The notes below the pieces were generated by a model. The model was not told the DNA's origin. It searched no databases and saw only the letters and a list, made by a program, of their open reading frames with translations. A DNA stretch of 64,000 bases from Schizochytrium sp. TIO01 (lineage: Eukaryota > Sar > Bigyra > Thraustochytrida > Thraustochytriidae). Within the stretch, counting starts at the first letter, position 1; each line of letters opens with the position of its first letter. The position numbers were made by a program, and so were the translations under genes. Of this stretch, positions 1 through 64,000 are shown one piece after another. The DNA is taken from contig SMSO01000033.1 in the NCBI GenBank assembly GCA_004764695.1, forward strand, positions 2,681,001 through 2,745,000, written 5' to 3'.

Positions 1-2
1 TC

Positions 3-3000
3 ATGAAGAATGAGCACACAAAGTTAATCAGCCAACTTGCTACAATGCTTCTCGATACGGATTGGCGTACGGTAAGGCAAGTTGTTTTTGCATTTTCGAT
101 GCTGGTGGCCCATCCGAACTTGCGAAACCTTGAACAGAAACCACAAGGACTGTCCCTATTATGCTCAGACAGAAACCCATTTGTTCAGTACTATGTAGCC
201 ACTGCACTTGGTAACTTATGCCTCGGCGCAATCCAAGTAAATGGTCAGCAGAAATCAACCTCTGGAATACAAAGCGTTATGCGTACGGGAGTTCCACATC
301 TTATTAAAGCACTTCTCAATCCTAGTGTAGAGCTTTATGTGGTCGAGGCAATTTTGTACGCTTTGTTCTGTTTCGTTCGAGAGAAGCCAATGCGGGAACT
401 GATTGGGCAAACAAATGTGGTCATTAGTGGAATGGGTCTTGTTCAAGTTGATTTTGCGCGTCATAGTTCATCAGGTACGCCAATAACCCCGGAAGATGGA
501 CCAAGGCCACCGATGCCCACCCGAATGCTGAGTGGGGGTAGTAATAGCTTCCCTATCATGCATGTTCTTTTCGCACTCCTGCGCCTTCCTCGAGACATTG
601 AGATCAGTGCTGTCCAAAGCTTTGGCCACTTGCGCAAGGCTGGTGAGCTCTCTGACCTAGCATTCACTTTAGCTTGTCTGGTTATCTGCGAACTTGCCAA
701 CGCACCCGAGAATATTCATCTTCTTCGGGCCTTTGTTTGGGGCGACCGACCGCGTCACAATCTTCAAATCGATAACAGAATTCGGCAAATAGGTTTGATG
801 TCTGCAGGCACAAGCAGTGGAGATCTGTCTTCGCGGCCTATTAAAACGTTCGGTGATGTTCTTTTAAAATTAGTTAAAGATCGCTCAACGAAGCGATTTT
901 CACCTGCGGGAGTAGCGCTTGCTGCGTCTACTTTTTGGTTAACCGATAGAGATTATGAATTTGACTCTTTCGTCGACTCTTCACAGAAAGAACAGATAAA
1001 CATGCAGATACTTCCCTTAGTCAAGGTATTTTCCCGGCAAACATCTCAATTCGGGTTTGACAAATTTTGGGCGGGCTTTCGTGTTGCTCCAGGTCGGGCC
1101 TCAGCTCGTAGTCAGATGTTACAGGACTCAGTTATTTCTGAGCTTTGTGGCGGCGCCAACTTCAAAATGGAAAAGTTTTTGAAGCAAATGCAAGCTTACT
1201 TTCGAGTTTTGAACTCTGATCGTAGTGGAGTTCAAGGTGGTCAAGACGCAGATTTTAATGAATTCTGGATTGCATACTTTCAAGGATTAGTCTTAGATCG
1301 TGTCGAAAGCATTCTACCTGCATTACAACTTCAAGAAACTCAAGATGGACATCAAGATCTTGGACGTCTCAATCCTTATTTTTTCTTGCTTGCAAAAATC
1401 CTCAGAACCTGTATCGATGCACAAGTGTTTTCACGTGCAGTACAACTTATCACTCAGCTCGCCACATCTGGCATATCTCGGGCTCGACTCTTGTTCAAAT
1501 ATGGCGCAGTGCGACTCTTGGTACGTATGCTCTGGTTGATTAGTCATGAACAAGGTTATCTCGTTGTCAAAATTGTTGAAAGTGAACGGGACGACACAGA
1601 TGAAAGTGTAATCACACAAACAAGTCCTACTGAAGGGGATGATAGCATGTTTCCCGAATCAAGCAGTGCTGAGCTAGCAGGTGCAGGCTGGAACAAACGA
1701 ATGGAGCGATCAATTGGCGCTACTCTATTGAGTGCAACTGGACAATCTAACAGCTTCCGGGCGAGAATGCTCGATAATCGAATCTTCGTTGGCGCAGATT
1801 TGCAAGCCCGCTGCAGGCAAATACAAAAGGTTCTAGGCCCCACATTATTACTTCGTGTACTTGAGGCAGTCAACGCATTCACTCGACATGATGAGTTGCG
1901 TTTAGATATTGGTATTCATTTGAGACTCCGAGGACTCCTTTTTAAGCTCTATACAATGTTTCAGCGTGGCAGAATGGTGCAAAATAACCTTTCTTCATCG
2001 CGTTTGGGTGCATCCCGCGCTAACGCAGGCGCTGTAAACATAAATCCACCTTTAGAAGGTCTATTGGCGCCATTCTCGCAAGAGGAGGCCTCTGAAATTT
2101 TTGATGAACTTGCTATTGGCGTGGGCAGCTTGGCACCAGTGAATCATTCATTAACTCGACAGAATTGGACCACCCGGGAGAACATTGACTTGATGCGGCA
2201 TTTAGTCGACGCAGCAGCTTCAGGTGCAACCAGAGATGGAAGTGAAGTGTCATTAGCTGCTCAATACAAAGGGTTGAAAGCTATTTCGGCTTTAGAAAAT
2301 ATCACTCGCTCAAGAGGAATTAAGCCTGTCCTTCTTTCACACACGAATTTGCTGTATAGTCTCACTGCTGTTTTAGAGCATGTTCACCCTGGCACACTGA
2401 GTGGGGACCAGCAGCGAGCTATGGCACTTCTCTTATTGCGAAATCTTACGGCGAGTCCACATGGACTCTTGTTATGGCTGAAGTTCGACACCGCTAATAG
2501 GGCGGCAATTGATTCCTCCGGCAGACTTTTCCCCACAGCATGCGGTGATGCCGCACCTGACAATGTTCAGTTCACTGCATATCGTAAATTGCCCTTCTCT
2601 GGATCTCTTGGGTTTCAAATGGGCCGCTTGCAGTCAGGTTCGTTTGCCCGATTTCATGGAATGGAACGCAATGTTCACAACAACAGTCATGCGATTCGCC
2701 TTCGTGTAGGCCGTGAGTGCTGGGGCGTCAACTTTGCGGATAATTACGTCGTTGTGTTTGATGAAGAAGAGTTGGTCCTTGGACAGGAGTGGAGCATTGG
2801 TGTCTGGTTTTTATGTGAATGTAGCGATCATAGCATTGTACGTGATCAACATAATCAGGATTGTTTTACTCTTGTGCAATGTTTTAATGGAGACCGACCT
2901 ATTTGTATTCTACGAAGACAGTTTGTAGATGATCCAGAAGAAACATCCTTTGAGCTTGGCGCTTATTGCTCAAGTACTCAGACTTGGCATGGATCAGGAA

Positions 3001-3725
3001 TCGACCTTGACAAAATTGTTCCTGGATGGCATCATCTTTTGGTAGTTGGCTCTGGGGGACGTTCGATGTTTTATCTCGATGGTTCTCACAGTGTGCCATG
3101 CGCATCTATCGACTTTCAGCCGATCGATGATGTCTGCGCAATTGGTAATAGTACTTCACAGGACGAACCATGGGGCGTTGCCGCAGACCTTCGTATTTAT
3201 CCATTTGCTTTTGCAAGGGATCCACAAGATTGGGACTTTTTTGTAGACAGCCGGACTTGGGGCCTAGACTGTTATCCAGATGTAGATAACTATCCTCTAC
3301 CTAGTCCTTCCGAGGCTTTGCACATAGGCTATGCTCGGCCTGTGGAACACATTCGATTTGTTACAGCCACGTTTCAACAAGGAGTAATCATGAACTTGTT
3401 AATTAATGAACTCGAGCAAGGGACTCAGCGAACCCTTTCTCTTCAGATCTCCGCAGCTCAGATTTTAGGCGATCTAGCATTGTGTACGGTGTTACGGAAC
3501 AGAGTATTTTGTAGCAAGATCTTGTCATACTTTGCAAAATTTGTTGCTCAAGATTTGCCCTTGCCACCTTCTCCCTCGAGGTGGCCTCTTCAGGGCCTAG
3601 AAATAGAGGAAACCCCAAAACCTGCATCTGATGGTGACACCAATTCCAGCAAAGAAGATGAGCCCCTGGCCCGCCGCGCAGAGCTTAGGAGGGCCTTAAA
3701 TCGACTCATCATCAACTCCAAATAA
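3..3725 (+). CDS. Large armadillo-like protein with ConA/LamG-like domain (5' partial possible)
   Basis: The reading frame is open from the window edge. The methionine at base 3 may be internal, so the true N-terminus may lie outside. 1240 residues are visible. Roughly residues 1-850 are alpha-helical repeat-like sequence with many Leu/Ala-rich helices, which suggests an ARM/HEAT-type scaffold (for example around SLLCSDRNPFVQYYVATALG). A short acidic stretch near residue 405 (LNSDRSGVQGGQDADFNEFW) vaguely resembles an EF-hand loop. About residues 865-1070 look like a concanavalin A/LamG-like beta sandwich, with WSIGVWFLCEC, GWHHLLVVGSGGRSMFYLDG and a closing DLRIYPFAF segment, all typical of that fold. 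The C-terminal tail is charged and ends in AELRRALNRLIINSK. ARM plus ConA-like modules occur together in large BEACH-type scaffolds, but no BEACH domain is visible here. Function unknown; probably an intracellular scaffold. It converges on the next gene. Confidence 0.8.
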   Translation: MKNEHTKLISQLATMLLDTDWRTVRQVVFAFSMLVAHPNLRNLEQKPQGLSLLCSDRNPFVQYYVATALGNLCLGAIQVNGQQKSTSGIQSVMRTGVPHLIKALLNPSVELYVVEAILYALFCFVREKPMRELIGQTNVVISGMGLVQVDFARHSSSGTPITPEDGPRPPMPTRMLSGGSNSFPIMHVLFALLRLPRDIEISAVQSFGHLRKAGELSDLAFTLACLVICELANAPENIHLLRAFVWGDRPRHNLQIDNRIRQIGLMSAGTSSGDLSSRPIKTFGDVLLKLVKDRSTKRFSPAGVALAASTFWLTDRDYEFDSFVDSSQKEQINMQILPLVKVFSRQTSQFGFDKFWAGFRVAPGRASARSQMLQDSVISELCGGANFKMEKFLKQMQAYFRVLNSDRSGVQGGQDADFNEFWIAYFQGLVLDRVESILPALQLQETQDGHQDLGRLNPYFFLLAKILRTCIDAQVFSRAVQLITQLATSGISRARLLFKYGAVRLLVRMLWLISHEQGYLVVKIVESERDDTDESVITQTSPTEGDDSMFPESSSAELAGAGWNKRMERSIGATLLSATGQSNSFRARMLDNRIFVGADLQARCRQIQKVLGPTLLLRVLEAVNAFTRHDELRLDIGIHLRLRGLLFKLYTMFQRGRMVQNNLSSSRLGASRANAGAVNINPPLEGLLAPFSQEEASEIFDELAIGVGSLAPVNHSLTRQNWTTRENIDLMRHLVDAAASGATRDGSEVSLAAQYKGLKAISALENITRSRGIKPVLLSHTNLLYSLTAVLEHVHPGTLSGDQQRAMALLLLRNLTASPHGLLLWLKFDTANRAAIDSSGRLFPTACGDAAPDNVQFTAYRKLPFSGSLGFQMGRLQSGSFARFHGMERNVHNNSHAIRLRVGRECWGVNFADNYVVVFDEEELVLGQEWSIGVWFLCECSDHSIVRDQHNQDCFTLVQCFNGDRPICILRRQFVDDPEETSFELGAYCSSTQTWHGSGIDLDKIVPGWHHLLVVGSGGRSMFYLDGSHSVPCASIDFQPIDDVCAIGNSTSQDEPWGVAADLRIYPFAFARDPQDWDFFVDSRTWGLDCYPDVDNYPLPSPSEALHIGYARPVEHIRFVTATFQQGVIMNLLINELEQGTQRTLSLQISAAQILGDLALCTVLRNRVFCSKILSYFAKFVAQDLPLPPSPSRWPLQGLEIEETPKPASDGDTNSSKEDEPLARRAELRRALNRLIINSK

Positions 3726-4215
3726 TCTAATCGGTGAGACCTTTCTGAAGAGAAGAAACATCTACATAAGTAGAGAAGTGTTCATTAGTGAGTGTGGTGG
3801 ACCCCGCTTGAGAAGGATGTCAAGGACTTTGATTTTGTAACCTATAAAAGAATAAATTGCAAGTGAACCGCATATCTACATAGCTCTGAAATTGGTTTCG
3901 TTTTGATTTATTGCTTTATTATAATATTCTGGCGGAAGTTGTACTAGAACCAGACGCAAACTAATGTTTGCTCTAAAACAAACTTAAAATTGCTTGTATC
4001 ACATTTAGGCTTTAATTTACATATTCAAATAACGCTTCGTGGGATCGTTTGGCTTAGTCATTGAAGTTGTGCTAGGAAACAGGAAGAGTATTCATTTCAA
4101 AGCACACAATTTTAAAACCGGTATGAAGTACGCTCCTGTATTCACAGGGTGGTAGTGGTAGGACTAGCTTTGAAAATAAACATAGGCAAAGTCTGTCTCT
4201 GGAGATGCTCTTCTT
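3726..4215. other. Convergent intergenic spacer
   Basis: AT-rich spacer between two tail-to-tail genes. An AATAAA hexamer at 3851-3856 could serve as a poly(A) signal for the upstream gene. I see no coding sequence or repeat in it. Confidence 0.5.
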
Positions 4216-5448
4216 TTAAAATTGGCGTACAAAGTACTCAGCAGACTGGTCAAAGGCTTGGAAGCCTCCAAATTGAGGCCCACCTTCATGCGCATTTGAA
4301 TCTGGGTCCTTGGAACTTTTGAAACGTTTCCGGGAAGTTGCATGCTTCGGATATGATGAACGAGAGCCATTAGACATATTTCGACGATGACCACTATTTG
4401 ACGACGAGAGAAAGGGCTCCTCTTCCTCTTCATCAAAATCTCGCGAAAGGCGAGGCGCATAAAGGCGCATTTGCAGCAAAACACATAAGAACGCAAGGAG
4501 GAATGTGCAGGCAAAGCATATGTAGTACTGCCATGAGCCTGCCACTGTATCTGCACGAAGTGAACAGAATTCATTGGGGTATACTTGGGCGGCAATGCCA
4601 CAAAACTTAATTACAAGGTAAGCACCAACGAAGCAATAGGTCACCACAGCTAGCAAGCGCCTAGGGGCAACTTCCCAGAGCACTAAGCAAATATTGAATG
4701 CAAGCCCAACAACGTAAAATACTCCAGCTGTAATCGAAAATGTAAAGTAAGGTAGGTCGGTTGTACCTAGACGATAAATGCCAGCTGTATTCAACATTAT
4801 TCCACAAAACAACCATGCGGCTGCCGCGCCCATCGTGACCGTAAATGCCGAGTAAGGTGAAGAGCCTGCAGCCACAAGGGCGAAAATCAGTCCGCACACT
4901 GCAGCTCCAACATAACCTGCAACAAACGGGTCGTACCATGTCTTGAGCGAAGCTGTCACTCCAAACCAGACAAGCGCGTAACCAATTGTTCCATAACTAA
5001 TGCCGAAAAGGATTATGGTGGAGACTTTGGGGATCTTAATACCTCCAAGTAATAATACAAGTCCCAATACTGCCCCAAATGACGCAATTGTGAGACGCAT
5101 GGTTCGGTAAGCTGTCTCCTTGCCACTTGGGGGACATGTGTATCGACTTAAGCTAATGCCTTGTTCCACTGCGGTCATCGGAAGTACCGAAGAATTTTTT
5201 GCTTGATCCCTGGTGTTACTTTCTTGACCAGTGAAGAGAAGCATTGGTGGTTTAACTTCGGAGTCTGAGAAGTTAAGGATTTTTGGTATTGTAATATTTT
5301 CTGCGTCCTTCTTTGAAGGAGCAATATTTTTGAAGTTCTCTTCGAGATCAGTGCGTATCCTCGCAGAAAGACTCAACCCATGACTGAACTCAAGAAAACA
5401 TAGGGTCCAAAGAAGCCAAACAGTCACGAGGGAGGCGGAGCTCCGCAT
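4216..5448 (-). CDS. Seven-transmembrane TMEM198/TM7SF3-like protein with signal peptide
   Basis: 410 residues. The N-terminus is a clear secretory signal (VTVWLLWTLCFLEFSHG), followed by a ~100-residue polar, lumenal or extracellular segment with several N-x-S/T sites. Seven hydrophobic helices then run from about residue 115 to 340, rich in small residues (GAVLGLVLLLGGIKIP, AGYVGAAVCGLIFALVAAG, TMGAAAAWLFCGIML). The spacing and Gly/Ala-rich helices fit the DUF4203/TMEM198 domain found in TMEM198 and TM7SF3. A cytosolic tail follows, with an acidic cluster (DFDEEEEEPFLSSS) and basic/Ser-rich sequence. The start is the only ATG in front of the signal peptide. In animals, relatives act at the plasma membrane or in Wnt-linked vesicles, but a role here cannot be assigned. 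Family call moderately sure. Confidence 0.8.
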   Translation of the reverse strand: MRSSASLVTVWLLWTLCFLEFSHGLSLSARIRTDLEENFKNIAPSKKDAENITIPKILNFSDSEVKPPMLLFTGQESNTRDQAKNSSVLPMTAVEQGISLSRYTCPPSGKETAYRTMRLTIASFGAVLGLVLLLGGIKIPKVSTIILFGISYGTIGYALVWFGVTASLKTWYDPFVAGYVGAAVCGLIFALVAAGSSPYSAFTVTMGAAAAWLFCGIMLNTAGIYRLGTTDLPYFTFSITAGVFYVVGLAFNICLVLWEVAPRRLLAVVTYCFVGAYLVIKFCGIAAQVYPNEFCSLRADTVAGSWQYYICFACTFLLAFLCVLLQMRLYAPRLSRDFDEEEEEPFLSSSNSGHRRNMSNGSRSSYPKHATSRKRFKSSKDPDSNAHEGGPQFGGFQAFDQSAEYFVRQF

Positions 5449-6463
5449 CTTAATTTGATAAGCTTTTGCAAGCTCCTAGTTCCCCGCTACTCTATGATGT
5501 TATTCGGACAAGTCGCGAGCCGATGAACCTGATGAATTCAAAGGAGAGCTTATTGAATAACTTTCTCGTCTAGATGCTGGTTCTGCTCAACAGGTGATCT
5601 ACCCGCCGCGTATGATATAAGGTCTAGCTGCAAACTGGTTAAGAAAGGGCAGCAAAAGAGGTCGGAGGTGATAGATCGACCACCAGCAGCGCAATGACTC
5701 CTTAATAATCAAGGAAGCGCGCACAGACCCGAGGCGTCGGGCCAGCGAAGTGAGCTGTCTGCTGGGAGGATGTCTAGGTACACCCTGTTTCCTAGAAGTG
5801 ATCCGCTAAACTTTGTGGAGCAGCTCGGGCACAGCGGGCCGCCATGGATGGGGCTTTGGAGAATTCATCACCAAAAGTCTTTTGCAAGACTGCAAATGAT
5901 TCTTGTATTAAATTTACAATTGTTTTAATATGTGAACTATATACACGAATTTATACCCCTTCCTTCGCTGAGACTATTGTGAGAAATGATATTTTTTTAA
6001 TATTTTTTTTTTAAAGGAGCGAAACGAGCAATGATTCTATTCAATTCGTGATCCAAGGGAGCGAAGGTGATTTGATATGCCGAAAATTCAAAGCTGTTTT
6101 AGGATTAATATGAGTGAAATTAATTTCTTTCGGTGGCAAAGAGGAAATTTAATGTGAGACAACTTTGATCAAGTTTCGGCAGGGTAGTGAAATTATTTAT
6201 GCAACTATATCGTCAAATCTAAGCCAAAAGATGCAGTACGCCGGCCATTTGTCACGATTTCTGAGAGAAGAGTCAAGATTCCACCATTGAACAGATAAGA
6301 ATTGAAGCTTAATCGTTGAGGCACTTTGAATAGCAGGTTAAAGAACTCATAGAGAAATAATATTCTAATTTAGTCCGAATAGGTGCTATTTGCATGTGAC
6401 ATCCTGCCATCAATTTTGATGAAGGATTTAGAGAACAGGTGTGGCAGCGTGTATGCCTAGATT
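5449..6463. other. Intergenic spacer
   Basis: AT-rich spacer between two minus-strand genes, holding the promoter of the TMEM198-like gene and the 3' end of the coiled-coil gene. It has T-runs near 5995-6012. I see no gene, RNA or clear repeat. Confidence 0.4.
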
Positions 6464-8332
6464 CTATTGGACGCAGCAGCTTTTTTGTTTATTGCTGAAC
6501 TTTTGTGAACTTGAAGAAAGGGAAGAAGAGTCGCGTTTGACACGGTGAGACTTTGGACGAAAAAGAATGCGTAGGCGGGGCCGTTTGCAAGTACGAGTAG
6601 CCTTCTTCTCAGAATCACCATTAGCGGTAGCTTCCTGAGACTTGTCTGCTTCAGAAACAGTAGAAGTTTCAGAAGAAGCTGGTACTGTGCCACGTTGGGT
6701 TTGTGGGTTGTATACCACGCCAGCCTGTGGAGCAATAGCATTTTGAAGCGATTGATTAACAAGGCTTAGTCGTTTTTTGTGTGTGATTCGGTCCTCTGTA
6801 TTGGGATCCTCTGACATTCTTCGAACCCGTTCATTTTCCGAATCCTTAACTGCCTGAGAGCGTAGGATTGCTGAGTTGCGCGATGCCTCTTGGGCTTCGG
6901 CTGCTTCTGCTGCTTTGTTTGCCTGAACACGCTCAGCCTGCTCCAAAGATGCACCTCGATAAGCGTTTGCTTGATTTTCCAAGCGCTCTTGCCGAGCTTC
7001 CTCCTCTTCAATGGCGGCGGCTTGCAATCTACGCCTCTGTTCAAATTCTATTTCAAGCTTTGCTAGAGCGGCTTGAGCATTGTTCTGCACACGCGTCACC
7101 GCGTTCAGATACTCCTCTTCGTGAGCTCTTCGCTCCCGCTCCATTTCAGAGAGCTTGTCAACTAGTTCGGAGGTGATTGCCCTCTCCAGAGAGGCCTCCA
7201 TTTCTTCGCGCTTTGTCTCGAGAGCGCGTTCCAGCTCCTCGACTTTAATATCGAAGTTTGCAAGCATCGTAGCTTCTTCTTGTCCAATTTTTTCAAGGCT
7301 TTTTCCAAGGCCTTCTTCGTGGTTCTCATTCATGGTAGTACCTGCTGTTCCACGCGAATACTTGGATGCTTCTGGTTGTGCTTGGTCAAGTGCAAGTTTA
7401 CCAAGCGCGCCACTAATGTCCATTCGGTGGTGCTCATCCAGAATTGCTGCCTGCTCTGGAGATTGCCAAATTCCCTTGCTGTTGCTCTTCGTGTCGCCTT
7501 GCTCAGGTGCGGATTCGATAATTTGCATGCTATCTTTTACAGCAATTGAAGAGTCTTTGGCTGCTTCAAGACGACCTCTTTCTAGGCTCCACTCCTGGGC
7601 AGCGCGGTTCATGTCCTTCTTCTGCTGCATCGTGAAACGAACTTGGTTCAGAGCAGATTCAGCCACGCGGTTAGCTGTCGCCAAAATTGCTGCTTTCTGT
7701 TCATCTGTAACTTGACGATTCTGTTCAAGCTTAGCAATGTACTCGATACTTGCAGTTCGCTTGCGTTGAGCAAAATCTTCGATGACGGTCTTGCGTTCAA
7801 TCTCCAAAACCCGTTTCTTGTGCTCAAGGTCAGTTGAAACCAAATTTCTGGTTTCATTCTTCTTGCGCTGGCAAGTATCTCGAGTGCGTTCTTCAAGAAC
7901 GCGGCTGAGACTACGCGTTCGCTCTTCTTCGAATATCATCTTCGTATGTAGTTGGTGGATTTGTCGCATCTCGTTAGCGACAATCTCATCGCGCATGATT
8001 TCCAGAGCAGCTCTGAGTCGTTCCTCTGCCGCCGCCTGTTTAGCTAAGGAAGCAGCACGTCTTCGGGTATCGCGTTCGGGTTGAAGTTCATTCTTTCCAG
8101 CAGCCACAAGCTTTCCTGGCTTGTTTCTCTGACTAACCTTGCATTCCGCCTCCGCGTCGTGTTTTTCCTCCTTCATCTCTTGCAATCGTCGCTGTTGTTC
8201 TTCTTCAAACTCGCGGCTAGCCTTGCGCTCGGTGGCCCTGCGATGCATCTCCTCATAGACCCTGGTTTTCTTCATTTCCATGATCCTCGTGGCCTGGTCC
8301 TCAACAACGGCAGCCGGGCCAATGTCCTCCAT
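6464..8332 (-). CDS. Long coiled-coil protein with C-terminal CaaX prenylation box
   Basis: 622 residues counted from the first ATG (MEDIGPAAVVEDQ). The frame is open a little further upstream but has no ATG there. Almost the whole protein is Glu/Lys/Arg/Ala/Gln-rich heptad sequence, e.g. MERERRAHEEEYLNAV and EFEQRRRLQAAAIEEEEARQ, broken by a polar segment around residues 270-350. The C-terminal ~100 residues turn basic and Ser-rich (KKATRTCKRPRLRILFRPKS). The last four residues are CCVQ, preceded by KQKS. This fits a CaaX box whose terminal Gln favours farnesyl transferase, next to a polybasic stretch. The reading suggests a prenylated, membrane-attached filament or tether. No enzymatic domain is visible. 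It could be a cytoskeletal or organelle-tethering protein, but no specific family is recognised. Confidence 0.82.
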   Translation of the reverse strand: MEDIGPAAVVEDQATRIMEMKKTRVYEEMHRRATERKASREFEEEQQRRLQEMKEEKHDAEAECKVSQRNKPGKLVAAGKNELQPERDTRRRAASLAKQAAAEERLRAALEIMRDEIVANEMRQIHQLHTKMIFEEERTRSLSRVLEERTRDTCQRKKNETRNLVSTDLEHKKRVLEIERKTVIEDFAQRKRTASIEYIAKLEQNRQVTDEQKAAILATANRVAESALNQVRFTMQQKKDMNRAAQEWSLERGRLEAAKDSSIAVKDSMQIIESAPEQGDTKSNSKGIWQSPEQAAILDEHHRMDISGALGKLALDQAQPEASKYSRGTAGTTMNENHEEGLGKSLEKIGQEEATMLANFDIKVEELERALETKREEMEASLERAITSELVDKLSEMERERRAHEEEYLNAVTRVQNNAQAALAKLEIEFEQRRRLQAAAIEEEEARQERLENQANAYRGASLEQAERVQANKAAEAAEAQEASRNSAILRSQAVKDSENERVRRMSEDPNTEDRITHKKRLSLVNQSLQNAIAPQAGVVYNPQTQRGTVPASSETSTVSEADKSQEATANGDSEKKATRTCKRPRLRILFRPKSHRVKRDSSSLSSSSQKFSNKQKSCCVQ

Positions 8333-9027
8333 GCTGCTCGAAAGGGCCGCTGTTGTGGATCTAAACTTCAATGTCCTTGCTCAATGTCTGCAGTTCTGGC
8401 CGTCTCGTCAGCCGACAGCTCGTCTTGCGCCGCGAAGGGCCTTACGCGCTTCCTCACAAGGTCTCGGCCACTCAGCAGACCATGACGCGACTACAATTAG
8501 CGTCTGCAGTCGGTGACCTGGTCCCTCTTCGATGTATTCGCGTGAGCTTCTATGCACTGCAGCAATGTATTTCCTGTAGGAGTCCACCTTTTGTAAATCC
8601 ACGCATGCCCACTCTCGCTTGGACAAGCAAAACTTGGATTCGTAATACTGTAATACCACGGTGCTATGCCCAGCGCAGCTTTAGGGGATACACCTGGTCT
8701 TTATTTTAAAGTGCGAATAACAACTCATTATAAAAATACTACACCTCGCCAAGTATTCGTTATTAAAAACAAAGTGTATTCCGCGAGGACGGAAACAATT
8801 CTTCGCTGATTACCGACTAGGCGCTTCTTCGTGAGGAAATGGAAAAGAATCCATTCTCGACATTTGCAGTCCCTTGGCTTTTCTGTGTGGCCCCGTTGAT
8901 CCATGACACGGACTCTCGCGTAAGCTGGGAGCAGGGAAGCACTTTGTAATGCCTTGGAAAGCATCCAGGTGCCCCGAGATCACCTTCTGCAAGAACCGCT
9001 AAATTTGGACAAGGGCCACGATGGCGG

Positions 9028-9058
9028 CGAAGACGAAGACGAAGACGAAGACGAAGAT
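9028..9058. repeat. Hexanucleotide microsatellite (GAAGAC-type)
   Basis: About five tandem copies of a GAAGAC unit. The array lies in a short open frame starting at 9021 that encodes a KTKTKTK stretch. I do not regard that frame as a gene. Confidence 0.85.
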
Positions 9059-10248
9059 GCCCACGTACGAGTTGAAGGAATGCATGCATGTCGCTGAAGA
9101 AAATGCTGGTGACCGCCCGATAGATCCTGAGTTTCAAGATATCGCTTTTATTACATCTTGTCGAACGAATGACACGCCCTGCGGATCTTGTGCCTTTCCT
9201 GGGAACTTACGCACTTCGGATTCTACAGCCGCGCTTGTCCACAAACTCTTTTGGCACTGCTGGAGGGAGATAAATGTCTTGGAAGTCCATGCTCAATGTC
9301 GGCCTTGCGAGTGGTTAGTCACTTCGAGGAGGGATCGTATTCCATATGCATCTGCCTCGATAGAGAGTGTACTTCGAGCGCGATGAACTGGACGAATCGT
9401 TCGACATGACCCATCAAGTAATGCTGCTTGTCATTGCATTGAATGAGCTATCATTGGCTCTTCCGCGCATTTCCTCGTCATGGCAGAACATAACTTGATT
9501 GGGAAACAAACGTCTGCGATGAAAGTTGATTCGTTTGCAGCCCATTTCATTGGAGTTTGGAGCTGCAGAAGAGCTCTTATGCTGACTCTTGAAAGGAAGA
9601 CTTCGAAGAACCGTGTCAGTGTAATCCTTTTTCGATGAGTCGCAAATTGATCGGTTGTTACGGAATAAGGGTATCGCAATTCTGTGCTCTATAAGTTCGG
9701 CGGTAGCGTTTAGGGTAACTAGATGCTAGTAGGTAGGTAAGAGGAATCTCTTTGCATAGATAGATAGCACTTAGAGAATGCGACGAAGTTGAACTTGAGG
9801 TGAGATAATCCCTTCTGCAAGAACTACTTGAACTTTTTGCGCTTTTGTTTCCATGGATGTTTCGATAGCTCAAATCTATCATCAAATACCTCGCACACTG
9901 GTTTATTTATTACCAATCCGGGCTGCTAAACCCGCATGGACGAGCAAATACGGTCTTGATCAGCTCGAGTAAGTTCTAAGTAAAGTATTATCCCGAAGTT
10001 GCAGACTATCAGAATCATTCATTCCCAACGAATGGCGGAGTACCGATGGTGACATCACCATCGGCGTGAGCTGGAAGAACCCATCACTGTTGGAATCTCC
10101 AAATATACAGCAGCGGCATGCCGCTATTGCTTGACTTCGGAATAGACTCTTGTATTTTAAAGATGAAACATGTGCCGGTGAGACCACTCATTACTAAAAT
10201 TGAGTGATTCGCGGCAAAAGCAATTGAGATCATCAAAATAATAACAAA

Positions 10249-10310
10249 AGTAAAGCAAAGTAAAGCAAAGCAAAGCAAAGCAAAGCAAAGCAAAGCAAAG
10301 CAAAGTAAAG
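10249..10310. repeat. Pentanucleotide microsatellite (AAAGC)n
   Basis: About twelve tandem copies of AAAGC, with AAAGT variants near both ends, some 165 bp upstream of the ATG of the release-factor-like gene. Confidence 0.9.
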
Positions 10311-10473
10311 GCCGTTCATCACAGTACAAGTGGCCACCTTGCCTTCTCATTGTTCGTGCTAGTGGGCTGACTCTGTGTCACGCCAGCGCTCCCGAGATTA
10401 CTTCGGACATTCTTTGTCACTCCGTGGGGGCCTGGCACTTCGCGTCTCGCTGGCTGGGCCTGGAATCAACGTC

Positions 10474-11115
10474 ATGCTTGCAGCGTCTGCCATGAGTGGG
10501 GCTAGACGCCTTTTCACAAACTGGCAAGCTCGTAGGAGTATTCGAGTCCCAAATGGCGCTACGAAGCTTTCTTTGCGCAAGAATCTTGGGCATCTCCAGA
10601 TCTGCAGTCAAAGTGTAGTACTTGCAACGCACGAAGGGTTTCGTACACAATCATCTCGAATGTTCTCGTCTGGAGGAGCCGAAGAAGAGGATTCTGAAGT
10701 GCCTCAAAGCGTCGATGTGCCGCAGGGTGCAATTAGATTCAAGGCTGTGCGGTCCTCAGGTCCTGGAGGTCAAGCTGTGAACAAACAGTCTACATGCGTG
10801 GAGGCGCGGGTGAATCTGTACGAGGCGTACTGGCTGCCAAATGATGCTCGGGAGAGGCTCATGGAGAATGAGAAGAACCGTATTAACAAGGATGGGGACC
10901 TCTTCGTGGTTGTCCAGCAGGAACGGACTCAAGAGGCAAATAAGCGCATTGCACAAAAACGTATGCAGGAGATCCTCGATGCCTCGCTGATCGAACCCAA
11001 GGAGCGAGACATGTGGACTGGTCTGGCAGATGTAACTAAGGAAAAACGCAAAGAAGGCAAAAGGTTTCGTTCGAAAATCAAGCAGGCTCGGAAAGTCACA
11101 AAATTTGACTGGTAA
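10474..11115 (+). CDS. Mitochondrial class I release-factor-like peptidyl-tRNA hydrolase (ICT1/ArfB family)
   Basis: 213 residues from the first ATG; the frame extends 33 codons upstream without an ATG. The first ~40 residues are rich in Arg/Ser/Ala and lack acids (MSGARRLFTNWQARRSIRVP), as expected for a mitochondrial presequence. Residues ~85-200 are the release-factor catalytic domain, with GPGGQAVNKQST carrying the GGQ at 98-100 that hydrolyses peptidyl-tRNA. It then continues through NRINKDGDLFVVVQQERTQE. The tail is basic (KRKEGKRFRSKIKQARKVTK), as in ICT1/MRPL58 and bacterial ArfB, where it sits in the empty mRNA channel of stalled ribosomes. There is no anticodon-reading domain, so it should act codon-independently in rescuing stalled mitochondrial ribosomes. 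A plastid or mtRF-R/C12orf65-type paralogue is the alternative. Confidence 0.9.
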   Translation: MLAASAMSGARRLFTNWQARRSIRVPNGATKLSLRKNLGHLQICSQSVVLATHEGFRTQSSRMFSSGGAEEEDSEVPQSVDVPQGAIRFKAVRSSGPGGQAVNKQSTCVEARVNLYEAYWLPNDARERLMENEKNRINKDGDLFVVVQQERTQEANKRIAQKRMQEILDASLIEPKERDMWTGLADVTKEKRKEGKRFRSKIKQARKVTKFDW

Positions 11116-11854
11116 TTTACCTGTAAACTCCACGCAGTATTTGTCACCTTGCCGGTGCTAATGCTGCCACGCCATGTACACTGCAGGTTTTGTCTTGGCA
11201 ATTATATTACCGGGAATTAATTTGATTCCTCTGTCAATATTATCCAGAACATCGAGTATACTCACACTGAGACTCTGGCTCTGGTATTTCAGCTTCTAGT
11301 TCTGGTTTTAAGCTTTAGTTCTTGAAAAGTGAAGCCTTTAATTGGGTACAGTACATTTTCATCAATTGTTGCATATATGTACTTTTGTCAATTTTTCGAT
11401 AATGAAATACTGGAATAGCTTGCACCGGCAACTATCCCCCGGACATTGTTCAAGTATTTACAACTTGTCCCGGCTGAGTTAAGCCGGGGTCTCTGACTGG
11501 AAAGATGTTTAGGTGACCTGGGTGGTAGCATCAAAAGATTCATAGAGTCGCGCGAATTAACAGGGTGCGCTCAAAGTGCACGTCTTCATATTTAGGCCAT
11601 AAAATATGGAGGTCAAAGTGCTTGATCTTCGCAGTCATCGGTCAGAAGATCTTTTCGAAAGGTAATTGTCACCGACGCTGCTTTATTGCGGAATCTCAGA
11701 GAAGTCTTGCGAGGATGTTAAATCCAACTGGAACAATATTCTGATTATTTTAAAGATAAAAAGAAACAGAGACTGTCTTACCATCTTGAAACTTGAATTA
11801 AGAGAAAATACAAATTAAAAATATATATTCATAGACAAATTACTTCGAGGGTTT
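11116..11854. other. Convergent intergenic spacer
   Basis: AT-rich spacer between the release-factor gene and the repeat-bearing gene, both ending here. I see no gene or repeat. Confidence 0.4.
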
Positions 11855-13441
11855 TTATCGTCTTGCCGTTTGTACATCATCACCTTTGATGGATCGGATA
11901 AAATTTTCAATGTTCGTATAGGAATTCTGAATGTTTTCCGGGACATAAGTGGTTTTATTTGATCCTTTTGGACCCTTTGAGCGAATGGAGACTGCACTTT
12001 CGCAGTTTATTGAACTCACTTGATTCGTATTACGAAATGAGCACTCAAGCTGGACGTTAACCGTATTTTGCCGTCCACTTTCGGGCCGGAAGAGCTTGAA
12101 GTTCTTTCCTGGACACCAACAGAGTTTAACAACAATGTGCTGTCCGTATACTTCAATTGACGAGGTATCTTTTCTTCCACTTGTTTTGCAGATGGTCCTC
12201 CCTCCGTGCGCTCCGCCAGTGCGAAGGATGTATTTTTGAAGGCGGTGTTCAATTTCCCATGAGTAGACATTTTCTACATTTTCTACACCCCCGCTTTCCA
12301 AAGCTTGCTGGAAGTTTACGATAACCTGGATTGTGTCTGGAAGCCCAGAATGGGCCAATACGATGTAGCTGAAGCGGTAATCCTTGTACGGGTAATATGC
12401 AGGTACGGAGAGGGTATCTTTCACCAAAGTCGGAGGTGAATATGGGGTTTCTCCTGGAGTGAGGCTTTCAGAGTCGTTTGGATTTGGAGGCTGGCCTCCC
12501 TGTTGACGCCGCGTTGTCCTTTGAGCTCCTGTGGATCCATGGGTTGTTGGGCTTTGACTGAGTTCCTGAGAGGATCGTAAACTTTGGGAGTGACTGCTGT
12601 CTGTTGCTGATCGGGAGCTGCCATTGCTATCAGCCACATTGCTGGAGCCTATAATTATGGAATCGTCAACAATTGTGTCGTCTCCATTGAAGGTTGTAAT
12701 ATCTTCGGGAATGAACGTTTGACTGAGTCCCTGAGAGGATGGTAAACTTTGGGAGTGACTGCTGCCTGTTGCTGATCGGGAGCTGCCATTGCTATCAGCC
12801 ACATCGCTGGAGCCTATAATTATGAAATCGTCAACAATTGTGTCGTCTCCGTTGAAGTTTGTAATATCTCCAGGAGTAGGCGAGTCTCTGTCATCGATGT
12901 CACTGGAGAATCCAGTCTCGGGGTTCCATGGATCATTGAGGTGGGTGGAAAAGATTCCATTTGGGATAGGCAGGGAGCCGAAGTGGTCTTCTGTACTTGT
13001 AAAAGGTAGTAGATAGGGTCCGTTTGAGACAGGCTGCGAGTCGAAGTGGTCTTCTGTACTTGTAAAATGTAGTAGATAGGGTCCGTTTGAGACAGGCTGC
13101 GAGTCGAAGTGGTCTTCTGTACTTGTAAAAGGTAGTAGATAGGGTCCATTTGGGATAGGCAGGGAGCCGAAGTGGTCTTCTGTACTTGTATTAGGCATGA
13201 AACCGAAGTTGTCGTCTGGGCTCGTTGTTAAGCCACCGTACATAGAGTCTTGAGGGTCATAATTATGAGCCAACGGCCCGCTTTGAAGGTTATCTTCTGG
13301 GCTGACATCAAAAACTTCGTCGTTGCCGTCGTCAAGGGGCGGTTGGTTGAAGAGGTCTGATCCAAGCTCAAGTTGACTGTGACGTTTCGGCACAGACCCT
13401 GGTTCCTGAAACCCCTGGCTAGAGAGCTCCCGCTTCGTCAT
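11855..13441 (-). CDS. Unknown protein with two internal repeat arrays and a C-terminal conserved-looking domain
   Basis: 528 residues; ATG start at 13441. The N-terminal two thirds are acidic and low in complexity. They carry about four copies of a 21-residue unit (TSTEDHFDSQPVSNGPYLLP and close variants) and two copies of a 55-residue unit that contains GDDTIVDDFIIIGSSDVADS. A Pro/Ser/Thr linker leads to a better structured C-terminal domain (~339-520) with alternating hydrophobic strands. It includes a Cys-x-Cys-Pro-Gly motif (VVKLCWCPGKNFKLF, C441/C443). That motif recalls the last strand of the p53-family DNA-binding domain, but no zinc ligands or other p53 landmarks can be matched. The acidic N-terminus plus a beta-rich C-terminus would fit a transcription regulator. 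This is a guess, and the family is unrecognised. Confidence 0.72.
   Translation of the reverse strand: MTKRELSSQGFQEPGSVPKRHSQLELGSDLFNQPPLDDGNDEVFDVSPEDNLQSGPLAHNYDPQDSMYGGLTTSPDDNFGFMPNTSTEDHFGSLPIPNGPYLLPFTSTEDHFDSQPVSNGPYLLHFTSTEDHFDSQPVSNGPYLLPFTSTEDHFGSLPIPNGIFSTHLNDPWNPETGFSSDIDDRDSPTPGDITNFNGDDTIVDDFIIIGSSDVADSNGSSRSATGSSHSQSLPSSQGLSQTFIPEDITTFNGDDTIVDDSIIIGSSNVADSNGSSRSATDSSHSQSLRSSQELSQSPTTHGSTGAQRTTRRQQGGQPPNPNDSESLTPGETPYSPPTLVKDTLSVPAYYPYKDYRFSYIVLAHSGLPDTIQVIVNFQQALESGGVENVENVYSWEIEHRLQKYILRTGGAHGGRTICKTSGRKDTSSIEVYGQHIVVKLCWCPGKNFKLFRPESGRQNTVNVQLECSFRNTNQVSSINCESAVSIRSKGPKGSNKTTYVPENIQNSYTNIENFIRSIKGDDVQTARR
12556..12880. repeat. Two tandem 165-bp coding repeats
   Basis: Two near-identical 165-bp units inside the repeat-bearing gene, in frame (55 codons). 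They differ at scattered positions only, so the duplication appears recent. Confidence 0.85.
12958..13190. repeat. 63-bp tandem coding repeats (~3.7 copies)
   Basis: Three full units and one partial unit of a 63-bp (21-codon) repeat. The outer two copies share one sequence type and the inner two another, a pattern expected from duplication of a pair or from gene conversion. Confidence 0.9.
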
Positions 13442-15226
13442 GTTGTATATCTCAATACCTCCAATGCAAGGAATCTCAATGCAGGGGATCCTGGCAGTCC
13501 AACAATTTCTGCAGAGACTATTTTCTTGAGCTCGAAGTTTCCGGTCTGCCGGCAGGGGCTAGAACCCGCTTTCTACTATAACATAGGGCTATCATACATT
13601 AGACATGCCTACAAAGTAAAAGGGTACCTGTATCTATTAGTCTGCATATAAACAACATTGAGGTCGATCAAAATCGAGGCAGATTTAGCTATACTTTTAT
13701 TATTATACCCCACCTCCAGCTTTGGACCTCATACATTCATATTGACTCGTCTCGCATACTGGGGGGCAATACGGGATTCATGTAAACCAGCAAATCTGGA
13801 AGAACTTTCTGCACACCAAAAGCGCTGCGATCGAGCCAAGCAAGCAACTTGAGCCTTGGAAAGATCCCATTGCTTTACGCTGACCAGAGCTTAAAGAGTG
13901 ACGATTGTATTGATTGCTTCTACGAGATCTCTGATGAAACATGCAAAGTACTACTTACTACCTAATCGAGACTATAGCATCCTAGCACGTGTCGAAAAGA
14001 AAACGTGCTGCTACAAATGAATCGAGTTCACTGCTCCAAAGAAGCTCGACGGTCTTCAAGCCGTCTCGAAGCGAAGCGACCTGGGAAGGCCGCCAGGTGC
14101 TGCGGCCACACGATGCACAGCCCGAAGTCGAGCGTGTAGGTGATTAATTAGACGAAAGCGGAAGGTTCGCTCGGCCAGCGCATGCACCACGGCCACTTGC
14201 GAAATCGAGCGGGCGGAGCACTGTACGACATAGTAGCGGAGTCCTAAGCCGTCTCTGGTGCCCATTACCCGAAGGTAGCTAGATTCTAGGGTACCTTCTT
14301 CGCAACACTACAAAGAGTACTCATACTCAGGTAGGTGCTGCTTGCTTGCCTACTTGAAGGCCCCAGATCAGAGCTAGACAACATTGCCTGGTTGGTTTAT
14401 TGGCTCAGCGTCTGCAGCGATCTTTTGCTCGTGACACACTAGTGCTACGATGGTGTACTTTCTCCAATACGAAAGGAGCCTTCACACTCTGACTAGTCAC
14501 AGGTCACTCCTGTCAATGCTTTGATTGATTGAAGTAGAGTGTCGTCCTACTAAGTAAGGTTAGTAATAATTTTGATTAAACAATTGAGAAATGAAGCAAA
14601 AGGCCTAAAAAAGAGTTAAACTTTGAACTATTTGCTACGGTGTCTTACAAGGCCAGGTAGAGAGGTAGCTATTTGAAGGCAAGTCTTTAGAACGGTCAAT
14701 GTTTAGATATCTATCGAGGTAGTGAGTAGGTAGGTAGGCCACGCTGAAAGACGTAGTAGCTTGTCCTTGTCCTTAGTTTCATGTAAAGGAGAATCCCCTC
14801 TTTCACTTTCACGTTTCGAAAGCATTGCAAAACCCAAGCTACAACACACATTACAGCAATCCAAGTAGAACCAAAGCTGCAATATTTCTTGAGTATTCGT
14901 GGTGTCACAGGAGGTGTGAGGATCACTCCACGAAGCGTATGTTGTGTTGAAAATACTGGAGAGAAAATCTTTAAGGTTCGCATTAAAATCACTGACATTG
15001 TGAGCTCGCAGTAACAGGCAGGATCTACGCAATACACGCATTAAACTGAGTAGCTTCTCCAAGGCATAACGCTGTAAAACAGGCCTTAAGACGCCTCCAA
15101 GATTTAAAAAGGTACTTAAGGACAATTAGACTTCGTGTTGACTTCGTCTTTCGATCTTGAATTCTAGTTGAGTAGAAGGTCCTTGCCAAAAGTTTATTGC
15201 AAGAATTAAACCAGAAAGCACGGAAG
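13442..15226. other. Divergent intergenic region with a GC-rich block
   Basis: About 1.8 kb between the repeat-bearing gene (-) and the LRR-kinase gene (+), holding both promoters. A block at about 14040-14275 is clearly richer in GC than its surroundings and has partly open frames on the minus strand, but I recognise no protein in it. The rest is AT-rich with no repeat of note. Confidence 0.4.
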
Positions 15227-18200
15227 ATGCCCCCTGTATTTCATATAGAAGACATTAGTCGGTTCACCGCTTTCGTTCAGTAAGTGTATCAAAGCAAGCT
15301 CATTTGGCATAGCTAGTCACATTCAAAAGTCAAAAACCTTATGTAACATCCACTAACTTCTTGCACACTTAAATTATTGAGTGACAGTCTGAGTGAAAAG
15401 AACATTGACGATGTAGGCGCCAAAGCTCTCTCTGGAGCTCTGAAGAGCTGCAAATTTCTGAGGGAATTGCGGTACGTTTGGACAGCAAGCAACAGATACC
15501 GAGATTGTATTCGCATGAGAACGGTAAAGAGTGACTTCTACTCAAAAGTACCGAAGTTCAAAATGAATTAAACAACCTAAGCACTTCCAAGCCGTGCTCG
15601 GAAACAAACGTCTGGAAGACAAGTTACAATGGCACATGGATAATCAAGATAGAAATAGCTTGGCTGACGGTGGCTTGAGAACGAGATACACAGTCTGGGG
15701 GGTAACAACATTGGTGAGGAAGGCGCCAAAGCTCTATCTGGAGCTCTAAAGAGCTGCAAAAAGCTGACCAGTTTGTGGTACGTTTGAATGGCAAGCAAAA
15801 TAATGCTGAGATTGCATCCGCATGAGAACAATGAAAATGATTTCTTTTCAGAGCAATGTCGAAAAAAGCTATCTCCAAATTGAATTCAACAACCTGAGCA
15901 CATCGAAACATGCTTGAAAGCAATTGATTGACAGCGGCATGTGAATGACCAAGATGGGAATTTCTTGGCTGACGGTGGCTTGAGAACGATATACACAGTC
16001 TGGCAGGTAACAACATTGGTGATGAAGGCGTCAGAGCTCTCTTTGGGACTCTGAAAGACTGTGAACATTTGAAAATTTTGGGGTACGTTTGAATGGCAAG
16101 CAGCAAATACGGAGCCCGTGTTCGCATGAAATCGCAACGAGGATTTCTTTTCAGAGCAATATTAAAAATACCAGTCTCCACAATGCATTAAATCACCTGA
16201 GCACATCTAAACATGCTTGAAAGCAATTGATTTACAGCGGCACATGAATAATCGAGATGGGAATAGCTTGGCTGACGGTGGCTTAAGAACGATATACACA
16301 GTCTGGGGGGCAACAACATTGGCGAAGAAGGCGCCAAAGCTCTCTCTGGAGCTCTGGAGAGCTGTAAAAACCTGGCCTTTTTGCAGTACGTTTGAACAGC
16401 AAGCAAAATATGCTGAGATTGTATCCGCATGAGAACGGTAAAGATGATTTCTTTTCAGAGCAATATCGAAAATACCAATCTCCAAATTTAATTAAATCAC
16501 CTGAGCACATCTAAACATGCTTGAAAGCAACTGATTCACAGCGGCACATAAGTAATCGAGATGGGAATCGCTTGGCTGACGTTGGCTTGAGAACGATATA
16601 CACAGCCTTGAAGGCAACAACATTGGAGTTGCAGGCGCCAAAGCTCTATCTGAAGCTCTAAAAGACTGCGAAAAGCTGACCGATTTGTAGTACGTTTGAA
16701 TGGCAAGCAAAATATGCTCCTGAGATTGTATTCGCATGAGAAGCGCAACGAGGATTCATTTTTAGAGCAATATCGAAAATACCAGTCTCCACAATGAATT
16801 AAATCACCTGAGCACATCGAAACATGCTCGGAAGCAATTGATTCACAGAGGCACTTGAATGATTAAGATGGGAATTCCTTGGCTGACGGTGGCTTGAGAA
16901 CGAGATTCACAGCCTAACTGGGAACAACATTGGAGATGAAGGCGTCAAATTTCTCTCTGGGACTCTGGAGAGCTGCGAAAATTTGACAGAATTGGAGTAC
17001 GTTTGAATAGCAAGCAGCAAATACTCAGATTGTATTCGCATAAGCACCGCAATGAGGATTTCTTTTCAGAGCAACATCGAAAATACCAGTCTCCACAATG
17101 AATTAAATCACCTGAGCACATCTAAATATGCTTGAAAGCAATTGATTCACAGCGGCACATAAGTAATCGAGATAGGAATCGCTTGGCTGACGTTGGCTTG
17201 GGAACGATATACACAGCCTTGAAGGCAACAACATTGGCGATGTAGGCGCCAAAGCTCTCTCTGGAGCTCTGAAGGACTGTGAAGGTTTGACAGAATTGTA
17301 GTACGTTTGAATAGCAAGCAAAATATGCTGAGATTGTATTCGCATAAGTACCGCAATGAGGATTTCTTTTCAGAGCAACATCAAAGTACAAAGATCCACC
17401 ATGAATTAGATCACCTGAACACATCTAAACATGCTCGGAAGCAATTTATTCACAGAGGGACATGAATAATCATGATGGGAATAGCTTGGCTGACGTTGGC
17501 TTGAGAACTGTTGACACAGCCTTGAAAGGAACAACATTGGAGATGACGGCGCCAAATCTCTATCTAAAGCTCTGAAGAGCTGTAACAATTTGACCGATTT
17601 GTTGTACGTTTGAATGGCAAGCAAAATATGCTCCTGAGGTTGTATTCGCATGAGAAGCGCAACGAGGATTTCTTTTCAGAGCAACATCGACAATAACAAA
17701 ATCCACAATGAATTAAATCACCTGAGCACATCTAAATATGCTTGAAAGCAACCGATTCACAGCGGCACATAAGTAATCGAGATGAGAATAGCTTGGCTGA
17801 CGTTGGCTTGAGAACGATATACACAGCCTTGAAGGAAACAACATTGGCGAAGAAGGCGCCAAAGCTCTCTCTGAAGCTCTGGAGAGCTGCAAAAATCTGA
17901 CGGTATTGCGGTACGTTTGAACAGCAAGCAAAATATGCTCCTGAGATTGTATCCGCATGAGAACGGTAAAGATGATTTCTTTCCAGAGCAATATCGAAAT
18001 TACCAATCTCCAAATTGATTTAAATCCCCTGAGCACATCTAAACATGCTTGAAAGCAACTGATTCACAGTGGCACATGAGTAATCGAGATGGGAATCTCT
18101 TGGCTAACGTTGGCTTGAGAGCGAGCTACACAGTCTGAGTGATAACAATATTGGCGATGTAGGCGCCAAAGCTCTTTCTGGGGCTCTGGAGAGCTGCAAA

Positions 18201-21200
18201 AATCTGACAAGTCTGCGGTACGTTTCGTTGGAAAGCAGCAAATTCTGAGACCATGCTTTTATGAGAATAGCGAGAGGTGTTTAAGCACAAGATGCAAAGA
18301 TGTAATGCACGCTAGGACGAAGATGGTGTACAACGCTGAGAGAAAGCTACTTGCGTGTCCAAATCTGCGATCTAGATACTGACTATATCTTATGAACAAG
18401 GAGCACAGTCTTGAAAGTAACAACATCAGCATCAAAGGTGCTATGACTCTTTTTGTAGCACTAGGAGGTCACAAGAGACTGAAAGAATTGAAGTACGTTT
18501 AATTGATTACAACAAACAACCTTTTCTTCTCAAAGGGAAGATCGAAGTAGAGTGGAAGCAAGAAAACGATTTTCAATTTCGAACAAAATCTGAACCCTCG
18601 AATTCTGCAGAGAACGACAGATTTTACATTACAGTAGGAAATAGTGAAAGAGTTGAAGTGTTTGAGGTGATGCTGGTGGCGCATAAATGATTAAGGTGAA
18701 TATGGTTTGACTGACTTCGTTTGACCACCACAATGTAGTCTTTTACACAACGCAATCAGGATTGAGGGTAGTAAGGCCCTCGCGGATATTCTACATGAAG
18801 TATGTCCTGCTTTTCAGATTTCGTAAGTGCCATTTCCTCTGTCGGTAATAGTTTGTGCAGAATCGTCCTGGCTTCATTTACCTGATTCGGTTGAGTCGAT
18901 AGATCATGTCTACAGCATAGATGGTTGTTCTCACATTTATCTGATTAGTTTTAATTATCATGATGCAGGTCCGAGTTTGATAAACTTCCCATCCACAAAA
19001 ACCTAATCGCAACTTTGTCTCTTGGGAATGACCCAAGTGAAATATCTACTTATGGTGTGAATGCATCTTCGTAAGTTCCCTGTGTTGCTAAAGAGTTAAT
19101 TCTTTAAGATATGGCCGTCAAGATTTCAAGTATCCCTGACCCGCTCGTTTATACATTCATACACTATTTAGAGATCAACTAGACAATCCCAACGCGAGCT
19201 TCTCTGATGTAATAGAGTTCGCCAGAAAGATCTCCAATCTTCGCACAAGTGTTGGAGGAGTAAGAGGAGAATCCATGCGCGCCAGTATTGACGTGCTTAA
19301 AGAATACGTCACGGCTCCAATTTCATCTGCAATCCAGCGCTATATTGAGCAGTTGAGGCTTCGACAATTTTTTGGAGACATTGCAAATGCAAAGGCTTGC
19401 CTGGAAACACTTCAGGAGAAGATTCGGAAGAGCCCTCCATCCGAGCTGTTGCCTAGTCTCATAAAGGAGCGAGACGCTGAAAAAGTACGCTTACAATCAC
19501 TCATGCAAACCGTATCCCCTTGGCTCCGGGAGAAAAGCTGCGAAAAAGACGAAGACTTAATGCGAGGACTGAAAGCAAAACTTCAAAATGTATCTGAGAA
19601 TCTGGACACAAGCGATGCGTCTCTCCGTCAAGAGACATTCGAAAATGACTTGCAACAAATTGAAGAGCTCGAAGACCGTGTCAAGGCATGGCTAGAAGAG
19701 CGTAAGACGAGAAGTGAGTCAGCGTCTGCCTTTAAACAGCAGAGTATGCAAGCTCTTGAAAAGCTAACATCCCGGGCATCTGAATTAGGTCTCGGAGATG
19801 TTTTCACTCTTGCTGTTGGAACGCCTGAAAAAGCTACAGATATAGAGGGAGAGCTACTGAGTCTTCGGGGTGCCCTTCAGGAAGAACTCAATTTTCTACA
19901 AGACGATACCCTAGAGGTGCAGATGAAGGAGCTGCTTTCGACGGTCAGCTGTATTCTCAGGAATTTTGAAAATTTAGCTGAAAAAAAAGGTTTTGATGAG
20001 ACGGCCTTTCATTCACCCAAGGCTCTTATTGACTTTGTTTTGTTGGGTTCTCGTGAACCAAACCTTTTGCACCTTGAGCAACTATATAAAAAGCTCGAAC
20101 TTTCGCGGGATGCTATAGAGATCCTGAATAGCTTGAAAAGGGTCAAAGATCTTGCAGAGAAGGATGCAAAGGCGAATACAGAGCACTTTAAAACCCTGAT
20201 TGCACAGCAAGAGATGATTCTCTCAGACGGGACTCCTATTGAGCTGAGTAAAAGAATTCGCCATAAGCTTGCTGAAACATTGCAGCATGCGCAAGAGCAT
20301 TTTCCGGAGCTACTGAAAGACAATGATTGGTTAGAAAGACTGCATGTAAGTGCAGAAGATACTTTTGAAGTAGCTCGCTCGGGGCTCTGGTTGGCGAATG
20401 TAAAAGTCTCGGACTACCAGTTTGTTGGAGAGCCTCTCGCATCTAGAGGCGGCAAGATGGTACAAAAGATACTCGACACCCATGGTCGAACTTTCGTTCT
20501 TAAACAATTTCAGCTCGGAGATATGAGCCAATCCAAAGCGTTTTACAGACAAGTTGCGAATCTAGGAAAGGTGGCGTCGCCGCACGTGATCCAAATCATC
20601 GGTGCTTTTGTAGATGCCCCCGCTCCCGGAATGCCGCCGCGAGGATGCATTGTAATGCCTTACTATGAGCATGGTGACCTAGCCAAATGGATTGTTGAGC
20701 ATACTAATGAAGACAAAGCGGTTCGTGATCGGCTTGCAACAGGCTTGCTTATTGGAATTGCAGAATTCCATGCGCACGGAATCGTGCATTGTGATATCAA
20801 ACCAGAGAACATTTTTCTCACAAGTAACGGAACTCCATTGCTTGGTGATTTTGACGGCATAAAACTCGCAGACTGTACAGCAACGTACACGTCTCTTCAA
20901 GCTACACCGCATTATATTGCCCCTGAGTTACGGAATGGGCCGGTAGATGTATTGAAAACAGCGATGGACATGTATTCGGTGGGTGTCGTGTTGGAAGACC
21001 TGTATCCTGACCCAACTCCTGAAATGCTAGAACTTATTAATTTGCTTAAAGTAGCCGACCCTGATCAGCGCCTCAGTGCTTGTGAAGCGCTCCAGCACAA
21101 AGCATTTGGCGCTACAGAAATTGCCGTGGAGACGTGCCTTGTGTGTATGGAGGAAATCAAAATTTCTGAAGGGACGAGTTGCGAGAAGGGAGACTTTCTT

Positions 21201-21860
21201 TGTAAGAATTGCCTTGAAAGCTCAGTCGCAGCTGCTGCTGAGCCCCAAGCCTCCGTGAGGATTGATGCTGATGGGGCGATGGCATGTATTAAGCCTGAGT
21301 GTAGTGGACGAATCCTTGGCAGAGATATCACCCGACTTGCTCCTGATGCTGTCAACCACCTTTTACGAATCGCCCAGACCAAAGTGGAAAGCGAAGCAGC
21401 AATTCGAGCCGAGCGAGAAATACAAAATCGTATGGCTCAAATTTTACAAACGGAGGGATTGGCTCAATGCCATTTACAGCATATCCAGGAAGAGATTTTG
21501 AATATATGCTGTCCACACTGCAGAACTTGTTTCGACCAATTTGATGACTGCTGTGCAGTTGAATGTGGTAATGCTGCATGTGGCCATTACTTCTGCGCGT
21601 GGTGTCTTCAATATAAGTCGCGGGACAATTCTGCTTGTCACAGCCATGTAAGAACATGTTCAAGGAAGCTTGGAGATGATCCATTTTTCCCAAATTCATT
21701 TGAGCAGGTTCGGGAGGCGTGGCAGCTAATACGAGCGGAGCGTCTCCGGGAGTATTGGAGAGCAAACATTAAGGACAGAAGTCTTCCAGAAATTCTGGAA
21801 GCGCAGCTTGTGCCTATGCTAACCCAAGATCTCGTTGGCTCAGAATTTAGTTTGCAGTAG
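15227..21860 (+). CDS. LRR - coiled-coil - protein kinase - RING/IBR receptor-like protein, 14 exons
   Basis: Spliced model: 15227-15279, 15388-15471, 15694-15777, 15999-16082, 16302-16385, 16606-16689, 16913-16996, 17217-17300, 17520-17603, 17827-17910, 18134-18217, 18409-18492, 18739-18822, 18969-19070, 19172-21860. By this count there is one start exon, eleven regular LRR exons, one degenerate LRR exon, one cap exon and the long last exon. All introns are GT-AG and phase 2, and the sum is 3852 nt (1283 residues) with no internal stop. Each LRR exon is 84 nt, i.e. one 28-residue ribonuclease-inhibitor-type LRR (LxxNNIGxxGAKALSxAL, then xSCxNLTxL). Residues ~423-790 are coiled-coil. The kinase spans ~797-1034 (VLKQF lysine, HCDIKPEN at 927, DFD at 947, APEL). 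A zinc module follows from ~1042 (CLVCMEE, then CCPHC, CGHYFCAWC). Start: the only ATG after an in-frame stop. Expected to be a cytosolic sensor with kinase and ubiquitin-ligase output; that role is inferred. Confidence 0.85.
15388..18492 (+). repeat. Array of eleven ~305-bp exon-intron cassettes, one LRR per exon
   Basis: Exon starts recur at 306, 305, 303, 304, 307, 304, 303, 307, 307 and 275 bp. Every unit holds an 84-nt LRR exon, a donor reading GTACGTTT, an intron of about 191-223 nt and an acceptor ending CAG, mostly ACACAG. The first nine introns can be aligned by eye along their whole length, with recurring blocks such as GATTTCTTTTCAGAGCAA and GAGCACATCTAAACATGC. Their length hardly varies (219-223 nt). 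Intron similarity this high means the cassettes duplicated recently as whole units. The last cassette (exon 18409) and the following LRR exon (18739-18822) have diverged in both exon and intron, so they are probably the oldest part. Confidence 0.92.
19172..21860 (+). CDS. Terminal exon of the LRR gene: coiled-coil, kinase and RING/IBR module
   Basis: This exon is open from the acceptor at 19171 to the TAG at 21858-21860. An internal ATG at 19275 would give an 861-residue protein if used alone, for example from an alternative promoter. Within the 861 residues, 1-370 are heptad-rich helices and 375-612 the kinase. The kinase keeps the beta-3 lysine (VLKQF), catalytic HCDIKPENIF and APEL. Its DFG is DFD, the glycine loop is unusual (EPLASRGGKM) and the alpha-C glutamate appears to be Gln (YRQVANL). 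The C-terminal 240 residues carry two Cys/His clusters, CLVCMEE..CEKGDFLCKNCL and CCPHCRTCFDQFDDCCAVEC..CGHYFCAWCL, separated by a helical linker. This is the layout of RING-between-RING-like E3 ligases in protists. Confidence 0.88.
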
Positions 21861-23205
21861 CTAAACTCATATAGATTTTACATATACTTATGACGCAATC
21901 ATATACCTCCCATTGACAGATCACAGGTCGTATGTAGCAAATACCTCTTCTGCGGCTTCCAAAGAAAGATCACTTCATTGGATTACTACAAATTGACTGT
22001 CAAGTACGATAAATGGTGAGTCATTTGATATATCGCCTTTTGTTTTTTGAGTTTCCATTGTCAATTTGTGTTTATGATACAAACTTGAGCGGATAGAATG
22101 AATAGAACGCTATTGCTTTCGTATAAGACATAACATTTCTAGAAAATGACCTTTCACGAGCCTTCTGAGATAGGTTTAAGTCCTCTATCCGATTGTAATC
22201 TCTCAGCTATGGAGTGAAAGAATTTTCAAGATGAAACTTTCCAATCACTTTAGAAAATTATTGAGGTTGGATCAACATCATAAGATGTCACATCTTTGGC
22301 AAACTGATAACTCCACAACAACAAGATAAGTCGCTGTCGATATATTTCGGTTCTGTACATTCAAACAAAGACCCAGAAACTTGATCCATGACGTTCAATT
22401 GGACCATGACGTTCAATTGGATGCGGTAAAAAGAATCACTAAGAGTTCTTCGCTAGTAGCATTAATATATACATTCAAGTGACTGCTAAAACGAAAATAA
22501 TTCTTGGGTGCCGAAACAATAAATCAGATGAGTTGACACAAAAACCCCATCCATGATAGGAGACTATCATAATTGAAAAGATCAGGCCTTCTCATCTTAC
22601 ACCTTGTCATTCATTTTGTACCTTGGTCCTGACTGAGAAGAGAGGTCTTTTTCCCCTGCAAATCACGTTTGAAAAATAAATAAAAGTAAAAAAAAAGAGC
22701 AAGGATCAGGCCATCATCGGTCTGGACATTCATAGAATAGGTAATAGTTCAAATATTTGTTTTTTGCTCAGCCCGACAACATATTCTCAGGGCAGGTTGT
22801 GCCAGGATTGATTGCCAGCCAAACTGCCAATTGTAAATAGCAACGGAACATTTGGAAAGGGCAGGCTGGTACTATACAACAGAGCGGGAAAAAATATTTT
22901 TGGAAGAGAGATCCGTTGCTCTAGAGACTTGACCAATGTATATCATAGGTATCTACTTACATTCTGAGGAAGGAAAGGAAGCAAAGAAGATCAAAGATGA
23001 AATAGAGCAGGAAAACATATATCTGATTGGAGATTCAGCTTTTGTTTGTTTGATCTTGCCAAAACAAAGCTGGTTTGGGAAGAAGATCGTAAAGACCCTG
23101 GGCAGTTCATTTGTTGACGCGTGGCAGGGATCTTGCACGGTTTATAGTAGCATAAGAAGATAGCTCAATGCGCACAGCAAGCTTTTGAAAGAAAACAGCG
23201 ATCTC
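21861..23205. other. Intergenic spacer with a possible upstream ORF
   Basis: AT-rich spacer between two plus-strand genes. It contains an 18-bp direct repeat at 22386-22421. An open frame at 22936-23163 (75 codons, ATG start, out of frame with the next gene) could be an upstream ORF in the 5' leader. No similarity is recognised for it. Confidence 0.4.
22386..22421. repeat. 18-bp perfect direct repeat, two copies
   Basis: Two adjacent identical copies of CCATGACGTTCAATTGGA. Each contains a TGACG core like that bound by bZIP factors. It lies ~785 bp upstream of the ATG of the membrane-protein gene. Confidence 0.8.
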
Positions 23206-25041
23206 ATGGAGGGCAACGTGGGCCCCATCTCCCCCAAGGTAGATCAAAATATCAATATCGAGGAGCCAACAAATGAACAGCGCGATGCATCACCCACGGA
23301 CATCAAGGATGTAAGATTAGTACGGGTTGTAATGCCTTCACTCAAGCCATTCAAAATTGATACAAGTGATACTGTCGGGTATCACTTTGGAATAATGAAG
23401 CGCAGCAATAAAAATCACCAAGACAGCAAACTTATTAAGCTTTTCAAAATCTTGCTATTATGGGCAATTTTAGTTGTACCCCAATTAGTCTTCGCAGTAG
23501 CGGTTACTTCATCGCCAGAAATTGCTTGGGTCGGGGCGCTCACCATCCTTCCAGGCGTATACTTAGCCTTGGTAGTTCACAAAGATATTTTCTGGCTCGT
23601 TGTGCGTCAATTCCAGGCCATGTTCCTTGGCTTTAACATGGCTTCATGGCTTTTTTGCCTTTTTTATGCTTTCCATTCTGTTTCGATTCGAATCGGAGCA
23701 CTGCTCGTAGTTGTTACGGGGGGGGTTCTCATGTGCTGGGATTCATTTCCATTAAGACTGCGACAAGACTATACACCTCTGTATATTTTGCCAATGAGTG
23801 GGTTTCTTATTTACATAAGTTTCACCTTTTTTTTAGGAGGCGTCGCCCTGGACCATGCAGAGTTGCGAATTATAAATACAGATGTTGATATTGCGGCTCG
23901 TATGAGCACATTCGCAGCCACTGCAGGGATATATGGATTAAGCCATGTTCTACAATGGACTACTCAGGTGAAAGAAGATTTCAGCACCATTCGAGTTCCA
24001 GCAATCAGTATCAAATTACCTGAGCACGCTGTAGAGGAGCTCGCCCAGTGCCTTACTGAAATTCGGAGTCGTGCGCGAAAACGAAGTAGTTTGTTTTCTC
24101 GAAGATGGTCCGCCTCTAAAATTGCGGCAGAGATTGCTCAACCACGACCCTCCGAAATGATCATGGCAGTTCTATCAAGTCACGTTCCTGTTGTCACGCA
24201 AACCCGAGACACCATTGCGAAATCTCTGTTTGGACAAACTACTAGCGATATTTTATACATGATGAGCTCTAGGTTTAGTCCAATCCTTCTTTCAATGTTT
24301 ATGGCGAGCCACTACCTTTTTTTGAAGACGTTAGAACCAGGTTTTATGTGGATGTGGTGGATTTCATCATTATGTATCGTAATCCCATCAGTCTCATGGA
24401 TGTTGATTATGAATTCGAGGACCCTTGGCTTACTTACCCGTTCTTTTGAAAGTTATTTCTTGTTGCTCAACTTAGTCGGTCTATGGACAGTGACATTGAT
24501 AGCTTTCCAAGACTGGCGGGCAAAGATAACATTTTTCTCGTACACTTTGACTATCCTTTTTGGTTGTCTTAGCGACGCTTTCCCACGTGCGATGCTGACA
24601 TTCAAGGTTCGCTTGCTCGTTGGAACCCCCGTTCTTGTTGTAATGTTCATCTTTAGCCTTAAGCTGTTCACAAGCCGTCTTGAGATCTTTCAAGACTATC
24701 AGTACTGCTGGGAAGCTGCAGCAAATTCATGCCTCACCCGTTCAGACATAGCTCTTGGTTTCTGCACGAACCTTTATGTGCTACTAGCCAAGGCATCCAT
24801 ATTGGTAATTCCTTCATCTTCAACCATGGGTTCTCTCACGGTACCAGTTAGCATTTTGCGTATGTCAGACACCTTATTTGACCATTATAGAGAACTTCAT
24901 GAACGTTGGGTAGCCTCTCCAGATACAAAAGAACCCTTGCCATCAGTACCTCGAGATTGTGTAACAGAACGTGATGTAAATAGAATGCTCCATCATAGTG
25001 CGACCGCGGAAGTTTTTTCCAATATTGCGTCAACAAAGTGA
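23206..25041 (+). CDS. Polytopic membrane protein (~12 helices), family unknown
   Basis: 611 residues from the first ATG (MEGNVGPISPK). The frame is open slightly upstream only through a TTG. An N-terminal polar cytosolic region of ~75 residues is followed by about six hydrophobic helices (ILLLWAILVVPQLVFAVAV, IGALLVVVTGGVLMCW, ILPMSGFLIYISFTFFLGGV). A polar loop of ~120 residues contains a basic run (RSRARKRSSLFSRRW). About six more helices follow (MWMWWISSLCIVIPSVSWML, FFSYTLTILFGCLSDAF, LLVGTPVLVVMFIFSLKLF, NLYVLLAKASILVIPSS). The tail is short and polar. The 6+6 arrangement with a large central loop is like many transporters, but no signature motif is recognised, so substrate and compartment are unknown. 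Confidence 0.75.
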   Translation: MEGNVGPISPKVDQNINIEEPTNEQRDASPTDIKDVRLVRVVMPSLKPFKIDTSDTVGYHFGIMKRSNKNHQDSKLIKLFKILLLWAILVVPQLVFAVAVTSSPEIAWVGALTILPGVYLALVVHKDIFWLVVRQFQAMFLGFNMASWLFCLFYAFHSVSIRIGALLVVVTGGVLMCWDSFPLRLRQDYTPLYILPMSGFLIYISFTFFLGGVALDHAELRIINTDVDIAARMSTFAATAGIYGLSHVLQWTTQVKEDFSTIRVPAISIKLPEHAVEELAQCLTEIRSRARKRSSLFSRRWSASKIAAEIAQPRPSEMIMAVLSSHVPVVTQTRDTIAKSLFGQTTSDILYMMSSRFSPILLSMFMASHYLFLKTLEPGFMWMWWISSLCIVIPSVSWMLIMNSRTLGLLTRSFESYFLLLNLVGLWTVTLIAFQDWRAKITFFSYTLTILFGCLSDAFPRAMLTFKVRLLVGTPVLVVMFIFSLKLFTSRLEIFQDYQYCWEAAANSCLTRSDIALGFCTNLYVLLAKASILVIPSSSTMGSLTVPVSILRMSDTLFDHYRELHERWVASPDTKEPLPSVPRDCVTERDVNRMLHHSATAEVFSNIASTK

Positions 25042-25340
25042 GAGATTTCTCAAGGTAAAAGCATAATCACAAAAGCAAAACCCCATACATTTTTGTGCAA
25101 TAGAAAGAGCCATAAACTGATTATAATAAGATTTTGTCTATAAAATATTTGGAAATATAAACGATAGTAGTTCCTCACATTCTGCTAGTGATTTGAATCT
25201 TGGGCTTGCTACAGAAGATACGAGATTTGTCTCAGAAGGCGACATGTTAAATTGAGAGTGCAGTCAGACAATCTCTTCTTAAACATTTCTAAAGAAAAAG
25301 AAAAAGAAAAGGATGGACTTGTTTCTATCTTAATACATGC
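25042..25340. other. Convergent spacer
   Basis: 299 bp between the stops of the membrane-protein gene and LETM1. AT-rich, with an A/G-rich tract (AAAGAAAAAGAAAAAG) near 25290-25308. Nothing else is seen. Confidence 0.4.
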
Positions 25341-26816
25341 TCATTTCGTTTCAATATTTATAATAGCCTCCGCACTAGGCCCAGATCTCTCAACCTGAGC
25401 ATCAAAATTGCGGAATGCAAGTATAACTAAAGGTACATGACGCCCAACAGAACCTAAGAGCCACATGTTCAGTGACGTAGCAAGCTCTGACCGAAGTAAA
25501 GGCTGAAGTTTTGGCTTTGATGGTGAAACATGAGTGACTCCTTCGCCATTCTGTTGCTGATTCGAATCGTTTTCTAAAAAGAAGCGAATGCCATCTTGCA
25601 AAGAATTTGGTACAAGACCGCGAGCTTGGCATGCTTGAACGAGATCTTCATCTGCAAGAGATCCAATTCCTTCCTCTGCAAGCAAGACATCTTCTGAATC
25701 TAGCTTGGCGATGTGGCGGGATAGGTGGTAACGCAGCATAGTGAATCGATATGAACCAAGTATAGACGTTGGTGATCCGCTGGACGATACATCCGCATCA
25801 AGGTCTAGGTCTGCGGATTTGACGCTGGTCGATGAAGAGAGAGAAAGGTGAAAGTAGTCAGCCAGGCGTTCGAGTTGAGCAAAATTGAGAATATCAAGAA
25901 GGTCAGCATCAGATATCTTGGCAATCAACACAGGAGATGCTTCACCGCCTAAAGATTCAACACGTGTTGCTTCCTCCAATAGTTCACGAACCTCTTTATA
26001 ATATGCGATTTGGTTTTTGTGCATAGAAGACACCATACTCTCCATAGCTCGCTTGAGATCTCGGTCCATTTGTCTCTTGAAATCCTTTTCATCCTCTGAG
26101 GTTTGAACAATCTTTTCCAATTCTTTACGCGGCGGCATATTAAAAGTGGTTGGCAAGGTGCTTGGCAAGTACCGTGCCATTACCGGAAGCAAAAGACTCC
26201 CTCCTGGGGCAGCTGCGATGATTGCAAAGGGTATAAGCTTTGCAAGGTCTAGCACTGTCCTTACTACAAGCCGTTTCTCCCGCCGCGTGAGCCTGCGGTT
26301 TATGTCTACGACACTTGACTTGATAAGATCGTATGCGACAGAGATATTTGTGAAAAATTTTCGCAAACCCACGCGGTAGGGGACAAGTGCCTCTTGTATC
26401 TTTTGCAGCCTCGAAGTCTCTGCTCTTGGTCTCATTGTGGCACTGCTAATCTGCACCTTATGGGTTGCGGCTGACGGAAATTCCGCTCCGAGTCCTGAAG
26501 ATGTCTTCGCGTGCGAGCTTGCATGCGTAGGAATTGAAAGGTCTCTACTCACAGTCCCGCGCGATCCCATACCGCGGTCCATATGCACATTTTTTAGCGC
26601 TGCTCTGGTCACCCCTTTCGCAGAACCCTTTGCTGTTGACGAAGAAGTCGAAGTTAAGGAAGCTGAGGCCATCCTCATGAAAGCGAAGTGGTGGTTCGCA
26701 TCCAGTCCGTCATGCTCGCGCAGGCTTGGAGCACCTGCATAGGGATGCAAGACCAACGCGGGCCCGGCGTGAGGACGCTTGGAGGTGGCAACTCGGCTGC
26801 AGCGGAGCACCTGCAT
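25341..26816 (-). CDS. LETM1-like mitochondrial inner-membrane protein
   Basis: 491 residues. The N-terminal ~130 residues are Arg/Ser/Ala-rich with few acids, as in mitochondrial targeting sequences. The LETM1 hallmark lies at residues ~174-226: RRLTRREKRLVVRT, then DLAKLIPFAIIAAAPGGSLL and LPVMARYLPSTLPTTF. This is the single proline-rich transmembrane segment of the family followed by its ribosome-binding-like domain. The matrix domain (to ~430) is helical, with ISDADLLDILNFAQLERLAD. LETM1 proteins mediate K+/H+ or Ca2+/H+ exchange and keep mitochondrial volume; some bind mitoribosomes. No EF-hand is visible in the C-terminus, so this is a short LETM1-domain (LETMD1/Mdm38-like) form. It shares a convergent 3' end with the upstream gene. 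Confidence 0.9.
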   Translation of the reverse strand: MQVLRCSRVATSKRPHAGPALVLHPYAGAPSLREHDGLDANHHFAFMRMASASLTSTSSSTAKGSAKGVTRAALKNVHMDRGMGSRGTVSRDLSIPTHASSHAKTSSGLGAEFPSAATHKVQISSATMRPRAETSRLQKIQEALVPYRVGLRKFFTNISVAYDLIKSSVVDINRRLTRREKRLVVRTVLDLAKLIPFAIIAAAPGGSLLLPVMARYLPSTLPTTFNMPPRKELEKIVQTSEDEKDFKRQMDRDLKRAMESMVSSMHKNQIAYYKEVRELLEEATRVESLGGEASPVLIAKISDADLLDILNFAQLERLADYFHLSLSSSTSVKSADLDLDADVSSSGSPTSILGSYRFTMLRYHLSRHIAKLDSEDVLLAEEGIGSLADEDLVQACQARGLVPNSLQDGIRFFLENDSNQQQNGEGVTHVSPSKPKLQPLLRSELATSLNMWLLGSVGRHVPLVILAFRNFDAQVERSGPSAEAIINIETK

Positions 26817-29800
26817 GGTAGAGAGCTAGAGGATTGTAGTAGCCATCCTTTTGAAGCTGTGGTAATTCATGCATTCGTTTATCCATTCGCTACCTAGGAC
26901 CTTCCTAGATACCATATTTCTTCTCAGAAATCATACCAGAATTCGAGAGTGCAGATTTGCATTTGCAATGTGAGGCAATATTGGTATGTGTCATGGCGAG
27001 GCTTGTGGGAACCCTGGCATACGGGCAGTTCAGAAGTAAAGTCCGCATGCACATGGGCTTGTCAGCAGAAGGAAATTGAGGTAAACAAACGACGAAGGAA
27101 GGACATAGAAACGAGAATCCTTGTAAAGAATAGCGTGAGCAATACTAATGTTATTGGTCGCTGAAAGAAACGATATGCAGGCAAAACCAAATTGGTATGA
27201 TATGTGGACAGAGGAATGAGTAGTTTGCTTTAGTCTATCCCGATCAAGCAATCTTGTAGCTTTGGATATTGGATACGTATTATAACTCTGATGTGCGGGG
27301 TATATTTAAGACTGCATGCCGATTTGCTTTTAAAGTTAAGTTTTATATGCGGAAAACTTAAACATGTGAAAGTTTGCATTACCGAAGAAATGCAGAAGCA
27401 TCTTTGAAGCTCGAGCTGATTTTTAAAGAAGGAAAAGGAAGACTGTGCCAAGCTTTTATTGAAACTCTATAATATGTAATGAAACTATAAATCTCTACAT
27501 CTAGGTATATAAAAAAATAAATGACTAGTTGCTCTCTTTCTTCTCTTTGTTCGGGAGTGGCAATTGAGATCCATTCCATACTTTAGGTCTAGTGCCGCTG
27601 CCGCGGAAAGGAATTGTCAATATCTCAGGTCCGTGCCTCGTCGCCGTCATCCGCGTTATGCACGGTCTTCTTCAGATCAATTAACACGCTATATTTCTGT
27701 TCAGATTTATCCCCACAACTAAGGTAGAATGAGAGATCTTGTGCGTTCGTTGTGGCACTGTTGTGGATCTCGCTGTGCCTCGAGTACTCCATTCTCACAA
27801 AAACTCATTAAAAACAAAAAAAAATCACACTAGCTAGCTTACGTTTTATGGCAAGCTCGACCCGCACAGCCCATTGATCAATGCTCACTTCGCTCATTCC
27901 GAACCGCGTTTTCAGTGGAAAGGATGGCGCATAACAGAGGTCTTTTCTTCTTCAGACCCACAGAATTGCCAATGCCCTCTTTGACAAACCAACTTAACAA
28001 TTCATGGTATGCTTGATTTGCTGGTCTTGAAGACTTCAGTGACGCCTCCAACCTGAAAGAGCTTTCACCTAGAGCAAGCTTCACAGTCTGAGTCTCCAAG
28101 ATGCGCAAAGGCACGCAGCCGACTTGATCTTTGTCGCGATTCCGAGATCTTCGAGTTCTTAGGAACTCGAGCCAAAGCGAACAAAAAGGTAATGTAATAG
28201 CAACGAACAGTAAATTATTAAATGTAAAAAAAGAAGAAAAAAAAGCACAATTGAAAGTGCGCGCTAAGGCTCCGTATTGGACTCCTAAGGGGCCTGCCGA
28301 AATGCGAACTTTCACGATCAAAACCTGTTCAAGATTGACGCTGCAAACTCGGTCAGCCTGCTATCCCGTGCCAGGGAGAAAGCTCTCACGGGCTGTCGCG
28401 TGGCTCCTTTGCCTGGCAAGCATCTTCCCGCCTCCGGGGCGTGTCTACCATTTGGGCCGCGAGCGGTGGGAAGTCCAAGTTTTCGATGGGAAATCCTCGC
28501 GTTGGGTCCCGTGCCACATCGCATTATATTACTTTCCATCGCCATTACATTACCATCGCCATGATCGCGCGAATACAATTTATTGGGCAAAGCACGTACA
28601 ACGCGTGGCGACGAAGTGGACTCAATCCTGTTCGACGGCCGCCTTCATCTCGCTGGGATGTTGCGTAGTTTTATTTGGTTCTCGTTTCTGGCAGAGTTCT
28701 TCAAGTTGCTGACAATAAATCGTCCCAGAAGGAGTCCTCATGCAAACCACTCGTGGTCTTCATTTCATAACTTGGCCAAGGCACGCCCAATGGAGCGCTG
28801 CATTCATGTCGACGGAGATCATCATGAATGCAGTGCCATCATATCAAGTTGCCACCGGAATGGATTCTTGTCGTCGCTGGCTTCAGCGAGACCAATCCAG
28901 AGTCCAGCGATATTCGACGTACCTGCTGAGTCTACTTTAGCAATATAAAACTGCATTGTGCTCAAGTTCAACGTCAAGTTTTGCAGAAAACCATCATGAC
29001 GCATAAAGCTCATGAAGTCCACAGAAACTTAGAAGGTCACTCTCAAGTTCGCAAAGCTCGCTCTTGGGTAGCCTGGTCCACCCATTGCTTCGCACACAGG
29101 CTCAGAGGTGAAGGTTCTCGAGGCGGCACCTGGCTTCAATGCAAGCGTTGCACTCGACCAGAACACCGCATTTGACGACGGGTACAGCTGTAGAATCGCA
29201 CCATCGATGGCAATTCATTCATCAGTCGAGTTTATCCCAATTTAGACTTGAATTCCATCGATCAATTACCATAAAACGACCCACGAATAACAAAAAACCA
29301 CTCCTCATGAGAAACAGGCTCCTACCTTACCGGAATACGTGCACTGCACTCTAAAGCCATCGCACCTCCTAGACGCCTTCTACCCTCAACCCTAGTCCTG
29401 CAATACTTTATGTCCTCTAATCCGCGCCCCTTCTTCCAAGTACTCCTACTTTTAATACTATGTGCGGCTAGGCGCTCCGAACTCGTGCACAACTAGGTCG
29501 ACGCCCGCGCTTGTTGCCATATTACTCCGTATACTCCAGTGCTCCTGTTCTTTTAATTTGGGATGCAGAGTGAAAAAGGATTTGAGAGTCAAAATCTCAT
29601 TCAGAGTGAGGGGCAAGGGCAATTTAAGACCGTCTTAAAACCTGTCGAACTGTATTTTAATTGAGGACGAAGGAGGGGCGGCCTAAATTGTGCGCACGCG
29701 CAGGGGGCATAGTGCAAGTTATCAGTACTTCACGCGCACGTGCGCTTAGCAAATGGGTAAAAGAACAGAGGGGAATGGAGTCGGGGAAATTAATACTTCG

Positions 29801-30077
29801 AAGGTGCTCCTCGGTGAAAAGAAAACGTGGGCTCGGGATGGCTTTGTGAGACCTCGCTTTAAAGAGGTGAAAAATGTTTTCGAACACTTAGTATTTGTAA
29901 GGAAGGAGAGGAAGAAAAGAATACGGAATGAATGAAGAAATGAAATGAAAATGAAAATGAAGGAATGAATGAATGCATAACTACAAAGACCGATCGATCC
30001 ATCGAGGTCGTTCGCACGTGGAGAGGACCTGCGAAGAAGTTCCGCGCGAGAGACTCGCGAGAGAACGCGGGGGGAAG
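26817..30077. other. 3.3-kb divergent intergenic region, contents unresolved
   Basis: Region between LETM1 (-) and the acylated-protein gene (+). Several open frames of 60-190 codons exist at 27878-29200. They mostly lack an ATG start and overlap on both strands, and none has a recognisable domain. A GC-richer block at ~28250-28660 differs from the AT-rich flanks and could be a decayed gene or small exons I cannot join. The last 150 bases before the ATG contain AATGAA-type repeats (29935-29970). Confidence 0.35.
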
Positions 30078-31421
30078 ATGGGGTGCGTGAGCTCCGCACC
30101 GGCACCCTCCGGCGGTTCTGCGGCGCCCATGCGCTTCGGGCCCCGGAAGAAGTCCGCGGCTCATGAGGAGGCTGCGCGTGCACAGCTAGGATATCCTCGA
30201 CTCCAGGGAGCCCAAAAATCGTCAACGACAGCATTGGGATTCACGACGACTGACCCGTACACGGGCATGGAGAATAATTTCTATGCGAGAAACAACAACG
30301 AGAAGGACCGCTTTACGAATGATGATTATGTGCTGGAGGAGGACATCCCACCTCCACCGCCTCTTGAGGCTAGACCGCCGAGTGCAACGAAGAATTTTGG
30401 CAAGAGCTCGGGACATGCTTCAGACTTTCAAGACCTCCAGTCTGCGACGGCAATGCGCAAAAAGTCTTCTCCTCCCCCGTTGCCTGCGAGACGCAAATCA
30501 AGCAAGGCCTTATCTAAATCGAGGTCGTCTAAATCGAGGTCTTCAAAGTCGAGGTCGTCAAGGAGGAGACGCGACGAGGACGAAGATCGCTACGACGAGG
30601 AAGATGACCATCGTGATGCTGATGAAGAAAAAGAGGACTTCCCTGATGACTATGAAATAAATACCAATCCTGGCAGGGGCCTAGGAAGCAGCAACAGCCG
30701 CGGTATGTATCAGAACCGCATGGACGATGAGTACGAGCTCAACTTGAGCAGTACTCGTAAATCTGCTGCGAAACGCAAGTCTACCTTGGCCAAGAGCCTT
30801 AGCAGACGTAAGACGGAGCGCAACGCTGATACCTACGCCCTGACAAGTCCGAGTGGTATGAACTATGAGGATGACTATGGCTTCGGTCGCACTAAGAGCA
30901 ACAATAACAACGACACTGAAGAGGAGTACGATGACTTCGACGATTTTGAGGATGAAGGTCGTCGTCCAACCACACCATACATGCTAGCAAAGCAGAAGAT
31001 TGCAGGAGTGCCTCTTCGCAAGTCGATGCGCCGCTTCAAGAAGAGCGGAGATGCGATGCAGTCATCCTCCTCATCATCATCATCTTCCCGGAAGTCGTAC
31101 CGCAGCAGGGGCTGGTACGGACCAGATGACGTGGATGATGACGCCTCTTCAGTATCAATGAGCTCTACAGAGCGCACAATGCCTCGCCATAAGGAGCTGC
31201 CAATTCCACCCAGTCGCCGTACCGGAAAGAATGCGCTCGCATCTCCAACCAGTACCTGCAGTACGAGCAGTGGCTTCAGTAGCAGTACAACTAGCAGCGG
31301 AAAATACTCGCAGCCAAGATTTAGTAGCGATACCCCGGTTGGAAGATCATGGGACCGCATTCAAGCTGTTGCTGCACGCAAGAGCGGCGACTCTGACCAA
31401 TACCGTGCTAAGTGCTACTAA
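30078..31421 (+). CDS. Charged low-complexity protein with N-terminal myristoylation/palmitoylation motif
   Basis: 447 residues from the ATG at 30078. An in-frame ATG 35 codons upstream exists, but MGCVSSAPAP at 30078 reads as a textbook acylation start: Gly2 for N-myristoylation, Cys3 for palmitoylation and Ser6. I therefore chose it. The rest is disordered-looking. There is a proline stretch (DIPPPPPLEARPP), then a basic KSRSS repeat block running into an acidic DEDEDRYDEEDDHRD block, further alternation of RK-rich and DE-rich segments (DTEEEYDDFDDFEDEG), and a serine tract (~residues 330-345). Several RKS/RRKS sites could be phosphorylated by basophilic kinases. It probably sits on the inner face of the plasma membrane or a vesicle. 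No fold or family is recognised. Confidence 0.78.
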   Translation: MGCVSSAPAPSGGSAAPMRFGPRKKSAAHEEAARAQLGYPRLQGAQKSSTTALGFTTTDPYTGMENNFYARNNNEKDRFTNDDYVLEEDIPPPPPLEARPPSATKNFGKSSGHASDFQDLQSATAMRKKSSPPPLPARRKSSKALSKSRSSKSRSSKSRSSRRRRDEDEDRYDEEDDHRDADEEKEDFPDDYEINTNPGRGLGSSNSRGMYQNRMDDEYELNLSSTRKSAAKRKSTLAKSLSRRKTERNADTYALTSPSGMNYEDDYGFGRTKSNNNNDTEEEYDDFDDFEDEGRRPTTPYMLAKQKIAGVPLRKSMRRFKKSGDAMQSSSSSSSSSRKSYRSRGWYGPDDVDDDASSVSMSSTERTMPRHKELPIPPSRRTGKNALASPTSTCSTSSGFSSSTTSSGKYSQPRFSSDTPVGRSWDRIQAVAARKSGDSDQYRAKCY

Positions 31422-33245
31422 TGCCTCAGCATGTTTATTATCTTGTATCCCGCTATTCGACTTCCTATGGGCTCGTGAGGGCCCTATGAAGCCTAATGTC
31501 GGCGAGGAATATCATCCAAGTGATGGGGAGGTGCTGCTTTGGCACCCAATCCTTCATGTTCTTTTTAATGACCCTTACTTTTGAGAGGCTACTTACCACC
31601 TTTTTCACCAATATATCATCCACTCGGATCACGTAGATGCGCGTACTCTCATTCAACACTGTTACTACCTACCTACCTACCTACCTACCTACCTACCTAC
31701 CTACCTACCTACCTACCTACCTACCTACCATATATAGCTTGTCAGTTATGGATGAGCTTTTTCCCAAAGGCAATCGCGGCAGCTGTTGTTGCTGCTGCAG
31801 AAAAAATAACTCCTTTTGGCCGACGATGCCCACTCCATGAGCATAAGTCTTGCTCCATTTCACCCTTGTCATGGTCTGGCCCGTCCAATGTTTTGATAGT
31901 TTTTAATGCCAAATTTGCAATTTTTTTGTCGTTTTCCCACTGATTATTCCCGCTTATTCATTTCTCAAAATCCGCAGAGGTACCGGCAAATGCCATCCCT
32001 TCTAGTTTTCTGTCACGGACTTTCCCGTGTTGCCTTTCCAGAACCTTCTGCAGTGAGCAGTCAGCTCCAGAGACGCGCGGTTTCTCACTTGTGTCCGTCT
32101 TTCGTGTGACTTCCTCTGATTTGAAGAGATTTTATGGCCGCACCTTTCCACTACTAGTGCTAAGAAGCACCACCACGACTGCTATTAAGTATAGTTGATT
32201 ACCCAAAACAGTATGCGTACCTACCCACTCAATGTCTATCTCCACCCATGTGATAATTGATTAATGACTGGCTCACTAATATTGAGCTAAGGTATGAGGA
32301 ATTGCATCACGTGCCATGCAGCTCTAGCTAGATAGTAGGATACTTAAAAGTAACTACTACGTAGCTTTGTTTCTGGTGGTTTTAGCAGGTTCAGTGGAAC
32401 GCTTTCTTTATTTTATTTTAGTATAGATAAAAGCGCACGTTCACACCGGCTCTTGTCCTACGGTGGCCTATGGTTTCGTAGGAGTCAAATAGGATTATAA
32501 GCATAAAATGTAAGCGAAACTTGCAGTTGAGCTTGGTGTATAAGTTCGGCAAGCGGGCGAATAAAAAAGAATGTTGATGCAACAAGATGCCGTCTAAGTT
32601 AATAGCATTGGCATGACTTTTAAAAAACTCGATATGTAAATATGTGACAAGAAAGAAGACTACAAGCTTGAACTAAGCTCCGCTTTGGACATATGCTTGA
32701 ACTCAGCGATTCAAGATTACCTAGTACAAAAGTCTAGATACTGACAAGCTGATGTACACATCTCAGTAATGCTTTACAACCCCAATGAAAGGGTAGTCTT
32801 AGATCTTAAGCGTGCACTTATAGACAATGTTTCCAAGTATAGTAGTGGTGAGTATGAATAATATTACAGTGGGCGATGATAAAACTAAATCATTTCCGAA
32901 ATTGTTCAGGATAGCAAACCGTGCCAAAATCATGCCAGTCAGTACAGCTTGAACCTCGAACCCAAATCACAAAATTTCTGGAGTAATATTTCACCAATAA
33001 ACGAGGAAAAAACAAACAGCTTAGTCTTTTAAAGTAGAACGTAATAAAAGTATGCTCTGAGAACGCCGCGCCGCTAGGTTGTGGGCTTGCCTCGATATTT
33101 GAACAGCACCAGCAGCAACAACAAAACGAAAATTAACAATGAAGAAATAGAAAATCAGAGAAACCAATTAAACCAAAAGGGGGTAAGGCTGGTCTGACTT
33201 CTCATCACAATCAAAATAATAAAATCCTCACAGGGTTCATGACCC
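31422..33245. other. Convergent intergenic spacer
   Basis: 1.8 kb between two gene ends. AT-rich, with one CTAC microsatellite at 31665-31729 listed separately. No gene or RNA is supported. Confidence 0.4.
31665..31729. repeat. Tetranucleotide microsatellite (CTAC)n
   Basis: About sixteen uninterrupted CTAC copies in a 3' spacer. Confidence 0.95.
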
Positions 33246-34286
33246 TTACTTTTCAGGAGCCTTTGGTGGGTCAGTCAGGTCTTGTTTAAAAGAACCTGCA
33301 AAATCTTTGGCCAGCAGTTCCTGCATTTCATCAAGGAAGTTAAAGATGCCAGGTGTTTTCGCAACCCATTCACGAAAAATCTCCATAGTCATATCATCAT
33401 ATGGAGAGATACCCAAGGAATCCCAGACAAGCTCAGCAAAAAGAGTACAGGTTATGCGAAGCTTATGCTTAAAGCGAGGCAGGGGACCGTTCTCAATGAA
33501 AGCCACAGATTCTACGGCAGCGGCATCAAAAATCGAGACCGGGATGCAGTCATCCTCATTTTGGTATGCTGCAAGTTTATCACGAATGGTCTCCCTCGCT
33601 GTTTCGGAAATGCAAATCTTTTCAATGGCATAAACCTCCAGATGACGTTCCCACACACGTTCTGCAAACTCGCGAGAAAATGTTGCAGGGCGAGCATCAG
33701 AAAGATACTCAACCTTATCAATAAAACGTAGTATCGCGATGGCAAACACTGACCGAATGTAGTCGGTAAAACATTCTCGGCCATACTCAACATCCAGCAC
33801 ATTCTTGAGACGTGTGCCAATGATTGCTCCAATCATGGCATTAAACTCAAACTTTGAGATTTTTCCGTCGCGGTTAGTGTCAAACAGCGGAAATAAGAGC
33901 TGAACATTATCTTGAACTGAGCCTCGGTACATGAGAACATATGTAGAGACAACAAACTCTTGAGCATTAACAGTCCCTTTACGATCTGGGTCAAAGAGAA
34001 GCCAAATTTTGTCAAAAAACTCTGGTTCAATGCAGATATTCATATCTTTAAACGCCCGCCGCATCTGTTCCTTATCCATTGCAAGATAATCATCAGTCTC
34101 AACTGACAGTTCAGCTCTTTGTTGTTGTTGCAGCAGTTCTTTGAATTTGGCCTCCAGCTCTTCAGTTTCCTGCTCAATGGTGGACTTTTTATTCTTGAAA
34201 AACTTAATCTGCTTCGACTTGTGCCCCGGCTGCGATGTCTTGCTTTGGCCAAGCGAGACTACGCATAGAAGCTTGCGCAAGCTCAT
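33246..34286 (-). CDS. EF-hand calcium-binding protein
   Basis: 346 residues from the ATG at 34286. A basic N-terminus and short coiled-coil (residues ~35-65, EQETEELEAKFKELLQQQQR) lead into a paired EF-hand module. Loop 1 is DPDRKGTVNAQE (99-110) and loop 2 is DTNRDGKISKFE (136-147). Both have acidic residues at positions 1, 3 and 12; Gly is at position 6 in both. Both should therefore bind Ca2+. The remaining 200 residues are mixed helix and strand without a known domain. They contain a further helix-rich segment (LFAELVWDSLGISPYDDMTM) that may be a degenerate EF-hand pair. It probably acts as a calcium sensor, perhaps calcineurin-B/CBL-like in layout. The partner is unknown. Confidence 0.82.
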   Translation of the reverse strand: MSLRKLLCVVSLGQSKTSQPGHKSKQIKFFKNKKSTIEQETEELEAKFKELLQQQQRAELSVETDDYLAMDKEQMRRAFKDMNICIEPEFFDKIWLLFDPDRKGTVNAQEFVVSTYVLMYRGSVQDNVQLLFPLFDTNRDGKISKFEFNAMIGAIIGTRLKNVLDVEYGRECFTDYIRSVFAIAILRFIDKVEYLSDARPATFSREFAERVWERHLEVYAIEKICISETARETIRDKLAAYQNEDDCIPVSIFDAAAVESVAFIENGPLPRFKHKLRITCTLFAELVWDSLGISPYDDMTMEIFREWVAKTPGIFNFLDEMQELLAKDFAGSFKQDLTDPPKAPEK

Positions 34287-36703
34287 TCTCTTACACCCGC
34301 CTCTACAGAACTCAAGGAGACCAAGCAGTCCACCACTGCAGCATTCGGGTTTGTCGTCAAACCTCTACTAAAATATCTTGGTGCGGCCCTCACCACAAAT
34401 ACACTAAAGTAAAATCACCATACAAACTCAGGTCGGGCGTTGACTTTCCTTAGGGGTACACGACTTTGCAATTACCACATTCGCACTGCTCCTATGGATT
34501 TTACTATAGAAATCCATGCTAACAAATAGACAGTAGAATCGCGATCCAGCCTACCTTCTCAGAACACACTCTCGTACAGGACTTTGATATTTAATAAGTC
34601 ATTGATATTTTTTATATATTTCAAGTCTGGTATGAGGTGCCAAATTGTCACGCGCTCACCATTGGCTTCGGAATTGAATTGCTCTTCTATCTTTAAACTG
34701 AATTTCGGTTCTGCGTTGATCCAAAATCAGCAGAAGTCCTGTGAGAGCCCCGTTTCCCCGGTTCGCGTCTTTGAGTAGAAGCAGAGCTTGGTTTCTCTTT
34801 TATTTTTTTGCGAGGCAAGATTTTGTTAAAGACAGACGCGTCAGGCGGCGCGGGCCAAATTAAACTCTGCATATAAACTACTAGACGATAAGAGGTCCCA
34901 TGCGTGGCAAGTTGGCTACGGATTGCGACTCCCTCTGCAAGTGCCGGCAAACAAACCTTAATCAAGTTCAAGGTGAGTACTGCTGTCCAGAGTTTCCAGG
35001 TTCGACGAAAAGGTTTAATCTCTTTCCAAGTTGAAGATCGAGTCCAAGCACAGCATCCAAGATCTCGTTTAAAGGCCAAGGTCCAAGGTTTTGAGAACCA
35101 TCATGATTATTGCAGGAAGTTCATTTGGGTGGTGTTGCCAGAGAGTGGCATACAAATTCGGCAAACACCAGATCGTAGGGGAACCTCAAGGCCATGTGCT
35201 TGATGAACTGGGAAAGACCGTCTAAACTCATATCTACGAACATCTGAGTCATACCTCATAAAGGAGCCTTCAACGTGTGGATAAGGAGAGGGAAGGTTAT
35301 GTGGGTGCATATTCACGATGTTGAGGTTATTCGTAATACTACGTATCTAGCTAGGCGCAAGTGCATAATACTGATAATGAGTGCACTTAGTACTTAAGAC
35401 GCTAAACTCGAAATTGACACAGTCTATGTGTGCACGTAAGACCTTCAGGCCATGGTACAGAAGAGCTATTTATTCGAGTACTCTTACTTTAAAATTGATA
35501 AGATAATGGCACGAGCCAGTTTCTACAGGGTCGATAGGAACTTCTCAAACTAGTGAGAATCAGTCGACGTCGAAGCATTGATAAAAGTAGCATCAGTAAT
35601 ACCACTACTATAAACAGTAGCAGTAATAGTAGTAAGAAGAAGCTGCCTAGCCTGAGTATTAAATTACATTTAGGTACCTGCAACCAATGAAAAGTTTGCT
35701 CAGGGCGTCTCGAATCTCTGTTCAGGTTGTCTCCGCTCTGCCAGGGCGAAATATGGTGCCCCGTGATTTGTCAATGAAGGCTCTTGTTTAATAAGTGATA
35801 ACGTTATAAGAATGGCTTCAATCTTGTCGTTTGTAACATCTCCATCATCTAATGTCGAGGAGGTCCCATCCGCATGAGGCAAGAAGAGCAAATCGTACTG
35901 CCTACAATGGTGAATCTACCAATCCTGTCATTTGAAGAGTTTAAAGCATACCACTCATGGCATTTAGACGGCCCAATCCTGGTGCAGGTAATAGTCTGAA
36001 GATTTGCTAGTGCTATCAGGGTGTGCCAGTTCATTTATTTTCAACTTGAAGTCGAGCCCTTTAGGTTCATATAGTCTCTCTCAAGGTATGCATGCTCATT
36101 GCTCGGAGATGTTGGAGAATAATAATATTTATATTCAACATAGAGGTACTTCAATAGAATGCTAAAACAGTACCAGAGGGTTACATGTCTCAAAGCTAGG
36201 CCTTTTTTTAGATACCATAGTGAATACAATACGAAAGCTAATTATTGTATTCAGATTATTGTGCTCAGTGTGATCCAGCTAATGCTAAACGGAATACGCC
36301 TTGCGCAGGAAAGGCTTGAGCAATCAAAGTCATCATTGATGCGAGACCCAGCAGTTGATGAAGCTGGAAGTTCTATACTCAACGGATCTACAACTCCTCT
36401 GTCTTTGTTTACTTTTTTTTTTTTGAGAACTTTTGACTAAATATATAAAATTTATAGCTTACCTGTGAATAAGTCTACGCTTAGAAGTTGCTTATTTTCG
36501 ATTAAGTTTATGTGTGTCAAGTGCTGTTGTAGTTGGATGTGCAGAATTGTAGTGAAATATTAAGGCAAAGGAAGACAAATATATACCTTTATAGGTGCAC
36601 TGAATAAGAACAAAAAGTAAGGAGGTGCCATTGGAGGGGAAATCTCAATCGATGCCTACCGGTTCGTGGCGGTCGGAGACTTTTTAAGATATCACATGCG
36701 AGG
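34287..36703. other. 2.4-kb divergent intergenic region
   Basis: Between the EF-hand gene (-) and the LRR-kinase-TIR gene (+), so it holds both promoters. It is AT-rich with a TACTG/TAGTA-rich stretch at ~35590-35640. Short open frames carry no recognisable domain. Confidence 0.35.
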
Positions 36704-39700
36704 ATGAGCTTTGATGCGGCATTGAAGCCATGCGTGGTCAAAGCACTCCAAGACATTGACAAGGGCGAATCGGAGATTATCCTGAAGGACGTTGGACTCT
36801 CATATGAGGAACTATTAGCGGTGGCAAATGCTCTCAAGAGAAACCTCACGGTACGCAAACTTGACCTTTCAGGCAACGCCACGCTAGATGCAAGGGCGGG
36901 CGACATTCTTCGATCTTTGCTAGAAGTGAACGCCTTTCTTGATGAAATTGATCTCTCAGGCTGCTCAAAGATTGGCCCTTCGGGTATTAGCGAAATTGCG
37001 AATGGCCTTCGAATCAATATGACAGTTCGTACGCTTCATCTGCGGAATACGGAAATGGGCGGTTATCTTGGTACACGTCGATTATCAAGTGCCTTGCGCA
37101 CTAATAAGTCTCTCGAGAACCTCGACCTGCGTATGAATGGACTTGGCGTACAAGGTGCAAAACATCTTGCCAAAGCCCTTGTTGGCAACACAAGTTTGCA
37201 ATTCTTGAATATCAGTGAAAATGATATCACAGACGACGGTGCGGTGATGATGTCGAAGACTCTTCGAATGAACCGTAGCTTGGAAAAACTTGATATGTGG
37301 AGAAATGGTATTGGAGAGCATGGTGCTTCACATCTCCGAGAAGCTGTACGAGAAAATTCGGTTATTCAAACTCTCAACACAGAAAACGTCATCCATCGCA
37401 ATGACAACGCACGGCGTATCATCGGGCAACGTGAAGCCCAAAGCCCAGCCGTAAAACTGACACCTCTTGAAAGGAGATCGATGCAGTTGTTTCGGTGTAT
37501 TTTTCAGCACCAGGGTTGGCACGAAGATGATCCAGACACGTTGCTTGAAACCGATGAGCAGGAGGAGGCACCTGACAAAGTTGCAGCTATTATCAGCATG
37601 GTAGAAGATATTATACCAGAGGAGAACCGAGATGTTGAAGTGGTTCTACCATTGAGGTTTTCTCCAGAGGCTTTTCGTCTTGCCCATAACGACACCGAAC
37701 TCTTCGTGTGGTGCATTGAGCAGCTTGCACAAGCTGATTGCTACAGCAAAATGCTAGATGAACCCCTCAAATCAAGTCGCCTTTGGCTTCAAGAGATTGA
37801 TGGTGAAGCGATGCCTATGGCTCACCTTATTATGAGCAGCCGAGAATGTGATGGCGGTGTTGAAAAGTTATGCGAAGCGATTTTCAATCATATGACAATT
37901 GACGAAGGCAGGAAATTATTCAAAGCGAAGGACAGCGCAGGGCGTACATTTCGCTCTCTTGCGTCAGGACACGCTAGCGAGAGCATCGTAGCATGGGCCA
38001 AAGGGTACGGCACCTATCTGCTGCGTTATGATATTGTTGATGGCCCGCCTGTTCACGAAAGTAAAACATGTGCAGTTCATTTTGCTACGGACATTCTTAC
38101 TGAACAAGAGGTGGCTTTGAAAATTATGAAAGATCCAGAACAGTTTCGAAACGAACTTATCTCTCGGGACCTCATCAAGCCAAGTGATTCATTTGAATCC
38201 CTTCCAGATGTTATTGAAGCTAGCGAGTGCACCGTCAAACTAATGACGCATGTCGTCCCAATCGTCCGAGCGCATTGCGCAGATCGGTGTGTTGTAATGC
38301 CCCGTGCAACTCGTTCGCTCTTTGAAGCGATCAATACAGAACAATTTGTCTCTCGGCAATTAGGTAAAATCCGAACAATTGCGTATGCGCTGGCGATTGC
38401 ATTGCAAGAATTACAAGAAGGAGGACGAATTCACGCAGATATCAAACCACGAAACTTTGTTCGTGTTTCAAAGAGCACTTCAGATACATTTGCAGCAGAA
38501 AACGGAGCTCTTAAGCTGCATTCAAAATGGTTTCAAGTTCGGCGTGCTTCATTGAGATCTATTGAGGGAAGTGGAGGTGAAAATTCGAATGATGAGAGTG
38601 TTGTTGGTGAGGACTGGCAACTCATCGACTTGGATGCATCTGTGGCTATAGGAAGCCCTGCAGGTCTGAAACACAGCAGCGGCTACTGCCCTCCAGAGTT
38701 AGCTCGCGAGTTATTTCCGGCCGGGGCTAGTGGTACTGTTGTGGCTGCTTCTAGCTTTGATGTTTGGAGTTTTGGGGCAATTTTTTACCAGATGCTTTCA
38801 GGTACAAAGCTTTTCATGGTTGACGAAACTGATGACAACTTAGTTTCATTTCATCAAAAAGCAGAATTAATTAACTGGATTACAATAGATCGAGATCGCT
38901 TAGCTCGCATTCACAACGAAGAATGGGCTCGTTGGGAAACAGAATACGCAAAGGATCTCGTACGTGGCTGTCTTATGGGCGACCCTAAAGAGCGTCTCAC
39001 AATCGACGCTGTATTGAAGCACCCATTCTTCACAACAGCAGAAGGCAAACCAGCTCTGGCGTCAGCACCTGAAAATGCCCCCCTGAATGCCGTTTCGGAA
39101 AGCAAAGATGGCGTGGAGAGCTATGCGTCTCCTAAAGACGCGACTAAACGCATTCTGTCTTTCCGTGTCAAAGTGGAGCCTGCAGGTGGAAGCTCGTCTC
39201 GCGCGAAAGGATTTCCGTTGCGTCGACGAGCCGAGCTTGAAATGGTGTATCCTCAGCGATACCACTTTTTCTTGTCTCACATGCAGAAGGAAGCTGCCGG
39301 CATTGTAAAAGATTTATATCTCAACTTGACAGAAGCAAGGTGTTTGGCTTGGATTGATATGCATGCCGAAGATCTTACACAAGATTCGATGCGGCATGGT
39401 GTCGAAAACTCGAGCTTCTATTTACTAGTCTTGACAACAAATGTACTTTTTAGACCTTTCTGTGTCATGGAGCTTTTCTGGGCGATTACTCATCATGGTG
39501 AAGATTCGGATAAAAAGATTGTATTCGTAGTTGAGGAAGACGGGAGGTTTTCTCCCTGGGATGCTGAAATAGACGTGCCTTGGATCTCGGACAAGGAGTA
39601 TGAAGCAGTTCTTACAAAGCGCGGTAGACTAAGTGCCGAGGAAATTCAAAAGAAGGTGGATGCCTTCAAACTAGCCTCCAAACAGCTTCGTGCGGGCATG

Positions 39701-40414
39701 CAGTCACTTATAGAGTCTGATATTCGGGCAGAGGAAGGTCTAACGGTTCAGCTGGTTATGGATAGCGCGAAGAAATACGTGACGCAAGGTGCCAAAATCC
39801 CGTATCGGCGGCGAGGGTACGAGGAAGCAGCCATGATTGAGGAACTTCTCGCTCTGTGTTCTTACAGCTCACCTCATATTCTTCGCGATGCTGCAGTCGG
39901 CTCAATTGTTAGTCATGATAAAACATCACCACGTGATGTTTACATCCTGTACCACGAGAGTGGCGCCTCTATGGCCAAAGAATTCGCCAACTCAATGAAA
40001 GAGAGGCCTCTTGTAAAGTTACATGAAGAGTACTTTGAGATGCAGCCTCAAGTACTGGCAACAGCTATGTCACAAAAATTGCAGCGTAGAGTCAAGCCAG
40101 ACACATTGCTCATCATTTTGCTCAAGGATGGTTTTTTCAAAGGAGGATCAACCTTGCAAACAGTGATGCATCACTGGATCTGCGAGGAAAACCGTCCTTT
40201 CATCGTTTTACAGTACGATTGGTCTTTTGGTGGTCCAGAACAAGAAGCCATCGAGCCAGAGCTTCGAGCAGCTCTCTTTGATTTTTCAGAGATCGTGCCT
40301 TATAGAAAACTTGAAAGACATCATGAGCACTTTGCGATGCTCAAAGAGACAAAACGGAGACTTATGCTCACAGCTCTTCGATATGAGACTGCTCTTTCGG
40401 GCAAGAAGAAATAG
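36704..40414 (+). CDS. LRR - protein kinase - TIR - TIR-like signalling protein
   Basis: 1236 residues in one uninterrupted exon; ATG in the context AGGATGA. Residues ~15-230 are about seven ribonuclease-inhibitor-type LRRs (VRKLDLSGNATLDARAGDIL, LENLDLRMNGLGVQGAKHLA, LEKLDMWRNGIGEHGASHLR). Residues ~230-430 are helical. Residues ~434-775 are a protein kinase with VALKIM (beta-3 lysine), FRNEL (alpha-C Glu), HADIKPRN (577-584), DLD in place of DFG (642), PPEL and a closing HPFF. Residues ~852-985 are a TIR domain: YHFFLSH opens it, and FCVMELFWAI supplies a glutamate (E923) at the position of the NADase Glu of SARM1 and plant TIRs. Residues ~1076-1210 repeat the TIR topology (DVYILYH ... TLLIILLKDGFF) without that Glu. 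Likely a cytosolic sensor that couples LRR recognition to kinase and possibly NAD+-cleaving output. The domain order is seen; the activity is inferred. Confidence 0.87.
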   Translation: MSFDAALKPCVVKALQDIDKGESEIILKDVGLSYEELLAVANALKRNLTVRKLDLSGNATLDARAGDILRSLLEVNAFLDEIDLSGCSKIGPSGISEIANGLRINMTVRTLHLRNTEMGGYLGTRRLSSALRTNKSLENLDLRMNGLGVQGAKHLAKALVGNTSLQFLNISENDITDDGAVMMSKTLRMNRSLEKLDMWRNGIGEHGASHLREAVRENSVIQTLNTENVIHRNDNARRIIGQREAQSPAVKLTPLERRSMQLFRCIFQHQGWHEDDPDTLLETDEQEEAPDKVAAIISMVEDIIPEENRDVEVVLPLRFSPEAFRLAHNDTELFVWCIEQLAQADCYSKMLDEPLKSSRLWLQEIDGEAMPMAHLIMSSRECDGGVEKLCEAIFNHMTIDEGRKLFKAKDSAGRTFRSLASGHASESIVAWAKGYGTYLLRYDIVDGPPVHESKTCAVHFATDILTEQEVALKIMKDPEQFRNELISRDLIKPSDSFESLPDVIEASECTVKLMTHVVPIVRAHCADRCVVMPRATRSLFEAINTEQFVSRQLGKIRTIAYALAIALQELQEGGRIHADIKPRNFVRVSKSTSDTFAAENGALKLHSKWFQVRRASLRSIEGSGGENSNDESVVGEDWQLIDLDASVAIGSPAGLKHSSGYCPPELARELFPAGASGTVVAASSFDVWSFGAIFYQMLSGTKLFMVDETDDNLVSFHQKAELINWITIDRDRLARIHNEEWARWETEYAKDLVRGCLMGDPKERLTIDAVLKHPFFTTAEGKPALASAPENAPLNAVSESKDGVESYASPKDATKRILSFRVKVEPAGGSSSRAKGFPLRRRAELEMVYPQRYHFFLSHMQKEAAGIVKDLYLNLTEARCLAWIDMHAEDLTQDSMRHGVENSSFYLLVLTTNVLFRPFCVMELFWAITHHGEDSDKKIVFVVEEDGRFSPWDAEIDVPWISDKEYEAVLTKRGRLSAEEIQKKVDAFKLASKQLRAGMQSLIESDIRAEEGLTVQLVMDSAKKYVTQGAKIPYRRRGYEEAAMIEELLALCSYSSPHILRDAAVGSIVSHDKTSPRDVYILYHESGASMAKEFANSMKERPLVKLHEEYFEMQPQVLATAMSQKLQRRVKPDTLLIILLKDGFFKGGSTLQTVMHHWICEENRPFIVLQYDWSFGGPEQEAIEPELRAALFDFSEIVPYRKLERHHEHFAMLKETKRRLMLTALRYETALSGKKK

Positions 40415-41328
40415 AGATTTGAATTCTTTGCAAATAAACATTTCATGGTGGGTGTCTTCTTATTAAAGTATTGCATAGTCGCTAGCAGGTATGATACAAC
40501 CACAGTCTTGTTTCCACCATTCTTGATTTAAAAAAAAAACTTGAAAAAACTAAAACAAAAACAGAACCCTGATACTTGTAACCCCAAACGCTCGCTTTTT
40601 GCGACCCTGGCCAACTCGCAGTTCACTATGGAGGACGGATTTCGTGAATCGAGCTTCGAAACATATCCTGGGATGATCACAGTGTATGGATGTCTGTTAT
40701 CCTTTAGGGTTCTTTTAGAGAGCGAAGGAAGGTTGCAGTGGATATCAGAGCAGCCACGAGAGATAAAGTAAATGAAAGTAATCAAATAACATGGAGTTGC
40801 ATAAAGAATAATACTCTAGTTTGGGTGTGCGAATGTGATTGTATGTTATTGTTATGTGGAAGTCCTTCTTGTTGTTGTTGATGATGATAATGATAATGCT
40901 GTTGCTGGTGTTCTCACTCTTGGTTACTTTTGTTGTTGTGCGAAACAACAACTGAGTGCAGGGGTCTGCACGGCAAGTGCTCTGGGGCACTCTATAGTAT
41001 TTGGAAACTGAAAAACATGAGTAAGGAGTCATGGTGTTGCGAGTATGTCACAAAAATTGAGAAATAAGGGACAGCCTCCTTCCTCATTTTGGTGAGTAGA
41101 GCAAATGAGAGGAGACACCCAACATCAAAGTCCTCAGGTTAGGTGTGCATGCATGTATGTTTGTATGTTAATACGTATGTATAAATGAATGTAGGCATCA
41201 TTTAATAACATCTGCAAAGGGTAGTTGAAGCAGGTGCGGCCATTGTAACGTAGAGACAGGCATGATGGTTAGTTAGCAGGCCCGTACGCTCAAGCCAAGA
41301 ACAATCTGTGCCTTGGAATGTTTCCTTC
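40415..41328. other. Convergent intergenic spacer
   Basis: 0.9 kb between two gene ends. AT-rich, with GTTGTTGTTGATGATGATAA-type triplets near 40870-40895. No gene is seen. Confidence 0.4.
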
Positions 41329-42291
41329 TTAGTGTCCGTGTCCGTGGCAGGGCTTGCCTCCGTGAGAGTGTCCGTGGGATCCTCCGTGGGAGTGGCTGTG
41401 AGCCTGCTGCTGCTGCTGCGCAGGCTCTCCGTGTCCATGGCAGGGCTTGCCACCGTGGGAGTGTCCGTGGGATCCACCAGACATCTTCTCCACAAGAGAC
41501 TGGAAAGCCTGGAACCTCATAATGCAGTCCTGGTCCTCGTCAGATGGGTTCTCAAGGTATGCTGCTGCAGCCTGCGGGTCCATAGACTGAAGCTTCTGCT
41601 GGAGCTTCATTCCCTCCTGCTGAAGCTCCATCGCGTACTGCTGTGCCGCGGGACCCTTGAGGGAGGTGAACTTGTTGATGACTTCCTGCTGCACGCGCTC
41701 GAACTTGGCCTCTTGCACCTTGCGTTTAATCCATGCCTCACGGCCAAGCATCGCAGTGCCCTCGACGTCATCTTCAATTCTCGTAAACTTCTCAATCAGA
41801 GTTGAAAGCATTTCTTTCTCCTCCTCACTCAAGTCGTCGCTGGTGAGCCTGAAACCAGCGTGCATTACAGCTTTCGATGCACGGCTTTGATCGACGTTGT
41901 ACTTCTCCCAAATTTCCACGTAGAGAGCATCAATCTCATCGCGAACGCGAGCATATCTCTCCTTGGTCACCTCTTCATCGACGTCAGGTCCTGCGAGCGG
42001 CATGTCGGCGGTCTTGGCGTCGATCTTGGCCTTAAACTCAGGCTTCTTGAGCTCCTCAATGGCATCCTTAAAGAACCACATCAACAACTCGGTAGAGACA
42101 TCATCGTCCTCCTCATCATCACTACCGCCGAGGCTGATGTTGAGGTCGCCGAGGATCTCGGCAAGGTCATCTTCGGAAGTGCCAGAGGCCATGGCAGAGG
42201 CTACGAGCTTGCGGATCTGAGCATCCTTCTCGGCGCCTTCCTTCTTCAGTTGCGCCACGCGGGCCTCGAGCTCTTCGACACGGCTGGTCAT
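41329..42291 (-). CDS. Coiled-coil protein with histidine-rich putative metal-binding tail
   Basis: 320 residues. It begins with a coiled-coil (MTSRVEELEARVAQLKKEGA). An acidic linker (GGSDDEEDDDVS) and a helical middle region (~70-260) follow; I do not recognise the middle as a family. The last ~50 residues hold two copies of a Gly/His/Cys unit (GSHGHSHGGKPCHGHG) separated by a polyGln stretch and HSHSHGG. His and Cys at this density normally bind Zn2+, Ni2+ or Cu+. GC-rich third positions suggest strong expression. It could be a metallochaperone-like or metal-buffering protein, or a scaffold whose tail merely binds metal. The two His units are close in DNA sequence, so the tail grew by duplication. 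Confidence 0.8.
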   Translation of the reverse strand: MTSRVEELEARVAQLKKEGAEKDAQIRKLVASAMASGTSEDDLAEILGDLNISLGGSDDEEDDDVSTELLMWFFKDAIEELKKPEFKAKIDAKTADMPLAGPDVDEEVTKERYARVRDEIDALYVEIWEKYNVDQSRASKAVMHAGFRLTSDDLSEEEKEMLSTLIEKFTRIEDDVEGTAMLGREAWIKRKVQEAKFERVQQEVINKFTSLKGPAAQQYAMELQQEGMKLQQKLQSMDPQAAAAYLENPSDEDQDCIMRFQAFQSLVEKMSGGSHGHSHGGKPCHGHGEPAQQQQQAHSHSHGGSHGHSHGGKPCHGHGH

Positions 42292-44439
42292 TTTTGCAGG
42301 TGAGTGTGCGCGTGAGTGTATCTGCTGCGGAGCTGTAGGAGACTGTGGACTTCGCGAATAGGGTTTGCTGAGACGGAATGGACAAGCGACTGATTTTCAT
42401 TCAGAAAGTGATAAAAAGAAAATAGGTGAATCAAAAACCAAACAAAGCTCCAACAAAGCACACAATTTAGAGAAAGTAAAGAATCTACTCCGCATCACCG
42501 TGGGTAATTCACGTTGAAGATCTTCATGACGCATGAAGAGTGATGGCCTTGACGAGATTGCCAGCACGAGGAGCAACTATCAAGCGATACACGCTGCAGT
42601 TCGCGTGGAATAATCTGAGAAAATAAAAGATTCTTCGGAGGCTTAAAAACATAAGAAGAAGAAGAAGAAGAAGAAGAAGAAAAAGAACGCCAACAACTTC
42701 AATCTGGAGAATATGGTGAAAAAGAACATCGTTATAGAACAGCCTGACTTCAGCCAATTTCATTCCAGCACTACACCTCACGTCTTCGAGAAGATCGTGC
42801 CCAATACGCTTCAATGCGTATACGCCTCACTGTTAGCACAGCAGATATGCTCCAAACTTATTGAGGCGAGGTCTGTTGCCATCTGGTGGAGGAAATAGAG
42901 TCCAACCGATGTTGAAGTTGTGAAGGATTTCACTTTCTTCTATCTCTATCTCCTCGTCTTAAGAAATAGAAGGTACTACTCGACACCATGACCAGAAGTT
43001 CTGAACGTTCTGAAGGTTCTAGGGAGTTTGTCTGTTATTATTTGATTGAGTGGTTCGGAGCCACAAGATCCCAAGATAACTTTGCAAGGCCTGCCTTTTG
43101 CGCGGTTCCTTCGAAGTTTATGCATCAGTGACTCGACGCAACCTTTGCCTTTTTTGCCCTAAAAATGAGGACGCAGAGATGGGTAAATGACCAAACAGTT
43201 GAAGTGTGTGTCGATTCATGAAATCTTTGATCTTGATTCCCGTTTTGGGAAAATCAAGGAATTGAAATTACTGTGGATGCAGACGTCAAGTTTTAATCAA
43301 CGTGAATAAGGTTGCAGTTTGTAGTTCCTTCTCAATTCGGTTTACAGAATAACATCTTACACATACTCAGTGAGGATATTGTATTACTTTCATGGTTTTG
43401 TAATTAAATAACTTCGGATGATTAGTCTTAACGATTTGCAGCACGATAGTTCGAAAGATACCGTTTGCTGTGGCATTGAGCTGCTCGATCATTTCGCCTA
43501 TTGTTGATGCAATCTACAACCTTTTTGTGCTCTGGCGTGACGCTTTGGGACATTAATTCTATCTCTTCAAGTTGTGATGCCGCATTGATGGAAAATCAAA
43601 TTACCGTGCTTGCTTACAGTAAGGTTTTGTTAAGCTTGAACCAGAGTGAATAAAAAGAAGCAACAGAATCGCAAAGTTCTGATATGAAGATTTAAGTTAG
43701 AAACCGCTCAGTTTGGGTCGCGACTAATATAACGTATACTTGATCTGAAGAAGTATTGACTCCCTTTAAATACAAAAGTAGCTCTCAGCTCCTAGTATAC
43801 CATGGGTATTGAGAAAGGAGACGTCCTTGTCTATTTAGAGCAGAGCTGTGATATGGGCAATGTGTTTTATTATGAAGATCTTAGAAATTTTTGACCCACT
43901 ACTGGTGCATGCATACCAGCACCAGCATCAGCACCAGCACTAGCATCAATGGTCAGAGTCTTGGTTTCACTCTTTCGCATATTCTCGCTAAAGTGGATGA
44001 AGAGGCAGCTTCAACCAGATTGTTGTAAATGAATTCTCCAACGCCTTCTGCAATACTTTACAGTTAGAACAACTAACAAAAATTCTAATGTTGCACAGCA
44101 ATCAGATTTCGGAGCGACAAATAGTCCAGGAGAGGATATCGTCTAATCTTGTTTTGGACAGCGGTGAGACAATCTCCATGCAGAGTGGACTGCAGCATAC
44201 AAGCAATTGTGGGAGTGACGATGGAGGTATTTTCTGTGCACTTTTATTTAGTAGGCCTAGTATGATTCTTAGGGTTATTATTCTAAAGGATTGTTAATTT
44301 TAACGATTATACTCGAAGACGCAAAGCAAAGTAAACCTTGAAGATCCGAACCCTCTCTGCTGCCGCGTTTGCGAACAAGCACCGAAGCCTCGTTGTTCCA
44401 GTGACGTTTGTCCTGAGCAGTCCACGACTCCACACCGAA
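42292..44439. other. 2.1-kb divergent intergenic region
   Basis: Between the His-rich gene (-) and the small anchored protein (+). Contains a GAA triplet repeat at 42654-42684. The rest is AT-rich, with short frames that I cannot support as genes. Confidence 0.35.
42654..42684. repeat. Trinucleotide microsatellite (GAA)n
   Basis: About ten GAA copies in the spacer upstream of the His-rich gene. Confidence 0.9.
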
Positions 44440-44910
44440 ATGGGTCTTTCTTCGCGTTCGCAGCTCGCGTTGGGCATCGTGGCGCTGCTGGGCGTGGCCG
44501 GCACGCTGGCCTTTGTTTTGACTGTCAAGCCCAAGTCCGCCAAGGCAACTTCTGCAGGCGAAACTGGAGACGAAGGGTCCTCGGGGTCTGGCAGTACCTT
44601 GAAAGTAGAAAAAAAATTGGATCGTGAGCTCGTCAAAAACTTGCTCGAAGATCTTGACAACGCAGTGCATGATTCTGAGGACACATTTTGTAGATTGGCA
44701 CCACCCGCAAGTGCCCCAGGCAAAGTCCAGTTTATTGTGCGCGCACTCAAGCCTGTGACGCTAGCACAACAGGCTCTCGCTGAGCACGGCGTTCAGGATG
44801 TTACTACGCAATTCGGCAATGATGAGGAGATCATCAAACTGAACAACTCTATCGCAGAAGGCCTCAAGCGCATTGAGACATTGTCCAAGACCGTCATGCT
44901 CCAGAAATAG
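44440..44910 (+). CDS. Small single-pass membrane-anchored protein, unknown
   Basis: 156 residues from the ATG at 44440. The frame also has an ATG at 44338, but the added 34 residues look like untranslated sequence. The N-terminus is a signal-anchor (SQLALGIVALLGVAGTLAFVLTVK). A Gly/Ser-rich acidic linker (GETGDEGSSGSGS) and a helical, charged C-terminal domain of ~100 residues follow (LDRELVKNLLEDLDNAVHDS, then GLKRIETLSKTVMLQK). It may be a small organelle-membrane or ER protein with its C-terminal helices in the cytosol. No family is recognised. It ends 61 bp from the stop of the convergent WD40-like gene, so the two transcripts very likely overlap at their 3' ends. Confidence 0.7.
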   Translation: MGLSSRSQLALGIVALLGVAGTLAFVLTVKPKSAKATSAGETGDEGSSGSGSTLKVEKKLDRELVKNLLEDLDNAVHDSEDTFCRLAPPASAPGKVQFIVRALKPVTLAQQALAEHGVQDVTTQFGNDEEIIKLNNSIAEGLKRIETLSKTVMLQK

Positions 44911-44971
44911 AAATGGCCTCAACGGGGCGCATGTGTAGAAGTTGATTTACCTATGCACTGAAATCTCTCCG

Positions 44972-46804
44972 TCATGTCATGTAGTTCAACTTTACAGGTG
45001 CTGAAGACCGTAGGCTCAACGAAATGAGGTGGTCCAGCTTCGCCTCGATACGATCCATACGCGAGTTGAAGCGCTCCTCCAACTCTTTCAGAGCAAGCAC
45101 CTGTCGCGCCTCACGCTCATCTTCAGCAGTAGCCTCTTTAGAAGTACCGGTAGTGTGCAAGTCGCGCTGATTGGAGAGAGCAGCTCCTCCTTCCAACATG
45201 ATTGTCTTTTTATCTGCTTCGGCATCCCCTGGATAATCGCCACCATCGGATTGTTGTTGTGGGGGGAGATCTAGCGCCGCTCTCAATGTTGATGAAAAGC
45301 CCGCTGATGATGATGATTTAGATGTAAACCTTAACGCCGTCAGGTCTAAGGGTCCCGTAGACGAACTGCCCGGACTTGTTGGCGAATCATAAACCCAAAG
45401 GACAAGTTTTTTAGGCCGATTGAGATTGCCAAAAAAAAACTTCCCTGTTGCTGATTTTGCAACCTTTTCTGCAGCCGGGGTGCCCGTTTCTGGCATATCT
45501 CCAGCACCCTGTCCCCCTTTTAAAGAATTTATACTTGATGATATTGTTGAGGTCTGTGCTTGTGAGGGAAGATCCAAAAGCAAGTGCACTTGTGACTGCT
45601 CCTTGTGTCTTCCGTTGCTCTTGTCGGTGATAAACTTGATTCCGCGACATGTGACCTCATTCAGTAATGGGATCTTCGCAAGTAGCCCCTTGGTACCTTT
45701 GACATAAACTTCAACGCGGTCTTGGAACCCTGCTGCGTATTGGGATGTTTTAGGGCAGAGCCCAGACACAAGAATCGCCCCTTTGCACGAGGAAAGGGTT
45801 TCGAACGTTAGGTTCCCGTCTTCGGAGATCAAGACATGTACAATATGGCGCATCTTGGACATAGTTTGTTTAGTTTGCTCTTGTTCTTTGGCCGCGGATA
45901 TATTAAGAAGAGATCCCAGAACCCCGCCGCTCGTACCCGAAGAATTAGCACCGATCACGGGGTCTTGCTGTGTGCTAGGAATGCTTGGAACAAAAAGAGC
46001 ATCCTTTAGACCAAAACTATGTGAGCTTCGTGATGTCTGGGAAGCAATTTGTATACTCTCGCGTACCTGCTCGACGGTATCGTTTCCGCAGAGTGCTAGA
46101 ATCCCACCGGGGCTTCCTATGAGCGAACAAATGGCGCCATCGTGGGGCACATGTTTCCATTTCAACGAAATAGCGCTGTCTGGTGCATACGGTTTAGCAG
46201 AGATGTTCTTGATAACAGTTATTTGGCCCAAGGCATTGCCGAGCACAAGATGGCCCGCATGCCAGCATAGCGCCTTTAAAGATGGCCCCTTGGTTTCGAT
46301 TCTTTCGAGTTCAGGTACGTTGCCTTCCTCCACACCATTAACGGATGCGATGCGCCACACAAGAACTACGTGATCTTGCATGATAAAAAGGATGGTCCCT
46401 GTGTCATTCCAAGCAAGTTGTCTTGCGAACGCCACATGTTTCACGCGTAGATTGTCCCTTTCAGTTGTTCTCCAAAGATAGATACTTTCTGTAGACGCTG
46501 CTGCAAGGGCTTTCGGTGACGCTGACACAAGGTGAAGGACCTCATTATTCTTTCCTGCCTTAAAGACAGCTTTGCCTTGGCTTCCATCAAAAACCCACTT
46601 CCCATCCGTCCACGCAATGATGTTCGCTTCTGCTTTCACGGCAGTTCCTTTGACGCCGTGACCTGCATCTTGAACGTCATCTTCGCTGATGCCTTGATCT
46701 GCTCCCGGCCAGGCCATCAATTCATTGACATGTTTTCTCGACACTGCTTGTGCCTTCACTTCCTCCGCCAGTAGCACCTCTGCGCGTCTCTCCAGCTCCG
46801 CCAT
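44972..46804 (-). CDS. WD40/beta-propeller-like protein with C-terminal coiled-coil
   Basis: 610 residues. After a short helical N-terminus there are strand-rich repeats of about 40-50 residues with WD-like turns: EANIIAWTDGKWVFDG, AASTESIYLWRTTERDN, LAWNDTGTILFIMQDHVVLV, then LKALCWHAGHLVLGNALGQI. They fit blades of a degenerate beta-propeller. The middle (~260-330) and the region ~400-540 are polar and Ser-rich, probably loops. The C-terminus is a coiled-coil (RQVALALK-type heptads, ELEERFNSRMDRIEAKLDHL), likely for oligomerisation. It is probably a scaffold, possibly in trafficking or RNA biology, but no specific family is recognised. It diverges from the VQEEV-repeat gene over a ~1.2-kb shared upstream region. 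Confidence 0.72.
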   Translation of the reverse strand: MAELERRAEVLLAEEVKAQAVSRKHVNELMAWPGADQGISEDDVQDAGHGVKGTAVKAEANIIAWTDGKWVFDGSQGKAVFKAGKNNEVLHLVSASPKALAAASTESIYLWRTTERDNLRVKHVAFARQLAWNDTGTILFIMQDHVVLVWRIASVNGVEEGNVPELERIETKGPSLKALCWHAGHLVLGNALGQITVIKNISAKPYAPDSAISLKWKHVPHDGAICSLIGSPGGILALCGNDTVEQVRESIQIASQTSRSSHSFGLKDALFVPSIPSTQQDPVIGANSSGTSGGVLGSLLNISAAKEQEQTKQTMSKMRHIVHVLISEDGNLTFETLSSCKGAILVSGLCPKTSQYAAGFQDRVEVYVKGTKGLLAKIPLLNEVTCRGIKFITDKSNGRHKEQSQVHLLLDLPSQAQTSTISSSINSLKGGQGAGDMPETGTPAAEKVAKSATGKFFFGNLNRPKKLVLWVYDSPTSPGSSSTGPLDLTALRFTSKSSSSAGFSSTLRAALDLPPQQQSDGGDYPGDAEADKKTIMLEGGAALSNQRDLHTTGTSKEATAEDEREARQVLALKELEERFNSRMDRIEAKLDHLISLSLRSSAPVKLNYMT

Positions 46805-48029
46805 GGCGGCCCAATCGTATCCCCTTTGGGCTTTCCTGCTCCTCCTGCCTCTCCATCGCTTACTTGTCGCTCGTGACCATCTTAGACCGCATGCTGTTGT
46901 TTTCTACCACACACATTGTGAGAGTGTCTTCGAGCCCAGCAGCCTTTCTGAAGTGTAGGTACCAAGCTAGTATCGTAAGCAAGATATCATCTGCCGAAGA
47001 GCTGGAGACAAGCTGATTCGATAAGAACGTAGCTGTCCCTGCGGTTGTATCCGTTCTGAGTATCGCAGTGCAAAGTCGAGGTTCTTGGGCTCTCCTACAA
47101 GGTCTTAAAGCTCGGCGGTTATTTCTTCAACCATCGCTGCTTTTGATGAAAAAACTTTGATTGCATGTACGCAAACTATACAGACGAGAACGGGAACCTA
47201 GGGAAAGTTTGATCTCGCACGAGATTTCGAAGCGTTGTGCAATCCAAGAGTCTTTGCCGCGGCAGTTTACATTTGATAGAACGCGGTTCTTGAGGTTAAC
47301 TTAGATCTATCGAAAGACGCAATTCTGCTTAACTCAAACCTCTCCCCATCACTCATAAAGATCTCGTCCTAACCCAATGCAGTTTCGGTTCTGTTTTGCC
47401 GATTGGTGCCAAATCAACGCTAGGTACAGTGTCGAGGTCGACGAACTCTTAGCTGTCATTTAAGCTTCCGAAATGAGCTTGTGATCAGCGTCAGCTAGCA
47501 TATCATGTTATTCACCTTGCTTTCTTTCATTCTCGTTTGCACAGATATAAATCACACCAGAGAAGGCTTCACCAATGTTGCGCGGTATTCCCATTTATCT
47601 ATCGAAGACCTCTTGCCAGTCATCCAGCGTCTTGGCGGCGGTATGCATATGCTTGCCTTTGTAGGTGGCGAGGTACTCCAAGGTTATGCGTTGAGCGTAC
47701 TGTCGGCTATCCAGCTTGTATAGGCGCTATAACCCACTTGTCGGCCTATACTGTACTTTACACGGTTCTATACTTCACTTGTGGGGGCGCTATAACCGAC
47801 TTTGGGCCAAAACATCGTTAGGTAGGTAGCGCGGCGTGCGTTGCAGAGGTTTGTGTGAAACGGTTATCCGAGTTTTTGGGATGCAATATGTATTCTGTAC
47901 CTAGAGAGGAGAATAAGCGATGTTATTGTAAATCGATCTGGACGAAGGAAGAGGTTGAGGCCGTGCAGCAGAACTGGAACTGGGCACGCAAAAGCCGCTT
48001 GAGAAAGTTGGGCGTAGGACAAGAAGAGG
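46805..48029. other. Divergent promoter region between WD40-like and VQEEV-repeat genes
   Basis: 1.2 kb upstream region shared by two divergent genes. The element GGCGCTATAACC followed by ACTT-type sequence occurs twice, at ~47723 and ~47786, 63 bp apart, and might be a regulatory repeat. No coding sequence is recognised. Confidence 0.4.
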
Positions 48030-49397
48030 ATGTTGGCGGAGAACATGGATGCGACGGAGCTGAGCGTGGCGCTGGCGACCTGCGGCGCGGTTCTGGCGGT
48101 GGTGCAGCTGGCGGTGCACTCGGTTCAAACAAAAAGGTCGTGGAAGGGACACCTCGACAAAGCTAAGGTCAAACTGCAAGAGATCCTTGCTGAAGAGGCC
48201 CAAGGCAGTGGAGATTCGGAGTCTCAGGAGCAAGAACTTACGGGCGAGGTCCTCGAAAAGAGCAAAGTGCTGTCTGAAGACAGCGAGGAAATCGCAGCGG
48301 AATTAGAACAAGAAAATGCCCTTCAAGACAGAGAGGAGGTTGAGGAGGAAGAGAAGGAGCCGACCATTGCAATCACAGAGGAGGCCTCTTCAAAGGACGT
48401 CTTGAATGATCAAGATCAGGATGAAAAGGAGGCCTCTGAGGACGAAGAAGAGATCATCGAGGAATCCAACGATTCCAAGGAAGAAATTGCTCTTGACGAC
48501 AACGAGATAGTACCTGAGACTGCCCAGAGCACAGGCCTGGTAAACGAGGACATCGAAGAGAATGGCGACGATCTTGAGAACGATTCCGAAAAGCATAGCG
48601 ACACTGAAGGCGTCGAAGAGGTCCAGGAAGAGGTTGTTCAAGCAGAGGTCCAGGAAGAGGTTGTTCAAGCAGAGGTCCAGGAAGAGGTTGTTCAAGCAGA
48701 GGTCCAGGAAGAGGTTGTTCAAACAGAGGTCCAGGAAGAGGTCCAAGAAAAGGTCCAGGAAGAGGTCCAAGAAGAGGTCCAGAAAGAGGTCCAAGAAGAG
48801 GTCCAGGAAGAGGTCCAGGAAGAGGTTCAAGAAAAGGTCCAGGAAGAGGTCCAAGAAGAGGTCCAAGAAGAGGTGAAGGCTACTGAGGATGTTGAAGAGC
48901 ACGAGGAAGAACTTGTAGATGGCGCTGAGAGTGTTGCAAAGTCTCACGAGACCTTGACAAATGCCATAGAGCTAGACGATGAGGCCAGTAAAACTGATCG
49001 TAATTCCTTTTCAGGGGACGAGGAAGAGCTCGAAGAGTCATCTCCACGAACACCAGAGCCCGCACCAACACCAGCGCGGCGATCGAGGCAATCCAAAGTA
49101 GCTGCCTCGACAGCACGTAAATCTACCAAGGCCCCACCGACAACAGCGCGACGAGCGAACCGGAGGAAAACCACTTCGGTCATTGACATGTCGGTGGAAG
49201 AGCAAGAGGAAGACGGCAACGAAGAGAACATGCCCCTGCAGTCTAACCTTATGTCTGAGAGAGATTCCGTGTCGCAGCTTGGCAACAGCAAGAAGAAGTT
49301 TTCTCTTGACTCCAATGAAAGCGTTTCTTCAATGGCATCTTCTCGCCGATCGACTCGCACGCGTCGTGCTCCTGACGCTTATCAACCTGCCTGGTGA
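48030..49397 (+). CDS. Acidic VQEEV-repeat protein with N-terminal membrane anchor and basic tail
   Basis: 455 residues from the ATG at 48030; a second ATG at 48045 would remove five residues. Residues ~10-33 form one hydrophobic helix (LSVALATCGAVLAVVQLAVH) followed by basic residues, a signal-anchor pattern. Residues ~50-195 are very acidic (Glu/Asp/Ser). Residues ~195-285 are tandem VQEEVVQAE and VQEEVQEE units, built from a 12-15-bp DNA repeat and probably one long charged helix. A second acidic part follows. The last ~110 residues are basic and Ser/Thr/Arg-rich (RRSRQSKVAAS, TARRANRRKTT), ending in RRSTRTRRAPDAYQPAW. It could be an ER or nuclear-envelope protein whose basic tail binds nucleic acid or microtubules. 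No known family. Confidence 0.75.
   Translation: MLAENMDATELSVALATCGAVLAVVQLAVHSVQTKRSWKGHLDKAKVKLQEILAEEAQGSGDSESQEQELTGEVLEKSKVLSEDSEEIAAELEQENALQDREEVEEEEKEPTIAITEEASSKDVLNDQDQDEKEASEDEEEIIEESNDSKEEIALDDNEIVPETAQSTGLVNEDIEENGDDLENDSEKHSDTEGVEEVQEEVVQAEVQEEVVQAEVQEEVVQAEVQEEVVQTEVQEEVQEKVQEEVQEEVQKEVQEEVQEEVQEEVQEKVQEEVQEEVQEEVKATEDVEEHEEELVDGAESVAKSHETLTNAIELDDEASKTDRNSFSGDEEELEESSPRTPEPAPTPARRSRQSKVAASTARKSTKAPPTTARRANRRKTTSVIDMSVEEQEEDGNEENMPLQSNLMSERDSVSQLGNSKKKFSLDSNESVSSMASSRRSTRTRRAPDAYQPAW
48619..48876 (+). repeat. GTCCAGGAAGAG-type coding tandem repeat
   Basis: Tandem 12-bp units (GTCCA(G/A)GAAGAG) within the VQEEV gene, mixed with a 27-bp unit that adds GTTGTTCAAGCA. Copies differ mainly at A/G third positions, which keeps the Val-Gln-Glu-Glu frame. 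Confidence 0.9.
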
Positions 49398-52343
49398 TTG
49401 AGTGAGTGAGTGTGTGACTACATCCGCTCCTTGCCCACTTGCTTGATTGATATGCATGAAAGATTGAAACCATGATGCTGCGTGGCTGTCATCATTACCA
49501 TTTGCCCGTTCCTCTAGTAGACTCTCTTTCCCATCTGTTTTTAAAATCTCAACATCACACCCGTTCATTTTACCACGATCACTGGTTGTTCATTCATAGC
49601 GCTCGCCGACTCTTTCACAAACAAATATACCGATGCACGGAGTCTCTTTTCATCTCCCAATCTCCATCTGCTGGCCTAACGAGTCGTTTGGCGGTGTATT
49701 GCATGCTGCCGTTGCATTTGTAATCCAGGTTGAAACTGTAAAGAGTCTCTCTTTAGTATGTACTTGCCATGGATGTCAAAACGTGGCGCATTCAACATGA
49801 TACGACAAGGCGTGATTTTATGCTAAGGCAGATAAGCCTGCTGCATTCGCTGGAATGTAGCTCGATACTTTTAGTCAGATTTGGTAGTTGATGTATTGAC
49901 GTGGTTGACAAAACACTGGACAGGGAAGAATGGGTCCCTTCCGCTTCCATGGCATAACAGACATTCTACCAAATATCGCTGTAAAGAATGCTAACGAGGT
50001 ACTACTCCACTCTCTCGATCATGCGAGCTAATAATCATATTGAACAAGCAACGCATATGATCTCTGCTCTGCCGCTTTTATTACAATTTATAAAACACAG
50101 AAAGACGAAGAAAATTGAATTTATATCAAGATCAACAGAATCACACCCATCTTTACCAATTGATTCATCATATCGAATAGGAGATGATACCTTCATTGAA
50201 AGAAGACATCTCACATCAAACGATGTTGAGCCAAACTTGAATATGTAAAATCACTTTCGAGCCTAACAATACACCCAGATGAGGTCCATCATGCACTGGT
50301 GGATAATCATGAGCTGAATTCCACAACAATATCAACTTACCATTGCTTGCCAAGAGCGTAAACAACAACCAGGGTAACATGGACGGAAATGAGGCGGGCT
50401 TGAGCACTTCATTCACAGTTACCACTAACAACGGCGTACTTGAAGACAAACAGCATACTTACAACTCAGGTCTAATATTACATATTTATCAAGTCGTGTG
50501 GAGATGCTCAAACATTGAGGGTAATTTTTGTGTGACAACTGCAAGAAAGAAGAAATTTAAAAAGTACCTATCGCACAGGTTAAAAGTTATCATCTACTAC
50601 TTGACAAGAAAAAGAACAAATCATCTTTCAATGAGTCATACTGTTCCGTAAGAAACGTCTTTTGCCGGATCAATCAAACAATCCAAGGACATGACGAGTA
50701 CGGACCCAGTAATTTGGCTCTTTGAAAGCAGGGGTGATGCGGCTGCGACGAGGACGATGGCCCTCCTCTAATAGGAAATGTTCAAACGATGGTGACGTTC
50801 AATGCAGCACGGGGAATCGCGGCTCCGAGCGCTCTCCAGCTTTAAAAGAATTCTTCTTTACTCATGAGGTCATCAGGTTCAATCTCAATTTTTATTTTTT
50901 GGAGAAAGGAAATTGCCGTGTTCATGAGGTATTGAAAAAAGAAAATTCATAAGCTGTGAGCTGAGCGGAGGGAGCCATGTGCATTGCGGAGGCGCATATA
51001 AAAAAGATTGTCATCATCATCATCATCATGGTACTCGCCGGGGCGACATCACTAAAAATTGGACAGCAGAAACAGTTTTCGGGGAAATTGGAGAAGGGGC
51101 AGCAGCAGCGGCAAGGCGACCAACCTGGACTAGCTGCAGGAGCAGACAGAGAGAGAGAGGGAGTGCTCAATCCCACCGGGTCTGCCGGAAATTCGAGGGG
51201 GTTCACCACCCACCGTTTGCACAAAGAGCTTCTATTTTCACTACTAGCGCGGCCACTTGCGAAGAAGAGGCGATCTACACTGGACCCCAGACGATACGCG
51301 GGCGCAAAAAACCAACCCAAGTAGTCCAACCGCGGCGGCTCATCGCTTTCTCTGATTTTTTTTATTCAATGCCAGTGACACATCATCTTGAACGATGCGG
51401 GCGTTGTGTCTCTTTTCCCCCATATTTAATTTTGTGTATAAATGGTTGGATTGAAAGAGGGCACGCAAAGCTCGATAAATGATGGGCATTTGATTGATTG
51501 ATTGATTGTAAGAGAAAGCGACGGCACGGCCATTTGGTTGATTCCATTTGAGTGACGGAGGAGCAAGGGTGGTTATAATTTTACGCGCGGGCGTGTGACG
51601 GCAGTCCTTTTTGGTGACTTCTATTCATTCGTCTATCATCCTGTGAATATGTGTGATGGGATGAAAGAACAGAAGAGCGTGATATTAAGGGCGTAGACCC
51701 AAGCGGGCTGAAGAAGCATCTCCTCCTCATTGAAGAGTGAAGACGCTGCTGCAGAGGCGCGCGTTAGTGCCCCGAGTCGAGCGAATGAGTGTACATACAT
51801 GCATTTATGTACGACATTCTGCCTCGGTAAAAAGATAAAACGGGGCGAAGTGAGAATGAAGCTGCGAGTGTGAGGCGGGCGTAGCCGTCATTGACGACTA
51901 TGGTATTAAAACGAAAAGATTTGGAAAATCCGGGCAGATCTGGCATTAAATAGGAGAGAGCAAGCTCGGCTAGGCTCGCCCTCACCTCAACTCTGCCGGT
52001 TCGAGAGTTACTTGAGGAATGCATCGATCGGGTTATTATTTATCGCTGGAGTGCCGCGTTCGCATATCAATCTCCGCCGAGCATTTGTTCATTCTTTATA
52101 CATCCGTTTTCTCTGAGTGAAAGACGGGGATGCATGGAATGAAATGCCAATTGACAGAATTGCGAGTGCGGCAGGCAGCCGAGCGTTGGGGGACCACCGA
52201 TGGATGTTTTCCCAAGCCAGTAAGTTGGGTTGGTTGGTATGCAGGCATTTAGTTCGCGAGCAGGCAGGTCGTCTTGCTTTTTGTTGCTGAGTCGCATCTC
52301 AATTTGGGCAACTCAATCAACAATCGACAACCAACCTGGTCGC
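49398..52343. other. 2.9-kb convergent intergenic region
   Basis: Between the VQEEV gene and the SLC25 carrier. Short frames at 50343-51482 overlap each other on different frames and strands and lack recognisable domains. A short CAT repeat is at ~51011-51030 and a TTGA repeat at ~51492-51508. I see no gene I can support. Confidence 0.35.
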
Positions 52344-53360
52344 TTACGGGAGCACGTTCTCGAGAAGATCACGTGTACGCTCAACGCCCCAGAAGAGCGC
52401 CGCGTTGGAAGGAAAGGCGCGGACGAAGGTGGCCATGAGTCCTCTGTAGAAGCCTCTGAGACCCTCAGAACGCAGAATCATCGAGGCAGTCTCGCTCATG
52501 TTGAGCTTGGTACCGGAGAAGAGCTGCTGCTGAGTCTTGATGGCATCTGCAGGAAGCGCTACAAGCCAGAATGCGACACCACCAAGTCCTCCGGCAGTGA
52601 GTACCTGGGCATCCGGGGAAGTCATGACCTTGTTGCCCTCGAGTGCCTTGCGGGCAAACTCGTAGACACCAAAAAAGGCAATGTTTCCGGGCACTTCGCG
52701 GGCAATGGTGGCGTTCATACCGTGGAAGAGGCCACGAACACCCTCACGACGCACAACAGAAGCAGCGCAGTGCATGGCAGAAGGACCTTCTCCGGCCTGC
52801 ACGCGGACCTTGACGAGCTCGATGGGGCAGAGGATGGCACTGGCAACGATAGCAGCGATGGAGCCTGCGAAGGCACCCTTGGAGAGGGAAGCTGTCGCGT
52901 CGGAGAGCTGTCTGTCGCCGAGGACTCTGTCAAAGACGGCATCAGTGGTCTTGAGGATCTGCGCGTAGCTCATGAAGAGCACAGCGTTCTCGAGGGAGTT
53001 GGCAAGGACCGCAGGGCCAGAGCCTGCGTAGAGGCCGTTCCACACGCCACGGGTGCGCACAAGAGACACAAGGCAGCCGAGGGTAGACGTGGGAGCAGCA
53101 GAGTAGCGGACCTGAGTCGTGGACTGGGCCTGCATGAGAACCTTGGCGGTGTCAAAGGGGTGGCCTACAGCAACGCAGCAGAGACCACCGATAGTACCGG
53201 CGCTAAGGTCTACAAAGACGGGCTTGAACTGAGTGAGGGCAGCACCAAGCCAGCGGCTGGCCGCGGGGGCGTGGTCCACCGCCGCCGCGGCATCGCGCAC
53301 GACGATGTCCGAGGAGCTGCCAGAAGCAGTCGCAGAGGTTGGGCTCGAGAGCACAGTCAT
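52344..53360 (-). CDS. Mitochondrial carrier family (SLC25) protein, carnitine/ornithine-carrier-like
   Basis: 338 residues, with the three-fold ~100-residue repeat of mitochondrial carriers. The three signature motifs are PFDTAK (68-73), PIELVK (179-184) and PADAIK (270-275), each at the end of an odd-numbered helix. GTIGGL, GAFAGS and GGLGGV precede them. The last repeat ends in FYRGLMATFVRAFPSNAALF, very like the SLC25A15/A20/A29 branch that moves basic amino acids or acylcarnitine. There is an N-terminal extension of ~45 residues. GC-rich codons and no introns suggest a highly expressed inner-membrane transporter. The exact substrate cannot be fixed without aligning the contact-point residues. 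Confidence 0.92.
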   Translation of the reverse strand: MTVLSSPTSATASGSSSDIVVRDAAAAVDHAPAASRWLGAALTQFKPVFVDLSAGTIGGLCCVAVGHPFDTAKVLMQAQSTTQVRYSAAPTSTLGCLVSLVRTRGVWNGLYAGSGPAVLANSLENAVLFMSYAQILKTTDAVFDRVLGDRQLSDATASLSKGAFAGSIAAIVASAILCPIELVKVRVQAGEGPSAMHCAASVVRREGVRGLFHGMNATIAREVPGNIAFFGVYEFARKALEGNKVMTSPDAQVLTAGGLGGVAFWLVALPADAIKTQQQLFSGTKLNMSETASMILRSEGLRGFYRGLMATFVRAFPSNAALFWGVERTRDLLENVLP

Positions 53361-53515
53361 ACCTACCGCTCGATGGAGCGGAGCGGGATACTTAGCGGGC
53401 GAACCCGGTCCTGTCGACGGTCAGAAGAGGAGGAGTGCCGAAGCTGCTAAAGGAAGACGCTAAGAAGGCGCGGAGGACGCGAGTAAGTTGCGGCGGGAGC
53501 GAGTGGAAGGTTTGA

Positions 53516-53551
53516 GGTTTTGGTTTTGCTTTGCCTTGGCAAACCAAAACC
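53516..53551. repeat. Inverted repeat (hairpin) upstream of the SLC25 gene
   Basis: Arms GGTTTTGGTTTTGC and GCAAACCAAAACC pair over about 13 bp with one unpaired base around a 9-base loop. It lies ~155 bp upstream of the SLC25 ATG and could be a regulatory or transcript-leader structure. Confidence 0.7.
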
Positions 53552-55076
53552 AATCTCTTTCTGTTGTGCTTTGCCTGCTTTTAATAGTGCTTTTGGTATG
53601 AACAAACTTTTTAAATCTGTTCTTGCGCTTTTGAATTTTTGAATTCTTCTTATAAAACACTGCTAAAACAGAAGAGGTGAAAGGGAGGTTTATTTTTTAT
53701 TTTTATTTTTATTTTCAAAATTTCAAATATATTTCATCGACTTTATCTTTAAAGTTCATCAAAAAAGCGTTTAAAAACAACAAACATTACCTTTTGTTTA
53801 GTCTAAAACAAATAACAACTTGAGAAGAAAATAAAATGAAAAAATACTAAAATAAATCATGGCAAAAGCTGCATTTTTCGCTAGCAGGAACGAATGTGCG
53901 TGCTCGTGATGGTGGTGTCTCGAAGGAGGAGACTGCTCGAAGAAGAAAGGACACGACTCAATTATCTCTGCGCTGCCTTTGCGTATATGTGCAGCCTCTC
54001 CCTATATATATATATGCGTGTGTGCCGTTTGCACGCATAGACACCGCTTTCGATGTTTCAATTCACTCGATTTCGTTCGCATGATTGCCCGAATGGCTTT
54101 TTTATCCAATGGGTTTGGGAAACATTCTCTTTCAATGTGCTTTGTTGTGCTATTGTGAATCATGTTAACATTTTGATTTAAAATTAAAAAGGCATTCTGC
54201 ATATATGTAATGTTTTTAAACATCAAAAAAGCTATAAATGAGCGTGAAAGCAAAGCGATGCATGAAAAGGCAGGACAGAGACAACCTACGAAGGAGACAG
54301 AGACAGCCATAAAGAGCTCAGCATGTGCCGCTTCTTCATAAGCTGCGAGGCGACCGGCGTCGTGAGCGAGAGGGAGAGCTAAAAGGGCGTACAGGCCGTG
54401 CAGAAGAAGCACCACCTGCAGCACCTGAGCTTGGCTGCCGCCACGTTTGTGTCTGCATTTCCAGTTTCTTGGGGGGACCTCTAAAAAGCTGAGGAAACAG
54501 TGAGACTCAAATTGATCATTGGAAAAAGAGCAGGACCCATATTAACAGGGGATATAAATTATTCCAGCAAGGCCCGTGGCGGCGAAGTCCCAGCTCAATA
54601 TGGACTCTTTATTAGCAGGAGAAGGACGATTGAAAAATGCTTATTTCTTAATTGAAGTAATAAAATAAAATAAAAATATATGTTTTCATCGTCGTGAGTA
54701 TATATGGATAATTAAAACACTAAAATAAAAAAACAATCGAATAGAGTTGACTCAGCAATAAATGAGCGTCGAGAGCGATAAATGGATGTGGGTCGTTGAG
54801 TTTCTCTGCATGATAATAATACTGCCTGCTTTGAAGGTCAGTCAGTCAATCTCGCCTCCTACTCATGATACGTGTTACCTCCTACCTCCATAATGCTCTT
54901 TCGTACCTCGCTTGCGAGTTATGAACCCAACTCAGTCAGCTCAATCAATCAATCAGAAAAGTGCAATCTATTTTTCTAAGCGCCCTCTCGAATACTTTCA
55001 CACAATATATATGTACACAATAACTTGGCAAAATAAACAGTAAATTAAAACAAAACAAAACAACAGCACAACAGCA

Positions 55077-55116
55077 CAAACAAACAAACAAACAAACAAA
55101 CAAACAAACAAACAAA
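55077..55116. repeat. Microsatellite (AAAC)n
   Basis: About ten tandem AAAC copies. Confidence 0.95.
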
Positions 55117-55665
55117 AAGCGCGGCACATATACATAAATACACACGGACTGAGAGAGAGAGAGTCGAGACAGCGGCTCTGCTCTGCTCGGAGAGCGTTTC
55201 TTGCGTTGCCCTCGATCTCTACAGAGTCCAAGGTTGCCAACTTGCTACTGTCCACTTCGGCTGCTGCACAGGTTGGAGCACAGCGTATCTCTGGAGGAGC
55301 GAGATCGATGATCTTCGTGCAAATTCGAGATCGAGGTGAGCTTACTTGACACGGAGAGATAGATTGGTGGATAAGGGAGGAATGAATGAAGCCAAGGTCT
55401 AAAATCCTTCTCACTCTACTAGGCAGCCATTGGGTTGAAATGAGCTTCACGCAGTGTTGAAGACGAGGAGAAATGCGTCGAGCGAAACGCAATTGGTTGG
55501 GGAGTTATGCGCCAAGATTTTTGGCGTACGCAAGTTTTCATGGCGCTGTTGTTGTTGTTTCCCAGGCTGATGTGATACCCCCATTCCAAGGCATGAGAGA
55601 AACTCGAGAGGGATTTCAGGTTTTCTCTAAGAAGATAGACAATCAAACAGATAAATATATACATA

Positions 55666-55696
55666 TATATAAATAAATAAATAAATAAATAAATGA
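55666..55696. repeat. Microsatellite (AAAT)n
   Basis: About seven AAAT copies, followed by imperfect AATG/AATA units. Confidence 0.9.
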
Positions 55697-58600
55697 ATAA
55701 ATACATGAATGAATGAATACGAAGCAGAGCATGCCAATCTAATGTTCGTCCTGCGGCATTTTCTATTTTATTGCTGATTTATTAACTTCACCTTTAATAC
55801 ATATCTTCTAGCGCAAAGTGCCTCTATTTATAATACCTCGGAAAAAAGAAAGAGAGAGAGAGAGAGAGAAAGAAAGAAAGAAATCGCGAGAACACTTTTC
55901 ACAAACACAATTAAACACCACTGATGAGGCGTGGCTCGCCAATTAGGCGTAAGCAGCGGGCCCTTCTCCCTTTTCAAGAGCTCACGCGCTCCTTTTCGCA
56001 CATCGCTGCCCGTATTTGCCACATCCAGAACACAGCACCACCGCCAACAGCAGCCGCAAGAACAGCGAGAACAGCAAGAACAGCTATAAGTTGTGCTACA
56101 CCAGATATACGGCGTGAAAACGAAAAGCAGGTACAGCTAGTACCTACCTACCTACCTGACTAGGCATGGATGGATCGATCACGAGGCTCAAAGAGAGAGA
56201 AAGAGAGCGGATGGAATGGAAAGCCATTCATCGAGATGCGCAGGTCCCGTATTCTTCGCACGGGCGCCGGTGTGGAATTAAAGCTTGTCGGCGGAGCTGC
56301 TAGCGGGGTAGTAGAGACTATTAAGACGAGGGGACAGAAAGAAAGCCAATCTTTCGAACAGTCAAAAGAAAGAGCTGACCTGACTATATATTGTGAAAGC
56401 TGATCATCATAGTTCAATTGGATGATGAGATGAGCCTCTTCGCCTATTTATTTCTTTCTTTGTTTATTTATTTGATTGTTTGATTGTTTGATTATTTATT
56501 AGTTTGGTTTGGTTTGGTTTGTCTTACTTCTCTTTTCCTGATAAGTCCTGAAGAGTGAGAGTCACCATCATCATGGCGCGGTAACTGATGATAATGGCGA
56601 AAGGGCTTTCAGGGGAGGTTTGAATAGGCGAAGAAATATGGCGTTGGTGTTTGTTTCCCTCTTCTATATAAAAACAAGTTCTGCTTTCTTGAAAATGGCA
56701 GGCCTTTCGATTTGTTATTCTTTTTCTTTCCTCACTGAGTTTAGCACTAAAAACGCAATGAAAACTTTGAAGGGAGGCGTTGAGCGAATGGACTGACTGC
56801 GAGGAGGCAGAGAAAAGACGCACAGCGCTCGCTTTCTTTCTCTCTTTCTCTCTCCTTTCACGCGCGTGTGTCTGTCACCTTCTTTGGAGGCTGGTCTTCG
56901 GCTGCCTTAGCCTCGTCTTCCCACGCTCTCTGAGCATCGCGGCGGCAGCCTCGCAATCGTTTGCAACGATCAGATTGGCCTCCTCATGGCTATAACGACC
57001 CGAAATGGCCAAAGCTGCACGTATATGAATATATATATATCACAGTTCGATGATGTCTATCTATGTTTGGTTCTTGATTCTCTGCGCAAAGCAGCGCAAC
57101 TGTGCTTTTTATTTATTAGCAAAACATGACGAAGAAGAGCATTTGAACTCTATCTATTCTGTTCTCTCTCGTTCAATAAAGGTTTTTAAATGATTTTTGT
57201 TTTAAAATTAAAGTAATTGAAATTAAATCATTGCCTATAAATTAAACAGTATCATTGCAGAGAAAGAAAAAAAAGTCGGGACTGGATCTCGACAAGGAGG
57301 GAGGGAGGGCGAAAGAGAAGCCGCTCAGCGAGTGGCGGAGAAGCGTTGCGCAGTTCTCGCTCGCTGCTTTGGCCGACTCGCTCTCCAGCGAGCCTTATCA
57401 GGGGGTGGCGGCGTGCATGCACACCCTGGCCAGCTAGATAATTAATCAGATAGTACACGGCGATACTCACTCGAAACACGATGCCTTTGATCGACCAATC
57501 GCCGCGAGTCCTGAATGCGGCGCATGCATCAAACTATTATCTATCTTTCTTTTCTCTTCAGAAAAGAGGCTTAGAAAGGGAAACAACTTTTTTTTTTTCT
57601 TTTTTTTCCTGTTTACATTAAAAAAAATAGAGCAATAGTATTTAACTTTATATTTAATTTTAGTTTTTAAAAAAATGTTATGATGGAGAATGGTAAAAAA
57701 GGCGCCTCTTTCATTTATTAGACGGTTCGATTTTAAGGTCGTTTGAATACATTTTCTAGCGAAAACAATTAATCAACTGTAGTGGAAGTGCCATCAAGTA
57801 CAGCCTGGTTCCAATAGAAGTATATGGAGCATCGTGTGGCTCTGAAGGCCTGAGAAACGAGCAAAGCAGTGCGTTGAAAACCACAAAAATAGACTCGTGG
57901 ACCACAGGCTGCTGCCTCAAAGGCCGTGTGTTAGCGATGAAAGTCGATCAGATGCCGCACTTTGCAGGCCCCTGTGCTGGTTGGCTTCGGCTTTTTGGCG
58001 CTTCACGGATGGGCTCTGTGACCTCCAAGGAAACAGACCACTGAGACCCGAGGATAAGGAACATAATAAGTAACCCCCCTTTTGGCATATAGTCTCACTC
58101 CCTATCTTGAAAGTGCTAAATATCAGGCACAGCAAATTGCTGCACATCAAAACCGATCGATTATCGCTGGCTGACGGAGAGATGTCCTGGGAAACCCGAG
58201 CCTGTGTATACTTTGGGCGTAAGCAACTGCGTGCACCATTATCGCACGAACTTGAATGTCACAGTGAATGATTGGATGTAAGCCATCTATCTATCTTGAA
58301 GATGGTTAATTGTTGTTCAACTCTTGAGCACATTTGGAAAAGAAATAAAACTATAGGTATGTTACTACTACCTAATCTAACTAACAAATTAGCCAACTAA
58401 CTAAGTTATGCTAAGCTATGATAAGTAAGTAAAACTAAGTAAAACTAAGTAAGAAGGTACCTCACTAACTAACTGATACTGTTAGGATGGCATAAAAACG
58501 AAAAGGTCATAGGAGAGCAAAAAGGCAGATCGCCCGTGGGGTGGTGACTTTAGGAGTTACATAGGTTCTGCTAGCCTAAGCAGGCACGTGAAAAGTACCG

Positions 58601-59215
58601 GCACCGAAGAGTCGAAGCTTCTGGACATTGACAGGATTTATGAGCGATTCGATGAGACTTTGAGGGTACCGGGTGTCCTTACCTTCTGAGTTACACGTTC
58701 ATGATGAAAGCGACGACGACCTTCGCACGATTTAGTATCTCTGCTGCTCTCTTCCAAGCCATCACCATCACCCCTGTGTTAGTTGGGCAGCGATTCTCGG
58801 CGGCTCACCAGGAGCCAAGGATTCCTCTCCCTTTCATTATACGTTCTTACCGCTGTTTTGCTCTTTCCATATATCTTTTTTCTCAAGCTTCCTTTTGTTT
58901 GTTTTCGTTGCACTTTTATTATTTTGCGGTAGGTACATTTAGTGACTGTAAGCAGTGAAGAGAAGAGCAACTTGTTTTTATGTTTATATTAGTGTTAGTT
59001 AATTAATTAATTAATTGATTAATTAATTGAAATAAGATGCCGCCGCTGTATTTAAAGTTTTAAATAACATACTTTTGAAAGAGGAAACAGCAGAATAATA
59101 GTTTTCAGGCGTAGTTCTAAATTTATATATTTTCTAAAAATAGTTACTATGGAACATGAAGTTCTAATTGGAGAGCGAAGGAATTGGCGCTTCAAATGGC
59201 TTGCTTGCTGGTGAT

Positions 59216-59247
59216 GCTTGCTTGCTCGCTCGCTCGCTCGCTTGCTG
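59216..59247. repeat. Microsatellite (GCTT/GCTC)n
   Basis: About eight tetranucleotide copies alternating between CTTG and CTCG forms. Confidence 0.85.
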
Positions 59248-59427
59248 ACAGGTCGAGACAGTGCAGAAGACGCATGAACCTACCCTCGCAGCAGCTATCG
59301 GCTCGATTTTGAAGGCCGGCCGATAGAATTGAGATGCCGTAAAAAGTCCGTCTTGAAGACAGAGAGAAAGAGAGACCATTTCACTCGCATGCACTCGTGC
59401 AAAAAGAGAGATAGAGAGAACGAGATT

Positions 59428-59483
59428 GATTGATCGATAGTTCGATCAATCGATCAATCGATCGATCGATAGACAGATAGATA
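59428..59483. repeat. GATC/GATA-type imperfect tandem repeat
   Basis: A run of ATCG/ATCA/GATA tetranucleotides with several internal palindromic GATC sites. Confidence 0.8.
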
Positions 59484-61677
59484 CGCAGAGCATGCGCCGC
59501 AAGCAATCGAGGGCCCACGATCGTCCGCGGCGCCGAGGCGAGCGTGATGGCTTGAGTGAGCCGCAGTTGTGCTCACGAACGCAGGTGCAGCTAACGAGCA
59601 GTCTCCTGAGTTTGGCCCACAGATCATGGAAGCGGCAGTCTTCTTTCTTTCTTTTTGTCTGTCTGTCTGTGTCTGCAATTAATTAATGCCTGAAATCTTC
59701 GAGACCTGCCTCAAGCTTGAACACACAGCCTCGCGAGCAATTCCTGCAGAGGTCTTCCTGCTTCCGCACTTGCTTGCTTGTTTCCCGAAGCAAGGACGCA
59801 CGCACGCACGCCCGGTCACGATGGGGTGGTGGCATGGGCTTCGATCCGTGTCGAGCGAGCGATCTTTCAAGTTAGTTCCCTTCGCCGCCGCACATTTTCC
59901 ATCCGTCTTCGTCCATCTTTCTATCTATCTCTCTCTCTATATATATATATATATGTATCGAATGGCCAAATTATTCATCATTGATTGATTGATTGATTGC
60001 TGTTCTTTGCAAACTCGATCTAGACGGTCGATCGACAACTTAGTACTACGCGGCGAAGTCAGTCTGCTGAAGCGAGCAAGTCAACGATTTGGTTTGTGTC
60101 GTGTTGTGTCGTGTCGTGTTTTGTCTTGGAGCTGCCATTGCAAAGTTGGGGTAAAACCCTAGAAACCTGGCATACTCCACAACTCGTGGCGGGAAGGAAT
60201 CGAGGTATCTTAGACATAACTAACTAACTTACTAACTAACTATTCATGGCATTCTTCGATGGTGCATAGATTTTTGGAGACCAACTTCATCGCTTAATCT
60301 TGCTAATTTGATCAGAACTCGCTTGCGTGTGGCCAATCAGGTCCACGGGAGAGATTATTGAGATGCCGGTATTATGGTTTCTGGTCGCGGTCGCGGCCTT
60401 GAAGCCCTTTTTTTGTTTACGTGGATTTTCAACGTTAGAACTTCAGAGGCAACGAAGGAGTGGGTTGTGGAAACCTGTAGCTTCGAGTTACTTGCTGTTG
60501 CAATAATGGAAGCAGTGTTCACATCATTGCGTGCAATTCGCTACCAAGTTAGACTGTAGATAGGCGCGTAATGAGTGAGCTAGAATTGCTGATTGATGAA
60601 AAGGAGGCACTCGCAAACTACTCTACTCTCGTGATAACATCCGTCGTCAGGCAGTTATAGTCAGGGAGAGAGAAGTACTCTAATTTATATCAATCAGAGG
60701 TTGAAACTACAATTATTGCGCAAACTCAGAAATTCTGCAATCAGCCGTGCAGCTGGAGCGTTATCTCGAGACAATCCTGCTCTGACTGACTGCTCCAACA
60801 CAGCTGCCATGTGCATTCATTCCGAAAGTTTGCGACGATTCGCTTCGTACAATTTGGGGACGCCACCCTCTAGACACTGCAACTCAACAGGAGTGAAGGC
60901 AATCGTGCCGATCACACCACATTAGACAAATTATGATAGTATGAGCTGCTTCTATCCAAATGAAAGGAATCCATAGAAGTCGCCTGTAATTACCGAGAGT
61001 GCCAAAAGGTTGAAGCATTACCTGAATAAGTTTACTTTTCAATTTCATTCCAATGTTCTCGAGGCCCAAACTCTCAAAGACATCAGCATAATGCAGTCAA
61101 AAACCTAAAATACACTTGCCTTTGTACTGCCTGCCTATAGGTCCTCGCTGTGCACAAATGCAGCATGAAAGTACAGGCTGTCACTGCCTTTGATGGGAAC
61201 AGGTATGAATTATTGAATGATTGACCGAGCAAAAATATTGTGCGAAAATTACAACATGGATGGTCTTGGAGGCCACGGCACCATTTAATGCAAAGAGAAG
61301 TAGCACTAGCACTGCTATTAGCATCCACAGTAGGGGTCCCAGTAGCACCCCTCTTTTATTATGTATTTTCTACTCTTGTTGTACGTAGATATAAAAGAAA
61401 AGAAGAAAAAAAAGCATGATTGTATTTATTATATTTGTTTATTTTAAAATTATTGTTAATTTCTTTAATTTTAATTTTAAAAATCAGCCGAATTTTAGAA
61501 TGAAAGTTGTAATCGGAGTTGAGTGACAGTCTCAGGATGACTGTGTACTTCTTCAACTTGAAGACCTTCTACAAAACATTGCCATTTGCAAATGACGCAG
61601 AGTCGTAACCACCATATGAAAGTGTAATCAGGCAGAAATTGCACACCACATTGTATCTATCTGAAGTGCTTCGATCC

Positions 61678-61796
<119 letters not shown>

Positions 61797-62552
61797 CGGT
61801 TATGGCCAAATGACGCTGTAGTGTCTTTGCTGTCGTGCTTTCGTTAGTAAAATGTGCTGCAGTTGTATCTTTATAATGAAATTAAATCGCGATTAATCAT
61901 TCTGTAGCTAAAGCTGCCTAGAAAGCGCAGCAACACTGTACCTTGCAGGAACTCGGCACTGGACTTGGGCTATCTGCGCTATGCTGCTCTCGAGACTTTT
62001 GTAAAGCTCCATCGGCCGCAATGAGTTGGCGTTGCGGATTATTGATTGAACAATGGCTGCCTTCTATCTGCCTGGCTATATACATGTTTATCTACCTAGC
62101 TAGAGCTTATCAGCTAATTAGTTAGCTAAGGGGACAGAGCTGCAAGGAGCAATGCTTACGCCGTGTCTTGTGTGACGTTTTACTCCCACAGAACCTTTAC
62201 TTTTTGCCACCTGACCCGGATCCGTGCAGCCGTTTCTTCATCCACTGTCCGTCGTCATGTGCTGCGCCAATTCGTTTATAAATGAAATATTCGTACCAAC
62301 TAGCTAGCTTCGAGGTATTTCGAAAATAAAGCTGCCCACAAGGTGAAGGAGGCTGCTGCTCCCGTCCTTCCAATCGACTCCCTGCCACGGACCCTTTATG
62401 AACTTCATGGCGAGCTTTTGGCTGCTGCTTCGCCATGAATCGCTATAGCGCCGAGTCGTTCGCTTATTCGATACTTATTTCTACTTTTTTGTTTTTCCTC
62501 CTTTTTCTTCTTCTGATCGATCGGTTTTAATTGCTTCACTTCATACGAAAGT

Positions 62553-62587
62553 AGACTCAACTCAACTCAACTCAACTCACTCACTCG
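62553..62587. repeat. Microsatellite (CTCAA)n
   Basis: About six copies of CTCAA running into CTCA units. Confidence 0.9.
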
Positions 62588-63371
62588 TTTTGTGAACTAA
62601 CTTGATCCTGAACGAAAGAATACATAGCTTAGGTATACCTACTCCAGAGTACCTGCCTACTTTTGTCTAAATCTACGTATCCATCTATCTATCTATCAAC
62701 TTGATAAAAGGGTTTATTCAATGTGTGAATTATACGGGTATAGCCATTCATATTCACTCGAATTGAGCTCATTCACAGCCAATGCACTGCGAGCTCACGG
62801 CTTCGGTGGGCCGCGTACGTACGAGGCAAATGAAGAAGCGAGCGAGCTAGAGAAGGATCGATTGAGTGATTGATTGATTGATCGATCGATTGACTGAGTG
62901 AGTGAGTCATGAACTGAAAGCAACTGCGGACAGCCGTCCGTCCTCACTGGGAAAGAAAGCCCAGGACCACGCGAAGAACGCCGAAGGGGGACAAATGAAA
63001 GCAAGGATGAAGAATGCATTGATGTAACAATGAAGCACATTTTCGCAAACCAATGAAAGGAAAACAACCAACAATAAATCATCAGCATCAGCAGCAGCAG
63101 CAACAATAGCAACAACCACAACGACAACCACAACGACAGCAATAGCAGCAGCGAGAAGAACTTGTTGAACCCCTTTCTCTGAATGGACGGGTAGAGAAGA
63201 GAACGAAACAACGCGAAAGCGTCAAAAGAAGAACGCGAAGACAATGTCAGCTGCCGCTCGCGACTGTTGAATGGAGTAGTCGCATCATATGACACGATGA
63301 GCCAGCCTGAGTTTTGCTGAGGATTAATGTCCGCGGTATCCAGGACCGCAAAATTTGTGCGTAAATGAAAA

Positions 63372-63373
<2 letters not shown>

Positions 63374-63422
<49 letters not shown>
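63374..63422. repeat. Microsatellite (ATTG)n
   Basis: About twelve uninterrupted ATTG copies. On the other strand this is CAAT, so it is the same repeat class as the AATC array at 61678 in opposite orientation. Confidence 0.95.
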
Positions 63423-64000
63423 TTAGAGCAGAAATGAAAACCTTGCTGGCTGCTGTGGCATATACACCAGTCCGGTATGCTTGTCTCTCGCGTGGTATTA
63501 GGGATCTCTCTTCAGTAATACTCTCTTCTTTGATAGTATGCTTTTTTTAAGAATACATTTTTATCAAAAAGGTGAAAGCTTTTGAGATGATCATCGGTCT
63601 CTCTTCGAATAATAAAATATTTTATAAACATGATACTTTATTTAATAATCTTTGAAATATATGTATGCATCAGGCAACTTTGGTACAAATGAAAGTCTTG
63701 ATGAGATTAAATTTTAATACTTCTATGAGTAACACTCTTAAAGCGTTTTTTGTATTTTTCAAGCTTCATCCCCCCCCTCTGTTTCGCATTTCCGCGCAAG
63801 GTCCCCTTCACGTATCACGAGCTTCTTCTTATTTTCATAAACAACACAGCGCGAAACAATATTTGTTTTTAATTTAATTTTAATTTAATCCAAAAAACAA
63901 TTATAACCGTGTCTCCCATTTCTTTACATTTAAAAAAAAATAAAAATTAAAAAATCACCTTTAAAATGTAGAATAAATTAAAACATTTTCCCTTAAAACT

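What the first reader, a model, noticed from the sequence alone, without database searches (positions are those of the whole stretch)
15227..21860. A 14-intron LRR-kinase-RING/IBR gene in which each LRR is one 84-nt exon
Seen: fifteen exon blocks join through GT-AG phase-2 introns into one 3852-nt frame without a stop. Eleven regular blocks and one degenerate block are exactly 84 nt and each encodes one 28-residue ribonuclease-inhibitor-type LRR. The frame then enters a coiled-coil, a kinase with HCDIKPEN, and two Cys/His clusters of RING/IBR type. Known: one-LRR-per-exon arrays with constant phase are described for brown-algal LRR-ROCO genes and for some animal NLRs, where they let repeats be added or lost without frame damage. 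The fusion of such an array to kinase plus E3-ligase-like modules is, to my knowledge, not a standard architecture. Inference: an intracellular recognition receptor whose sensor part can change quickly and whose output is phosphorylation and ubiquitination.
Basis: partly seen in the sequence, partly recalled or inferred. Interest (0 to 1): 0.92.

Follow-up and report, generated by a model that had tools for sequence, protein, structure and literature searches.

The report
Candidate receptor family with shuffled exons
A single-celled marine-type protist seems to carry dozens of related intracellular recognition-protein genes whose sensing repeats sit on separate exchangeable exons and vary almost only where they would touch a target, which looks like an independently evolved way of diversifying immune-type receptors.

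Summary
The 15-exon, all-phase-2, 3,852-nt frame is real. Exon 1, with its donor at the same place, recurs in 13 of 20 paralogous loci and the pattern occurs nowhere else examined. The gene belongs to a large family in a thraustochytrid-like genome: 26 places cover at least 784 of 895 residues of the C-terminal exon; 19 of 20 fetched stretches carry 84-nt one-LRR exons before it. The C-terminus is coiled coil, a non-RD (HCD) kinase, then RING1 and a catalytic-type RING2 of RBR class; the IBR is missing.

In seven paralogs on six contigs, introns are equally similar within and between genes (4.2% v 4.3%), the kinase exons differ by 11-23% at synonymous sites, and LRR codons for the concave face differ by about 60% of nucleotides while the scaffold differs by under 3%. 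This fits concerted evolution of a shared exon pool plus diversifying selection, as reported for fungal HNWD receptors. The window gene's own array is private and older. Hondaea uses the same output module with ankyrin, LRR or TIR modules. Recognition, immunity and enzyme activity are inferred, not shown.

The parts
15227..15279 (+). exon 1, start codon, 53 nt, MPPVFHIEDISRFTAFV
   Evidence: same kind of exon with donor at +53 in 13 of 20 paralogous loci
15388..15471 (+). 84-nt LRR exon 1
15694..15777 (+). 84-nt LRR exon 2
15999..16082 (+). 84-nt LRR exon 3
16302..16385 (+). 84-nt LRR exon 4
16606..16689 (+). 84-nt LRR exon 5
16913..16996 (+). 84-nt LRR exon 6
17217..17300 (+). 84-nt LRR exon 7
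17520..17603 (+). 84-nt LRR exon 8
17827..17910 (+). 84-nt LRR exon 9
18134..18217 (+). 84-nt LRR exon 10
18409..18492 (+). 84-nt LRR exon 11, more diverged
18739..18822 (+). 84-nt exon 12, degenerate capping LRR; most paralogs have a similar last LRR exon with GTAAGT donor
18969..19070 (+). exon 14, 102 nt, linker; no counterpart found in paralogs
15472..18133 (+). stretch holding nine homologous 219-223-nt introns between LRR exons 1 and 10 (exon+intron period 303-307 nt), matched only within this gene
19172..21860 (+). last exon: coiled coil, kinase, RING1, RING2, stop
19173..20450 (+). helical, probably coiled-coil region
   Evidence: model nearly all helical here, low confidence in places
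20451..21059 (+). protein kinase domain, HCDIKPEN (non-RD), DFD in place of DFG
21135..21302 (+). RING1 of RBR type (C-x2-C ... C-x4-C)
21303..21509 (+). helical spacer in place of an IBR
21510..21659 (+). RING2 (Rcat)-like cluster with invariant candidate catalytic Cys

Best explanation
A gene of a large family of soluble intracellular recognition receptors in a thraustochytrid-like protist. Shown from sequence: each ribonuclease-inhibitor-type LRR is one 84-nt phase-2 exon, so units can be added, lost or exchanged without breaking the frame; in a pool of seven paralogs the introns and repeat scaffolds are homogenised between genes on different contigs while the codons at the LRR concave face stay hypervariable; the kinase-RING exon is under purifying constraint. 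Inferred: the LRR face binds a variable non-self target. Binding releases the coiled coil so that copies cluster. The non-RD kinase phosphorylates and the RING1-RING2 module ubiquitinates partners or the bound target, giving a defence or cell-death response. Unequal crossing-over and gene conversion, for which the near-identical introns offer homology, reshuffle exon variants, and diversifying selection keeps the binding residues different.
For: Gene model. Family size and openness. 84-nt exons in 19 of 20 fetched stretches. Hypervariable residues 2, 3, 26 and 28 (entropy 3.38, 3.21, 2.75, 3.32 bits over 91 exons of 17 genes) against a conserved scaffold. Introns equally similar within and between genes (mean 0.0422 v 0.0434), with hypervariable nucleotides differing 0.58 v 0.60 and scaffold 0.028 v 0.025. 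Last-exon pS 0.11-0.23, pN 0.03-0.09 between the same seven genes. Ratio of hypervariable-codon pN to intron divergence, median 18.5 over 8 paralog arrays. Two length differences of about one unit each (446 and 422 nt) between two copies with identical kinase exons. Nearly one codon per residue at variable sites. RBR assignment. LRR-kinase-RING in one open frame elsewhere (P0056), and ANK, LRR or TIR modules on the same output. Published parallels: PMC1805685, PMC11378527, PMC6564038 (passages read).
Against: No ligand, transcript, enzyme activity or phenotype. The window gene's own array is private and diverged, with a hypervariable pN to intron ratio of only 2.4. Not every array shows the contrast: in L021 (4 exons) variable nucleotides differ less than introns (0.33 v 0.40), and in L019 and L022 introns differ by 0.12 and 0.27. 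Few 5' variants (codons 2, 3, 5) are shared between pool genes: 3 of 39 types, against 5 of 25 for 3' variants, so exchange of whole exon variants between genes is seen less than the introns would suggest. No NB-ARC/NACHT or TIR in this protein; the TIR in P0048 could be a gene-model fusion. DFD and a Gln where the alpha-C Glu is usual (my reading) leave kinase activity open. The copies with length differences lie at contig ends, where assembly errors occur. Selection was judged by counting, not by a likelihood site model.
Confidence: 0.6

Rival explanations
1. An allorecognition (self/non-self between strains) system rather than a pathogen sensor: the same anatomy, but the ligand is a polymorphic product of another strain, as with fungal HNWD genes.
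For: The evolutionary pattern is that reported for HNWD allorecognition genes (PMC1805685, passages): exchange between family members plus selected surface codons; here.
Against: No evidence here of cell fusion or incompatibility in this organism; none of my calls separates the two roles.
Confidence: 0.17
2. A diversified substrate-adaptor family for ubiquitination, not immune: LRRs pick endogenous or food-derived proteins for modification by the attached RING module.
For: RING1-RING2 module with an invariant candidate catalytic Cys; sensors of several kinds share it.
Against: Extreme and recent diversification only at the binding face is not expected for fixed endogenous substrates; the non-RD kinase is unexplained.
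Confidence: 0.12
3. A decaying, partly subtelomeric multigene family whose repeats diverge without constraint.
For: 11 of 43 places lie within 100 kb of contig ends against at most 11.6% expected (P 0.008); some places are fragments or hold stops; some LRR exons carry length changes or frameshifts.
Against: 25 of 26 near-full-length copies have no internal stop; last-exon pN is about a third of pS between pool genes; scaffold residues are nearly invariant.
Confidence: 0.05
4. The variable codons are produced by a dedicated mutagenic or template-driven mechanism aimed at the two exon ends, rather than by ordinary mutation, exchange and selection.
For: Variation stops within bases of the exon border (0.58 and 0.53 at exon bases 83-84, 0.00-0.01 in the first eight intron bases), and synonymous variation is also raised at Leu codon 27 between two variable codons; length changes at codons 2-3; few 5' variants shared between genes.
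Against: Nearly one codon per residue at each variable site (same-codon pairs 0.73-1.00 v 0.31-0.37 simulated) points to a limited stock of variants, not random new codons; the first intron bases are under splice constraint; homopolymer errors exist in the assembly.
Confidence: 0.06

Closest known systems
Brown-algal LRR-ROCO genes (PMC11378527, passages read)
   Same: one LRR per exon, all phase 2, exon shuffling, diversifying selection on concave-face residues, stramenopile
   Different: 72-bp exons of 23-residue LRRs and a ROC-COR GTPase output; here 84-nt, 28-residue RI-type LRRs with kinase and RING1-RING2
Podospora HNWD/het-d/het-e genes (PMC1805685, passages read)
   Same: repeats exchanged within and between family members, homogenised scaffold, a few hypervariable surface codons
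   Different: WD40 repeats and a NACHT domain; repeats not separated by introns (recalled)
Tetrahymena 90-bp LRR exon arrays (PMC6564038, passages read)
   Same: constant-length phase-2 LRR exons, variable number, ectopic recombination inferred
   Different: 90-bp exons; no linked kinase-RING output mentioned in the passages seen; another supergroup
RBR E3 ligases RNF216, HHARI, parkin
   Same: RING1 by profile and fold; RING2 by profile, with the Cys that is catalytic in HHARI and parkin (recalled) aligned
   Different: no IBR; fused to kinase and LRRs
Plant non-RD LRR receptor kinases (PMC3411088, passages read)
   Same: LRR plus kinase with Cys before the catalytic Asp
   Different: those have a transmembrane segment and extracellular LRRs; here no hydrophobic segment
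Hondaea fermentalgiana kinases with ANK/LRR/TIR (P0006, P0042-P0055, P0057-P0061)
   Same: all or part of the same coiled-coil/kinase/RING output
   Different: mostly other repeats in front; exon structure not visible here

Membership tests
RBR-type E3 ligase | RING1 of RBR type | tested here: met
RBR-type E3 ligase | IBR domain between the RINGs | tested here: not met
   1 Cys and 3 His in the 68 residues between; helical in the model; Pfam IBR_1 matches 2 of 10 members at best E 7.7
RBR-type E3 ligase | RING2/Rcat with catalytic Cys | tested here: met
RBR-type E3 ligase | ubiquitin transfer | not testable with these tools
   needs protein
NLR receptor | NB-ARC or NACHT domain | tested here: not met
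   no such Pfam hit at E<=1 in either piece
NLR receptor | LRR sensor | tested here: met
   LRR_6 3.2e-58
LRR-ROCO | ROC-COR GTPase | tested here: not met
   no such Pfam hit at E<=1
LRR-ROCO | one phase-2 exon per LRR | tested here: met
   length 84 rather than 72 nt
LRR receptor-like kinase (plant type) | signal peptide and transmembrane segment | tested here: not met
   highest 19-residue hydropathy 1.17, inside the kinase; simple scale only, no signal-peptide program
HNWD-like concerted repeat family | repeats exchanged between genes plus hypervariable surface codons | tested here: met
   met in seven paralogs, not for the window gene's private array
HNWD-like concerted repeat family | NACHT + WD40 | tested here: not met
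   no such Pfam hit at E<=1
active protein kinase | catalytic Lys, HxD Asp, Asn, DFG Asp | tested here: inconclusive
   K444, D541, N546, D559 invariant in 7 of 7, but HCD, DFD and Gln460; residue roles are my reading

The most novel reading that the evidence does not exclude
The family is a genome-wide, recombining library of LRR exons: near-identical introns act as exchange platforms between receptor genes on different chromosomes, two short variable cassettes at either end of each exon assort independently, and a single-celled stramenopile thereby renews an intracellular receptor repertoire at a pace normally associated with dedicated diversification systems, possibly also during mitotic growth.
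Probability: 0.2. Interest if true: 0.93.

Novelty: new variant of a known kind. Interest (0 to 1): 0.78.

Why it matters
Receptor families with exchangeable repeats have been described in fungi, brown algae and Tetrahymena. This adds a labyrinthulomycete-type protist, with an output (non-RD kinase plus RBR-type RINGs) that none of the papers in my searches (listings, a few read in passages) describes for such a family. Because each variable exon is flanked by roughly 220-370 nt of intron, every repeat carries its own neutral yardstick. That makes the open question of how repeat receptors diversify (selection on exchanged variants or targeted mutation) directly measurable by resequencing strains or mutation-accumulation lines of a protist. 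The Hondaea relatives suggest a modular immune-type system with ANK, LRR and TIR modules on one output.

Tried and rejected
Chance exon assembly was rejected. A transmembrane receptor was rejected on hydropathy. An array at C5:13 kb without a kinase match could not be judged, because the sequence reads N beyond it. Introns conserved for their own function: rejected as the main cause, since introns of the window gene, L017 and L021 are about 50% different from the pool. Pfam found no IBR and only weak RING matches. The first fold of the whole last exon (pLDDT 69) gave kinases in all 50 rows shown of 1,999, so the C-terminus was refolded alone (pLDDT 88). The RBR profile search also listed matches that I take for chance (for example KAT7 and IclR). 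Literature: searches (0 papers; 3 papers) showed none on LRR receptors of thraustochytrids; one listed, a Thraustochytrium transcriptome paper with one mention of leucine-rich repeat (PMC8917795), was not opened. That is absence in this open-access library under those terms, not proof that none is in print. The L011/L012 unit differences and T-run differences may partly be assembly errors; C24:1-9000 matches the end of C32 with 0 mismatches and 5 gap positions and was left out of counts. Organism: taken as thraustochytrid-like because the named close homologs are Hondaea; that it may be an Aurantiochytrium or Schizochytrium is a guess from size and GC, recalled. DGR-type hypermutation was considered and not formally tested. 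A paralog 125 kb upstream on the same contig (L030) has six 84-nt exons at 423-525-nt spacing and was not used in the statistics.

Rows dropped before counts: L012, L014, L027 and L028 were left out of the 91-exon set, as were last (cap) exons, exons without a GTACGT donor (L021 excepted) and the window gene's exons 11-12; exon length variants of 72-99 nt were outside it too. The 8-array ratio used L009, L010, L011, L013, L015, L016, L017 and L024 of the 17 genes; L011's value (115) rests on 2 introns. L017-L023, L025 and L026 were left out of the seven-gene pool; those whose introns were compared (L017, L019, L021, L022) belong to other intron groups, while L018, L020, L023, L025 and L026 were left out without that comparison. 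In an early draft of this report the subtelomeric count was given as 41 places (typed); a recount gave 43.
Full report
OBSERVATION. The region reads as described. Joining the fifteen listed blocks gives 3,852 nt, 1,283 residues and a stop, all 14 introns GT-AG and phase 2 (an off-by-one in my first assembly, broke the frame and was corrected). Twelve exons are 84 nt. LRR exons 1-10 follow each other at 303-307 nt. A strict AG-84-GT-plus-LRR pattern matches 8 of the 12 exons, nothing else on either strand of the window, and nothing in 200 shuffles.

INDEPENDENT SUPPORT FOR THE MODEL. Exon 1 encodes 17 residues and ends two bases into a codon. Fourteen genes (the window gene and 13 of 20 paralogous loci) have an ATG, an isoleucine and Asp-Ile at the same places, and a GTRRGT donor 53 bases after the ATG, upstream of their LRR exons; the pattern appears nowhere else on either strand of 282 kb. 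In an earlier similarity scan most single matches did not exceed the null by score alone (null maximum 23), so the fixed donor position carries this test. A Logan contig of 4,357 nt encodes about ten LRRs, the linker, the kinase and both RINGs in one open frame (P0056, 1,240 aa), so the fusion itself does not rest on the splice model; whether that contig is genomic or cDNA is not known.

FAMILY. The C-terminal exon has 52 matches in the 64-Mb, 37-contig genome (51 of 274 candidates were scored); 26 places, the window included, cover at least 784 of 895 residues, and a 27th is the C24 copy of the C32 end. One of the 26 has internal stops. In 19 of 20, two or more 84-nt LRR exons lie ahead of a kinase exon; L027 shows none because its kinase exon lies at its edge. 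Merged, the 52 rows are 43 places without the C24 copy; 11 of 43 lie within 100 kb of a contig end against at most 11.6% expected (P 0.008; one contig of unknown length counted as not near an end).

SENSOR. Over 91 internal exons of 17 genes the variable residues are 2, 3, 28 and 26 (2.75-3.38 bits), then 8, 5, 20 and 25 (1.37-2.07); the Leu, Asn, Gly, Ala and Cys scaffold is nearly fixed. In an LRR, residues 26, 28, 2 and 3 flank the two leucines of the strand, x-L-x-L-x-x-N, the concave face (established LRR structure, not modelled here). Residue 28 is encoded across the intron.

NEUTRAL YARDSTICK. In eight paralog arrays the introns differ by 0.6-4.7% on average while nonsynonymous change at codons 2, 3 and 26 is 0.26-0.69 (ratio median 18.5, bootstrap 12.8-27.4; one of the eight rests on 2 introns). 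For seven genes on six contigs (L010 and L011 both lie on C32), 48 introns differ by 4.2% within and 4.3% between genes; their 51 exons differ at variable nucleotides by 58% and 60%, at the scaffold by 2.8% and 2.5%. The last exons of the same seven genes differ at synonymous sites by 11-23% (21 pairs, mean about 17% from the rounded values) and at nonsynonymous sites by 3-9%. So the arrays are homogenised between genes far more than the kinase exon is, and the binding face is not. Half of the introns still have their nearest neighbour in the same gene (0.50 v 0.15 shuffled), so tandem duplication also acts. Results the other way: of the other arrays compared, L021 shows no excess (variable nucleotides 0.33, introns 0.40), and L019 and L022 a weaker one (0.55 v 0.12; 0.67 v 0.27).

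CASSETTES. Codons 2-3 are linked to each other (z 4.4) and codons 25-28 to each other (z 4.8-9.4), but codons 2 and 3 are not linked to 25-28 (z -1.3 to 1.5); 33 x 25 types give 49 combinations in 51 exons. Weaker links tie codon 5 to 8, 26 and 28 and codon 8 to 27 (z 2.3-3.3). Each residue at a variable site is nearly always one codon (Ser TCT 11 of 11 and Gly GGT 9 of 9 at codon 2; Thr ACT 28 of 28 at codon 26), unlike the genes' own codon use. This favours reuse of a limited stock of variants over random new mutation. Against it: only 3 of 39 5' types (codons 2, 3, 5) and 5 of 25 3' types are shared between genes, synonymous variation is also high in Leu codon 27, and the drop at the exon border is abrupt. 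I cannot exclude a targeted process.

UNIT GAIN AND LOSS. Two copies with identical kinase exons (L011, L012) differ in their arrays by gaps of 446 and 422 nt, each about one exon-intron unit, besides scattered substitutions near the truncated end, a cluster of seven substitutions, a 14-nt indel and small gaps. Both lie at contig ends and assembly error is possible. Exons of 72, 78, 83, 96, 97 and 99 nt also occur; those not divisible by three would break the frame unless skipped.

THE WINDOW GENE ITSELF. Its intron family matched only in itself (9 of 9 matches). Its introns differ by a median 18%, its scaffold by 19%, its variable nucleotides by 58%, and its ratio is 2.4. It is an older array expanded in place, with the same but weaker signature.

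RELATIVES. In Hondaea fermentalgiana 20 listed proteins share all or part of the output module: by the listed Pfam domains 10 have ankyrin, 3 LRR, 1 both, 1 a C-terminal TIR (E 5.2e-13; its first residues read as an LRR), and 5 neither (120 of 157 hits were listed). Sources name some of them NLRC3 or ankyrin proteins. A Sphaeroforma arctica protein carries a RanBP1 domain, a kinase and a RING-like tail with some ligands missing. The output module is therefore probably older than the LRR arrays and has been joined to several modules.

COMPARISON. Brown-algal LRR-ROCO genes have 72-bp phase-2 exons of one LRR with selected concave-face sites (PMC11378527, passages). Tetrahymena has 90-bp phase-2 LRR exon arrays with inferred ectopic recombination (PMC6564038, passages). 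Podospora HNWD genes exchange repeats within and between members with four selected surface codons (PMC1805685, passages). The present family works like these but is a member of none: no ROC-COR, NACHT or WD40 was found, and the output differs. Searches for thraustochytrid LRR receptors showed none in the held library.

VERDICT. Observation confirmed. The recognition role is inferred, most likely defence, next allorecognition. New variant of a known kind, with an unusually clean test bed. After the recount and the added contrary results my confidence in the best explanation went from 0.62 to 0.60.

Noticed in passing
36608-40414: A second receptor-like gene on the + strand, 1,268-aa open frame: LRR_6 (6.7e-13), kinase (3e-19) and TIR_2 (8e-8), all in one open frame. 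A Hondaea homolog named Protein NLRC3 is 63% identical over the searched length.
   Followed up: partly
L019, L022, L025, L026 (opposite strand to the kinase genes): Another family of 84-nt LRR exons (LxxNxIGxEGAKAVAAALKENRSLTSL, donor GTAAGT); 40 matches to one exon were listed, 40 of 548 candidates scored, several near contig ends. Its non-LRR part was not seen.
   Followed up: partly
L009, L011, L023 (opposite strand to the kinase genes): A neighbouring gene with more diverged 84-nt LRR exons, mostly GTGAGT donors, shared by three loci on different contigs.
   Followed up: no
L029 (C24:1-9000) v L011 (C32 end): Same sequence with 0 mismatches and 5 gap positions over 8,978 columns; C24's copy has in-frame stops, so contig ends probably carry homopolymer errors or the two contigs overlap.
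   Followed up: yes
L025 and L026 (C30, C5): A recent segmental duplication, 99.1% identical over 4,493 columns that include the kinase exon, with intron length changes inside the LRR array.
   Followed up: partly
25341-26825: LETM1-like protein on the - strand (5.8e-25).
   Followed up: no
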